Positions 1 through 52,572 of a DNA stretch of 52,572 nt are shown here, one piece after another; position 1 is the stretch's first letter; every line of letters begins with the position of its first letter. Under the pieces are notes generated by a model. That model had not been told where the DNA came from. It saw only the letters and a program-made list of their open reading frames with translations, and did not search any database. Made by a program: the position numbers and the translations under genes. Source of the DNA: Anoxybacteroides tepidamans (GTDB taxonomy: Bacteria; Bacillota; Bacilli; Bacillales; Anoxybacillaceae); assembly GCF_014201465.1 (NCBI RefSeq), contig NZ_JACHEP010000022.1:1-52572 (forward strand), read 5' to 3'.

Positions 1-98
1 AACCAAACAGAAGCAAGCTTCCATTCGGTCCGCTCGACTTGCATGTATTAGGCACGCCGCCAGCGTTCGTCCTGAGCCAGGATCAAACTCTCCATCGA
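1..98 (-). rRNA. 16S rRNA, 5' end (partial)
   Basis: Read on the minus strand this is the start of a bacterial 16S rRNA: the universal 27F site (AGAGTTTGATCCTGGCTCAG) at about 74-93, then the conserved text through ATGCAAGTCGAGCGGAC. The gene runs out of the window at base 1, so only about 98 nt are present. The mature 5' end is placed about 8 nt upstream of GAGTTTG by analogy with other 16S genes. It opens the rRNA operon downstream of lysS. The variable V1 text resembles the Geobacillus/Parageobacillus/Anoxybacillus group, but is too short to name a genus. Confidence 0.97.
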
Positions 99-208
99 AA
101 GTTTTATTCCATACTCATTATCAACTACTCGTCAAATCGACGAGGACGCTTCGTTTTGTTCAGTTTTCAAAGAACATTTACTTCCACATCGCTCAAGGCG
201 ACTTTTTC

Positions 209-238
209 AATATATCATGTTTTGATTATTTTCGTCAA
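209..238 (-). promoter_or_regulatory. rRNA operon promoter P2 (sigma-A)
   Basis: On the minus strand, TTGACG (233-238) and TATATT (209-214) lie 18 bp apart, with a TG one base before the -10. It is the promoter nearest the 16S gene, about 110 bp upstream. The leader between them holds a boxA-like TTCTTTGAAAACTG at about 162-175 and a small hairpin (CTCGTC/GACGAG) at about 129-145, as expected for an rRNA antitermination leader. Confidence 0.8.
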
Positions 239-281
239 TATATTTTTTTGTTTTTTTGTGTGGTTCGAAGTGACGATTTTT

Positions 282-310
282 AATTTATCATACTTACAAA
301 CAGAAATCAA
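282..310 (-). promoter_or_regulatory. rRNA operon promoter P1 (sigma-A)
   Basis: On the minus strand, TTGATT (305-310) and TAAATT (282-287) are separated by exactly 17 bp. Tandem promoters are normal for Bacillus rRNA operons. It lies between the lysS terminator and P2, so the operon has its own start and does not depend on read-through. Confidence 0.7.
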
Positions 311-372
311 CTATTTTTTACGGCCAATTAATGGCTAACTCCAAAAGTTGTGTAATCTCAAATGACATGACA

Positions 373-404
373 TAAAAGGGTGCACCATTACTTTTGGGCA
401 CCCT
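373..404 (-). terminator. Terminator after lysS
   Basis: A hairpin with 7-bp arms (AGGGTGC/GCACCCT) about 14 bp after the lysS stop is followed on the minus strand by TTTT. It closes the long folate-dusB-lysS transcription unit before the rRNA promoters. Confidence 0.85.
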
Positions 405-417
405 CTATTTTTTAAAG

Positions 418-1968
<1,551 letters not shown>

Positions 1969-1988
1969 TTACATTTACTTCTTTAAAA

Positions 1989-2984
1989 TTACACAGCCTG
2001 CGCGTTTTGTTTTGCTTCTACTTCTTCTACAAAGTTCATTAAAAGTGAAACAAGCTCTTCGCGAGTATTGCATTCGTTGATCGCATTGCGCACTTTTGCG
2101 TTTCCGCGGATGCCTTTTAAATACCAAGCAGCGTGCTTTCGCATTTCTTTGACCGCAATATGCTCATTTTTCAAAGCAATTAAACGGTCAAGATGCAAAA
2201 TACAGACATCAATTTTTTCCCGAACAGAAGGCTCCGGAATCAATTCGCCTGTTTCTAAATAGCGAACCGTCCGGTAAATCATCCACGGATTGCCGAGAGC
2301 GGCACGGCCAATCATCACACCGTCTACCCCTGTTTCCTCGAGCATTCTCTTTGCATCTTGAGGCGTTTGGACATCTCCATTTCCGATGACCGGGATCTTA
2401 ACGGCTTCTTTGACTTGTTTAATAACGTTCCAGTCCGCTTTTCCTTCATACATTTGCGCTCTTGTTCTCCCATGGACGGCAACTGCCTTGCCACCCGCAC
2501 GTTCGACTGCTTGAGCATTTTCGACAGCATAAATATGATGCTCATCCCATCCGATCCGCATTTTTACTGTTACAGGCTTTTCTACTGCATCAACAACCGC
2601 GCTAACGACATCGTAAATTTTGTTTGGGTCCAGCAGCCATTTTGCGCCGGCATCACATTTTGTGATTTTCGGAACAGGGCAGCCCATATTAATATCGATA
2701 ATATCTGCGTTCGTATTTTTATCGACAAATCGCGCCGCTTCAACGAGCGTTCCCTTCTCGCCACCAAAAATTTGCAAGCTTAACGGTTTCTCGCGTTCAT
2801 CGATATAAAGCATATCTAACGTTTTCTCGTTGTTAAATAAAATTCCCTTGTCACTGACCATTTCTGCGCAAACAAGGCCAGCCCCGAACTCTTTAACAGT
2901 CAAGCGAAACGCCGAGTTACATACTCCAGCCATCGGGGCAAGAACAACGCGATTTTTGATTTCAACATTACCAATTTTAAACAT
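1989..2984 (-). CDS. dusB: tRNA-dihydrouridine synthase, DusB type
   Basis: An FMN enzyme that reduces specific uridines of tRNA to dihydrouridine. The 331-residue protein is a TIM barrel with the signature start APMAGVCNSAFR (16-27) and the catalytic cysteine Cys102 in NMGCPVPK. GNGDV and IGRAALGNPW are the later flavin-binding stretches. It matches B. subtilis YacF. Its start overlaps the end of yazB by 8 bp, so the two are probably translationally coupled. It lies between the folate genes and lysS, the common Bacillales arrangement. Confidence 0.94.
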   Translation of the reverse strand: MFKIGNVEIKNRVVLAPMAGVCNSAFRLTVKEFGAGLVCAEMVSDKGILFNNEKTLDMLYIDEREKPLSLQIFGGEKGTLVEAARFVDKNTNADIIDINMGCPVPKITKCDAGAKWLLDPNKIYDVVSAVVDAVEKPVTVKMRIGWDEHHIYAVENAQAVERAGGKAVAVHGRTRAQMYEGKADWNVIKQVKEAVKIPVIGNGDVQTPQDAKRMLEETGVDGVMIGRAALGNPWMIYRTVRYLETGELIPEPSVREKIDVCILHLDRLIALKNEHIAVKEMRKHAAWYLKGIRGNAKVRNAINECNTREELVSLLMNFVEEVEAKQNAQAV

Positions 2985-3207
2985 CCCCTAACCTCCTTTC
3001 TTCACCCGGCGGACAAAGTTCGTCCACTGTTACGTTTAAACACTTTGCTGCCATTTGCAAAAACTGTTCCGTTGGCAACCGATTGCCGCGCTCAATTTCC
3101 CCTAAAATGGATACCGATACACCCAAATCTTTCGCAAATCGCTCTTGTGTGTATCCTTTTAATTTTCGAAAAGCGCGAATACGTCTCCCCCACTTTTCTG
3201 TTTCCAT
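2977..3207 (-). CDS. yazB: Small XRE-type helix-turn-helix protein YazB
   Basis: A 76-residue protein that is almost entirely one Cro/C1-type helix-turn-helix (about residues 8-62; GYTQERFAKDLGVSVS is the turn region, then ILGEIERGNRLP). It matches YazB of B. subtilis, found at the same place between folK and dusB; its target is not known to me. The start overlaps the 3' end of folK by 49 bp and its end overlaps dusB by 8 bp, so it is buried in the operon and probably expressed with it. A local regulatory role is possible but unsupported. Confidence 0.85.
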   Translation of the reverse strand: METEKWGRRIRAFRKLKGYTQERFAKDLGVSVSILGEIERGNRLPTEQFLQMAAKCLNVTVDELCPPGEERRLGDV

Positions 3208-3686
3208 AGGCGTACCCCTTCTTTGTCCGGTAGTTCATCTATTATTAACGCTATACTGCGTTTCATAGTTGGAATGCGTATATCCGCATTAAGTTCAAAC
3301 AACGGAACTAATACAAACGCTCTCTCTGTCATTCGTGGATGCGGAATGGTCAGTCGTTCTGTTTCAATATTTTCATGATTATATAATAAAATGTCAAGGT
3401 CTAACGTGCGCGGTCCCCATCGTATTCCCCTTTTTCTTCCAAGTTGATGCTCAATTTTTTGCGTCACTTCTAGCAAAGCAAAAGGAGAAAGGGAGGTCCT
3501 GATGTGAACGACCATGTTTAAAAATTTATTTTGCTGAACGTAACCGACAGGGGCTGTTTCGTAAATTGAAGACGTTCCGACGACCAAAATTTCCTCATGC
3601 TCCGCTAATTTTTTAACTGCCTCGCGCAAATATTGCAGGCGATCGCCGATGTTAGAGCCGAGCGCCATATATACATGATTATCCAT
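3159..3686 (-). CDS. folK: 6-hydroxymethyl-7,8-dihydropterin pyrophosphokinase
   Basis: Transfers pyrophosphate from ATP to hydroxymethyldihydropterin, the step before dihydropteroate synthase. The 175-residue protein shows the N-terminal ALGSNIGDR (8-16), the pterin-binding loop ending in PVGYVQQNKFLN (46-57), and the HPPK signature WGPRTLDLDILLY (90-102). It starts directly after folB (adjacent codons). The C-terminal tail beyond about residue 160 is encoded in the stretch overlapping yazB and is less conserved. Confidence 0.95.
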   Translation of the reverse strand: MDNHVYMALGSNIGDRLQYLREAVKKLAEHEEILVVGTSSIYETAPVGYVQQNKFLNMVVHIRTSLSPFALLEVTQKIEHQLGRKRGIRWGPRTLDLDILLYNHENIETERLTIPHPRMTERAFVLVPLFELNADIRIPTMKRSIALIIDELPDKEGVRLWKQKSGGDVFALFEN

Positions 3687-4052
3687 TTAACGACCCCTTA
3701 CTATCTCTACTGCTACAGATTGATAATGCCCTTTGATCGGCGGATTTGGTTTGCTCACTTTCACTGTACATTGCACAACCATTGAGAAAGAAGATAAAAT
3801 ACGATGAGCGATTTGTTCAGCAATCGCTTCAATCAGTGCAAATCGTTTTTCTTCCACAATTTCTCGACAAATTTCGTATAACACGGCATAATTGATTGTA
3901 TCGTCTAAACAATCGCTTTCTCCTGCTTTTTTCAAGTCTGTTTCAACGATCAAATCCACACAGAAACGTTGCCCAAGTATATGCTCTTCCGGAAGCACTC
4001 CGTGATATCCGTAAAACTCCATCCCGTTCACATAAATTTTATCGATGGTCAC
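3687..4052 (-). CDS. folB: Dihydroneopterin aldolase
   Basis: Converts 7,8-dihydroneopterin to 6-hydroxymethyl-dihydropterin and glycolaldehyde. The protein shows the tunnel-fold family text MEFYGYHGVLPEE, INYAVLY and the C-terminal VKVSKPNPPIKGHYQSVAVEI. A GTG start at 4052 (TIDKIYVNGMEF) gives about 121 residues, the family length, with AAAGGGGG just upstream, though the spacing is short. An ATG at 4076 would add 8 residues but has no visible ribosome-binding site. Either start overlaps the end of folP, implying coupling. Confidence 0.93.
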   Translation of the reverse strand: MTIDKIYVNGMEFYGYHGVLPEEHILGQRFCVDLIVETDLKKAGESDCLDDTINYAVLYEICREIVEEKRFALIEAIAEQIAHRILSSFSMVVQCTVKVSKPNPPIKGHYQSVAVEIVRGR

Positions 4053-4875
4053 CGCCCCCTTTACCGAGCATCGCATCCATCATCTTTGCCATTCTGGCCA
4101 TCGGTAGCACATCATGGACACGAACGATATGAGTCCCTTTTGCAATGCCAAGACAAACGGTCGCTCCTGTTCCTTCCACCCGTTCGTTGACAGGTAAATC
4201 GAGAACGTGACCAATAAACGATTTTCGAGATGTCCCTAATAATAGTGGATAGCCTAATTTCACAAACTCGTCTAAATGCCGCATCACCTTTAAATTATGC
4301 TCAGCAGTTTTCGCAAAACCGATCCCGGGATCTAAAATAATCTTTTCATCTTTGACCCCTGCTTTTTTCACGATCTCCACACTTTCTAGCAAATCCGAGA
4401 TCATATCGCGAATTAAATCTTCATAATGAAGGTGATGGCGGTTGTGCATTAAAATAATCGGAACGTTGTAACGAGCCGCTACTTTCGCCATTTTCGAATC
4501 CGCTTTTGCTCCCCATACATCGTTGATAATATGGGCACCTGCTTCAATGGCTTGTTTCGCTACTTCCGCCTTATACGTGTCAATGGAAATAGGGACATTC
4601 ACTTCCGCTGACACTGCTTTTACAACTGGGATCACTCGCCGCAATTCTTCTTCTAGCGATACTTTTTCACCACCCGGCCGCGTCGACTCTCCCCCAATAT
4701 CAATCACATCCGCTCCTTCTGCTACCAATCTTTTCGCGTGCTCAATGGCACGTTCGACCGCTTGAAATTGCCCACCGTCTGAAAAAGAATCGGGAGTGAC
4801 ATTTAAAATCCCCATAATGATCGTTTTTTGTTCTATATCGAGTGTATAAGGTCCACATTGAATTGCCGTTACCAT
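4039..4875 (-). CDS. folP: Dihydropteroate synthase
   Basis: Joins hydroxymethyl-dihydropterin pyrophosphate to p-aminobenzoate; this is the sulfonamide target (sul in B. subtilis). The 278-residue TIM barrel has the first pterin-binding signature GILNVTPDSFSDGG (22-35), the second DIGGESTRPGG (about 60-70), IIND with downstream DPGIGFAKT, and GTSRKSFIG near the end. It overlaps pabC by 7 bp upstream and folB downstream. Its position right after the three pab genes puts PABA synthesis and use in one operon. Confidence 0.96.
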   Translation of the reverse strand: MVTAIQCGPYTLDIEQKTIIMGILNVTPDSFSDGGQFQAVERAIEHAKRLVAEGADVIDIGGESTRPGGEKVSLEEELRRVIPVVKAVSAEVNVPISIDTYKAEVAKQAIEAGAHIINDVWGAKADSKMAKVAARYNVPIILMHNRHHLHYEDLIRDMISDLLESVEIVKKAGVKDEKIILDPGIGFAKTAEHNLKVMRHLDEFVKLGYPLLLGTSRKSFIGHVLDLPVNERVEGTGATVCLGIAKGTHIVRVHDVLPMARMAKMMDAMLGKGGGDHR

Positions 4876-5756
4876 AGCGTGATATCGGTCCTTTCTATAA
4901 GTTCAAGCTCATGCCTTGTCCATAAACTAGACGTGAAACGTTGATAATGTTTCTGTAAAAGTTGTGTCACCAGTCCTCGTTGTCCCGGATAGAGGCGATC
5001 GTGGATCTGAGAAACCGGCACAATTTCTTGAATCGAATTTGTTAAAAACACTTCCTCTGCTTTTTCTAATTCATCTAAAGAGTATAACCCTTCCTCATAA
5101 CGAACTTGCAATACAGAAAGAATGGCAAGCACAAATTGGCGCGTAATCCCATTTAACGCTCCTGTTTCCAAAGCAGGCGTATACACAATGCCGTTTTTTA
5201 CCCAGAAAATGTTGGATACAATTCCCTCTACAATGACTCCTTTTTCATTTAGGAAAATTCCTTCGATCCGGGGATCACTGCCGATCTCGCGTTTTCCGAG
5301 TATATTGTTTAAATAATGATGGGATTTCAGCCGTTTTTCTCCTTCCGGGCTATTTCGTTTCGTCTTTAAAATTGTACAAACCTTTTCCCCTGAGGAAAGC
5401 AGAGGAAGAGGCTTCATATATACAATGACCGTTGGAGCAGTATACGGATCTGTTTGCAATCCAATATCGCCAATCCCAGCTGACACATTCAAACGCACAT
5501 ACGCATCTTTCAATTGATTAACTTTTAGCAACTGATCAACAATAGCCATCACTTCATGGCGGTGAAGCGTTAAGCCAATGTTCATGTCCTTCAAACTGTC
5601 GTTGAGCCGTTCAAGGTGATCGTCTAATAAAAACGGATGGCCGTTATAGGTGCGAAACGTTTCAAATGCGCCGAGCCCGTACATATAACCGTGATCAAAC
5701 GGGGAAATGCGCGCCTCTTCTTTTCGAACAATCTCACCGTTTATATATACATACAT
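4869..5756 (-). CDS. pabC: Aminodeoxychorismate lyase
   Basis: A PLP enzyme of fold type IV that splits 4-amino-4-deoxychorismate into p-aminobenzoate and pyruvate. The 295-residue protein begins MYVYINGEIV and contains the candidate Schiff-base lysine Lys144 (RLKSHHYLNN) and the cofactor-binding EGIVSNIFWV and LTNSIQEIVPV stretches typical of the BCAT/PabC family. It lies 3 bp after pabA and overlaps folP. D-amino-acid aminotransferase is the main alternative within the fold, but the neighbours make PabC the better call. Confidence 0.93.
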   Translation of the reverse strand: MYVYINGEIVRKEEARISPFDHGYMYGLGAFETFRTYNGHPFLLDDHLERLNDSLKDMNIGLTLHRHEVMAIVDQLLKVNQLKDAYVRLNVSAGIGDIGLQTDPYTAPTVIVYMKPLPLLSSGEKVCTILKTKRNSPEGEKRLKSHHYLNNILGKREIGSDPRIEGIFLNEKGVIVEGIVSNIFWVKNGIVYTPALETGALNGITRQFVLAILSVLQVRYEEGLYSLDELEKAEEVFLTNSIQEIVPVSQIHDRLYPGQRGLVTQLLQKHYQRFTSSLWTRHELELIERTDITLW

Positions 5757-5759
5757 CGA

Positions 5760-6338
5760 TTATCGAACCCTTTTATACGTTTGAATAAAATTTTTCAATA
5801 GTTCCATTCCATGGGCTGTCATAATCGATTCCGGATGAAACTGCACGCCTTCCACCGGAAGCGTTTTATGACGGATGGCCATAATTTCATCGTCTTCTGT
5901 CCATGCAGAAATTTCCAAACAATTAGGCAACGTTTCTTTTTTTACAATTAATGAATGATAACGGGTAGCTGTAAATGGAGTAGGGATGCCGGAAAAAATC
6001 GTTTTTCCGTCGTGGAAAATTTGCGATGTTTTTCCGTGCATTAACTTTTGCGCGCGAACGACTTCGCCCCCAAACACTTGCGCAATGGATTGATGACCTA
6101 GGCAAACGCCAAAAATCGGAATTTTCCCCGCAAAATATTCGATCGCTGACAAGCTGATTCCCGCTTCATTCGGACTGCACGGCCCCGGTGAAATCATCAA
6201 AAAATCTGGGCGGAGCGCTTCTATTTCTTCAATCGTTACTTCGTCGTTTCGCTTAACGATCAGCTCTTCGCCTAACTCCCCTAAATATTGCACTAAGTTG
6301 TACGTAAACGAATCGTAGTTATCAATCATTAAGATCAT
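5760..6338 (-). CDS. pabA: Aminodeoxychorismate/anthranilate synthase glutaminase subunit
   Basis: A class I glutamine amidotransferase supplying ammonia to PabB and, in B. subtilis where it is also called trpG, to anthranilate synthase TrpE. The 192-residue protein has the nucleophile Cys79 in GVCLGHQS and the partner His/Glu in GVQFHPES; the start reads [18 protein letters not shown] 6338 was chosen because TGAGGTGAG lies at good distance; a GTG three codons upstream is inside that site. The purine-rich start region contains several GAG triplets, discussed in the findings as a possible TRAP site. Confidence 0.95.
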
Positions 6339-6385
6339 CTCTCTCACCTCATCATCAATGGTTACTCTGCTTCACTCATATCTTT
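6339..6385 (-). promoter_or_regulatory. GAG/AAG-rich stretch over pabA ribosome-binding site (possible TRAP site)
   Basis: On the minus strand the end of pabB and the pabA start region carry GAG, AAG, GAG, then GAG, GAG, GAG, partly 2 nt apart, overlapping the pabA Shine-Dalgarno. In B. subtilis, TRAP binds NAG triplets at this place to repress trpG translation in tryptophan excess. The spacing here is interrupted by a 14-nt gap, so this is only a candidate. Confidence 0.3.
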
Positions 6386-7759
6386 TGCTTTCCACAGGGC
6401 GATCGCTTTTTTTAAACACTCTTTATATTCGTATTCCGGGCGTGAGTCGATCACAATTCCTGCTCCGGCTTGCACATGCGCCAATCCGTCTTTGGCGATC
6501 ATCGTCCGAATGGCAATATTCAACTCCATATCTCCGTTAAAGCCAATCCAACCGATCGATCCTGTATAAATGCTGCGTCTTACAGGTTCCAATTCCTCGA
6601 TAATCTCCATTGTACGCACTTTTGGCGCGCCGGTAATCGTCCCGCCAGGAAACACCGCTTGAATGACATCAAAAGCGTCCTTCCCGTTTTCCAGCTCACC
6701 TGATACGTGTGACACAATGTGCATCACATGAGAATACGCTTCAATGGTCATCCACTCATCTACTTTTACTGTACCATATTTGCATACTCTTCCTAAATCA
6801 TTTCGTTCTAAATCGACAAGCATAAGATGTTCGGCCCGCTCTTTTTCATTCGCGAGCAACTCATTGGCAATTTTTCGATCTTCTTCCGCCGTTTTTCCGC
6901 GCGAACGCGTCCCGGCAATCGGCCTTGTGCTCACGTACGGTCCTCGTTTCTTCACGAGCAATTCTGGCGAACCACTCACTACTTGAAAGTCCGGGAAGTG
7001 AAGGTATGCCATATACGGAGAAGGGTTTAATAGACGCAGCTTTTCATAAATGTGAAAAGGGTGTGTACGTAACGGTTTTGACTGCCTTACCGATAAGTTT
7101 ACTTGAAATACGTCGCCTTGGGCGATGTATTGCCGAACCTTTTCGACCGCCTCCATAAACTCTGTTTCCGTCATCGAAACGGATTCATGCTCCGTCGTCG
7201 GAATAAACGGCATTGGTTCAATTTCTTCGTTCTTCCTTAACCATAGCGATTCATAGAAAGAGAGGCGTTTTTCTGCTTCTTCCTGTTCCCCTTCCGCATA
7301 ATGAATCATCAAATGCAATGTCTCTTCTTCATGATCATAAACGAAGACATCATCAAAAATAAAAAAATATAAATCAGGAAGTTCAAGGTCATCTTTTGCC
7401 TTTGAAGGTAACCGTTCAATGTAACGGGCACAATCATAGCTAATATAGCCGATCGCCCCGCCTTGAAAATCTGGACCGTCGTAGCAAGACTCCGATCGCC
7501 ATTGTGCAAACCATTGCTTCATTAAACGCAACGGATTTCCTTGCAACCGGGTTTCTTCGCCTTTATAGCGAATCGACAGCTCCTGTCCCTTCCCTTTCAC
7601 GATTCCGGCCGGGCGCATTCCGATGATGCTATAACGTCCCGCACGGCCGCTTTCTAACAAAACGTGGTACGGCTCGTTTTGGATGAGCGATTTATATTGT
7701 TTAAACCAATCTCGCTGATGATAAGAAACTTTCCGTCCTAATATTTTCCGCAGTCCCAT
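6362..7759 (-). CDS. pabB: Aminodeoxychorismate synthase, component I
   Basis: Aminates chorismate to 4-amino-4-deoxychorismate with ammonia from PabA. The 465-residue protein has the N-terminal anthranilate synthase I-type domain ([15 protein letters not shown] near 34, [10 protein letters not shown]) and the chorismate-binding domain with [33 protein letters not shown], and the C-terminal [10 protein letters not shown] and [14 protein letters not shown] rather than the tryptophan-sensing LLES..S/K pattern favours PabB over TrpE, as does the neighbourhood. It is the first gene of the folate operon. The 111-bp gap upstream has no clear promoter that I can defend. Confidence 0.94.
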
Positions 7760-7870
7760 AAGCGGCGGTTACACTCCTTCCTTTGTTGCCACATACAAAC
7801 ACACACTTGTTTTTGCATCTATCGAAAAAGTTTGTGTCCAAACTTAGTTATACATCACCTATTGTACTAT

Positions 7871-7906
7871 AAAAAAATTTCGACAGGGAATACTCCCTGC
7901 CGAAAT
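7871..7906 (-). terminator. Terminator after cysK
   Basis: Thirteen-bp arms ATTTCGGCAGGGA/TCCCTGTCGAAAT (one G-T wobble) with a short loop, followed on the minus strand by seven T. It separates cysK from the folate operon. Confidence 0.9.
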
Positions 7907-7916
7907 GTTGCTTTCC

Positions 7917-8843
7917 TTATTCTTCGAATTGATACAAAGCCGTGCTTAAATAGCGTTCGCCGTTACTTGGAATAATCGCCAATACTTTTTTTCCTTTTCC
8001 AAGCTGCTTCGCTACTTTTAATGCTGCGTGAATAGCCGCACCAGATGAAATCCCGCCTAAAATTCCTTCTTCCCGCGCAGCGCGACGGGCCGCTGCAAAC
8101 GCTTCTTCCGTTTTGACGGTAATGACTTCATCGTAAATTTCCGTGTTTAAAATGTCCGGTACAAACCCTGCACCAATTCCTTGAATTTTATGCGGGCCTG
8201 GTTTTCCGCCTGATAACACTGGCGAATCAGCTGGTTCGACGGCATAAATTTTAATATTTGGATATGCTTCGCGAAGCACTTCTCCAGCTCCGGTAATTGT
8301 TCCACCTGTGCCGATTCCAGCGACAAACGCATCTAATTGATCACCCATTTGCTCGACAATTTCTTTTCCCGTCGTTAAACGGTGAATTTCTGGGTTTGCT
8401 TCGTTTTTAAATTGTTGCGGCATAAAGTATCCATGCTCGCTTGCAAGTTCTTCCGCTTTGCCAATTGCCCCGCGCATCCCTTCGCTTCCCGGAGTTAAGA
8501 CTAATTCTGCACCATAAGCGCGCAATAAATTACGGCGCTCTAAACTCATTGTATCCGGCATAACAAGAATGGCTTTATACCCTTTAGCTGCGGCTACCAT
8601 CGCCAACCCGATTCCTGTATTGCCGCTCGTTGGCTCAATAATCGTATCGCCCGGTTTCAATTTTCCTTCCTTTTCAGCCGCTTCAATCATCGCAAGTGCA
8701 ATGCGATCTTTGACGCTGCTTCCTGGATTCATAAATTCTAATTTCACATATACATCTGCGCTGTCTTCATCAACAATGCGATTTAATTTAACTGCTGGAG
8801 TATCCCCAATTAATTCAGTAATGGAATTTACTGCACGTGCCAT
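7917..8843 (-). CDS. cysK: Cysteine synthase (O-acetylserine sulfhydrylase)
   Basis: A PLP enzyme making cysteine from O-acetylserine and sulfide. The 308-residue protein shows the PLP lysine Lys45 in PGSSVKDR, the substrate loop PTSGNTGIG (about 70-78), the phosphate-binding GTGGTITG, and the C-terminal [11 protein letters not shown] 8843 follows AGGGGTGGA at good spacing; a GTG three codons earlier lies inside that site. It is a single-gene unit with a strong promoter and terminator. The foldase gene yacD, which lies between hslO and cysK in B. subtilis, is absent. Confidence 0.96.
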
Positions 8844-8887
8844 TTTATCCACCCCTAATCCCGAGTAATTTTATCGAATTTGTTTAA

Positions 8888-8916
8888 AATTTATCAGCTA
8901 TTTTATCAATTGTCAA
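8888..8916 (-). promoter_or_regulatory. cysK promoter (sigma-A)
   Basis: On the minus strand, a consensus TTGACA (8911-8916) and TAAATT (8888-8893) are exactly 17 bp apart, about 45 bp before the cysK start. B. subtilis cysK is repressed by CymR; the AT-rich stretch between promoter and gene could hold an operator, but I cannot define one. Confidence 0.85.
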
Positions 8917-8945
8917 TTATTTAATTTTTTAATTTTTTTTGACGG

Positions 8946-9824
8946 TCACTCCGCAAGCCGCTTAAGTTTTTCTAAATCTTCTCTCGTAAAGTGGTACGTT
9001 TCGTTGCAAAAATGACACGATGCTTCTGCATATCCTTCTTTCTCAATGATGTCTTGAATTTCTTTCGGCCCTAAACTAATGATCGCATCCGCAATCCGCT
9101 CACGCGAACAGCGACATACAAAAGCAACCGGAAGCGTTTCAAGAATTTTGACATTTCCTTTTCCGAGTAACTCTTCTAAAATTTCTTCAGGCATTAACCC
9201 TTTTTCAATCATTTTTGAAACCGGAGGAATGGACTTCAGCCGTTGTTCGATTTCATCAATCGTTTTTTCTTCTGTATCAGGCATAAGCTGAAGAATAAAT
9301 CCTCCAGCGGCGAGAATCGTGCCGTCACGATTAACTAAAACTCCTACTCCGACAGATGAAGGAATTTGCTCAGATGAAACAAAATAGTACGTAAAATCTT
9401 CCCCGAGTTCTCCGGATACGAGCGGGACTTGCCCTGTAAAAAAGTCGCGCAGCCCTAAATCTTTCACCACCGTTAGCATGCCGTTTGTCCCGACAGCTCG
9501 CGCGACATCTAATTTGCCATGCTGGTTTAATTCAAAATGTACTTGAGGATTCGTCACATATCCTCTTACTTCACCTTTGGCATTACTGTCAACAAGAATG
9601 GCACCAATCGGGCCGCCCCCTTCAATTTTAATTGTCAGTTTGCTGTCGCCTTTTAGCATCGCACCCATCATGACACCGGCTGTCATCGCTCGGCCAAGGG
9701 CAGCCGATGCAGTCGGCCATGTTTGGTGGCGGCGCTGCGCTTCGCCGACCGTCTCTGTTGTTCGTACAGCATATGCCCTTACTTGACCGTCATACGCTAA
9801 CGCTTTTACTAAGTAGTCAGACAT
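8946..9824 (-). CDS. hslO: Redox-activated chaperone Hsp33
   Basis: A cytosolic holdase switched on by oxidative stress. The 292-residue protein has the N-terminal Hsp33 fold ([18 protein letters not shown]) and the C-terminal redox zinc switch: CRC (Cys237, Cys239) and CHFC (Cys270, Cys273). It starts 16 bp after coaX and is probably co-transcribed with it. It ends just before the cysK promoter without a clear hairpin of its own. Confidence 0.96.
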
Positions 9825-9840
9825 ATTCGCTCACCTTTTC

Positions 9841-10614
9841 CTATTTTTTGTCTACATTTTTCATATAAAGAAGATGTAATCCTTTTAACGTTAAAAATGG
9901 ATCGACAATATCAATGACGTTTGATTCGTGTGCAATGAGAGAAGCTAATCCTCCTGTTGCAATCACTTTAGGCGGAATCGTGCTTTTTTCTTTCATTCGC
10001 GATACGATTCCTTCGACTTGTCCGACATATCCGTACAATATGCCTGCCTGCATCGCACTTACCGTATTTTTCCCGATAATATCATCCGGACGAGCAATTT
10101 CAATGCGCGGCAATTTAGCTGCCCGTGAATATAGCGCTTCGGTCGAAATCGTAATTCCCGGCGCAATCGCTCCCCCCATATATTGTTTATGTTCGTTAAT
10201 GTAACAATACGTCGTTGCTGTGCCAAAATCGACAATAATAAGCGGGCTTCCGTACAAATGAATGCCTGCAACAGCATTGACAATGCGGTCCGCCCCTACT
10301 TCTTTCGGATTATCATATTTAATATTCAGTCCGGTCTTAATCCCAGGTCCGACAATCAATGGCTTAATGTGAAAGTATTTAACGCACATCCGTTCAAGCG
10401 CAAACATAATCGGCGGCACAACCGAGGAGATAATGATGCCGTCGATATCGGAAAAGTCAAGGCCAACATGATTGAGAAGCGCTTTAATCGTCATGCCGTA
10501 TTCATCTTCCGTTTTCCCGCGGCTCGTTTCAATGCGCCAATGATGCTTTAATTCATCGCCTTCATATACCCCTAAAACCGTATTCGTATTGCCGACATCT
10601 AACACAAAAATCAT
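9841..10614 (-). CDS. coaX: Type III pantothenate kinase
   Basis: Catalyses the first step of coenzyme A synthesis, phosphorylation of pantothenate. It is an ASKHA-fold protein with the phosphate loop [10 protein letters not shown] near the N terminus, the pantothenate-binding GADRIVN, and [13 protein letters not shown]. The start is taken at ATG 10614 ([11 protein letters not shown]), giving 257 residues, the normal size; the frame could extend 7 codons. It lies downstream of ftsH but after the ftsH terminator; its own promoter was not identified. Confidence 0.94.
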
Positions 10615-10681
10615 CGCTTCATCCCCACTTCTCACAAATTCTTGCTTTTCTCATCATACCATAAGAGTTGCTTTCAACGGT

Positions 10682-10713
10682 AAAAAAAGATGCCCCTGTA
10701 AAAGAGACATCTT
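10682..10713 (-). terminator. Terminator overlapping the ftsH stop codon
   Basis: On the minus strand AAGATG and CATCTT form the stem base around a CTCT/GGGG-containing interior, followed by seven T. The upstream arm includes the last bases of ftsH. Confidence 0.75.
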
Positions 10714-12601
10714 ATTCTTCTTTCTTTGTGTGGATATTTACTTTTACGTCATCCTGCTTCTCATGATTTCCGTTGCGATTTGGCAAAGTTCCATGTTCGA
10801 ATAAATGTTTAATTTGCTCTGCATCCAACGTTTCTACTTCTAGCAACGTTTGAGCAATCAGTTCTAATTTGTCGCGATTTTCCGTTAAAATGCGTTTTGC
10901 CTTTTCATAACATTCTTTAATGATTCGTTGAATTTCTAAGTCGATCTCGTAAGCGATTTGGTCGCTGTAGTTTTGTTCATTATGCAAATCACGCCCTAAA
11001 AACACTTGACCGTGAGACTGGCCAAACTGCATCGGGCCAAGCTTATCGCTCATTCCAAATTCCGTTACCATTCGACGTGCGATGTTCGTTGCACGCTGGA
11101 AGTCGTTATGCGCCCCTGTGCTGACTTCATTAAATACGATTTCTTCGGCAACACGACCGCCTAACAAACCAGCAATTTTGTCTAACAGCTCCGGTTTTGT
11201 CATAAAATAGCGGTCTTCTTTCGGCAACATCACCGCATAACCGCCCGCTTGACCGCGCGGAACGATCGTCACTTTATGAACCATTTCCGCATCCGCCAGC
11301 ATCATGCCGATCACCGTATGGCCGGCCTCATGGTACGCGACAATGCGGCGCTCTTTTTCCGAGATGACGCGACTCTTTTTCGCTGGTCCAGCGATGACAC
11401 GGTCTGTCGCCTCATCAATGTCGCTCATATCAATTTTCTTTTTGTTTTGCCGTGCTGCGACAAGAGCCGCCTCGTTAAGCAAGTTTTCTAAATCTGCTCC
11501 AGAGAATCCTGGCGTACGCATCGCAATCGCTTTTAAATCGACCGACTCATCCAACGGTTTATTGCGAGCATGTACCCGAAGTACCGCCTCACGTCCCTTC
11601 ACGTCTGGACGGTCCACCGTAATTTGACGGTCAAAGCGGCCCGGGCGCAACAATGCAGGGTCTAAAATATCCGGGCGGTTCGTTGCGGCGATAATAATGA
11701 TGCCTTCATTGCCGCTAAATCCGTCCATTTCCACAAGCAATTGGTTAAGCGTTTGCTCGCGCTCGTCATGACCGCCGCCAAGTCCGGCGCCGCGCTGACG
11801 GCCGACAGCGTCAATTTCGTCGATAAAAATGATACAAGGCGCATTCTTTTTCGCTGTTTCAAACAAATCGCGGACGCGCGACGCACCGACACCAACGAAC
11901 ATTTCAACGAAATCCGAACCGCTGATGGAGAAAAACGGTACTCCCGCTTCCCCTGCTACCGCACGTGCTAATAATGTTTTCCCTGTACCAGGAGGTCCGA
12001 CGAGAAGAACTCCTTTTGGAATGCGGGCACCAAGTTCCACAAATTTTCTTGGGTCTTTTAAAAATTCCACGATTTCAACAAGTTCTTGTTTTTCTTCATC
12101 CGCTCCTGCAACGTCGCGAAAGCGAACTTTTTTCTTATCTTCGTTGTAAAGTCTTGCGCGGCTTTTTCCGAAATTCATCACCCGGCTACCGCCGCCTTGC
12201 GCTTGATTAAGCAAGAAGAAAAACAAAATGAAAATAATGACAAACGGAATGATGGAAGTGAAGAATGTTACCCAACCGCTCGTTTCGTCTGCCGGCATCA
12301 CTTCCACTTTCGTCCGTTTCGCGGCCGCATCAATCCGGTTTAAAATCGGATCGCTGTTCATCACATACGTCGAAAAATATTGCCCTTCGGCATATGTTTT
12401 CAACTGTCCTCTAATTTCATATACACCGCGTTCCGGTTTCATCGAAAACGATTTGACATCACCGTTTTCAAGGTGAGCGATAAAAGCATCATATGTCATC
12501 GGCTCAGTCCGTTGGTTGCTTCCGTTAAAGAAGCTAACAACTCCAATGACAACAAGAAAAATCAATAAATAAAAGATCGTATTACGGAAGATCCGATTCA
12601 T
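10712..12601 (-). CDS. ftsH: ATP-dependent membrane zinc metalloprotease FtsH
   Basis: A membrane-anchored AAA+ protease for quality control and regulated proteolysis, including sporulation in B. subtilis. The 629-residue protein has two membrane segments (about 7-26 and 110-133) around an external domain, Walker A GPPGTGKT (202-209), Walker B FIDEID (about 259-264), the second region of homology ending GRFDR, and the zinc site HEAGH (424-428). The C-terminal tail is hydrophilic. It is preceded by its own promoter and a strong GGGAGGAGG ribosome-binding site. Confidence 0.97.
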
Positions 12602-12637
12602 TTCTTGCCTCCTCCCATATGAAACACACTATAGTCA

Positions 12638-12667
12638 ATAGTATCATAGAAAATCATTCCAATACAA
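12638..12667 (-). promoter_or_regulatory. Candidate ftsH promoter (sigma-A, extended -10)
   Basis: On the minus strand TTGTAT (12662-12667) and TACTAT (12638-12643) are 18 bp apart, with TG one base before the -10. It is located in the 91-bp gap between hpt and ftsH. Confidence 0.5.
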
Positions 12668-12692
12668 CCAATTCACCGCACGGACTGATCGC

Positions 12693-13238
12693 TTATTTGC
12701 TATATATTTCTGGCTTCAACACGCCGATATAAGGAAGGTTTCGATATTTTTCACAATAGTCTAATCCATACCCTACAACAAACTCATCCGGAACAACAAA
12801 CCCTACATAATTCGCTTCGATATTTGCTTTGCGCCCGGAAGGTTTATCTAAAAGCGTCACAATTTTAATCGACTTTGCTTTTCGGTAGCGAAACAAATCC
12901 ACTAAATAGCTTAACGTTAAGCCGCTGTCGATAATGTCTTCAACAATTAAAATGTCGCGACCTTCGACAGAAGTGTTTAAATCTTTTAAAATTTTCACTT
13001 CTCCTGATGATACGGTCGCATTTCCGTAACTAGATACATCCATAAAATCCATTTCCAAATATGTATCAATATGTTTCAACAGATCGGCCATAAAAAGCAT
13101 CGCCCCTTTTAATACGCCGACAGCTAGTGGAAAGCGACCTTCATACTCTTCTGTAAGAAGTTTTCCTAATTCTTTTACTTTTTCTTGTATTTGTTCTTGC
13201 GTCACTAAAATTTTTTGAATATCTTCATTCATCCCCAT
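12693..13238 (-). CDS. hpt: Hypoxanthine-guanine phosphoribosyltransferase
   Basis: Salvages hypoxanthine and guanine with PRPP. The 181-residue type I phosphoribosyltransferase has the PRPP-binding motif [15 protein letters not shown] and the C-terminal [13 protein letters not shown] typical of HPRT. The start could be the second Met (MNEDIQK) two codons in. It follows tilS by 20 bp; in B. subtilis HprT and TilS are encoded adjacently and reported to act together, so co-expression is expected. Confidence 0.96.
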
Positions 13239-13258
13239 TTTCTTTTCCTCCTAGATGT

Positions 13259-14644
13259 TCATTGCTCTTTATAGTGTAATACAAGATAGCGTGTTTTTGT
13301 AACATCAGTTGCTTCAAAAACAGATTTTTTTAGCTTCGGAAGCCATAAAATCCTTCCTTTCCCATCCTCAACCACCGGCCAGCTTTCTCGATCGTACATC
13401 GGGATTTTCTTTTCAATAAAAATTTCCTTGATTTTTTTTGTCCCGTTCGTCCCTTTTAATGTCATTCGATCGCCGGCACGTCTCGTTCGCACACGTAATG
13501 GAAACGCAATTGCTTCAGGATCAAGGATCAAAACATCATTTCCTTTCGCTTCTTTCGGATAGTGTTCCCGAAATTCGCTAATGATTGCATAGCCGTTTGG
13601 AAGATACAACGTTGACGGGATATGCAAATCAAATATATAAGCATCCGTTTTTTTCTCTTGAAATGTAAAATGGCAAACATCGTAAGAACGAATGATTTTT
13701 AAGCCCTTTGGAAAATCTAACCTACCTGAAGGGTGGTTATGGTTTAAAAAAGTTAATACATTGCTTATATGTATTGAGGACAAAGAAGAAGGAATCCCGC
13801 CATAGAGATAGTTCAATATTAGTTGAATCCCTCTTCTTTGTAAAGGCTTTGGCATCGTTTGAAACGGCTGAATTTGCAATATAATTTCATCAAATCGCTT
13901 TTCCACCACCTTATTCATCGCCTCATTCGTTAATTTCTCTAAAAATATCTCATCTTCGAGCAAGGTTTCGCTATAATGCTGAAATCGCTCATGAACGCGC
14001 GGATTTTCCTTTTTTAAAAAAGGAAGCAATACGTGGCGAAATCGATTTCTTGTATAATCATCTTTTTCATTGCTTGCATCATAGCGCGGCTCGAGGCCGT
14101 GTTCGTTGCAATAAACCTCAATATCATTACGGCTGACGCATAAAAACGGCCGAATGATATATCCAAAATGAAACGGCCGTTTAACCGGAATACCCGCATA
14201 TCCTTTTCCGCTACTTCCACGAACAAGCCTCATTAAAACCGTTTCAATTTGATCATCCCCGTGATGCGCTAACGCGACATAAGAAGCAAAATATTTTTCC
14301 ATTACTTCCCGAAAAAAGCGATAACGGCATTCGCGGGCCGCTTCTTGAGCTCCCATCTTCGTTTGGCGTTGAAAAGAAGCGACGTCGATTTGTTTGGCTT
14401 CACATATAATACTGAGTTCATCGCAAAAATGTTTCACAAAATTCATATCTTCTTCCGACTGTTTGCCACGAAGCATATGATCGACATGGGCAGCAACCAG
14501 TTTTATATTCCATTCATGTTGAATCGTATAAAAAAAATGCAACAAGGCAAGAGAATCCGGTCCGCCTGATACGCCAACAATGACGGTCGAATTCGGCGTA
14601 AGCAGCTGATGTTTTTCGATAAATGATCGAACGGTCGAAAGCAT
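13259..14644 (-). CDS. tilS: tRNA(Ile)-lysidine synthetase
   Basis: Modifies the wobble C of tRNA-Ile(CAU) to lysidine so that it reads AUA as isoleucine; essential in B. subtilis. The 461-residue protein has the PP-loop SGGPDS (26-31) in the N-terminal N-type ATP pyrophosphatase domain, followed by the TilS substrate-binding and C-terminal domains (RAGDRM, GTKKIKEIFIEKKIP). The C-terminal half is long, as in the Bacillus type. It heads the tilS-hpt pair. Confidence 0.95.
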   Translation of the reverse strand: MLSTVRSFIEKHQLLTPNSTVIVGVSGGPDSLALLHFFYTIQHEWNIKLVAAHVDHMLRGKQSEEDMNFVKHFCDELSIICEAKQIDVASFQRQTKMGAQEAARECRYRFFREVMEKYFASYVALAHHGDDQIETVLMRLVRGSSGKGYAGIPVKRPFHFGYIIRPFLCVSRNDIEVYCNEHGLEPRYDASNEKDDYTRNRFRHVLLPFLKKENPRVHERFQHYSETLLEDEIFLEKLTNEAMNKVVEKRFDEIILQIQPFQTMPKPLQRRGIQLILNYLYGGIPSSLSSIHISNVLTFLNHNHPSGRLDFPKGLKIIRSYDVCHFTFQEKKTDAYIFDLHIPSTLYLPNGYAIISEFREHYPKEAKGNDVLILDPEAIAFPLRVRTRRAGDRMTLKGTNGTKKIKEIFIEKKIPMYDRESWPVVEDGKGRILWLPKLKKSVFEATDVTKTRYLVLHYKEQ

Positions 14645-14731
14645 ACGGCAAAAACCTCTTTACGATCGATTTTCTACACTATTAATCGTATCATTAATAA
14701 AGCATTTTCTCAAAAAAGAAGGTTTGTTATT

Positions 14732-15691
14732 TTAAAGAACTTGTCCATATAAATACAATACATACACAAATAATAGTGTAACAACAATTAATGTCGTTTC
14801 TATGATTCCGCTTCTTTTTTTCGTCTTCCGATGATTTTGTTTTTTCGTTGGTGAATGGTTTTCTTTTTGCAGCAGGTCATCATAATGAATCGCGGCAACT
14901 AAGTCTCGCTTCATTTCCATCGCTTGCTTATACTTACCGTCAATCGCCTTTATCAATACGTTGCGATATTTTCGCAATGTAGCATCTGCCTGAATTATCA
15001 TCAATAACTGCTGGCGGGCATTTTCTTTCCGTTCAAATTTTACCTGATAGTAAGCGTGGATCATCATCATCGCAACCGCAAATAAATCGTAAGCAGGATC
15101 TGCTTTCCGCGAGCCTAATCCCCAGTATCCCCGATCGTAAAATTCGGTAAACTCTTTAATGGCCCGCCCTTGCAACGTCGTTCCTCCGACATCAAGAAGA
15201 CGAACCGTTGGCGGCATTCCGGCCACTAATAAATTTTCTGGTTTTAAATCTCCGAACACCCATCCCTCTTGATGAAGTTTATCTAATGCCGATAATAGTT
15301 GGAGCATTAAAATAACAATCCATTCTTTCCCTCTCTTTTTAACGAATGTAAAAAATTCCTCTCCTTCTATATATTCCATGATATAAAAAGGGATAAGCCG
15401 ATTCGTATAAGGATCGAACCAATCATCCACATCTAGCAAAGAAGGTCCAAGGGCAACTCCCTGGACCTTGGAAAAGCGTTTTAATACATTTACCTCTGAT
15501 GCAATGGATGTACTATTGTCGCTTAACTTAATGGCTACAAGCCCTTTCATGCTTTCGGCTAAGTAAACGACGCCATTTGCTCCGTTGCCGAGCGTTTTCA
15601 CAATTTTATAAGCATGTTTATGCCATTTCCCGACGATCACCGTTCCGATCGGAAGCTTACATAGATGATTCTTCAAAGTATGATTCATCAC
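14732..15691 (-). CDS. yabT: Membrane-anchored Ser/Thr protein kinase YabT
   Basis: A Hanks-type kinase; in B. subtilis YabT is DNA-activated and acts during sporulation, with RecA and AbrB among reported substrates. It shows a glycine loop LGNGANGVVYLA (34-45), Lys55, the catalytic loop FGDLKPENLL (about 147-156), DVGGTT in place of DFG, and one C-terminal membrane segment after a basic linker. DVGG also occurs in the B. subtilis protein. The GTG start at 15691 aligns with the B. subtilis start; TTG 15697 and ATG 15688 are alternatives. All overlap the end of yabS. Confidence 0.93.
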   Translation of the reverse strand: MMNHTLKNHLCKLPIGTVIVGKWHKHAYKIVKTLGNGANGVVYLAESMKGLVAIKLSDNSTSIASEVNVLKRFSKVQGVALGPSLLDVDDWFDPYTNRLIPFYIMEYIEGEEFFTFVKKRGKEWIVILMLQLLSALDKLHQEGWVFGDLKPENLLVAGMPPTVRLLDVGGTTLQGRAIKEFTEFYDRGYWGLGSRKADPAYDLFAVAMMMIHAYYQVKFERKENARQQLLMIIQADATLRKYRNVLIKAIDGKYKQAMEMKRDLVAAIHYDDLLQKENHSPTKKQNHRKTKKRSGIIETTLIVVTLLFVYVLYLYGQVL

Positions 15692-16394
15692 TGGCAATCA
15701 AGCTCCTTAACGAACGTTTTTTATTAAAATAGCTAACCGCTTCGCGCAACGCAGGTCCTGTTGGCGTAAGCCCTCCCGATGTAAGTTTAGGAAACACGGA
15801 CGACAGCTGCTCTAGCTTCGGTGTCCAATCAAGCACTTTTTCTACATCTCCGCGTTTCCCCGGAAATACAAAAACAGAAAATTGATTGTCGCCAATTCGG
15901 GCATTTAAGCTTAGCGATAAGTCAAAAAGCGCTTCTTTGACGGTCGGAAGCTTTGTTTTCATGCTTCCACTCGTGTCGATTAATATTAAAACCTCCAATT
16001 CGACTGTTTCTCCCAATTCGTCGACAATTTCCATCACTTCGCCGCGTTTTTCCGGCGGCAAATCTTCCAATGATACGTTGGAGCCTAAAATTTGTTTTAA
16101 CTCTTTATTAACAACGCCCTGCAATGTTTGCGTCATCGCTTTGCGCGTCACCATTTGCACCGTTTGTGATAGCTGCTTTGCGTAAACCACTTGGCTTATA
16201 CCGCCTCCCGCCATTGCGATGCCTTCAACTTCACGCAATCCGTTTTCATCCATCATATCTTGGTCGAGTACGCCGATGACATTAATCGTAATTCCCTGTT
16301 CTTTAGCTAGAGCAGCCATGGCGATTGGATCTTCGCCGTGATTTGAACAACCGTCTGTAATTAATAAAATTTGCCGTAACGTTCCTTTTCGCAC
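15657..16394 (-). CDS. yabS: von Willebrand factor A domain protein YabS
   Basis: A 245-residue protein of unknown biochemical role, present between spoIIE and yabT in Bacillus. The central part carries a MIDAS-type metal site LILIDTSGSM (DTSGSM at 140-145) followed by a VWA-like fold ending GGLTPTGPALREA. The N-terminal part (ILLITDGCSNHGEDP, 9-23) looks like the end of another VWA-type unit. Its 3' end overlaps yabT by about 35 bp, suggesting coupled expression with the kinase. No signal peptide is seen. Confidence 0.9.
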   Translation of the reverse strand: MRKGTLRQILLITDGCSNHGEDPIAMAALAKEQGITINVIGVLDQDMMDENGLREVEGIAMAGGGISQVVYAKQLSQTVQMVTRKAMTQTLQGVVNKELKQILGSNVSLEDLPPEKRGEVMEIVDELGETVELEVLILIDTSGSMKTKLPTVKEALFDLSLSLNARIGDNQFSVFVFPGKRGDVEKVLDWTPKLEQLSSVFPKLTSGGLTPTGPALREAVSYFNKKRSLRSLIASDESYFEESSM

Positions 16395-16458
16395 CTTCCA
16401 TTCTCCTCCTCAACTGATGTATTACCATCATCGCCGGAATGAAAGGATTTTATACTTT

Positions 16459-18936
16459 TTATTGTGCCTTTTTTGCATACATATACGCAGGGATGGTAGC
16501 CCATTTTGGCGTGTTATGCTTAATTTGCGCTACAACGACAGTCATATCGTCTTCAATTTTTCCAGAACTTGCACGAATCACCTCTTCCATAATTAAATCA
16601 GCGACTTCTTGTGGGTTATTCGTTTGTAGTTCTTTAATTTTTCGTTTCATCCATACTTCATGATTTTCTACATGAGAAGGTCCTTCAAACACACCGTCGC
16701 TCATCATAATGAGCAAATCTCCGGCCTTTAATTGCTCGTTCACCATTTCGAATTCGATTTCTTTAATAATCCCTATTGGCAAATTGCCCGATTCAATTTT
16801 CATCACGTTATTTCCACGTTTAATAAAACTAGGACTCGAACCGATTTTCAAAAATTTTGTAAAAGCGTTTTGCAAGTCGATCATCGCTAAATCTAATGTT
16901 GAAAAAATTTCATCAGTTGTTCGCAAAGAAAGGATTGAATTAATCGACTTAATCGCTACCGTTTCATCGATGCCTGTTTGTAAAATTTTTTGCAATAGAC
17001 GCAACGTTTCATTGCTTTCGTTATGCGCTCTTTCTCCGTTTCCCATGCCATCGCTAATGGCGATCGCATATTTTCCTGTTCCGAGTTCAATCATCGAATA
17101 ACTATCCCCTGATACAAATCCTCCTCCTTTTGCCGCAAAAGCTACACCGGTTTCAACGACGAACGCTTTCATTGAACCGAACGCCACGCAGCAATATCCA
17201 TTTGGATATACTGCACATTCCTCCCTTTTGACAACGATCGTTTCGCCTAAAATATCGGAAAGCATCGGGGCAATTAACTTTTCGCACTCCCCGCGCCCTT
17301 CGCAATACGGAATGCTCATTTCAATATCAATATTACCTTTTTCTAAACTATAAATATCGACATGGCCAATTTCGATCCCGAAGTCTTGTAAAGCACGGAA
17401 AATTTGCTCTTCTTGCAAATAATGATTTTCTCGTTCACGCTGAATTTCTTTCGCAAAGTCTTCCATCACTTGCGAAACACCCATCAATTGTTCGGCAACA
17501 AGCTTTCGGCTTTCATGAATTTGTTTTCGCAATTTTTTATTAGCTTGATAATTGGCGACATCTTTTTCCATGATGGAGATGACTTTCTTCCCCTTGACGC
17601 AATACCGATTCCATTCGCGCAACAATTGATGGTTTTGCAAAAGCTTCCCTGCATCGACCTCTACCATCATCTGTTTCATATACTCGTAAGTTGTATCAAA
17701 CTGATGCGACCAGCACTGTTCTTTTTTAAAGCAAGTCTGGCACGTTTTTTCCGTAATATCGCTGAGGAAGTAGTCGATCTCTTTTTCATCGCATTTATAG
17801 TTAGAAGAAAATCGATCATTTGAAAAACTGTTGGCTAATGCCTGAAAAACGCGGGAAAATTGGGACACTCGCTGAGCGGTCACATCGCGAATTTTTCGCA
17901 CATATTGTTGTTGCTCGTTCGTATATTCAACCGTTCCTGGAATATATTTTGCCACTGTTTCTGTCCATGAACGAGGGGTCAGCAAAAACAATGCTGCTGC
18001 TAAACAAGACTCGATCATTGTTGGGATTGCATCTGTTTTTCCATTTCCATATAGCCCGATTAGTAAAGTAGCGATTAACAACCCGAAAGCGGCTCCTATT
18101 TTCTTTCCTTCTTTTAATAGTCCTCCTAAAAGACCTGCAAACGCTAATAAGCTCATTTGATACAAATTATCGACGTTCGCTAAGCTTAAAATTAACCCTG
18201 TCACTACCCCTACTGTCGAACCGACAGTCGTTCCAGCTACAAAAGCAAATACTAACACGAGATAGCGCGACAAAATATGTTCCACTGATAATTGAGATAT
18301 TTCCCAGCCGATCGTGCCTGTTAACATCGAAGCAAGCAAAATCACAAGTGACACCATTTCTTCGGCCCGCAATGATTGCTTATGTTTTTGCACAGTTAAA
18401 AGAGGAATGCTTTGCAGAAAAATGAGGGTGAGAACAAAGCCAAGCCCCGCTTCAATCAAGGTCATTACGCTTTCATACATCGTCGGTGTCCCAGAGAAAA
18501 AATATACAATCGCTAATTTTGTGGAAAGCGATAGACAAAATACAACAAAAGGAGCCACTTTTAGCAAATCATCAAAAAATTTTTTTACAAACTGATTTAG
18601 CAGCAAGAAGCTAAACATTGCTGCAAAAACGAACAACGCTGTTTCAAACGATATCGTCAGCGATCCTGCGACTAAAGCAATAAAAGCCAATCCGGCCTTA
18701 TCACGACGCATTGCATAAACAGATACGAAAAACGGCAATGCAAATGGGAGCAGTTTCGATAAAATGAGAGCTCGTCCAAGCAAAAAGCCGATCGCTAATA
18801 ACATAAATCCCTTATGAATAAACAAATGTGCGAACCTTACTTTTACATGCCTCATCCAGCGCGAGAAAACAGCTTGCGTTTCATTTAATCGCACCTCCGA
18901 AATTTGACTCACGATGCGTCTTTCAATTCTTTCCAT
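16459..18936 (-). CDS. spoIIE: Stage II sporulation protein E (PP2C phosphatase)
   Basis: Dephosphorylates SpoIIAA to release sigma-F in the forespore and helps polar septation through FtsZ. The 825-residue protein has a short cytosolic start, about ten membrane segments (roughly 45-325), a central FtsZ-interacting region and a C-terminal PP2C domain (about 590-800) with AISDGMGNGERAH, LLIMMSDGVFEGP and EDDMTVVVAQI. Length matches B. subtilis SpoIIE. Its promoter has the Spo0A-type architecture. yabS and yabT lie downstream. Confidence 0.97.
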   Translation of the reverse strand: MERIERRIVSQISEVRLNETQAVFSRWMRHVKVRFAHLFIHKGFMLLAIGFLLGRALILSKLLPFALPFFVSVYAMRRDKAGLAFIALVAGSLTISFETALFVFAAMFSFLLLNQFVKKFFDDLLKVAPFVVFCLSLSTKLAIVYFFSGTPTMYESVMTLIEAGLGFVLTLIFLQSIPLLTVQKHKQSLRAEEMVSLVILLASMLTGTIGWEISQLSVEHILSRYLVLVFAFVAGTTVGSTVGVVTGLILSLANVDNLYQMSLLAFAGLLGGLLKEGKKIGAAFGLLIATLLIGLYGNGKTDAIPTMIESCLAAALFLLTPRSWTETVAKYIPGTVEYTNEQQQYVRKIRDVTAQRVSQFSRVFQALANSFSNDRFSSNYKCDEKEIDYFLSDITEKTCQTCFKKEQCWSHQFDTTYEYMKQMMVEVDAGKLLQNHQLLREWNRYCVKGKKVISIMEKDVANYQANKKLRKQIHESRKLVAEQLMGVSQVMEDFAKEIQRERENHYLQEEQIFRALQDFGIEIGHVDIYSLEKGNIDIEMSIPYCEGRGECEKLIAPMLSDILGETIVVKREECAVYPNGYCCVAFGSMKAFVVETGVAFAAKGGGFVSGDSYSMIELGTGKYAIAISDGMGNGERAHNESNETLRLLQKILQTGIDETVAIKSINSILSLRTTDEIFSTLDLAMIDLQNAFTKFLKIGSSPSFIKRGNNVMKIESGNLPIGIIKEIEFEMVNEQLKAGDLLIMMSDGVFEGPSHVENHEVWMKRKIKELQTNNPQEVADLIMEEVIRASSGKIEDDMTVVVAQIKHNTPKWATIPAYMYAKKAQ

Positions 18937-18970
18937 TTCCGATCCACTCCTTTACTTTTCTATTAACCCT

Positions 18971-19003
18971 ATTATATAGTTCGAATTATCAGAAATTTGT
19001 CAA
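18971..19003 (-). promoter_or_regulatory. spoIIE promoter: sigma-A with 21-bp spacer, Spo0A dependent
   Basis: On the minus strand TTGACA (18998-19003) and TATAAT (18971-18976) are both consensus but 21 bp apart, the hallmark of Spo0A-activated promoters such as B. subtilis spoIIE and spoIIG. A perfect 0A box TTTGTCAAA (18996-19004, plus-strand reading) overlaps the -35, and a second, CGTCGAA (19029-19035, minus reading), lies about 30 bp upstream. Confidence 0.88.
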
Positions 19004-19120
19004 AACAGGAAAGCGATATAAAAAAGTGTTCGACGGATTTCACACTAATCTGTCATAGCCATACAAAATTAAGTTCACTTCGTAAAAGGGAAACAAGGAG
19101 AGTAAATCATTGCATAAAAT

Positions 19121-19152
19121 GAAAAAGGGATGTTTCCAGTTAGGAAACATCC
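19121..19152 (-). terminator. Terminator of the tRNA-Met/tRNA-Glu unit
   Basis: Perfect 10-bp arms GGATGTTTCC/GGAAACATCC, 5-nt loop, then CTTTTT on the minus strand, 9 bp after tRNA-Glu. Confidence 0.92.
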
Positions 19153-19160
19153 TTTTTTAG

Positions 19161-19232
19161 TGACCCGTACGGGATTCGAACCCGTGTTACCGCCGTGAAA
19201 GGGCGGTGTCTTAACCACTTGACCAACGGGCC
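19161..19232 (-). tRNA. tRNA-Glu (anticodon UUC)
   Basis: A 72-nt cloverleaf on the minus strand: acceptor GGCCCGT/ACGGGTC, anticodon stem CCGCC/GGCGG with loop CTTTCAC (anticodon TTC), T arm CGGGTTCGAATCCCG. The discriminator A is followed by CTAAAA, so the CCA end is not encoded. Same position (between yabR and spoIIE) as trnSL-Glu in B. subtilis. Confidence 0.97.
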
Positions 19233-19244
19233 TTATTAATTATA

Positions 19245-19318
19245 TAGCGGCGGAGGGAATCGAACCCCCGACCTCACGGGTATGAACCGTACGCTCTAGC
19301 CAGCTGAGCTACGCCGCC
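19245..19318 (-). tRNA. tRNA-Met, elongator (anticodon CAU)
   Basis: A 74-nt cloverleaf: acceptor GGCGGCG/CGCCGCT, anticodon loop TTCATAC, T arm GGGGGTTCGATTCCC. The 1-72 pair is Watson-Crick G-type and the body matches B. subtilis elongator tRNA-Met rather than the initiator; tRNA-Ile2 (lysidine) is less likely from the stem sequences. The CCA end is not encoded. It is followed 12 nt later by tRNA-Glu, so both form one transcript. Confidence 0.95.
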
Positions 19319-19437
19319 ACGCAACGACAATTAGTATATTAATAGTGATTCGCCTTTTTGTCAATATTTTTTGCTCAGACTTTTTGGTTTTTGGTCGATC
19401 GATCGCTCCATATCAATCCACAAAATATTCCGAACAG

Positions 19438-19465
19438 AAAAAGCATCCAACCAATGGATGCTTTT
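19438..19465 (-). terminator. Terminator after yabR
   Basis: Near-palindromic AAAAGCATCCA/TGGATGCTTTT with a short loop and T-rich tails on both strands. It ends the yabM-yabR unit before the tRNA genes and could work in both directions. Confidence 0.85.
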
Positions 19466-19504
19466 ATGCCTTAACTCTTCTCTTACTTATCGTTCAGCAG
19501 CAAG

Positions 19505-19903
19505 TTATCCGCGTCTCGCGCCACGACCTCCCCGTTTCGATTCAGTATGACGTTTAAGAGATGCTAAACGGTCTTCGCTTTCTTTTAAAAAGCGGCTAAT
19601 TTTTTGTTCAAAGCTTTCTTTTATGGCACGATCGTTTACTTTCGCACGCGGACGCTGTGAAGGCTGTGATTCTTTTGCTTTTTTAATGGATAAGCCAATT
19701 TTTCCATCTTTTTCAACATTAATGACCCGCACGTCGACAACATCTCCGACTTTAAGATGATCATGAATGTCTTTGACATAGTTATCGGCTACTTCGCTAA
19801 TATGCACTAAACCTGTCACGCCTTCTGGCAGCTCCACAAATGCTCCGAATTTTGTAATTCCCGTTACTTTGCCTTGTAACTTGCTGCCTACTTCAATCGA
19901 CAT
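19505..19903 (-). CDS. yabR: S1-domain RNA-binding protein YabR
   Basis: A 132-residue cytosolic protein with one N-terminal S1 domain (about 1-75: GSKLQGKVTGITKFGAFVELPEGVTGLVHISE) and a basic, disordered C-terminal tail ending in GRGARRG. It matches YabR next to divIC in Bacillus; related proteins associate with ribosomes or RNA, but the exact role is not settled. The purine-rich GGAGG site upstream is good. A separate promoter in the 108-bp gap to divIC was not identified. Confidence 0.92.
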   Translation of the reverse strand: MSIEVGSKLQGKVTGITKFGAFVELPEGVTGLVHISEVADNYVKDIHDHLKVGDVVDVRVINVEKDGKIGLSIKKAKESQPSQRPRAKVNDRAIKESFEQKISRFLKESEDRLASLKRHTESKRGGRGARRG

Positions 19904-20011
19904 AAAAAAAGTGCTCCTCCTTAAAAAAATAAAAATCGTTTTCTTTATTATAACGAATGTAAAAAACGAGTGTCAATAAGCCCGACGCCTATGTCGCTAG
20001 CAAGTCGGCGA

Positions 20012-20383
20012 TTATTTTTCCGGAACAGTAAAAATAATCTCTCCTTGTTTCGACAAAAAATATTTTTTCCGTGCTAATTCAGCGATATAGTCATCATCGT
20101 GCAATTTTTTTATCTCCTCCTCCAATCGTTTTTGCTGTTTTTCTAATGATTCTAACCGCTGTTCCAGTTTCCTTTGATCGCGCATTTTCGCTTCGATGTT
20201 CACGGATTGAGAGTGGAGAACGTATAGAAATGCAGCTGATAGCGCCATCAGCAGAACGCTTAAAAAAGTAAAGCGAACCATGACGATGCGCCGTCTTTTC
20301 CCAGCTTTCTTTTCTTTTTGTTCAAGCGCCGAAACATACGAAGATTGAAGCTTCGTTACGTTATTTTTATGCAAAGCACTCAT
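20012..20383 (-). CDS. divIC: Cell division protein DivIC
   Basis: A small bitopic membrane protein of the divisome that pairs with FtsL and DivIB. From ATG 20383 (MSALHKNN), which has GGAGGT upstream, the protein is 123 residues: a short basic cytosolic part, one membrane segment (about 33-56), then a coiled coil (about 60-97) and a conserved extracytoplasmic end YIAELARKKYFLSKQGE. The frame is open for 53 codons upstream, but those overlap yabQ in another frame and have no family similarity. Confidence 0.94.
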   Translation of the reverse strand: MSALHKNNVTKLQSSYVSALEQKEKKAGKRRRIVMVRFTFLSVLLMALSAAFLYVLHSQSVNIEAKMRDQRKLEQRLESLEKQQKRLEEEIKKLHDDDYIAELARKKYFLSKQGEIIFTVPEK

Positions 20384-20400
20384 TGTGCATACCTCCACTC

Positions 20401-21012
20401 TTACTTTCGAAATTTCGAACTCCATCTTATGATCATATTCTTCCCTTTTCGTATAACTCCTGCCAGTTGATGAAAAATTTTTGCAAAGGGTTTTCGCCAT
20501 TTTAGCGGAACGATCATCCAAATCCATTTCCCTAACGTGCAAATAGGCTTCAACAATAAGACGACGCAGCGATAGAGCGTTTTAAGAATCAATACTACAA
20601 TTTTACATAAAAGTAACAACGTTAGTAGCAGCAAACGAAAAAGCCAGCGAATCGGCTGAATGATCACATAATAACATGTCCTGACAATAAAGCGGTATAA
20701 CGCCGTAAAAAAGCGAATAGTCAACTCTAGTAGCTTTAAGTACGTGCTGCGAAATAAGCTTTGATAAGCAGCATAGCCACATAAAATTGCTAAAAAAATG
20801 TAAAATCGTAACTCTCCCTCGTTAATGAGCAGCAGCACATAAAAAATTATCAAACTTTGGAGAAGCCAAAACAAAATATCGTTGACAAACACAATAAGAC
20901 GAGCCCGCTTCGACCGTTGTAAAAAGCGGCCGTACGTGTCTAGCGCGGCACCGACCCAACTCCCCATTCCAATCATCGCAAGCATCGTTTGAAGCTGAGT
21001 CGTTAAACTCAT
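20401..21012 (-). CDS. yabQ: Spore cortex biosynthesis membrane protein YabQ
   Basis: A 203-residue membrane protein needed for spore cortex formation in B. subtilis, where it localises around the forespore. Several hydrophobic segments lie between about 5 and 160 (for example LFWLLQSLIIFYVLLLI and LLLTLLLLCKIVVLIL), with a basic C-terminal tail. Its ATG overlaps the yabP stop (ATGA), so the pair is translationally coupled. It is larger than some homologues at the C terminus, otherwise ordinary. Confidence 0.9.
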   Translation of the reverse strand: MSLTTQLQTMLAMIGMGSWVGAALDTYGRFLQRSKRARLIVFVNDILFWLLQSLIIFYVLLLINEGELRFYIFLAILCGYAAYQSLFRSTYLKLLELTIRFFTALYRFIVRTCYYVIIQPIRWLFRLLLLTLLLLCKIVVLILKTLYRCVVLLLKPICTLGKWIWMIVPLKWRKPFAKIFHQLAGVIRKGKNMIIRWSSKFRK

Positions 21013-21308
21013 TTGAACAACTTGCTAAAGAATCCTTTAGCTTTCTCCTGATGATGGTCATCTAAATAGGCAAGGTCAAAAATTTTTCCCTTAATGGAAA
21101 CGATTCCTTTATCAACATCTAAGTTTTTCATTTGCAAATTTTGCCCGCGGATCGATAAAAACCCCATCACCGTTTCGAGTAAAAATTCTTCGCTATCAAA
21201 ACTTTCTACTTGCTTGACTCCTGTAATATCTAAAAGACGTCTTCCCCGCATAATGACATCATGCTCTTGGGCCGATCCTTTATTGTTTACGTCATAATGT
21301 TGACTCAT
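21009..21308 (-). CDS. yabP: Spore coat-associated/cortex protein YabP
   Basis: A 99-residue protein required for a normal spore cortex in B. subtilis and related to YqfC. The conserved core is RGRRLLDITGVKQVESFDSEEFLLET followed by MGFLSIRGQNLQMKNLDVDKGIVSIKG, a small beta-rich domain. ATG 21308 (MSQHYDVNN) is chosen over an ATG 7 codons upstream because GAGGGATGGG lies at the right distance. It overlaps yabQ by 4 bp. Confidence 0.9.
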   Translation of the reverse strand: MSQHYDVNNKGSAQEHDVIMRGRRLLDITGVKQVESFDSEEFLLETVMGFLSIRGQNLQMKNLDVDKGIVSIKGKIFDLAYLDDHHQEKAKGFFSKLFK

Positions 21309-21378
21309 TATCCCATCCCTCGCATTCATCTCACGGTTTGTACTATATATATGAATGCGAGGGGCATTTTAGAACAAG

Positions 21379-21657
21379 CTATAGCGATTCGTTTTCGGAT
21401 ACTTCAACGCGCTCTTCTTTTATGATTTCATAAAGTTGGGACGCGTCTTCTTTTTTCGTTGTTTCTTTTAAATCTGTAATTTTGACAGTAACTTTTTTCT
21501 GTCCAAACTGAATCGCCACTTCATCGCCTACTTTCACCGTAGAGCTTGCTTTTGCTGTCACGCCATTGATGGCAATACGTCCTTGGTCTGCTACTTCTTT
21601 CGCTAACGTCCGGCGTTTAATCAAGCGCGACACTTTTAAAAATTTATCAAGCCGCAT
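21379..21657 (-). CDS. rqcP: Ribosome-associated S4-domain protein RqcP (YabO)
   Basis: With RqcH it drives alanine tailing of stalled nascent chains on 50S subunits in ribosome quality control. The 92-residue protein is essentially one S4 RNA-binding domain ([24 protein letters not shown]), then a basic beta part ([14 protein letters not shown]). ATG 21657 is preferred (AGGGGG about 10 nt upstream); TTG two codons earlier is too close to that site. It follows yabN closely. Confidence 0.94.
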
Positions 21658-21670
21658 AAACAAATACCCC

Positions 21671-23134
21671 CTACAATCCTTTTTCTTTTGCCTCTTCCCA
21701 CCATTGATCGAGCTGCTTGAGCGATAGCGACTCCATGCGCAAGCCGTTCTTTTTCACTTGTTCTTCGATGTAAGAAAAACGGCGGTAAAATTTCATATTG
21801 GTAGCATGTAGCGCTTCCTCAGGATTGATTTTGTAATAACGTGCGATGTTAACAAGAGCAAACAATACATCACCGAACTCTTCCATCCTTTTTTCAAACT
21901 CATGGTCATTTTTCGAAACTTCGCGCTTAAATTCTTTTATTTCCTCTTCTACTTTATCCCACATCTGCTTTACTTCATCCCAGTCAAAACCGACTTTAGC
22001 AGCTTTCTCTTGAAATTCATATGCCTTTAATAAATTCGGTAAACTTTTCGTTACTTCATCAAGCAGCGACGAAGCGCGGTCTTGTTTTTCTTTTTCTTTG
22101 ATGCGTTGCCAATTTTGTACTACTTCGTCTGCATTTTGTACCGTCACATCTCCGAATACGTGCGGATGACGGCGAATCATTTTTTCCGTAATTCCCTTGA
22201 TGACATCATGGATGGAAAACATTCCTTCATCCTCGCCAATTTGTGCATGCAGCATCACTTGTAACAGCACATCGCCAAGCTCTTCAATCATGCCGTCATC
22301 ATTTTGTTCATCAATTGCGTCAAAAAGTTCATACGTTTCTTCAAGCAAATATTTTTTCAATGATTCGTGCGTTTGTTTGCGATCCCATGGACAGCCGTTT
22401 GGTCCCCGCAATGTCGCAATCACGCGGCGCAATGTTTCAAAACGATGATACAGCATGGCCTCGTCCTTCACAGGCGGCACATAGACGCTTGTTAAGTTAT
22501 TGAGTGTCGTGACGCGGTCAAGTTCGTACAAAGGAATTTCCACCACTTTTTCTTCTGCACTTCCTGCAGCCGTCACGACATACACCGGATAATCGTCAGG
22601 CAGCTGCTCCATCAATGCCAGCTTTACTTCCGAAGCAATAAACGAATCGTACACTTGGCAAAAAACAACATGATGCGTTAATTGCCATTCATCTTCACGG
22701 AACGATGTTGCATCAATGAGTTGAAACCCTTCGATAGGGTCAATTCGCAAAGCCGTAAACAACGCATCTAAAAAACTTTGCCCGCCTTCAATGACCACTC
22801 GGCATTGCTTTTTCTGCTCGGCTTCTAATAAAAGCTGTACCGTTTTTTCCGCTACGAGAGGATGACCCGGAACTGCATAAAAGACGTTACCCGTTTGTAC
22901 ATATTCCAACAGCACACGGACGATGGCTTCATACACTTCTTCAAACGTTTCATGCTTTTCATAAAGGTCATCAAATGAAGTAAATGAAACCCCTTCTTCC
23001 GTTAACGCATTGACAACGGGATGTTCCTTTGTACGCAAAAAAAGAGGCGAAGCCGTTTTTAATCGACGATAAACACCTAGCGGCAATTGGTTAATATCTC
23101 CCGCACCTAAGCCGAGAATAAAAATCGTATTCAT
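21671..23134 (-). CDS. yabN: YabN: tetrapyrrole methylase-like domain fused to MazG NTP pyrophosphohydrolase
   Basis: A two-domain house-cleaning protein, 487 residues. Residues 1-220 have the tetrapyrrole (corrin/porphyrin) methylase fold with the start [15 protein letters not shown]; residues about 225-480 hold two MazG units, the first with the metal-binding [11 protein letters not shown] and [14 protein letters not shown] pattern. MazG proteins hydrolyse non-canonical NTPs; the methylase-like part has no known substrate. The start overlaps the yabM stop by 4 bp. Confidence 0.93.
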
Positions 23135-24729
23135 TGTTCATCACCTATTTTAGAAAGAAGTATACGCAATTTTTCTCCAAATGGAAACAAAGTAACTTCT
23201 TGTTGAGAAAAAAGTTTTCCTTTTAACACCATTATAATATAAACACTTCCACCAAGCAGCACTCCAACTAAAGCTTGTCCAGCCGCTCCAAAACGGCTGT
23301 CCCCCCACGGCTCTGTCACCCACATGTATAGCTTTAGCGTCACAACCATCATCAATGCCGCTCTAATGAGAGAATATACATATTTTTTTCTCATAAACCG
23401 AACGCCCGTCTTTTTTTGCAGCATGAAATACAAAAATAACGACATCACCATATACGAGAGCAAAGTAGCAACCGCTGCTCCAGTAGTCTCAAACATGCGA
23501 ACAAGCCATAGATTACACAACCATTTACAAACAACGGCGATCGCTACCCCGGTAACTGTTATCCACTCATATCCGATTCCTTGTAAGAGCGCTGAAGTCG
23601 TAAGAGCAATCGTTGTAAAAAAAATCGACAGCGCTAAAATCGTTAACTGTAAAGAGCCCGCATCGTTTTCGAATAACATGACATTCGTCGGGCGAATCAA
23701 AGACGCTAAACCGAACGAAGCGCCAACGCCAACAACGATTCCAACACGAAGCGATAAATCGGTTTTTTCCAAAATAAACGCTTTATCTCCTCGCTTTTTC
23801 GCTCCTGCAATAAGCGGCACGAGCGTTAATGAAAACGAAGTGGCAACAACCGTTCCTAGTTGAATGAGCGGCTGTCCACGGTCGTACATCCCTTTTAACG
23901 TTTTGGCCATTTGTTGCTCGATTCCGCTTTTCATTAACAACGACAATAACGACATCGCATCGACAAGCTGCGTAAGCGTAAGAACCATATTGGCAATACA
24001 AATCGTCAATCCTTGAACAAACAGATAACGGACAATTTTTTTGGTACTGATCATGGCTTTTGTATACGGTTCTTTTTTCTTTCTTCTCAACCAATAAGCG
24101 ATTAAAACGAAAAGAGCAGCAAAACCTCCTGTCAGTGAACCAAAAATCGCTCCTGCTCCAGCTTCATAAAGCGTACGTCCGCTTTTAATAAGGATATAGG
24201 AAGAGCCTATAATCGTAACGACCCTTACAAACTGTTCCGCGACTTGCGAAACAGCGGTCGGCACCATGTTGTTTTGCCCTTGAAAATAGCCGCGCAATGT
24301 TGAAAGAAACGGAAGCAACAAAAAAGAAAACGAAATGATCTGAATAAGCGGGGTCAGCTTTTCATCCCCCATCCATTCGGCAATATAGGCTCCTCCTATA
24401 TATAACGCACTAAAGCAAAGAAGGCCGATCCCAATTAAAAACCATAACGAAACTTGCAAAATATATGTAATTCCTTGTTCATCTTTTTCTTCGATTCGTT
24501 CCGCCACCAATTTAGAAATGACGACTGGATAGCCGTATGTCGCTAAAGCAACGACAATACCGTAAATCGGATATACTTGCTGATAAATATAAAAACCGAC
24601 ATCGCCGACAATGTTTTGATACGGTATGCGATAAAAAGCGCTCAGCACTTTCGTAATGAAAGCAGCGATGGCTAATATGGCTGTCCCGCGCCATATTTTC
24701 AACGTTCGCGACTCACCATTAAGAGTCAT
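23131..24729 (-). CDS. yabM: Polysaccharide exporter/lipid flippase-like membrane protein YabM
   Basis: A 532-residue polytopic protein of the MVF/MOP superfamily with about 14 membrane segments and the N-terminal WRGTAILAIAAFITKVLSAFYRIPYQNIVGDVGF. It is related to SpoVB and to the lipid II flippases. In B. subtilis YabM sits here, between spoVT and yabN; its substrate is not established to my knowledge. Its stop overlaps the start of yabN. Confidence 0.9.
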   Translation of the reverse strand: MTLNGESRTLKIWRGTAILAIAAFITKVLSAFYRIPYQNIVGDVGFYIYQQVYPIYGIVVALATYGYPVVISKLVAERIEEKDEQGITYILQVSLWFLIGIGLLCFSALYIGGAYIAEWMGDEKLTPLIQIISFSFLLLPFLSTLRGYFQGQNNMVPTAVSQVAEQFVRVVTIIGSSYILIKSGRTLYEAGAGAIFGSLTGGFAALFVLIAYWLRRKKKEPYTKAMISTKKIVRYLFVQGLTICIANMVLTLTQLVDAMSLLSLLMKSGIEQQMAKTLKGMYDRGQPLIQLGTVVATSFSLTLVPLIAGAKKRGDKAFILEKTDLSLRVGIVVGVGASFGLASLIRPTNVMLFENDAGSLQLTILALSIFFTTIALTTSALLQGIGYEWITVTGVAIAVVCKWLCNLWLVRMFETTGAAVATLLSYMVMSLFLYFMLQKKTGVRFMRKKYVYSLIRAALMMVVTLKLYMWVTEPWGDSRFGAAGQALVGVLLGGSVYIIMVLKGKLFSQQEVTLFPFGEKLRILLSKIGDEQ

Positions 24730-24783
24730 CGTGTTTCACCTTCCATATTATCAAAACTAACCTTTGCCATTATACCGCAAAAG

Positions 24784-24812
24784 AAAAAGGCAGCATAGAA
24801 GCTACCTTTTAA
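24784..24812 (-). terminator. Terminator downstream of spoVT
   Basis: On the minus strand AAAAGGTAGC and GCTGCCTTTTT pair (one G-T), with a 6-nt loop and a T-run. It lies between the spoVT-side repeat and yabM, so it ends the spoVT transcript after the repeat has been transcribed. Confidence 0.8.
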
Positions 24813-24889
24813 AAAAAACATATAGACAATTTCATCATAACTTGTTCAACCATATCCAATTGGAAAACATCGCCCCTTAGTCAAAACAC

Positions 24890-25041
24890 GCGGGCGGCCT
24901 TTAAGCAAAATAGACCGCTGACGCTTTTCTCTTACTGGCTAGCTCTCTTCTGCTAAACCAGCCTTCGTCGAAGCGGCAAGCGCTTCTCGTCGGAAGAACA
25001 TTTGGCTTCGAGAGCTGTTCTCGCCGCTGACGCTTTTCTTA
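24890..25041 (-). repeat. GC-rich hairpin repeat at the spoVT stop codon
   Basis: Minus-strand reading starts TAAGAAAAGCG, where the TAA is the spoVT stop itself, and runs through short inverted repeats to CTAGCC at about 24940. A second, shorter unit starts TAAGAGAAAAGCG at about 24934. The central part matches the repeats in the 23S-5S spacer (ATGTTCTTCCGACGAG, then a small hairpin, then CGACGAAGG). It fills most of the 309-bp spoVT-yabM gap; the rest (about 24813-24889) shows nothing I can assign. Confidence 0.75.
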
Positions 25042-25575
25042 TTGCTCCATTTGTCGCGCTAAAAAGCTGGCAGCCGTTTCTACTGCTTTATGCTCTACTT
25101 CACCAATCGTTTTCTCTTTTGATAAAATGACAACCGCTCCAATTGGATCGCCATTTGCCACAATCGGTCCAATCGTATACGATTTCAATCGTTCTGTATG
25201 TCCATCAACCATTTCCACTTCGCTTTCTTCTATGCGAAGCACCGGTTGACGCTCTTCCATCACTTTTTCCACTAAGGAGCTGACGCTTTTATTGAGAAAT
25301 TCTTTTTTCGAAACACCTGCAACAGCAATAAACGTATCGCGGTCGCAAATTAATACTGGATGCCCTAAACTATCGAACAAAGCTTCGGCATACTCTTTCG
25401 CAAAATCACTAAGCTCACTAATTGGCGAATATTTTTTTAAAATGACTTCACCGTCACGATCAACAAATATTTCGAGCGGATCGCCTTCTCGGATGCGCAA
25501 CGTTCTCCGAATTTCTTTTGGAATGACAACCCTTCCTAAATCATCAATTCGACGAACAATACCAGTTGCTTTCAT
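25039..25575 (-). CDS. spoVT: Stage V sporulation transcription factor SpoVT
   Basis: Controls late forespore (sigma-G) genes in Bacillus. The 178-residue protein has an N-terminal AbrB-type swapped-hairpin DNA-binding domain (1-50; MKATGIVRRIDDLGRVVIPKE) and a C-terminal GAF domain (about 56-178), the known architecture. Its stop codon is shared with the beginning of a GC-rich repeat. A sigma-G promoter lies about 80 bp upstream, separate from mfd. Confidence 0.97.
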   Translation of the reverse strand: MKATGIVRRIDDLGRVVIPKEIRRTLRIREGDPLEIFVDRDGEVILKKYSPISELSDFAKEYAEALFDSLGHPVLICDRDTFIAVAGVSKKEFLNKSVSSLVEKVMEERQPVLRIEESEVEMVDGHTERLKSYTIGPIVANGDPIGAVVILSKEKTIGEVEHKAVETAASFLARQMEQ

Positions 25576-25654
25576 CTATTGATGCCTCACTTTCATCTAA
25601 TAATTGAAGAATACACCGATGAATTCTCGTTGAAGAATCCACCATTGTTGAGAT

Positions 25655-25683
25655 TAGTATCCTTCACAATGCAACTTCTATAC
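25655..25683 (-). promoter_or_regulatory. spoVT promoter (sigma-G)
   Basis: On the minus strand GTATA (25679-25683) and GATACTA (25655-25661) are 17 bp apart, matching the sigma-G consensus (GHATR, CATWMTA) with one mismatch in the -10. spoVT is a sigma-G gene in B. subtilis. Confidence 0.7.
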
Positions 25684-25768
25684 GTGATGAAAGTGATTTT
25701 TTCAATTTTAGATAAAATTCCCCAACATTCATCATCGACATTTTTTTTTAAACATAAACGTCATATGG

Positions 25769-28700
25769 TTATGCTGTTACAGATTTTTCATTTTTTTTAT
25801 GCGTCAGTTCTTTTAGCGTTTCATATAAAATGACGAGCCATTCTTGCGGCTTCATTCCTTTTACATAGAGCACGATTTTTAATTTAGCTCCTTCCATACC
25901 GAAACCAAATACGCGGCCGTAGCGGTCGCCGATTTGCGATAAACGTTGAATTTGTACTTCCTTCGAAGCTTGTTCGGTAAACAATAAATCGATTTGTTGC
26001 TTATGCTGCTTAATCGATTCCACTCCGTTTTGTTTCGCATATACTTTCATCTCGGCAATTTGGAACAGATAATCGACTTCATCCGGATATTCACCGAAAC
26101 GATCGAGCATTTCCTCGCGAAGTTCTTCGAGTTCTTCCAATGTGCTAATTGCTTTGAAGCGTTTGTACATATCAATTTTTTGCAGACCGTCGGAAATATA
26201 CGTATCCGGAATGTACGCATCAACTTCAATATCGATTTCCACTTCCATCGGCTTTTCTTCTTGATGAATACCTCTTCGTTTTTCAATCGCTTCTTTTAAC
26301 ATTTGCGAATACAAATCAAAACCAACGGAGTCGATAAATCCGTGCTGTTCCGCTCCTAATATATTACCTGCCCCACGAATCGATAAGTCGCGCATCGCGA
26401 TTTTAAATCCAGAGCCAAGCTCTGTAAACTCTTTAATCGCTTGCAATCGTTTTTCTGCAACTTCATTTAATACTTTATCCTTTCGATACGTAAAATACGC
26501 ATAAGCGACGCGATTTGATCGCCCGACACGCCCTCTTAATTGGTATAGCTGGGAAAGGCCCATGCGATCGGCATCGTACACAATCAACGTATTCACATTC
26601 GGAATATCGACGCCTGTCTCGATGAGCGTCGTTGTCACGAGCACATCGTATTGTCCTTCTAAAAACGCCAGCATGACAGACTCCAATTCGTTCTCTGTCA
26701 TTCTTCCGTGGGCATATGTGACGCGCGCATCGGGCACAAGCATCGAGATTTCTTCCGCTTTTACATCGATATCTTCAATGCGGTTATAAATAACAAACAC
26801 TTGTCCATCTCGCGCAAGTTCCCGCTCAATCGCCTCGCGAACCAATTCTGGCGTATATTCCATGACATACGTTTGCACAGGAAAACGATTTTCCGGCGGT
26901 GTCTCAATGATCGATAAATCGCGCACGCCAATCATCGACATATGCAACGTTCTTGGAATCGGTGTTGCCGTTAATGTTAACACATCGATGTTCGCTTTAA
27001 GCTGCTTAATTTTTTCTTTATGGCTCACACCAAACCGCTGTTCTTCGTCGATAATCAGCAAACCTAAGTCTTTAAACGTGACGTCTTTCGATAATAATCG
27101 GTGCGTGCCGATTACCATGTCGATGGTGCCAGCTTTCAACCCTTTAATCGTTTCCGCCTGCTGTTTTTTCGTGCGGAAACGGTTGAGCAAACCAACATGA
27201 ATCGGATATCCTTGAAAACGTTCACGGACGGTTTCATAATGTTGTTGCGCCAAGATCGTCGTCGGCACTAAAAACGCGACTTGCTTTCCATCCATAATTG
27301 CTTTAAAAGCGGCACGAAGCGCTACTTCCGTTTTTCCGTATCCGACATCGCCGCACAAAAGACGGTCCATCGGTTTTTCGCTTTCCATGTCGCGCTTGAT
27401 TTCTTCAATGGAACGAAGCTGATCTTCCGTTTCTTGATAAGGAAACGCCGCTTCAAATTCGCGCTGCATTTCCGTATCCGGAGAAAACGCATATCCTTTA
27501 CTTGCTTCACGCTCCGCATAAAGTTTAATTAAATCTTCGGCAATATCTTGGACGGATGATTCCACTTTTTTCTTGACCTTTTTCCATTCTGTCCCGCCAA
27601 GTTTGTAAATTTTCGGCTCTTTTCCTTCCGAACCAACGTATTTTTGCACTTGATCAATTTGATCGACTGGAACGTATAACGTATCGCTTCCTTGATACTG
27701 AATATGGATATAGTCTTTATGAATCCCGTTAATTTCTAACGTTTCAATGCCTAAATATTTGCCGATTCCGTGGTTGACGTGTACGACATAATCGCCTACT
27801 TGCAATTCTGAATAACTTTTAATCCGTTCCGCGTTCGACAATTTTTGCCTGCGGATCGTTTTTTTCACACGCTTTTTAAATAATTCTTCTTCCGTAACGA
27901 CCGCTAGTTTCTGCATCGGCAATTCAAAGCCAGTGTTTAAATCTCCTTGAACGAGCTGGCATTTGCCGTGCATGAGCGGCTCCCCTTCAGGCAACGGGGC
28001 AACATCGATTTCATAATCTTCTAAAACGGACTGTAGTTTTTTCATTCGTTCCGCGTTCGGGGCTAAAAAAACCACCGCATACTTCGCCTTTTTCCAACGC
28101 TCCAATTCCGTATTTAACAAAGGCATTTGTCCGTGGAAATTTTGCATTTGTTTGCAAGAAATACTCACAATATTTTGCGGATGCGTGTGCGGAACATGAC
28201 GCAAAAACAATGATAAATAAACGCGCGGTTTCTTGCACGTTTGCAACAAGTCTGAAAAAGTGTGGGAAATCGGGATGCCATGAATCATTTTCCCTTCCGA
28301 CAGTAAGCTTGTATACCATTCCGCCTCTTCTTTATCCAAATTTTCCGACATTTCGTAAAGCCGGCTTACTTCATCCAAAAACAGCAATCCGTTTTCCGGC
28401 ATATAGTCTAGCAAACTAGCAGGTTCATCATAAAAAAGAGCGGAATATTTATACTGCTGCTCGATTTCTTGCCCTTGTCTTAAGCGCTCTAGTTCAAATG
28501 AAATGTGTTCAAGCAATAATTGTTTTGCCTTCTCGTCTTTTAATGTTTTTACACTTTCCGCAAGCCCTTTTTCTATCCGTTCAATGCCTCGTTGCCATGC
28601 TTCCCCGTACACAAGCATTTCATCGGCAGGTCCGATCAAAACTCGCTTCACTTCTTCCCGCGAACGCTGGTCATCGATAGTAAACGTTCGAATCGATTCT

Positions 28701-29302
28701 ACTTCCGTATCAAACAGCTCGATTCGATAAGGGAGCTCCGCTGTTAATGGATAAATATCGATAATGCCGCCGCGAATGCTAAATTCTCCTGGAGTCGATA
28801 CGGCCGGAGTACGCTTATATCCCATTTGCACAAGGCGGTTTTTATAAACGTCAATATCGAATTCTTTTCCTGTTTCAATCGTCAATAAATTTTCTTTCCA
28901 TAATGACTTCGGAGGCAATAAGCGGCGTATCCCTGCAACCGGAGCGATGACGATTCCCTTTTTTTGTTTTGTCCAGTAGTTCATCACTTCCAGCCGTTGA
29001 GCTTTTAATTCAGGGCTAGCGATCGCCATTTCTGCGGCAATCATTTCATTGACGGGATACAGAAACACTTCTTCTGCGCCTAATAATTGTATAAGATCAT
29101 CATATATTTTTTGCGCTTGAAACAAATTATGAGCAACGACAAGAAGCGGCCTGCCGGTTTCTTTATAAATGGACGATAAAAATACGGACCGCGCTGAGCC
29201 GGATAACCCGGTAACAAGCTGCTCTTTTAGTCCTGCCTCAATTCCTTTTATAATGGATTGGACATCTTGATTTTCTACAAAATAATGATGCAATGCACGC
29301 AC
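25769..29302 (-). CDS. mfd: Transcription-repair coupling factor Mfd
   Basis: A DNA translocase that removes stalled RNA polymerase and recruits UvrA. At 1177 residues it equals B. subtilis Mfd. Domains in order: UvrB-like N-terminal part (1-about 470), RNA polymerase-interaction domain (YVVHVNHGIGKYLGIETLEI, about 500-560), RecG-like motor with Walker A GDVGYGKTE and DEEQRFG, TRG motif region GRVGRSNRVAYAYF, and the C-terminal autoinhibitory domain. The GTG start at 29302 aligns exactly with the B. subtilis start and has GAGGAGGGG upstream. Confidence 0.97.
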   Translation of the reverse strand: MRALHHYFVENQDVQSIIKGIEAGLKEQLVTGLSGSARSVFLSSIYKETGRPLLVVAHNLFQAQKIYDDLIQLLGAEEVFLYPVNEMIAAEMAIASPELKAQRLEVMNYWTKQKKGIVIAPVAGIRRLLPPKSLWKENLLTIETGKEFDIDVYKNRLVQMGYKRTPAVSTPGEFSIRGGIIDIYPLTAELPYRIELFDTEVESIRTFTIDDQRSREEVKRVLIGPADEMLVYGEAWQRGIERIEKGLAESVKTLKDEKAKQLLLEHISFELERLRQGQEIEQQYKYSALFYDEPASLLDYMPENGLLFLDEVSRLYEMSENLDKEEAEWYTSLLSEGKMIHGIPISHTFSDLLQTCKKPRVYLSLFLRHVPHTHPQNIVSISCKQMQNFHGQMPLLNTELERWKKAKYAVVFLAPNAERMKKLQSVLEDYEIDVAPLPEGEPLMHGKCQLVQGDLNTGFELPMQKLAVVTEEELFKKRVKKTIRRQKLSNAERIKSYSELQVGDYVVHVNHGIGKYLGIETLEINGIHKDYIHIQYQGSDTLYVPVDQIDQVQKYVGSEGKEPKIYKLGGTEWKKVKKKVESSVQDIAEDLIKLYAEREASKGYAFSPDTEMQREFEAAFPYQETEDQLRSIEEIKRDMESEKPMDRLLCGDVGYGKTEVALRAAFKAIMDGKQVAFLVPTTILAQQHYETVRERFQGYPIHVGLLNRFRTKKQQAETIKGLKAGTIDMVIGTHRLLSKDVTFKDLGLLIIDEEQRFGVSHKEKIKQLKANIDVLTLTATPIPRTLHMSMIGVRDLSIIETPPENRFPVQTYVMEYTPELVREAIERELARDGQVFVIYNRIEDIDVKAEEISMLVPDARVTYAHGRMTENELESVMLAFLEGQYDVLVTTTLIETGVDIPNVNTLIVYDADRMGLSQLYQLRGRVGRSNRVAYAYFTYRKDKVLNEVAEKRLQAIKEFTELGSGFKIAMRDLSIRGAGNILGAEQHGFIDSVGFDLYSQMLKEAIEKRRGIHQEEKPMEVEIDIEVDAYIPDTYISDGLQKIDMYKRFKAISTLEELEELREEMLDRFGEYPDEVDYLFQIAEMKVYAKQNGVESIKQHKQQIDLLFTEQASKEVQIQRLSQIGDRYGRVFGFGMEGAKLKIVLYVKGMKPQEWLVILYETLKELTHKKNEKSVTA

Positions 29303-29362
29303 CTAATTCCCCTCCTCTCATGGCGATAAATACAAAAATGCTTTGGTACGCCCAAAGCTCCC

Positions 29363-29593
29363 CTATTGTATAAATTTTTCGTATTGATACAATTCTGGAT
29401 TTCTTTCAAGCGCTTCGTGACAATCTTCGCAAATCGTTTTCACATGAATCTCTCCATTTGGAAGATAAGAAATCATAGCTAAGCGTTCTTTTTCCGTTAA
29501 ATGATGAAATCCTAACTGTTCGCTATATAACGGAACGCGATCAATCATCCCCACTTTTACTCCGCAATGCCGGCAATAATAATGCAATGCCAT
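29363..29593 (-). CDS. fin: Anti-sigma-F factor Fin
   Basis: A 76-residue zinc-binding protein that binds RNA polymerase and helps the switch from sigma-F to sigma-G in the forespore. Two cysteine pairs, CRHC (Cys7, Cys10) and CEDC (Cys55, Cys58), and the end [16 protein letters not shown] match Fin (YabK) of B. subtilis over its whole length. It lies 60 bp before mfd and 62 bp after pth. A sigma-F promoter is expected in the short upstream gap but I could not place one with confidence. Confidence 0.95.
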
Positions 29594-29655
29594 GTCCTCA
29601 ACCTCCTAATGGTCTTTCACATATGCTTATTTTTTACCATTTAGGAGGAATTTAT

Positions 29656-30216
29656 TCATGAATTATACTCGTTCATCACTTGTAAAAATGGAGACGTAAC
29701 GAATTTTTCACAAGCATCTGTCGCACGCATAATGGCTTGTTGGATATCATGTTCTTCTTCTTTCGTAAATCTTCCTAATACATAATCCGTTACTTTTTGT
29801 CCGTTTTGCGGACGCCCAATGCCGAGGCGAATTCGCTTAAATTGATCGGTATCCAAGTGCTGAATGAGCGATTTTATTCCGTTATGGCCGCCGGCGCTTC
29901 CTTTCATGCGCAAACGGATTTTTCCAACAGGAAGATCTAAATCATCGTAAATGACAACTACATCATCTATATCAATCTTATAATAATCGATGAGCGGGCG
30001 CACACATTCCCCTGATAAATTCATATATGTTAAAGGTTTACATAATATAACTTTTTCTCCGGAAATTATGTGAGATGCAAAAAGTCCATTAAACTTTGCT
30101 TGATTGTACGAAAGATTCCATCGTTTTGCAAGTTCGTCGATGACCATAAACCCGACATTATGTCTCGTTTGTTCATATTCTTTTCCTGGGTTTCCTAGGC
30201 CGACAAATAGTTTCAA
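29656..30216 (-). CDS. pth: Peptidyl-tRNA hydrolase
   Basis: Recycles tRNA from prematurely released peptidyl-tRNA (spoVC in B. subtilis). The 186-residue protein has the family start [22 protein letters not shown] with catalytic His20, then [20 protein letters not shown] and [12 protein letters not shown]. The gap upstream to ctc (375 bp) contains copy 1 of the 248-bp repeat element, so pth transcription passes through or starts after that element; no clear promoter was found in the 68 bp between them. Confidence 0.97.
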
Positions 30217-30275
30217 CGGTTTGTCTCCTCTCTATTTTCATACTGGAACAGCGTTCAATTCGTTTTAAACGAATC

Positions 30276-30541
30276 GGCAAAAATCAGGTGTGTTGATTAA
30301 CCAATAAAAAACAGGTGACATCGCTCTATTCCTAGCTTTTCTGCCGTAGTCGGCTAAGCTCAGCTTGCCGACTGGGCATGCTGTACGCATGCTCTCCTCG
30401 AACAATGAACGCTTTGCGGGCAAATGACATTTGCCCGCCGGCATTCTTGTTCGAGGGCAGAGGCAGAAAAGCTTGTGTTCAGCAATATGATTCTGTGTTT
30501 TTTAGTAAAATAATGGATAATCAACATTCGTGGGCAAAAAT
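30276..30541 (-). mobile_element. 248-bp MITE-like structured element, copy 1, with 9-bp direct repeats
   Basis: The element proper is 30285-30532, flanked by a perfect direct repeat GGCAAAAAT (30276-30284 and 30533-30541), as expected for a target-site duplication. The ends are imperfect inverted repeats (CAGGTGTGTTGATTA against CACGAATGTTGATTA). Inside, 12-bp perfect arms AGCTTTTCTGCC (30334-30345)/GGCAGAAAAGCT (30462-30473) close three hairpins: 30348-30373, 30376-30392 and a long one 30396-30456. No protein-coding frame is convincing. About 92% identical to copy 2. It occupies the ctc-pth gap. Confidence 0.85.
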
Positions 30542-30591
30542 TTAATAAATCGTGTACAAAAGACGTAACCAAATGGCGGTTACGTCTATCT

Positions 30592-31221
30592 TCATGTCTC
30601 TCGGGTTGTTTCTCTGCCTTCTTCAGATTCAGGACGTCCAAGTTGTTGCTGTTCACCGCTATGAATTTCTTCTTCTTGCTTCGGTGGCAAAATCGAGGCG
30701 ATCACTTCCGTCGGTTCATGGTTGATTTCGTATTTCCCGCCAGTGTTGAGATCACCGACCGTAAACGTGTCACCGACTTGCAGATGGGAAATATCCACTT
30801 CAATGGAAGGCGGAATATTGGCCGGCAATGCGCGAATCGACAGCTGATGCAACGACTGTTGCAATACGCCACCATCTTTGACGCCGGCTGCCTCCCCGAT
30901 TAAATGAACGTTCACATCAATATCCACTTCTGTTGACATATCCACCGCTTGAAAATCGACATGAATAATTTCGCTGCGAATCGGATCTTTTTGAATATCG
31001 CGAAGCAGCGCCGAATGACTTTCCCCGTTTACTTTGAGCGTAATCAAACTATTGCGTCCTGCTTCACGAATCGTTTTAATAAAATGAGCGGCATCTACAA
31101 AAATCGCCTTATTTTTCACATTTTTCCCATAAAGCACACCCGGAATATTCCCTTGCAATCGAATGTCTCGAAGAGAGGAGTGCTTCTCTTCTGTTCGTTC
31201 TTTTGCTTCTAACACAGCCAT
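30592..31221 (-). CDS. ctc: Ribosomal protein bL25, CTC type (general stress protein Ctc)
   Basis: Binds 5S rRNA in the large subunit; in B. subtilis Ctc is a sigma-B stress protein. The 209-residue protein has the N-terminal L25 domain (1-about 92; [18 protein letters not shown]) and the C-terminal TL5/CTC beta domain ([22 protein letters not shown]), ending in an acidic Gln/Glu-rich tail. It lies after prs, in the common order prs-ctc-pth. A diverged sigma-B-like promoter precedes it. Confidence 0.95.
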
Positions 31222-31259
31222 GAATGATCATCCTCCTGTTTTAGAATCTACGGATTACT

Positions 31260-31285
31260 TTGTCCTAAAACAAGAAGATTTAAAC
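31260..31285 (-). promoter_or_regulatory. Diverged sigma-B-type promoter of ctc
   Basis: On the minus strand GTTTAA (31280-31285), the full sigma-B -35, is followed after 14 bp by GGACAA (31260-31265), where the consensus is GGGTAT. Position and spacer equal those of the classical B. subtilis ctc promoter, but the -10 matches only about half. Confidence 0.45.
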
Positions 31286-31293
31286 ATCGTCGA

Positions 31294-32244
31294 TTAATCA
31301 AATAAAGCACTAATGGATTGTTTTTCATAAACACGAATAATCGCTTCCGCAATCAAAGGAGCCACTGATAACTCTACAATTTTATCAATTTTCTTCTCTT
31401 CTGGAAGCGCAATGGAGTTCGTTATAACCAATTCTTTAATTTTAGAATTTTGAATCCGTTCAATCGCTGGCCCTGATAAAACCGGATGTGTACAACATGC
31501 ATACACCTCAGCTGCTCCGTTTTCCACTAACGCATTAGCCGCCAATGTAATCGTTCCTGCTGTATCGATAATATCATCAATTAGAATAGCAGTTTTTCCT
31601 TCTACTTGTCCAACGATGTTCATCACTTCTGCGACGTTTGGCTTCGGACGACGTTTATCAATAATCGCAATTGGAGCTTTTAAACGATCCGCTAGTCTCC
31701 GCGTACGTGTCACTCCGCCATGATCCGGAGATACGATCACAATATCTTGAAGGTTTTTGTTTTTAAAATAATCTGCTAAAATTGGCACACCCATTAAATG
31801 GTCGATTGGAATATCAAAAAATCCTTGAATTTGCGGTGCATGTAAGTCAAGGGTGATCACACGGGAAGCACCCGCTGTTTCTAAAAGATTAGCTACTAAT
31901 TTTGCGGTGATCGGTTCGCGAGAGCGCGCTTTGCGATCTTGTCGAGCATAGCCGTAATAAGGCATAACGATATTAATCGTTTTCGCAGAGGCACGCTTCA
32001 ACGCATCAATCATAATCAAAAGTTCCATTAAATGCTCGTTCACAGGATCGCTTGTCGATTGAATGACAAATACATCCCCACCACGAATGCTCTCTTCAAT
32101 ATTAATTTGAATTTCCCCATCGCTAAATCGAGATACCGAACATTTTCCTAGCTGCACACCAATAACTTGGGCGATTTCTTCCGCTAATTTGATATTAGAA
32201 TTCAATGCAAACAACTTCAAACTCGAATCAACATACTGAGACAT
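31294..32244 (-). CDS. prs: Ribose-phosphate pyrophosphokinase
   Basis: Makes PRPP from ribose 5-phosphate and ATP for nucleotide, histidine and tryptophan synthesis. The 316-residue class I enzyme shows [14 protein letters not shown], the catalytic flexible loop [33 protein letters not shown] and the PRPP-binding loop [12 protein letters not shown]. It starts 12 bp after glmU and is expected to be co-transcribed with it, linking UDP-GlcNAc and PRPP supply as in B. subtilis. Confidence 0.97.
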
Positions 32245-32256
32245 GATAAACCTCCA

Positions 32257-33636
32257 TTAGGATTTTTTCTTAGCGTTAAGGCGATCGACATAATTTTCTT
32301 TATTCACTTGACGGGCGCGGGCAATCGATAAAGCATTCCCGGGAACATCATCGGTAATCGTAGAACCTGCTGCTACATAGGCACCTTTTCCAATCGTCAC
32401 AGGGGCGATTAAATTCGCATTGCAACCGATAAATGCACCATCTTCAATTTTTGTTAAATACTTATGTTTTCCGTCATAATTTACCGTAATCGAACCGCAG
32501 CCTAAATTCACGTCTGCTCCTACTTCTGCATCGCCGATGTAGCTTAAATGCGACGCTTTGCTTCCTTTTCCGAACGTTGATTTTTTTATTTCCACAAAGT
32601 TTCCGATCCGAACTTCATCATCAATTTTTGAAGATGGCCGAATATGAGCAAATGGTCCGATCGTTACATTATGGCCAATTTCGCTATCGTGGGCAACTGA
32701 ATGCCGAATCGTTGTACCGTTTCCAATCGAGCAGTTTTTAATTTCCGAATGAGGGCCGATGATGCATTCTTCACCGATTACCGTTTTCCCTTCAATAACG
32801 GTGCCAGGATAGATCACGGTGTCACGTCCAATTTCTGCTTCTGGTGATATATACGTATGCTCCGGATCGATAATCGTCACACCATTTATCATATGTTGAC
32901 GGTTAATTCGTTCGCGCATCATTTTTTCGGCTTGCGAAAGAGCGACGCGATCATTCACTCCGATTGTTTCTTCAAATGAAGGAGCTTGGTAGGCAGAAAC
33001 GATTTCCCCTTTAGCCTTTAAAATTTCAATTACATCTGTTAAGTAATATTCTTTTTGGGCGTTATCATTTGATACTTTTGTAAGCGCTTCAAACAAAGAT
33101 TGATTATCGAAGCAATATGTTCCCGTATTAACTTCCTTGATCGCCCGTTCCTCTTCTGTTGCATCTTTATGTTCGACAATTTTTTCTACATGCCCATTAT
33201 TATTTCGAATGATGCGTCCATATCCGGTAGGGTTTTCTGCGATGGCTGTTAAAATAGTAGCTTTGGCGCAAGTAGCAAGATGGTGTTCTAACAACGCTTT
33301 CATCGTTTCAGCAGTGATAAGCGGGGTATCTCCACAAACGACAAGCGTCAATCCTTCTTTATCTTGCAAATAAGGAGCAGCTTGCATTACCGCATGAGCC
33401 GTTCCTAACTGTTCCTCTTGGAGAGCAAATTCGCTTTTATCACCAATTTGCGCTTTTACTTGTTCTGCGCCAAATCCAACAACTGTAATCAGCTTTTCAA
33501 GACGAAGCTGCGACACTTGATCTACTACATGCTGAACCATTGGCTTGCCGCAAACAGGATGCAACACTTTATATAGTTTCGACTTCATTCGTGTTCCCTG
33601 TCCCGCTGCCAATATTACCGCATATCGTTTTACCAT
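32257..33636 (-). CDS. glmU: Bifunctional GlcNAc-1-P uridyltransferase / GlcN-1-P acetyltransferase
   Basis: Makes UDP-GlcNAc for peptidoglycan and teichoic acid (gcaD in B. subtilis). From ATG 33636 it is 459 residues: an N-terminal pyrophosphorylase domain with [19 protein letters not shown] (about 8-26), then a left-handed beta-helix acetyltransferase with hexapeptide repeats ([26 protein letters not shown]). GGAGGC lies just upstream; a TTG five codons earlier falls inside that site. Confidence 0.97.
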
Positions 33637-33724
33637 AAACAAGGCCTCCAATTACCTTTTTATCCATATTGAATATATCTCAATTAGCTATGTATTTCAA
33701 GGAAACATTCTGTTTTACCAAAAA

Positions 33725-33760
33725 AATCAAAAAAGCCTGTCCGATCGGAACAGGCTTTTT
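33725..33760 (-). terminator. Terminator after spoVG
   Basis: Arms AAAAAGCCTGTTCCGAT/ATCGGACAGGCTTTTT (nearly perfect) with T-runs on both sides; it lies 4 bp after the spoVG stop and isolates spoVG from glmU. Confidence 0.93.
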
Positions 33761-33764
33761 CTAT

Positions 33765-34055
33765 TTAGGAAGCACCGGCTTCTTCAAGTTCTTCTTCAAG
33801 TTCACCTAAACGGTGATACTCGGCTAATACGGCCTCTTGAATTTTCCCGCGGGTTGTGGAATTGATTGGATGCGCAATGTCACGAAATTCCCCGTCAGGA
33901 GTACGCTTGCTTGGCATAGCGACAAACAAGCCGTTATTGCCGTCGATTACGCGGATATCATGTACGACGAATTCATTGTCCAACGTAATAGAGGCAATCG
34001 CTCTCATGCGTCCTTCGGTATTCACGCGGCGTAATCTTACGTCAGTTACTTCCAT
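33765..34055 (-). CDS. spoVG: Septation/sporulation regulator SpoVG
   Basis: A small nucleic-acid-binding regulator involved in septation and cortex formation in Bacillus. From ATG 34055 ([12 protein letters not shown]), with AGGTGG 8 nt upstream, it is 96 residues and nearly identical in pattern to B. subtilis SpoVG ([36 protein letters not shown]), ending in an acidic tail. It is a monocistronic unit between a sigma-H promoter and a strong terminator. Copy 2 of the 248-bp element lies just upstream of its promoter. Confidence 0.97.
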
Positions 34056-34097
34056 TCTGCTCACCACCTTTTCCCTATATCAGAACTTGGTTAATTT

Positions 34098-34123
34098 TAT
34101 TCCACATTTCTCCCGTATCTCCT
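34098..34123 (-). promoter_or_regulatory. spoVG promoter (sigma-H)
   Basis: On the minus strand AGGAGAT (34117-34123) and GGAAT (34099-34103, followed by AAA) have the sigma-H spacing and match the B. subtilis spoVG promoter layout (AGGATTT, GGAATTG). An A/T-rich stretch directly upstream (34136-34155) resembles the AbrB-bound region at B. subtilis spoVG. Confidence 0.75.
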
Positions 34124-34219
34124 TCTTTTTTCTCTAAATTTTTTTATAAAAAATAGCTAAAATGACCTGTTTTTGTCAAAATATCAAAAGAAAGCGGGGA
34201 AATAAAGGTGGGGAACGTC

Positions 34220-34485
34220 TCATCGCATCAGGCGTGTTGATTAACCATTAAAAACCGGTTGACCTCGCTCTATTCCTAGCTTTTCTGCCGTAGTCGGCTA
34301 AGCTCAGCTTACCGGACTGGGCATGCTGTACGCATGCCCTCCTCGAACAATGAACGCTTTGCGGGCAAATGACATTTACCCGCCGGCGTTCTTGTTCGAA
34401 CGAAGAGGCAGAAAAGCTTGTGTTCAGCTATATAATTCTGTGTTTTTAGTAAAATAATGGATAATCAATACTTGTGTCATCCCTT
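34220..34485 (-). mobile_element. 248-bp MITE-like structured element, copy 2
   Basis: The element proper is 34229-34476, the same length as copy 1 and about 92% identical. Flanks TCATCGCAT (34220-34228) and TCATCCCTT (34477-34485) agree at 7 of 9 positions, as in an older, decayed target-site duplication. Terminal inverted repeats and all internal stems are kept. It lies between the ridA stop (34489) and the spoVG promoter, in a 425-bp gap that holds nothing else except that promoter. Confidence 0.82.
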
Positions 34486-34488
34486 GAA

Positions 34489-34863
34489 TTATTTGACTAA
34501 CGCAACGACTTCGATTTCAACGAGCGCATCTTTCGGCAATTTAGCAACTGCTACACAAGAGCGCGCTGGTTTATGTTCGCTAAAATATTGTCCGTACACT
34601 TCGTTCATTGCCGCAAAATCATCCATACTTTTTAAAAACACAGTCGTTTTAACAACCGTGTCAAGCGATGCGCCTGCCGCTTCAAGAACGGCTTGTAAAT
34701 TTTTAAATACTTGATGTGTTTGCTCTTTCACATCCCCTTGAACCATTTCTCCTTCCGGCGTTAAAGCAATTTGTCCAGAGCTGTAAAACATGTTGTTGAC
34801 AATCATCCCTTGAGAATAAGGTCCAATAGCCTGTGGTGCTTTTGTTGTTTCTACTTTTTTCAT
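34489..34863 (-). CDS. ridA: RidA family enamine/imine deaminase (YabJ)
   Basis: Hydrolyses reactive enamines and imines formed by PLP enzymes. From ATG 34863 the protein is 124 residues with the family signatures [26 protein letters not shown] and the end [24 protein letters not shown] with the conserved Arg. The ATG overlaps the purR stop (TGATG), so it is coupled to purR as in B. subtilis, where YabJ is needed for full PurR action. Confidence 0.96.
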
Positions 34864-35708
34864 CACTTGCAATCTCCTTTCATTTGCTCGATAAAGTTCA
34901 TATAGTTTCCTTCTTTTACGGTAATTTGTTTCTCTTTTATATTAACAGAAGAGAGCTTCACTAAGGAAATATATTCATCGACAAGACGTTCGCTCGGTTC
35001 TTCTGATTCAACGAAAACGCCAATGCCAGCTAATTGGGCGTTGAATTCGTTCAGCAAGCTAATCATCCCATTAATCGTTCCACCCGCTTTCATAAAATCG
35101 TCAACGATCAAAACGTTCGTCCCTTCTGCTAAACTGCGCTTCGCCAATACCATCGTTTGAATGCGTCTCGAAGAACCTGAAACATAGTTAATGCTCACCA
35201 TCGATCCTTCTGTTACTTTATTATCATGGCGTACGATGACAACGGGTACGTTTAAGAAATGAGCGACGGCATAAGCTAACGGAATTCCTTTTGTTGCGAT
35301 CGTCATAACAACATCAATTGTTCGATCTGCAAAAAGGGAGGCGTATAATCGTCCAATTTTGTTCACGATCCGGGGATCGCCGAGAATATCCGTCATATAT
35401 AAATACCCGCCCGGCAATAATCGATCTGGATTAGCTAACTGTTCACGTAAATAACCGACCGTCGCTTTTGCTTCATCAGCAGAAATTTTAGGAATGTATT
35501 GAACACCGCCCGCCGCGCCTGAAATCGTTTTTAACGTTCCGATTCCTTGTTGCTCGAACGTTTGCTTAATAATGGCTAAGTCTTCGCTAATCGAAGACTT
35601 GGCCGATTGATAACGTTCCGCAAAAAACGTAAGCGGCACTAACTGGTGCGGATGTTCTAGGAGATAGTGCGTCATATCCACTAAGCGGCTGCTGCGCCTT
35701 AATTTCAT
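34863..35708 (-). CDS. purR: Purine operon repressor PurR
   Basis: Represses purine synthesis and transport genes; PRPP releases it. The 281-residue protein has an N-terminal winged helix ([36 protein letters not shown] split across two helices) and a C-terminal phosphoribosyltransferase-like domain with the PRPP motif [13 protein letters not shown]. It is unrelated to E. coli PurR. It is followed by ridA and preceded by a promoter with a PurBox, so autoregulation is likely. Confidence 0.97.
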
Positions 35709-35722
35709 AAATCCACCTCCCG

Positions 35723-35773
35723 AAAACCGAATATTTTAAGGTAAATATAACATTAATATACGTGTTTAATCAA
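35723..35773 (-). promoter_or_regulatory. purR promoter with PurBox
   Basis: On the minus strand TTGATT (35768-35773) and TATATT (35744-35749) are 18 bp apart; the -35 lies inside the ispE 3' end. Just downstream, plus-strand AAAACCGAATATT (35723-35735) fits the PurBox AWWWCCGAACWWT at 12 of 13 positions. A second, weak box in the other orientation (35755-35767) is possible. Confidence 0.65.
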
Positions 35774-36635
35774 GGAAATTCCGTTCCCCTAACAACCGTA
35801 CTGCGAACACTTGGTCGCAAAACCCGCGCAATCCATTATAAATTCGCTGCAAGCGCGAATCATATTGAACTAAGCCGAAAACCGTCGGTCCGCTCCCGCT
35901 CATTAATACCGCATCCGCCCCAAAACGCTTCATTTGCTCTTTAATATGCGCTACTTCGGGATACATCTTCAACGTCACATCTTCCAATACATTCCCAACA
36001 AGCGAGCAAATTCTCTCATAATCCCGATCTTTAATGGCTTGTGCCATTCCATCGACATCAGGATGCGTAACCGCATTGAGATTTAAGTTCCGATACACTT
36101 CCGCCGTGGAAACTCCGATCGTCGGTTTCGCTAAAATCACCCAACACGGCGGCGGAGCCGGGATATGTTCAATTTTGTCTCCGCGCCCTGTGGCAATGGC
36201 TGTTCCTCCATAGACACAAAAAGAAACATCCGATCCAATTTTCGCACCAAGTTCAGCTAACTCATCTAAAGTAAGCCCTAACTTCCAAAGTTTGTTTAAG
36301 CCTCGCAACGTGGCAGCGGCATCACTGCTCCCCCCTGCTAATCCGGCGGCTACGGGAATTGTTTTCGCAATGGATATCGCTACTCCTTTACGAATCCCGA
36401 ACGTTTCCTTCAACAATTTCGCTGCTTGATATGCCAAATTGCGATGATCGTCCGGAACAAACCGGTTATGTGACACAATTTGGATCGTATCACTTACAAG
36501 CGAGGCTAACTCGATCCGGTCAGCCAGATCAATCGTCGTCATCACCATTTTGACTTCGTGATACCCATCTGGCCGCTTATGTAATACGTCTAATGACAAA
36601 TTGATTTTTGCCGGAGCCTTTACCAATAGTCTCAA
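35766..36635 (-). CDS. ispE: 4-diphosphocytidyl-2-C-methyl-D-erythritol kinase
   Basis: GHMP kinase of the MEP isoprenoid pathway. The protein shows the substrate-binding start [22 protein letters not shown], the ATP loop [15 protein letters not shown] and the end [14 protein letters not shown] start at 36635 ([10 protein letters not shown]) aligns with the B. subtilis start and has AGGTGG five nt upstream, giving 289 residues; a GTG three codons earlier overlaps that site. The 147-bp gap to the sspF terminator has no promoter I can defend. Confidence 0.95.
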
Positions 36636-36782
36636 ACTTTCCACCTACTTTAACGACTTCAAAGCTTATACGAACATTTTACCACAAAACACCGCCGATC
36701 ATTATGCAATATTTCAATATCCATATTATATGAAAAACGGAGAGGATCGAATTTCATTGCTTTCTTAATTTCTTGTCAAACG

Positions 36783-36807
36783 AAAAACCGAAGCTATAAA
36801 GCTTCGG
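36783..36807 (-). terminator. Terminator after sspF
   Basis: Perfect 7-bp arms CCGAAGC/GCTTCGG, 6-nt loop, then TTTTT on the minus strand. Confidence 0.92.
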
Positions 36808-36839
36808 CTGTCGCGGTTCTCCTTTTTCGCTTCCTTGAG

Positions 36840-37019
36840 TTACTTCGTTTTTTCAGCTAAATGCTGTTCAGCTTTTTGTATCGCCAATTTCACCATATTT
36901 CCCGCATCTTTAGCGCGAATGGCGCCCCAGCCTTCTTTTTGAACAACATCGTAAAAGCCTAATTCTTTTGCTAATTCCTCTTTAAAACGTTGCGACATTA
37001 TTCCTCGGCGTCGACCCAA
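36840..37019 (-). CDS. sspF: Small acid-soluble spore protein, alpha/beta-type-related (SspF)
   Basis: A forespore DNA-binding protein of about 59 residues. The core [18 protein letters not shown] and [23 protein letters not shown] matches SspF of B. subtilis in the same place beside veg. The start is taken at TTG 37019 (reading GRRRGIMSQ after Met), with AGGAG 10 nt upstream, because the family begins MGRRRG; no ATG gives that N terminus. A sigma-G-like promoter lies about 40 bp upstream. Confidence 0.93.
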
Positions 37020-37054
37020 ACGTAAGCAGCTCCTTTCAAACACCGCGACAATTT

Positions 37055-37084
37055 TATTATTTTAAAACAAAGGCATCTTTATGT
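37055..37084 (-). promoter_or_regulatory. Candidate sspF promoter (sigma-G)
   Basis: On the minus strand ACATA (37080-37084) and AATAATA (37055-37061) are 18 bp apart, each one base off the sigma-G consensus. SASP genes are sigma-G genes. Confidence 0.5.
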
Positions 37085-37117
37085 TAAAAAACAAAATAAA
37101 AAGCAGCAAACAAATGT

Positions 37118-37381
37118 CTACTGCCTGCCCATTACCATATGATCGTCGTCTAAAAACGTTAATTTGACCGTTTCCGTTAGTACATCGGCATAGCTATAAG
37201 ATACGCGCTCAAACGCATTTTCCGTTTGATCGAGCGCAATGACAAACACAGATGGATACGTTTCCGCTAAGACCCCACAACGTTCGATCGTTTTTCTTCT
37301 CCCGCCATTTGCTTTTAATGTCAAGCGTTTGCCGATATTGGAATCTAATGCCTTTTTAATATCGGATAAAGTTTTTGCCAT
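37118..37381 (-). CDS. veg: Veg protein
   Basis: An 87-residue protein expressed strongly in growth in B. subtilis, where it stimulates biofilm formation by acting against Sin[28 protein letters not shown]-type N terminus, then [19 protein letters not shown] and [16 protein letters not shown] match over the whole length. It has a strong own promoter. The gap to yabG (202 bp) contains only that promoter and leader. Confidence 0.95.
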
Positions 37382-37441
37382 TCGCTCTCCACCTCACTGT
37401 TTATAATTATAACAAATTGTAACGGAAAAATCAAAATAAAG

Positions 37442-37471
37442 ATTATACCAACGCTTTTTTATTTGTGTCAA
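37442..37471 (-). promoter_or_regulatory. veg promoter (sigma-A, strong)
   Basis: On the minus strand consensus TTGACA (37466-37471) and consensus TATAAT (37442-37447), 18 bp apart, in A/T-rich surroundings. veg has one of the strongest vegetative promoters in B. subtilis. Confidence 0.88.
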
Positions 37472-37583
37472 TGTGTATTTTTCTACATTTTTCTCATTTC
37501 CATATATAGTGTATACTCCGGCATGAAAAATTATGTATAAAATAGAAAAGATCGCCCGACTATCTTTCGTCGTAGCAACCTTC

Positions 37584-38468
37584 CTAATCAGTTCCTTGAA
37601 TTAAACGAAATGGCATTCCTGTGCGCAGCACCCCTTTTGTTTCCACGCCTCCAAGCCCTTTTTCACCTGTTAACGTATTGCGTAGCACATCCCAAACATG
37701 GACCGTTTCAATAAAAGGAGTAAAACTAATCCGCGACACAATATAAACTGGGTCAAGAGCATGAATATTTACACGAGCAGGAGAGCTTGCAAAGTTTGCA
37801 CCAGAGCGAATGAGCGACTCAAAATGCGATTGACAAGCCCCCGCAAAAATGACAAGCTGATCGAGGTGAGGAATTTTTTTTCGCGCCTCTTTCACCGTTT
37901 GTACAAAATATTTCGAATGACGATATGCTTTTAAATCCGTTATTTTCCCTTTCGATTTCGAATAAGAATCATGGCCTGTAATAACTAAAATATCAGGACG
38001 AATTTGTTCAAGAAGTCCGCCTACTTTTTCCGGCATTTCTTTTTCATCGCAATACACTCCGTAAACAGGAACGCCGATTCGTTCGTATAAATCTAAACAT
38101 TTTCTCAAATATAATGGGTCACCATCCAAATGAAGGACGCGCCCAGGAATTTGAAAAAAATCTTTGTCTGCTTGATACCCTCCCGTCGCTCGATATTCCG
38201 TCTTTTGTTTTAACAAATGGTAATCTTGACGAAACAATTTAAACGATTGCTCGATTAATTCTTTTTCCTTTTCTTCTCGAAGCTGCCGCTCTCTTTCATC
38301 CACGATCAGCAAGTCATCAAACGGAGCATCGGCCATTAACCGTACATCCTCCCCGTAAAGAATCGCCTCCTTTTCCCCGTTTTTCTCTTTAATATCGACT
38401 ACACGAAACAATAAATCACATTCGTATGACTTCCTTGCTACTATATGTCCGACTTTAATCTCCATCAT
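37584..38468 (-). CDS. yabG: Sporulation-specific protease YabG
   Basis: A mother-cell cysteine-type protease that processes spore coat proteins (for example SpoIVA and CotF-type substrates in B. subtilis). The 294-residue protein starts MMEIKVGHIVARKSYECDLLFRVVDI and contains HLDGDPLYLRKCL, the conserved TGHDSYSK with candidate catalytic His, and VIFAGACQSHFE with candidate Cys. The ribosome-binding site GGAGGG is good. A sigma-K promoter matches its known late mother-cell expression. Confidence 0.94.
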   Translation of the reverse strand: MMEIKVGHIVARKSYECDLLFRVVDIKEKNGEKEAILYGEDVRLMADAPFDDLLIVDERERQLREEKEKELIEQSFKLFRQDYHLLKQKTEYRATGGYQADKDFFQIPGRVLHLDGDPLYLRKCLDLYERIGVPVYGVYCDEKEMPEKVGGLLEQIRPDILVITGHDSYSKSKGKITDLKAYRHSKYFVQTVKEARKKIPHLDQLVIFAGACQSHFESLIRSGANFASSPARVNIHALDPVYIVSRISFTPFIETVHVWDVLRNTLTGEKGLGGVETKGVLRTGMPFRLIQGTD

Positions 38469-38501
38469 TTGTTCCCTCCAAAATCAACACGATTTATTAA
38501 G

Positions 38502-38528
38502 TACAATATGCATGCGCACAAAAGAAGT
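38502..38528 (-). promoter_or_regulatory. yabG promoter (sigma-K)
   Basis: On the minus strand CATATTGTA (38502-38510) fits the sigma-K -10 CATANNNTA exactly, and AC (38527-38528) lies 16 bp upstream as the minimal -35. yabG is transcribed by sigma-K in B. subtilis. Confidence 0.75.
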
Positions 38529-38540
38529 GAAGAAAAAAGA

Positions 38541-39998
<1,458 letters not shown>

Positions 39999-40005
39999 AG
40001 CCACT

Positions 40006-40031
40006 GTACAGAAAACTCTGTACTTCCTCCC
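40006..40031 (-). promoter_or_regulatory. rnmV ribosome-binding site with intervening hairpin
   Basis: On the minus strand GGGAGG (40026-40031) is followed after AA by the perfect 7-bp hairpin GTACAGA-GTTT-TCTGTAC (40006-40023), then A, GTG, GCT and TTG. The linear distance to TTG is 27 nt; with the hairpin folded it is 9 nt, the optimal spacing. Confidence 0.6.
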
Positions 40032-40138
40032 TTCCTCTAATAACAAGCTAATATTTTTTTATCGTTCCCATAAAACAGATGAAACTTTTTTCCCCTTTTT
40101 TCGTCTAATAAAGTAGAAAATCACCTTTCATTATAACG

Positions 40139-40167
40139 AAAAAACAGAGGGCAAAAAATCCCTCTGT
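40139..40167 (-). terminator. Terminator after the rpfB-like gene
   Basis: On the minus strand ACAGAGGG and CCCTCTGT pair across an AT-rich loop and are followed by TTTTTT. It lies 9 bp after the stop and isolates rnmV from the gene upstream. Confidence 0.85.
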
Positions 40168-40175
40168 GCTTTACC

Positions 40176-41363
40176 TTATTGTATAATTCTAACTTTCACA
40201 CGTCTTGCTCCCCAGCGAAAAGCTGCTGATTTTTCCGGGAAGAACACATCGATTTCATAGCCGTTAATTCCGGAACCTGTATCCGCTGCAACCGCATAGC
40301 CATAACCTTCTACATACACTTTCGAACCGAGCGGAATAATGCGCGGATCAACCGCGATTACTTTAAGATGCGGGTTAGAACGTAAATTAATACCCGTGCT
40401 CGTTCTGCCGGAACATCCGCCGCAATACGCTGTATATGCCGTAGCGGTTACATAAATCTCCCGTGATGCTTGCGAAGAGCCACGTGATGTGATATATCTT
40501 TCTTTTGTTCCAACTGCTATAATACGGTCTTTGCTTTGCTTCACCGTTTCTGTTTTGATTAATGTTCGCGATACTTCTTTTCCGTTTTCTAACACAACTT
40601 CATATTGCTTCGATACAAGCCCTTTTTCACCAGGACTAATCACCCGTTTTTCTCCTTTAAGCAACCGATCATCCTTGCGAGTGACGACTGCAAAATTTAC
40701 TGGTTCTTCCACTACATCGGTGACTTTTTGAACTTTAATAACTTTTACGACCATATTTTCTTTTATTTTTTCATGTAGCGATGGTTCTACACGGTCGAGT
40801 TCATTCAACATGATGTTGTGCTGCTTTAAAAAGTCAGCGACAGTAGTCGAAGTTGCCCACACTTGTTGTTGTTTACCGCCGACATTCAATTGAATCGGAA
40901 ATGCTTTTTCCAGAGAAATGTTCATGCCTTTTTGAACGTTGGCATCAAGTGATGGAAGCACTTGGTCATACGGCCCTACGGCGATGTTTTGGGCGGCAAA
41001 TAGTTCTCTCACGTTTTTAGCAGTCGTCCATACTTCTTTTCGTTTTCCGTTCACCGTCAATGTAACCCGCTTGCTCGCTTTCCAAACAATATGTAGATCA
41101 TCCGTAACAACGGCATTGATCGAAGGATACACATAATCTTCCGGTCGAGGATAGATATGCTGTTCCTCTAACAATTCTTTCACCGTTTTAGCGTGCGTAC
41201 GAATTTCTTGTTTTTCTCCGTTTTTTATGAGCGTTACATGCTCTTTCGTTGCCTCATACCCTGCAAATCCTGTTGTAGCCGACAACGCTATTAAACTGCT
41301 AGCCGTTACCGTTAAATTCCTCCTGAACGAACTAGAAAACAAACTCCTCATGTTGGTTAACAC
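40176..41363 (-). CDS. yabE: Secreted Rpf-like (Sps) 3D-domain cell wall protein YabE
   Basis: A 395-residue exported protein, probably a lytic-transglycosylase-type wall enzyme related to resuscitation-promoting factor. It has a signal/anchor segment (about 15-38), three DUF348 repeats (about 42-210, each with HAKTVKELL-, TAKNVRELF- or TSTTVADFL-like text), a G5 domain (about 215-290) and a C-terminal 3D domain with TAYTAYCGGCSGRTSTGI, DPRIIPLGSKVYV and catalytic AADTGSGINGYEIDVFF. GTG start with GGAGGAG 9 nt upstream. B. subtilis yabE is under sigma-A and antisense control. Confidence 0.93.
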   Translation of the reverse strand: MLTNMRSLFSSSFRRNLTVTASSLIALSATTGFAGYEATKEHVTLIKNGEKQEIRTHAKTVKELLEEQHIYPRPEDYVYPSINAVVTDDLHIVWKASKRVTLTVNGKRKEVWTTAKNVRELFAAQNIAVGPYDQVLPSLDANVQKGMNISLEKAFPIQLNVGGKQQQVWATSTTVADFLKQHNIMLNELDRVEPSLHEKIKENMVVKVIKVQKVTDVVEEPVNFAVVTRKDDRLLKGEKRVISPGEKGLVSKQYEVVLENGKEVSRTLIKTETVKQSKDRIIAVGTKERYITSRGSSQASREIYVTATAYTAYCGGCSGRTSTGINLRSNPHLKVIAVDPRIIPLGSKVYVEGYGYAVAADTGSGINGYEIDVFFPEKSAAFRWGARRVKVRIIQ

Positions 41364-41462
41364 GGTCTAAAACTCCTCCTTCTTTCGCCTATATTCTCCT
41401 CCCTCTCACCTTTACACGTAAGCATACTCTATTATGCAAAAAATAACGTTGAAAGGAAAGGA

Positions 41463-41541
41463 AGACTTGTCGACACATCTATCCTATGCACCGTTCTAAA
41501 TTTGTAGAACTTTTTTTTATTCGCTTATATTTAGACAAGTC
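41463..41541. repeat. Inverted repeat upstream of yabE
   Basis: AGACTTGTC (41463-41471) and GACAAGTCT (41533-41541) are perfect 9-bp inverted arms, 61 bp apart, enclosing the plus-strand hairpin-terminator described separately. They could form the base of a larger structure in either strand's RNA. Confidence 0.5.
41493..41518 (+). terminator. Plus-strand intrinsic terminator upstream of yabE
   Basis: GTTCTA (41493-41498), 6-nt loop, TAGAAC (41505-41510) and then eight T on the plus strand. No plus-strand gene precedes it for more than 40 kb, so it would end an antisense transcript running across yabE. Only A-rich sequence follows it on the other strand, so it is not a tatD terminator. Confidence 0.5.
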
Positions 41542-41564
41542 TCCCGAAAAAACGACACGTTTTA

Positions 41565-42335
41565 TTAGCAATTGATGCCGAATAATTTTTTTGCGTTCTC
41601 ACATGTTTTCATCGCTACTTCTTCAAATGAGACCCCTTTTAGTTCTGCAATTGCCTCGGCCACATATTTTACATAACTTGGTTCGTTCCGTTTGCCTCGG
41701 AAAGGATGGGGAGTTAAATAAGGGCAATCCGTTTCAATCAATAAATGTTCGAGCGGAATTTCTTTCGCAACTTCTTTCGGTTTTTTCGCATTTTTAAACG
41801 TCACAGGTCCGCCAAACGAAAGATAAAAATTCATGTCTATACATTGCTTCGCTACTTCGACGCTGCCGGTAAAGCAATGCATAATTCCGCCGACTTCTTT
41901 CGCATTTTCTTCTTTTAAAATTTCTAAAATATCCGCTGTTGCTTCACGGTTATGTATAATGATCGGCAGTTTAACCTTTTTTGCTAAAGCAATTTGTTTT
42001 CGAAATACTTGTTTTTGCACATCTTTTGGCGATTTATCCCAATAATAATCTAATCCCATTTCTCCGAGCGCCACAACTTTCGGATGTGCTGCTAGCTGTT
42101 CAATCATTTGCAAATCTTCATGTGTCATATCAATCGCATCGACAGGATGCCAGCCAACCGCTGCGTAAATAAAGTCATATTGTTCCGTCAGTTCGATTGC
42201 CCGCAAAATCGTTGGTCGGTCAAATCCAACGACCACAATATAGGATACTCCCTCATCTTTAGCTCGTCGAATAACCTCTTCTACATCTTCGCTATATTGC
42301 GTAGCATTCAAATGTGCGTGTGTATCAAATAACAT
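41565..42335 (-). CDS. tatD: TatD family metal-dependent hydrolase
   Basis: A 256-residue TIM-barrel hydrolase (YabD in B. subtilis) related to DNases that need two metals. It shows DTHAHLNA with metal ligands His6 and His8, GEMGLDYYWD with the conserved Glu, IIHNREA, HCFTGS and ETDCPYLTP. It lies between metS and the rpfB-like gene, the usual place. It starts after the metS terminator, so its promoter should lie in 42336-42427, not identified. Confidence 0.93.
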   Translation of the reverse strand: MLFDTHAHLNATQYSEDVEEVIRRAKDEGVSYIVVVGFDRPTILRAIELTEQYDFIYAAVGWHPVDAIDMTHEDLQMIEQLAAHPKVVALGEMGLDYYWDKSPKDVQKQVFRKQIALAKKVKLPIIIHNREATADILEILKEENAKEVGGIMHCFTGSVEVAKQCIDMNFYLSFGGPVTFKNAKKPKEVAKEIPLEHLLIETDCPYLTPHPFRGKRNEPSYVKYVAEAIAELKGVSFEEVAMKTCENAKKLFGINC

Positions 42336-42427
42336 AATCTATAACCCCTTTTCCGTTGTTAAGTGTACCATATGAAGCGATTACAAATATCACAGTTCAT
42401 TAACATTTATATTACAAAACGACAACA

Positions 42428-42462
42428 AAGAGGTGTCGCACGTTTTCCCACGCCCACCTCTT
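42428..42462 (-). terminator. Terminator after metS
   Basis: Perfect 8-bp arms AAGAGGTG/CACCTCTT with further partial pairing inside and a weak T-rich tail (TTTGTTGT). Confidence 0.6.
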
Positions 42463-42474
42463 CTGCTTCATGCC

Positions 42475-44466
<1,992 letters not shown>

Positions 44467-44534
44467 CTACTTACTATATTATTTTATATGATTTTTTTGT
44501 TATATAAAAACATCTATTTCTCTTATCTTTCGAA

Positions 44535-44564
44535 AATATACATAAAAAATCGAATGAATGTCAA
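44535..44564 (-). promoter_or_regulatory. metS promoter (sigma-A)
   Basis: On the minus strand TTGACA (44559-44564) and TATATT (44535-44540) are 18 bp apart. The implied leader is about 115 nt and A/T-rich apart from the terminator hairpin. It lies in the 520-bp divergent metS/abrB region; about 44570-44800 between the two promoters shows no gene. Confidence 0.75.
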
Positions 44565-44805
44565 TAATTTCACATCAGTCACAAAAAGTTGAATTTTGTC
44601 GAACACACTCTCTTCTCTCGATCCATACATTGAATCCTATCAATAATAAACAATCTCCGAACAGGAATAAAAAACATTATTGTAAATAATAAAGAACCTC
44701 TTATTATTTTTTTAATATATTAAAAAATAAACACATAAGCTTATTTATAACTATTTTTTACAAAGTTAAGCGTTTTCTAGAATAGTAATATACATTTTTT
44801 TTAAA

Positions 44806-44851
44806 TTTTACATATAAAAGGATTGACGTATAATGGAAACGCTGATATCAT
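44806..44851 (+). promoter_or_regulatory. abrB tandem promoters P1 and P2 (sigma-A)
   Basis: P1: TTTTAC (44806-44811), 17 bp, TATAAT (44829-44834). P2: TTGACG (44823-44828), 17 bp, TATCAT (44846-44851). The P2 -35 touches the P1 -10. B. subtilis abrB likewise has two closely spaced promoters. Confidence 0.75.
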
Positions 44852-44865
44852 TAGGATGTAGGAAA

Positions 44866-44884
44866 TTTGTCGAATATTGACGAA
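44866..44884 (+). promoter_or_regulatory. Tandem Spo0A boxes of abrB
   Basis: TTTGTCGAA (44866-44874) is a perfect 0A box and ATTGACGAA (44876-44884) a near-match, one base apart, just downstream of P2. This is the known arrangement by which Spo0A-P represses abrB. Confidence 0.85.
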
Positions 44885-44932
44885 TAAAAACCTAAAAACA
44901 TAGAAAACTATTCATAGAGAGGAGACTGTTCA

Positions 44933-45217
44933 ATGAAATCTACAGGTATTGTTCGCAAAGTGGATGAATTAGGTCGTGTGGTGATTCCGATTGAATTACG
45001 TCGTACATTAGATATCGCAGAAAAAGATGCGTTAGAAATTTACGTGGACGATGAGCGCATCATTTTGAAAAAATATAAACCAAATATGACATGTGTCGTG
45101 ACAGGCGAAGTTTCTGATGACAACTTTAAACTTGCTGGTGGCAAAATTATTTTAAGCCGCGAAGGTGCTGAAATTCTTCTTAAAGAAATTCAAGAGCATT
45201 TACAATTGTCGAAATAA
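44933..45217 (+). CDS. abrB: Transition-state regulator AbrB
   Basis: A global repressor of post-exponential genes. The 94-residue protein has the N-terminal swapped-hairpin DNA-binding domain (MKSTGIVRKVDELGRVVIPIELRRTLDI, continuing to about 50) and a C-terminal tetramerisation part. It is the only plus-strand protein gene in the window and is transcribed away from metS. GAGAGGAG gives the ribosome-binding site. It is flanked by Spo0A-controlled promoters and a strong terminator. Confidence 0.98.
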   Translation: MKSTGIVRKVDELGRVVIPIELRRTLDIAEKDALEIYVDDERIILKKYKPNMTCVVTGEVSDDNFKLAGGKIILSREGAEILLKEIQEHLQLSK

Positions 45218-45251
45218 AAAAGACACTAACCAGTGTTGTATGCATAATAAG

Positions 45252-45291
45252 GAAGGGTAATCCAAATAATAGGATACCCTTCTTTTTTTTT
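45252..45291 (+). terminator. abrB terminator (probably bidirectional)
   Basis: GAAGGGTAATCC and GGATACCCTTC pair with one bulged A, followed by nine T on the plus strand. It lies between the converging ends of abrB and rsmI. Confidence 0.9.
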
Positions 45292-45367
45292 CTGTGAAAA
45301 TAACGATCCGTGTGTGAATATTTTCATGCTTGGGTAGCGAGCAAAGCTTGTTCATGAACGTTTTATT

Positions 45368-46240
45368 TTATTGGTGATACTCTCGATAAATTTCCCGTTT
45401 TGATACATTTCGATCTTTGGCTACTTGTTTAATCGCTTCTTTTGTGCTGAGTTTTTTTTCACTGATGTAATAATCAACATGTTCCGCAATTGACAGTGGA
45501 TACCACCATTCGTCCGCCGCTTCTTCGTTTTCTTTCGCTCCTTCCACAACAATGCAAAATTCGCCGCGAATATCGCCATATTTCGCCCAATGGATGACCT
45601 CACTCATCGTACCGCGAATAAATTCCTCAAATCGCTTCGTTAATTCGCGGCATAATACGACATTCCGATCCCCTAACACCTCTTGCATGGCAAGCAAGGT
45701 ATCTTCTAACCGATGCGGCGCTTCATAAAAAATAATCGTGTCGGGAATATGTTTCAATCCTTCAAGCTGCTTTTTCTTTTCTTTTTTTATTCGATCGAGA
45801 AATCCAAAAAAGTAAAAATGCTCAGTCGGCAGACCAGAGGCAACAAGGGCCGTTACCGCCGCATTCGCCCCCGGCAGCGGCACAACGGTACATTTTGCTT
45901 CAACAGCGGCCAGCACAAGTTCATACCCCGGATCAGAAATCGCGGGCATCCCCGCATCGCTGACGAGGGCGATCTTTTTTCCTTCTTTGAGCCATTCGAC
46001 AATTTTTTTTCCGCTTGCATATTTATTATGCTCATGATAGCTTATGACCAGTGTTGAAATTCCAAAGTGATTTAACAATTTTTTCGTTTGCCTCGTATCT
46101 TCGGCGGCAATCAAATCAACTTCTTTTAACACTCGTAAAGCCCGAAATGTGATGTCTTCTAGATTTCCAATCGGAGTTGGAACAATATATAGAGTGCCGC
46201 GACCATTTTGTTCTGCAAAGCTTTTCTGTTGCCAAAACAT
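45368..46240 (-). CDS. rsmI: 16S rRNA (cytidine1402-2'-O) methyltransferase
   Basis: Methylates the ribose of C1402 in the decoding centre. The 290-residue tetrapyrrole-methylase-fold protein has the start LYIVPTPIGNLEDITFRAL, AAEDTRQTKKLL, SDAGMPAISDPGYELV, PLPGANAAVTALVASGLP and IIFYEAPHRL. It follows trmN6 by 12 bp. The GIY-YIG gene yazA, found between these two in B. subtilis, is absent. Confidence 0.95.
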   Translation of the reverse strand: MFWQQKSFAEQNGRGTLYIVPTPIGNLEDITFRALRVLKEVDLIAAEDTRQTKKLLNHFGISTLVISYHEHNKYASGKKIVEWLKEGKKIALVSDAGMPAISDPGYELVLAAVEAKCTVVPLPGANAAVTALVASGLPTEHFYFFGFLDRIKKEKKKQLEGLKHIPDTIIFYEAPHRLEDTLLAMQEVLGDRNVVLCRELTKRFEEFIRGTMSEVIHWAKYGDIRGEFCIVVEGAKENEEAADEWWYPLSIAEHVDYYISEKKLSTKEAIKQVAKDRNVSKREIYREYHQ

Positions 46241-46252
46241 ATTTTTTACTCC

Positions 46253-46999
46253 TTATTGTAAAGTTCCATACAAAATCTGTTTTACCTCGTCTGTATATTC
46301 ATTATCATCGCTATAGACAATTAAAGGAGGTAAAATTTTTAAATCCGGATTCCCGTCTTTGATTCCTTCAATTAAAATGGTATTCGCTTCTTTCCCGATT
46401 TTTGGATACACAAACCGCAGCCGTTTTGGCTCAAGACGGTATTGCCTCATGAGAGTGACAATATCCAACAGGCGGCTCGGCCGATGAACAAACGCGGCCT
46501 TCCCCCCTTGTTTAAGCAACTGACTGCTTACTTTGACCACATCTTCTAATGTGCAATAAATTTCATGACGCGCAATCGCCAAATGCCTATTTTTATTCAT
46601 CTCCTCTTCACTGATCGTTGGAAAATATGGAGGATTGCACGTTACTACATCATACTTGCTGTAGCCAAGTTGCTGCGGCATATCGTTAATATCTCCATGA
46701 ATAAGCTCAATTTGCTCTTCTAACTCATTATATTGCACGCTCCGCCTCGCCATATCATAAAGGCGATCTTGAATTTCTACACCGATAATTTTCCCCTTCG
46801 TTCTCTTGCTTAATAAGAGCGGAATGACTCCGTTCCCCGTACATAAATCAACGATGTGGCCTTTTTGAATCGGCATGTACGCAAATTTTGCCAACAACAC
46901 CGCATCTAACGAGAAAGCAAAAACAGATGGACTTTGAATAATGCGCATATCTTCATTTAAAAGATAATCGAGCCTTTCATCATCATATAATTCAATCAT
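46253..46999 (-). CDS. yabB: tRNA1(Val) (adenine37-N6)-methyltransferase-like protein YabB
   Basis: A class I SAM methyltransferase of the TrmN6/YfiC group, 248 residues. It has SAM loop [14 protein letters not shown], acidic GVEIQ, and the amino-methylase motif CNPPYF. The start is ATG 46999 ([14 protein letters not shown]), which aligns with the B. subtilis start and leaves the upstream terminator outside the gene. The tRNA target is inferred from the family only. Confidence 0.9.
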
Positions 47000-47029
47000 C
47001 TGTCCAATACCCTCTTTCATCATCTTTCA

Positions 47030-47061
47030 AGAAAAGAGCCTCTCCGTAGTTGGAAAGGCTC
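47030..47061 (-). terminator. Terminator between yabA and yabB
   Basis: On the minus strand GAGCCTTTCC and GGAGAGGCTC pair (one mismatch), followed by TTTTCTT. It lies 5 bp after yabA, so yabB-rsmI should have a separate start or depend on read-through. Confidence 0.75.
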
Positions 47062-47066
47062 AACTA

Positions 47067-47429
47067 TTACTTTTTATTTAAAAAAGATAAGCAAAACAAG
47101 CAATCTTCTTTGCGAACACTTCCATAGTGAACGTTACAAATATGGAACCCTTCTTGGTAAAGCCGCGCTAAGTTATCGTACCCTTCTCCAATATCAATGA
47201 ACTTCCGTTCGTTCTTTTGCTTATCGTTTTTTTCTTTTCTTTTTACGGTCATAGTTTCCCCAGTAAGCTGCTCTAGCCGCTGGCGTAAATGAGCGTTTTC
47301 CATTTGCAAATGGTGATTCTCCTCAAACAGTTCAGCAAGGTGTTCTTTCAGTTCAACAAGTTGACGGTACAAATAGCTAATTTGTTCTTCCATACTTGTT
47401 ACCGATTGAAAGATCTCTTTCTTATCCAC
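47067..47429 (-). CDS. yabA: DNA replication initiation control protein YabA
   Basis: Bridges DnaA and the sliding clamp to limit replication initiation in Bacillus. From GTG 47429 (DKKEIFQSV after Met; GAGGTGG upstream) it is 120 residues: an N-terminal coiled coil (about 8-60), a basic linker, and the C-terminal zinc region [18 protein letters not shown]. The open frame extends five codons further but the GTG start matches the family. Confidence 0.95.
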
Positions 47430-47444
47430 GTAAATCCACCTCAA

Positions 47445-48272
47445 TTAATCTGTGGCTTGAATCGACAAAACTCCTTCTTTCACTAACTCATCAATGGTGT
47501 ATTCCACCACTCGCTCATGCTCTGATAACTCCACTTGTAAAACTCTTTCTAAAATATTCAAGCCGACCACTCTTCCAACACCATGTGGAGTTTCAATGTA
47601 TTCCCCTAAATCAGGGAGCTGTTCTTTTGCCGTTTCATATTCATCATTTTCATATTTTAAGCAGCACATTAATCGGCCACAAAGTCCGGAAATTTTCGTT
47701 GGGTTTAAAGATAAATTTTGATCTTTTGCCATCTTGATCGAAACAGGATCAAAGTCGCCTAAAAAGGTTGAACAACATAGCATCCTTCCGCACGGCCCAA
47801 TTCCGCCAAGCATTTTGGCCTCATCCCGCACACCGATTTGCCTTAACTCGATGCGAGTGCGGAAAATCGATGCTAAATCTTTAACAAGTTCCCGGAAATC
47901 GACACGTCCATCAGCGGTAAAATAAAAAATGACTTTATTGCGGTCAAACGTATATTCTACATCGACAAGCTTCATTTCAAGCCCGTGCTCTTCTACCTTT
48001 TTCAAACAAATTTGATACGCCTCTTGCGCCGCTTTTTTGTTGTCTTCAACAACCATTTTATCTTTCGCATCGGCAATGCGGATGACTTTCTTTAACGGCA
48101 GTACAATGTCGTGTTCATCTACTTGCTTATTGCTAATGACGACCTTCCCAAATTCAATTCCGCGAACCGTTTCCACGATCACAAATTCGCCAGTCTGAAT
48201 CGTCAAATCGCCAGGATCAAAATAATAAATTTTCCCCGCTTTTTTAAAGCGTACACCTACTACATTATACAA
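47445..48272 (-). CDS. ricT: RicT (YaaT), Y-complex/PSP1-domain protein
   Basis: With RicA and RicF it forms an Fe-S complex that helps RNase Y processing, the sporulation phosphorelay and biofilm formation in B. subtilis. The 275-residue protein has a central PSP1 domain with the cysteine cluster GPCGRMLCC and GLCGRLMCCLKYE. It overlaps the 3' end of holB by 8 bp and precedes yabA by 15 bp. Confidence 0.95.
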   Translation of the reverse strand: MYNVVGVRFKKAGKIYYFDPGDLTIQTGEFVIVETVRGIEFGKVVISNKQVDEHDIVLPLKKVIRIADAKDKMVVEDNKKAAQEAYQICLKKVEEHGLEMKLVDVEYTFDRNKVIFYFTADGRVDFRELVKDLASIFRTRIELRQIGVRDEAKMLGGIGPCGRMLCCSTFLGDFDPVSIKMAKDQNLSLNPTKISGLCGRLMCCLKYENDEYETAKEQLPDLGEYIETPHGVGRVVGLNILERVLQVELSEHERVVEYTIDELVKEGVLSIQATD

Positions 48273-49275
48273 ACGTTTTCCCCCCTTTTAAATTGAGGAT
48301 AAGCTGCTCCATTAAAAGCTGTACATTCATATTTGTATTTAAACGCGCTTTCGCTTGTAAAATAGCCGACATATTTTCGATGATTCGCTTTTGTGGACAT
48401 GTCAGCGCCCATTGTTGCAAATCATCTATTCGATCACGATATATGACATTTTCTAACTCGCCTAACTGCAAATACATGATGTCTTTATATACATACAATA
48501 ATAATTCCAATCCTATATCGATTTGTTGTTTTTCTTGAAAATGAGGCATCCATTTTTCATGAATGATGAAAAGCGCTTGAAATTCGTTTTTATTTAACGT
48601 TTCATATAATTGTAACACTATTTTTCGCGCCTCTGCAAACCAATCATCTCGACTTAATTCGAACGCTTCTTCACGATTATTCGTGACATGTGCCGCAAGA
48701 AGAGCAAGATGATGCGGAATTTGTTGCTCTTTTAAATAATTAGCGAGGACAATAGGTGGCAATGGTTGAAACGATAAAACTTGACATCGCGAAATAATTG
48801 TTGTCAACATGCGATGATATTGCTCAGTAAGCAAAATTGCTGTCGTCCTTGGACGGGGCTCCTCTAAAAATTTCAATAAGCTGTTCGCTGCATTCGTTGT
48901 CATTTTATCGGCATGTTCGATAATATACAACTTTTGATTCGATTCGACACCCGTTTTTGAAAATTCCTCTTGCAATGCCTCAATTTGCCCCTTTTTTATC
49001 GACTGTCCATCCGGCTCGATCCAATGAACATCCGGATGGTTTCTTGAGCCAATTCTCCGGCAATTTCGGCATTCATCACAAGGTTTATAGCGAAAACGGT
49101 TTAGGCAAAACAAACTTTTCGCGAATAAAAGGCTTACTTCTTTTTTCCCTGTACCTCGTTGTCCTTCAAATAAATAAGCATGCGCTACTCTTCCTTTTTC
49201 AATGCTATTAGCCAACATCTTCATGACGATCGGCTGGTATTGCTCAAGCTGGTCCCAAACAACAGCCACATACAT
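48265..49275 (-). CDS. holB: DNA polymerase III delta' subunit
   Basis: Clamp-loader subunit. The 336-residue AAA+ protein has HAYLFEGQRGTGKKE (P-loop region with a lysine doublet in place of the usual threonine), the zinc module CLNRFRYKPCDECRNC and LLKFLEEPRPRTTAILLTE. ATG 49275 is used; its A overlaps the stop of a 34-codon frame upstream, which supplies the ribosome-binding site region. In B. subtilis the preceding genes are darA and yaaR; here they are missing. Confidence 0.94.
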   Translation of the reverse strand: MYVAVVWDQLEQYQPIVMKMLANSIEKGRVAHAYLFEGQRGTGKKEVSLLFAKSLFCLNRFRYKPCDECRNCRRIGSRNHPDVHWIEPDGQSIKKGQIEALQEEFSKTGVESNQKLYIIEHADKMTTNAANSLLKFLEEPRPRTTAILLTEQYHRMLTTIISRCQVLSFQPLPPIVLANYLKEQQIPHHLALLAAHVTNNREEAFELSRDDWFAEARKIVLQLYETLNKNEFQALFIIHEKWMPHFQEKQQIDIGLELLLYVYKDIMYLQLGELENVIYRDRIDDLQQWALTCPQKRIIENMSAILQAKARLNTNMNVQLLMEQLILNLKGGKTFV

Positions 49276-49379
49276 CACTCACTTATCTTTTGATCTAATA
49301 TAGGCAAGAAATCCTCGCTTCTAGAAGTAAAAGCAGGAAGCTCCACTTTTATTGTAACACGTCTTGACAATTTCATCAT
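49275..49379 (-). pseudogene. 34-codon frame in place of darA-yaaR, possible yaaR remnant
   Basis: Between tmk and holB only 107-111 bp remain. They contain a reading frame MMKLSRRVTIKVELPAF... of 34 codons that ends by overlapping the holB start (TGATG). The MK(L/I) opening and VELPA text recall, from memory, the start of YaaR (DUF327) proteins, but the rest of that protein is absent. No good ribosome-binding site is visible. It may be a decayed yaaR, a tiny leader that couples holB translation, or chance. Confidence 0.35.
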
Positions 49380-49386
49380 TTCATGT

Positions 49387-50037
49387 TTAATGGAAGCTCG
49401 TCTTTTCCCTTCCTCCAATTTTTCCTATGATAATCGCAACAGTTTCTGCAAACACTTCATCGATTGACTTGGAAGCATCAATCCGTATTATGCGATGCGA
49501 AAAACGTTCCACTAATTGTAAATAGCCTTGTCGTACTTTATTATGAAATGGCAAGCTTTCCTTATCAAGCCGGTTAATTTCTCGCTGCTGGTTGTTATAA
49601 ATTCGTTCCAATCCTATTTTTGGGTCTATATCAAAATAGATCGTTAATGAAGGAAAGTAACCGTCGATAGCAAACTGATTAATGCTTAGCACTTCATCAA
49701 TCCCCAATCCTCTCGCAAACCCTTGATAAGCGAGTGAACTGTCAATGAAACGATCACACAATACAATTTTCCCACTTTCAATCGCGGGAATAATTTTTTC
49801 CACAAGATGCTGTCTTCGTGCAGCTGCATAAAGCAACGCTTCTGTGCGTCCATCCATTTTTTGATGGGAAGGATTTAAAATAATTGCACGAATTTCTTCC
49901 GCAATGTCAATCCCTCCCGGTTCCCTTGTCGCAACAACTTCCCATCCTTTTTCAGTCAAAAAATTTTCTAACATGGAAATAATCGTCGTTTTCCCTGCTC
50001 CCTCAGGTCCTTCAAATGAAAAAAAGTATCCTACCAT
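49387..50037 (-). CDS. tmk: Thymidylate kinase
   Basis: Phosphorylates dTMP to dTDP. The 216-residue protein has the P-loop [11 protein letters not shown] (about 7-17), [16 protein letters not shown], and [15 protein letters not shown] 50037 follows AAGGGTGA; a GTG one codon upstream is possible. It follows yaaO by 23 bp and leads into holB, as in Bacillus, but without darA and yaaR between them. Confidence 0.96.
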
Positions 50038-50060
50038 CACTTGTCACCCTTCTAGTCCTA

Positions 50061-51500
50061 TTATTGTTCAAATACTTCTATTCGATGAAAAGCTAAATAA
50101 TTCCCGCCTTGAAAGTGGGACCCGTGCCGTTTTAACTCAACAATGCGCTCAATATGTTCGTGTCGAATTACTTCTCCTATACATAACAAAGGGATTCCTG
50201 GAGGATACGGAATAATTGTTTCGGCTGATATAAGCCCCTCCGCCTCCTCTAGAGAAACTACTTTTTTCGGCAATCGTGTTAACGTGCGATATGAAATCGA
50301 TGAGGAAACCGTCACAAAAGAAAATGGTTCAAATGAATGAATCAGCCGTTCATCATGACGCAGTCCACTGAATGCTCTCTTTACTTTTGTCACAACCTGT
50401 TCTATATTTTTTAATACTGCTAACGGATAGACGAACAAAACATTAAATGGATCAGCCAATTCGGTAAAAATGCCTTCCCGTTCCAAGCGGCGTTGTAGTT
50501 CATATCCCGAAATCACACTTCTTGTTTGAATTGTAATTTTCAGTAAATCCGTCTTAATAAGCGGATCCTTTGATTCCACTCCCGTTATCCCTTCAATTTC
50601 GTTTAATAACTCTTTAAATAACCGAACTTGCACCTGTATCCGATCAAGATCTTCCTTTGCCAGACCGGCTATATAACTTCTCGCTAAGTCAAGTGAAGCC
50701 ATAATTGGATAAGACGGGCTGCTTGACTGAAACACTTGCAAAAAATAGCGCAACCTTTGTTTATCTATTAATGAACTGTTCACATGTAAGTAAGAACCCA
50801 TCGTCATGGCAGGCAACGTCTTATGCGCCGATTGTACGACGACGTCTGCGCCACATGCCACTGCCGTTTTTGGAAAAGGATTTCCCAACACAAAATGTGC
50901 GCCGTGCGCCTCATCGACAAGCACCGGTATATGGTAGCGATGGGCGATATTCACGATTTCAGTTAAATCGACTGACATGCCGTAATAATTCGGATTCGTT
51001 AAAATGACCGCTGTCGCTTGGGGATAACATTCGATCGCTTCCTTCACTGCATCATAAGGAACATACGAAGCAACCCGGACATCCGGATCCAATTCCGGTG
51101 AAAGAAATACTGGCGTAGCCCCGACTAACTGAAGCGCATGAATAATCGACTTATGGCAATTTCGTTGGACGATGACTTCTTTATTTTCTTCGCATGTCGC
51201 AAAAACCATCGCTAAGTTGCCAACGGTTGATCCATTTACTAAAAAAAACGTTTCATCTACCTTGTAAAACTCAGCCGCCAGTTTTTGCGCTTCTGCAATC
51301 ACCGACACTGGTTGATGTAAGTCATCTAATCCGCTTAATTCTGTAGCATCAAGTTGCAATAAGTTCTCGTAATCTGTTTTTGCGTATTCTGGAAATACCA
51401 TTCCATATTTATGCCCCGGAACATGAAAAGAAAATGGACTCGCTAAATGATGCTTTTTTAAAGCACTATATAACGGTGTTTTTTGTTGTTGATTGCTCAC
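50061..51500 (-). CDS. yaaO: Orn/Lys/Arg decarboxylase family protein YaaO
   Basis: A PLP (fold type I) decarboxylase-like protein of 479 residues: FHVPGHKYG near 25-33, DEAHG (196-200), PLP lysine Lys227 in QSAHKTLPAMT, and a C-terminal domain (about 370-479) ending in the usual substrate-channel region. The substrate is not clear; B. subtilis YaaO is related to SpeA-type arginine decarboxylase but is shorter. Upstream xpaC and yaaN of B. subtilis are absent, so csfB is directly adjacent. Confidence 0.9.
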   Translation of the reverse strand: MSNQQQKTPLYSALKKHHLASPFSFHVPGHKYGMVFPEYAKTDYENLLQLDATELSGLDDLHQPVSVIAEAQKLAAEFYKVDETFFLVNGSTVGNLAMVFATCEENKEVIVQRNCHKSIIHALQLVGATPVFLSPELDPDVRVASYVPYDAVKEAIECYPQATAVILTNPNYYGMSVDLTEIVNIAHRYHIPVLVDEAHGAHFVLGNPFPKTAVACGADVVVQSAHKTLPAMTMGSYLHVNSSLIDKQRLRYFLQVFQSSSPSYPIMASLDLARSYIAGLAKEDLDRIQVQVRLFKELLNEIEGITGVESKDPLIKTDLLKITIQTRSVISGYELQRRLEREGIFTELADPFNVLFVYPLAVLKNIEQVVTKVKRAFSGLRHDERLIHSFEPFSFVTVSSSISYRTLTRLPKKVVSLEEAEGLISAETIIPYPPGIPLLCIGEVIRHEHIERIVELKRHGSHFQGGNYLAFHRIEVFEQ

Positions 51501-51543
51501 CTAGAATCATTCCTTCTTTTAAACTTTCCTTCATAATATATTA

Positions 51544-51572
51544 AAATAAAACAGGCCCTATTAACAGAGCCT
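51544..51572 (-). terminator. Terminator after csfB
   Basis: On the minus strand AGGCTCT and AGGGCCT pair (one T-G) with a 6-nt loop, then GTTTTATTTT. It keeps the sigma-F csfB transcript apart from yaaO. Confidence 0.8.
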
Positions 51573-51577
51573 TAAAA

Positions 51578-51769
51578 CTATGAATATATTTCCCGATTCA
51601 TGATTTTTTTTAATTGTTGTAGGTAAAAATGATATTTCGGGTCGTTAGTATCCGTGCGAATAATTTCCTTCTCGCAGTCTATACAAAGGAATTTCGTATA
51701 AATTCGAATTCCTTGATCTTTTAGTTGTTCACAGACGATGCACGTTTCCCATACAGATTGATTAGACAT
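51578..51769 (-). CDS. csfB: Anti-sigma factor CsfB (Gin)
   Basis: Inhibits sigma-G until engulfment is complete, and sigma-E later. From ATG 51769 (MSNQSVWETC), with GGGAGGTGG upstream, it is 63 residues with the zinc ligands Cys10, Cys13, Cys29 and Cys32, then EKEIIRTDTNDPKYHFYLQQLKKI and a YS end like B. subtilis Gin. It sits directly after the rRNA operon, as in B. subtilis, and has a sigma-F promoter. Confidence 0.95.
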   Translation of the reverse strand: MSNQSVWETCIVCEQLKDQGIRIYTKFLCIDCEKEIIRTDTNDPKYHFYLQQLKKIMNREIYS

Positions 51770-51793
51770 AGCCAATCTCCACCTCCCGTTTGT

Positions 51794-51823
51794 TATCATT
51801 CCCCCATTTATAAGTTTCTATAC
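51794..51823 (-). promoter_or_regulatory. csfB promoter (sigma-F)
   Basis: On the minus strand GTATA (51819-51823), 15 bp, GGGAATGATA (51794-51803), fitting the sigma-F pattern GYWTA/GGNRANAHTR with one mismatch. csfB is a sigma-F gene in B. subtilis. Confidence 0.78.
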
Positions 51824-51876
51824 TTACAAGATATGTATTTTTAGTTTGTTTGTAGCAGGAGAAAGTGAAAAGAGCG

Positions 51877-51915
51877 AAAAAAAAAAGACTGACTAAACAT
51901 CCGTTTAGTCAGTCT
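51877..51915 (-). terminator. rRNA operon terminator
   Basis: Perfect 13-bp arms AGACTGACTAAAC/GTTTAGTCAGTCT, 4-nt loop, then ten T on the minus strand, 8 bp after 5S rRNA. Confidence 0.97.
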
Positions 51916-51922
51916 TTTTTTT

Positions 51923-52039
<117 letters not shown>

Positions 52040-52111
52040 CTGTGGAAGGATTGTTCCTTCAAAACTAGATAACAGGCAGGTCATGAAGAAAAGATATAGC
52101 GTTTGATCGAT

Positions 52112-52255
52112 GTCTAGCGGCGGCAATATTCGCGGCTGAACAGTCGCCTCCGCTTTGCTTTCTCCGTACGACGTGCAAGCACGTCTTCGTCGAAAGCTCC
52201 CGCTTCCATCGGACGTTTTCTTGGCTATGCCAAGAACCGTTCTCCGCTTTTCTTA
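52112..52255 (-). repeat. GC-rich hairpin repeat B in the 23S-5S spacer
   Basis: 144 bp that begin TAAGAAAAGCGGAG and end CTAGAC on the minus strand. It contains inverted repeats GGTTCTTGGC/GCCAAGAA and GACGTGC/GCACGTC with flanking CGACGAA and GTACGGAG. A further internal AAAGCGGAGGCGACTG resembles another unit start. It lies inside the rRNA transcript. The remaining spacer (52040-52111) looks like an ordinary 23S-5S spacer. Confidence 0.75.
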
Positions 52256-52257
52256 TT

Positions 52258-52375
52258 GTCTAGTTACGGCTCGCAGCGCCTCGTAGAAAATAACCGTCCT
52301 CCGTCGACATGCACGCATGTCTCGTCGGAAGAACATTTTCCTTCCGGCGCTAAGCGCTCGCCTCCACTTTTCTTA
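52258..52375 (-). repeat. GC-rich hairpin repeat A abutting the 23S 3' end
   Basis: 118 bp that begin TAAGAAAAGTGGAG immediately after the 23S end and finish CTAGAC, two bases before repeat B begins. The core ATGTTCTTCCGACGAG, hairpin ACATGC/GCATGT, CGACGGAGG is shared with the spoVT-side repeat. Confidence 0.78.
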
Positions 52376-52572
52376 GGTTAAGTCCTCGATCGATTAGTAT
52401 CCGTCAGCTGCACGTGTCGCCACGCTTCCACCTCGGACCTATCGACCTCGTCATCTTCGAGGGATCTTACTCGCTTTCGCGATGGGAAATCTCATCTTGA
52501 GGGGGGCTTCACGCTTAGATGCTTTCAGCGCTTATCCCTTCCGCACATAGCTACCCAGCGGTGCCCCTGGCG
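52376..52572 (-). rRNA. 23S rRNA, 3' end (partial)
   Basis: The minus strand reads the 3' end of 23S rRNA, from GCGCTGAAAGCATCTAAGCG (about 52520-52539) through the last helix to GATCGAGGACTTAACC. The gene continues beyond the window. The exact 3' end is placed at the end of GACTTAACC by analogy; it directly touches repeat A. Confidence 0.96.

Follow-up and report, generated by a model that had tools for sequence, protein, structure and literature searches.

The IS231 mobile insertion cassettes of Bacillus cereus are small derivatives with IS4-family ends. MITEs in general are usually viewed as remnants of insertion sequences (ISs) with arbitrary middles, and long palindromes are common in them. 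In plastid genomes, small inversions are known in which a hairpin loop between inverted repeats is found in both orientations. The name MIC231 appears in the reference list of PMC6542083. The bcr repeats of the B. cereus group are described, in passages of PMC3446304, as high-copy, intergenic, MITE-like and partly transcribed, and a title in the reference list of that paper presents bcr1 as specific to this group. In the MITE described below, it is the middle that is the conserved part, and the folded module that forms this middle recurs in MITEs that would need different transposases for their movement.

The window analysed is a stretch of 52,572 nucleotides from the thermophile Anoxybacteroides tepidamans (NZ_JACHEP010000022.1, contig 22 of a 3.39 Mb draft genome in 54 contigs). 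Both of its ends lie in rRNA genes: positions 1-98 cover the beginning of a 16S gene, and 51923-52572 hold 5S together with the end of a 23S gene. It contains two copies of a repeat that I call type A:

30276..30284, no strand: left target-site duplication GGCAAAAAT, read from the sequence
30285..30532, plus strand: type A MITE copy 1, 248 bp, in the ctc-pth gap
30285..30303, plus strand: left terminal inverted repeat CAGGTGTGTTGATTAACCA, from an end-pattern scan and the IS ends
30514..30532, minus strand: right terminal inverted repeat, CACGAATGTTGATTATCCA when read on the minus strand, from the sequence, the copy alignment and the IS ends
30533..30541, no strand: right target-site duplication GGCAAAAAT, read from the sequence
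34220..34228, no strand: left flank of copy 2, TCATCGCAT, 7/9 against the right flank
34229..34476, plus strand: type A MITE copy 2, 248 bp, in the ridA-spoVG gap
34477..34485, no strand: right flank of copy 2, TCATCCCTT

The initial annotation of this DNA had described a 248-bp element with imperfect terminal inverted repeats and a perfect 9-bp flanking duplication, together with a second copy of equal length, about 92% identical, with a 7/9 flank match. All of these features are present, the terminal repeats agreeing by eye at 15 of 19 positions in copy 1 and 16 of 19 in the consensus. The gene names ctc, pth, ridA and spoVG given at that time agree by eye with the translations, and each copy lies between co-directional minus-strand genes. 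Of the ORFs of at least 60 aa, just one overlaps copy 1, a 98-aa frame extending into the ctc gene, and an 85-aa frame touches the right end of copy 2. Type A is a short (248 bp), non-coding, repeated element with no transposase gene.

Repetition of type A in its own genome is far beyond chance. At least 40 matches of at least 195 bp were found there (the best 40 of 116 candidates scored), and the 19-bp end pattern, allowing up to two mismatches, occurs 146 times (74 + 72) as against twice (1 + 1) for the reversed control. Both ends could be located by the pattern in 34 of the 40 copies aligned, and the flanking 9-mers of these 34 agree at 9/9 in 20 copies, 8/9 in nine, 7/9 in one and 5/9 or less in four, so that 29 of 34 show 8/9 or 9/9 agreement. 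Within the family, 28 of 41 genomes, spanning eight of nine genera, match type A at E <= 0.001, and 22 of the 41 do so at 1e-20 or better, some of the others matching by a short piece only. Two plasmid records also carry the element. The two loci of the window were then compared with their counterparts in relatives, 30 loci per site being examined out of the 41 family genomes that matched. At both ctc-pth and ridA-spoVG, the MITE is present in its own genome only and all 29 other loci are without it. The flanks of these sites are too diverged for a base-exact reconstruction of the empty site, and two relatives have other long gaps (310 and 377 bp in G011; 303 bp in G013, at ridA-spoVG).

A lead to a parent element came from a fragment (L041) in which the same end lies beside transposase code. 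This 385-bp fragment was matched in 30 of 61 genomes. Among 15 IS stretches taken from relatives, 12 have both IS ends and measure 1247-1264 bp, and five of the 12 (L147, L148, L149, L154, L158) have an intact 377-aa ORF. The homologous IS ends are CAGGCGTGTTGATTAwCCA and CACGAGTGTTGATTATCCA (or CACGGCTG...); left ends include CAGGCGTGTTGATTAACCA and CAGGCGTGTTGATTATCCA, and right ends CACGGCTGTTGATTATCCA and CACGAGTGTTGATTATCCA. At the left end, the MITE consensus agrees at 19/19 positions with L147, L148 and L153, and at the right end, again at 19/19, with L149, L150, L154, L155 and L158. Not one IS agrees fully with the MITE at both ends together, the mismatches amounting to 1/38 for the L149 type and 2/38 for the L147 type. 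The right ends of the MITE also resemble the IS left end (84% over 43 bp). A perfect 9-bp duplication flanks four of the 12 ISs (L147, L148, L149, L154), while the other eight agree at 5/9 or less, perhaps through recombination between copies.

The transposase matches DDE_Tnp_1 (PF01609) and the IS4-family model NF033592 at 224-225 bits (cut-off 115), and by eye it has a YREK-like motif, which I take to be a mark of the IS4 family. Two homologues on Geobacillus plasmids, about 79% identical in DNA, carry the annotation 'IS4-like element IS5377 family transposase'. One of these annotated copies has the ends CAGGCGTGTTGATTATCCA and CACGAGTGTTGATTATCCA and no visible duplication; it carries the MITE right end exactly and the MITE left end with one change. 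Judged by its ends, type A is thus a MITE of the IS4-family insertion sequence annotated IS5377, and it would be mobilised in trans by an IS5377-type transposase. Its present mobility is unproven, because the ISs found in the draft genome are partial and eight of the 12 ISs of relatives are without a 9-bp duplication: the 385-bp query finds 15 matches there (among the best 40 of 106 candidates), all partial except the query, which is itself an internally deleted IS copy. At about 900-1000 of L073 (contig C12), repeated GTTTCAATTCCTCATAGGTACGATACAAAC-like units with the look of a CRISPR array lie near an IS5377-type remnant.

The MITE reading of the initial annotation is supported by these results: copies are numerous, ISs with nearly the same ends exist, and relatives have sites without the element. 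Neither of the outcomes that it had named as speaking against this reading was observed, since the element does not occupy both loci in all relatives, and both further copies and ISs with matching ends were found. The initial annotation did not recognise the element as a named family. The ends link it to IS5377, and the open-licence literature searched gave, by its listings, no description of the repeat or of its module. The MITE claim holds and is in itself unremarkable, the element being one more MITE, and a new one, of an IS family already known. What is unusual is its interior, a conserved cloverleaf module that it shares with other MITEs and whose loops occur inverted between copies.

This module, like the IS5377 link, had been missed by the initial annotation. 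The 266-nt stretch formed by copy 1 and its duplications folds more stably than dinucleotide shuffles on either strand (z = -9.2 on the plus strand, -9.9 on the minus strand), and the middle of type A, about 138 nt, forms a four-way junction ("cloverleaf") made of an outer stem P1, two hairpins P2 and P3, and a long hairpin P4:

30335..30472, plus strand: cloverleaf module of copy 1, 151.9 bits with model R1 over all 138 positions, copy 1 being among the 21 sequences from which R1 was built
30335..30343 (5' arm) and 30464-30472 (3' arm), plus strand: outer stem P1
30349..30372, plus strand: hairpin P2
30374..30394, plus strand: hairpin P3, loop orientation variable among copies
30396..30456, plus strand: long hairpin P4
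34279..34417, plus strand: cloverleaf module of copy 2, 132.2 bits

Model R1 was built from 21 modules chosen among 46 extracted. Their alignment has 50 consensus pairs, and for 13 of these one or more of the sequences show a double change. Among 299 genomes of the order, R1 finds the module in nine, of which G170 and G316 lie outside the family. In G170 all 11 matches scored are R1 matches, and IS5377-type ends were seen by eye in the four loci read. The single G316 copy is weak, its 46.1 bits lying within the range of antisense matches (up to 47.4); compared with shuffles, no score out of 2000 reaches it in the correct orientation, as against 75/2000 (versus type A) and 1110/2000 (versus type B) in the wrong orientation. 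A scan with the module start pattern gave at least 94 stretches. Among the 80 listed, 70 come from Anoxybacillus, Geobacillus, Parageobacillus or Thermolongibacillus, and the remaining ten, from unrelated groups, were taken for chance. R1 matches 36 of 44 named start-pattern loci and none of the other eight, which include the Thermolongibacillus locus L287. As far as seen, the module is absent from the ISs of relatives. Of 94 model matches examined, from loci chosen by type A similarity, 85 have both IS5377-type ends, five the left one only, three the right one only, and the single match with neither is a copy of the type C described below.

Strong folding on both strands and double changes at 13 of 50 pairs across genera are what one would expect if the module were a functional structured RNA, for example one that stabilises or processes transcripts to the benefit of the MITE or of its host and is selected at the RNA level. 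The partial transcription of the B. cereus bcr repeats, two of which (bcr10 and bcr18) are given as predicted RNA elements in passages of PMC3446304, fits such a role. Against it, the type A element has no Rfam match at gathering or relaxed thresholds. A terminator role was rejected, there being by eye no T-run after the module on either strand.

Related modules were found inside three further MITE types (B, C and D), which have different ends and, where read, are flanked by TA or by duplications of about 6 bp; one of the three occurs in other families of the order. Type B is about 252 bp long, folds with z = -12.5, and occupies at least 40 places of at least 215 bp in the A. tepidamans genome (the best 40 of 101 candidates). 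Its ends are TATAAATACAACTG..., and 26 of 29 copies have TA as left and right flank. Three plasmid records carry it, two of them matching by the module part only, as a shorter type B; in one plasmid of A. amylolyticus (L418, NZ_CP015440.1), the 3' part of an annotated HNH/ENDO VII nuclease gene (25019-25711) runs through a type B-like element. Type C has the ends TATATATGATAAGC... and ...GAATCTATATA and at least 40 places in G040 (the best 40 of 127 scored). In the three type D loci read (L404, L406, L410), the ends resemble AGGCTCTTTTCTCAGAGATTGTTGCT / AGCAACAAAGTTTACGAAAACAGCCT, and by eye the flanks agree over 6 bp. Type D was found with a second model, R2, built from types A, B and C, which gives eight matches out of eight scored in G231, two in G340 and one in G206. 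Type D was not found on plasmids, and phages gave no match for either type A or type D.

The similarity of these interiors could in principle be a convergence of hairpin-rich sequence, the module being ordinary filler and the MITE a palindromic IS remnant. Long palindromes are frequent in MITEs as a matter of general knowledge, blastn detects no significant similarity between types A and B, and model matches to the antisense strand reach 47 bits, so that palindromic content alone scores. By contrast, type C carries the type A module itself between different ends, at 125-128 bits in four of four loci. R1 also matches, in the sense order, each of the 21 type B loci scanned out of 30, with scores of 49.5-67.8 bits as against at most 44.6 for antisense, the weakest of these scores being barely above the type A antisense level of 47.4 bits, and in 21 of 21 loci scanned the best match runs in the order P1-P2-P3-P4. 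Finally, the alignment of A and B modules scores 87.5, compared with 35 +- 8 for shuffles that keep the helices, none of which (0/3000) reaches it. Mere filler is already disfavoured, and I regard it as very improbable.

For the more distant vehicles, the evidence is from models and shuffles, the relatives of type B, type D and G316 being diverged and coming from model or similarity searches. R1 gives 70.5 bits on L404 and 58.1 bits on L410, whereas at E 0.01 it has no match in L406, L407 and L411. The assignment of L406 and L407 comes from R2 and the shuffles, and L407 (G168) folds as a cloverleaf module; the stretch L411 (G006) has no cloverleaf fold. P1 and P3 are missing from R2, types A and B being out of register in its alignment; R2 has hits at E <= 1e-4 in 22 of 397 genomes, the matches in G005, G006 and G038 being short or weak. 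When eight modules (two of type A, two of type D, and one each of B, C, L407 and G316) were compared in all 28 pairs with structure-keeping shuffles, 27 pairs were reached by none of 1000 and one by 2/1000. Rfam searches of eight other loci returned two sub-threshold hits, one of them inside the L404 module (24.3 bits, gathering threshold 56). A 6S RNA (RF00013) lies at 219-399 of L406 in G231, about 1.1 kb from the type D element and outside the module.

How did one module come to reside in several vehicles? It might move on its own, as a single-strand or cruciform element, and have inserted itself into several MITEs. Consistent with this, the module starts with GCTTTT or GCTATT and ends with the complement in those copies of types A, C and D that were read, and these ends stay constant even though the inner part of P1 differs, within bounds set by pattern or model. 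No solo module was seen, however, among the 94 model matches, a comparison limited by the choice of loci for type A similarity, and independent mobility seems improbable. Rather, the occurrence of related modules within MITEs with different ends makes the module look like exchangeable cargo. By eye, four loci (L042, L043, L096, L329) are A/B chimeras, and a type B copy is nested in a type A copy at L057:3180-3431 (contig C2:378179-378430). Motifs shared between vehicles, to which an RNA function can also appeal, could on the other hand reflect selection or common descent of the vehicles, which would speak against exchange.

Type A also exists in shorter forms. Five of seven short copies are 109 bp long (L050:3040-3148, L065:1918-2026, L066:1772-1880, L063:2169-2277, L043:3057-3165) and share one aligned junction, L043 having diverged there. 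They have no module, yet their flanks match at 8/9 or 9/9, and they keep the 5' arm of P1. At the break are the imperfect direct repeats TTCTGCC / TTCAGCC. The retained P1 arm, the shared junction and the repeats at the break lead me to read the 109-bp forms as deletion derivatives and not as the cargo-free ancestor. At the end of contig C10 (L045:3182-3802), the left part of a type A element breaks off inside the module.

Loop orientation was assessed on 91 of 107 module rows, after 10 antisense, three type B and three duplicate rows had been dropped; loops could be parsed in 77 of the 91 modules for P2, 56 for P3 and 74 for P4. Twelve of 53 non-palindromic loop alleles occur in both orientations, and they are spread over all three hairpins (5/25 in P2, 3/18 in P3, 4/10 in P4). 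The three inverted P3 pairs each differ at five positions, and at L279 an inverted P2 loop is the sole difference between two A. voinovskiensis modules along 139 nt. For one P2 and one P4 allele, the orientations differ by only one base, so that a point change could equally account for them. Types B and C behave alike, with inversion of one of 19 alleles for the main P2 loop in type B, and of 2/15 in P2 and 1/18 in P3 in type C. These inverted tips suggest hairpin extrusion or template switching in DNA.

An RNA function would predict an excess of G-T over A-C cells. In the A. tepidamans genome, departures from the commonest pair comprise 32 G-T and 34 A-C cells, a near-equality that is the expectation without a preferred RNA strand. 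Outside this genome, G-T exceeds A-C (67 to 31 cells), as RNA function predicts and contrary to a DNA-only account, although the distinct pair-by-state cases number 26 against 27. The orientation of the element relative to co-directional neighbours is likewise unbiased, with nine loci in the same and ten in the opposite direction, a test blunted by the near-symmetry of the hairpins (30 loci were examined, 27 had both neighbours by simple ORFs and 19 were co-directional; ORFs overlapped the element in nine). Taken together, the pair-cell and orientation data favour, without proving, a DNA-level cause, and a function of the module as a structured RNA appears doubtful.

The account that I prefer, and consider probable as a whole, is that of an IS5377-type MITE with an exchangeable cloverleaf cargo whose hairpin tips are inverted at the DNA level. 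An IS5377-type transposase, acting in trans, would insert the MITE and produce the 9-bp target duplication. The module of about 138 nt would be passed as cargo between vehicles, probably via recombination or template switching at shared hairpins. The hairpins would extrude, or mis-template, in DNA often enough to invert their tips, and arm-to-arm copying may also help to maintain the complementarity of the arms. A wider proposal is that at least four MITE lineages, differing in their ends and target duplications (9 bp, TA, about 6 bp) and distributed over several families of the order, share the four-way-junction DNA/RNA module as a conserved cargo that can be exchanged. Hairpin-mediated template switching would maintain and spread the module while also flipping its tips, and the module may have a selected function of its own; there is as much to be said for this proposal as against it. 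With many copies per genome, these repeats form a natural record of hairpin-loop inversion and of module exchange from MITE to MITE, and they open to testing whether it is RNA function or DNA-level template switching that shapes bacterial hairpins.

Among the described systems close to type A is IS5377 of the IS4 family, which it resembles in its ends and in the 9-bp duplication present at four of 12 IS copies of relatives, and from which it differs in being 248 bp long, in having no transposase gene and in having a cloverleaf module as its interior. Compared by description only, it is like MIC231 in being a small derivative with IS4-family ends, and like bcr1-bcr3 in being a high-copy, intergenic, MITE-like repeat. 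REP/REPIN elements combine short REP hairpins with a RAYT transposase, and the IS4-type ends and 9-bp duplications of type A speak for another class. Small plastid inversions share with the module a loop that is present in both orientations between inverted repeats; here, however, the inversions concern many copies of a bacterial mobile repeat and affect three hairpins of one and the same module.
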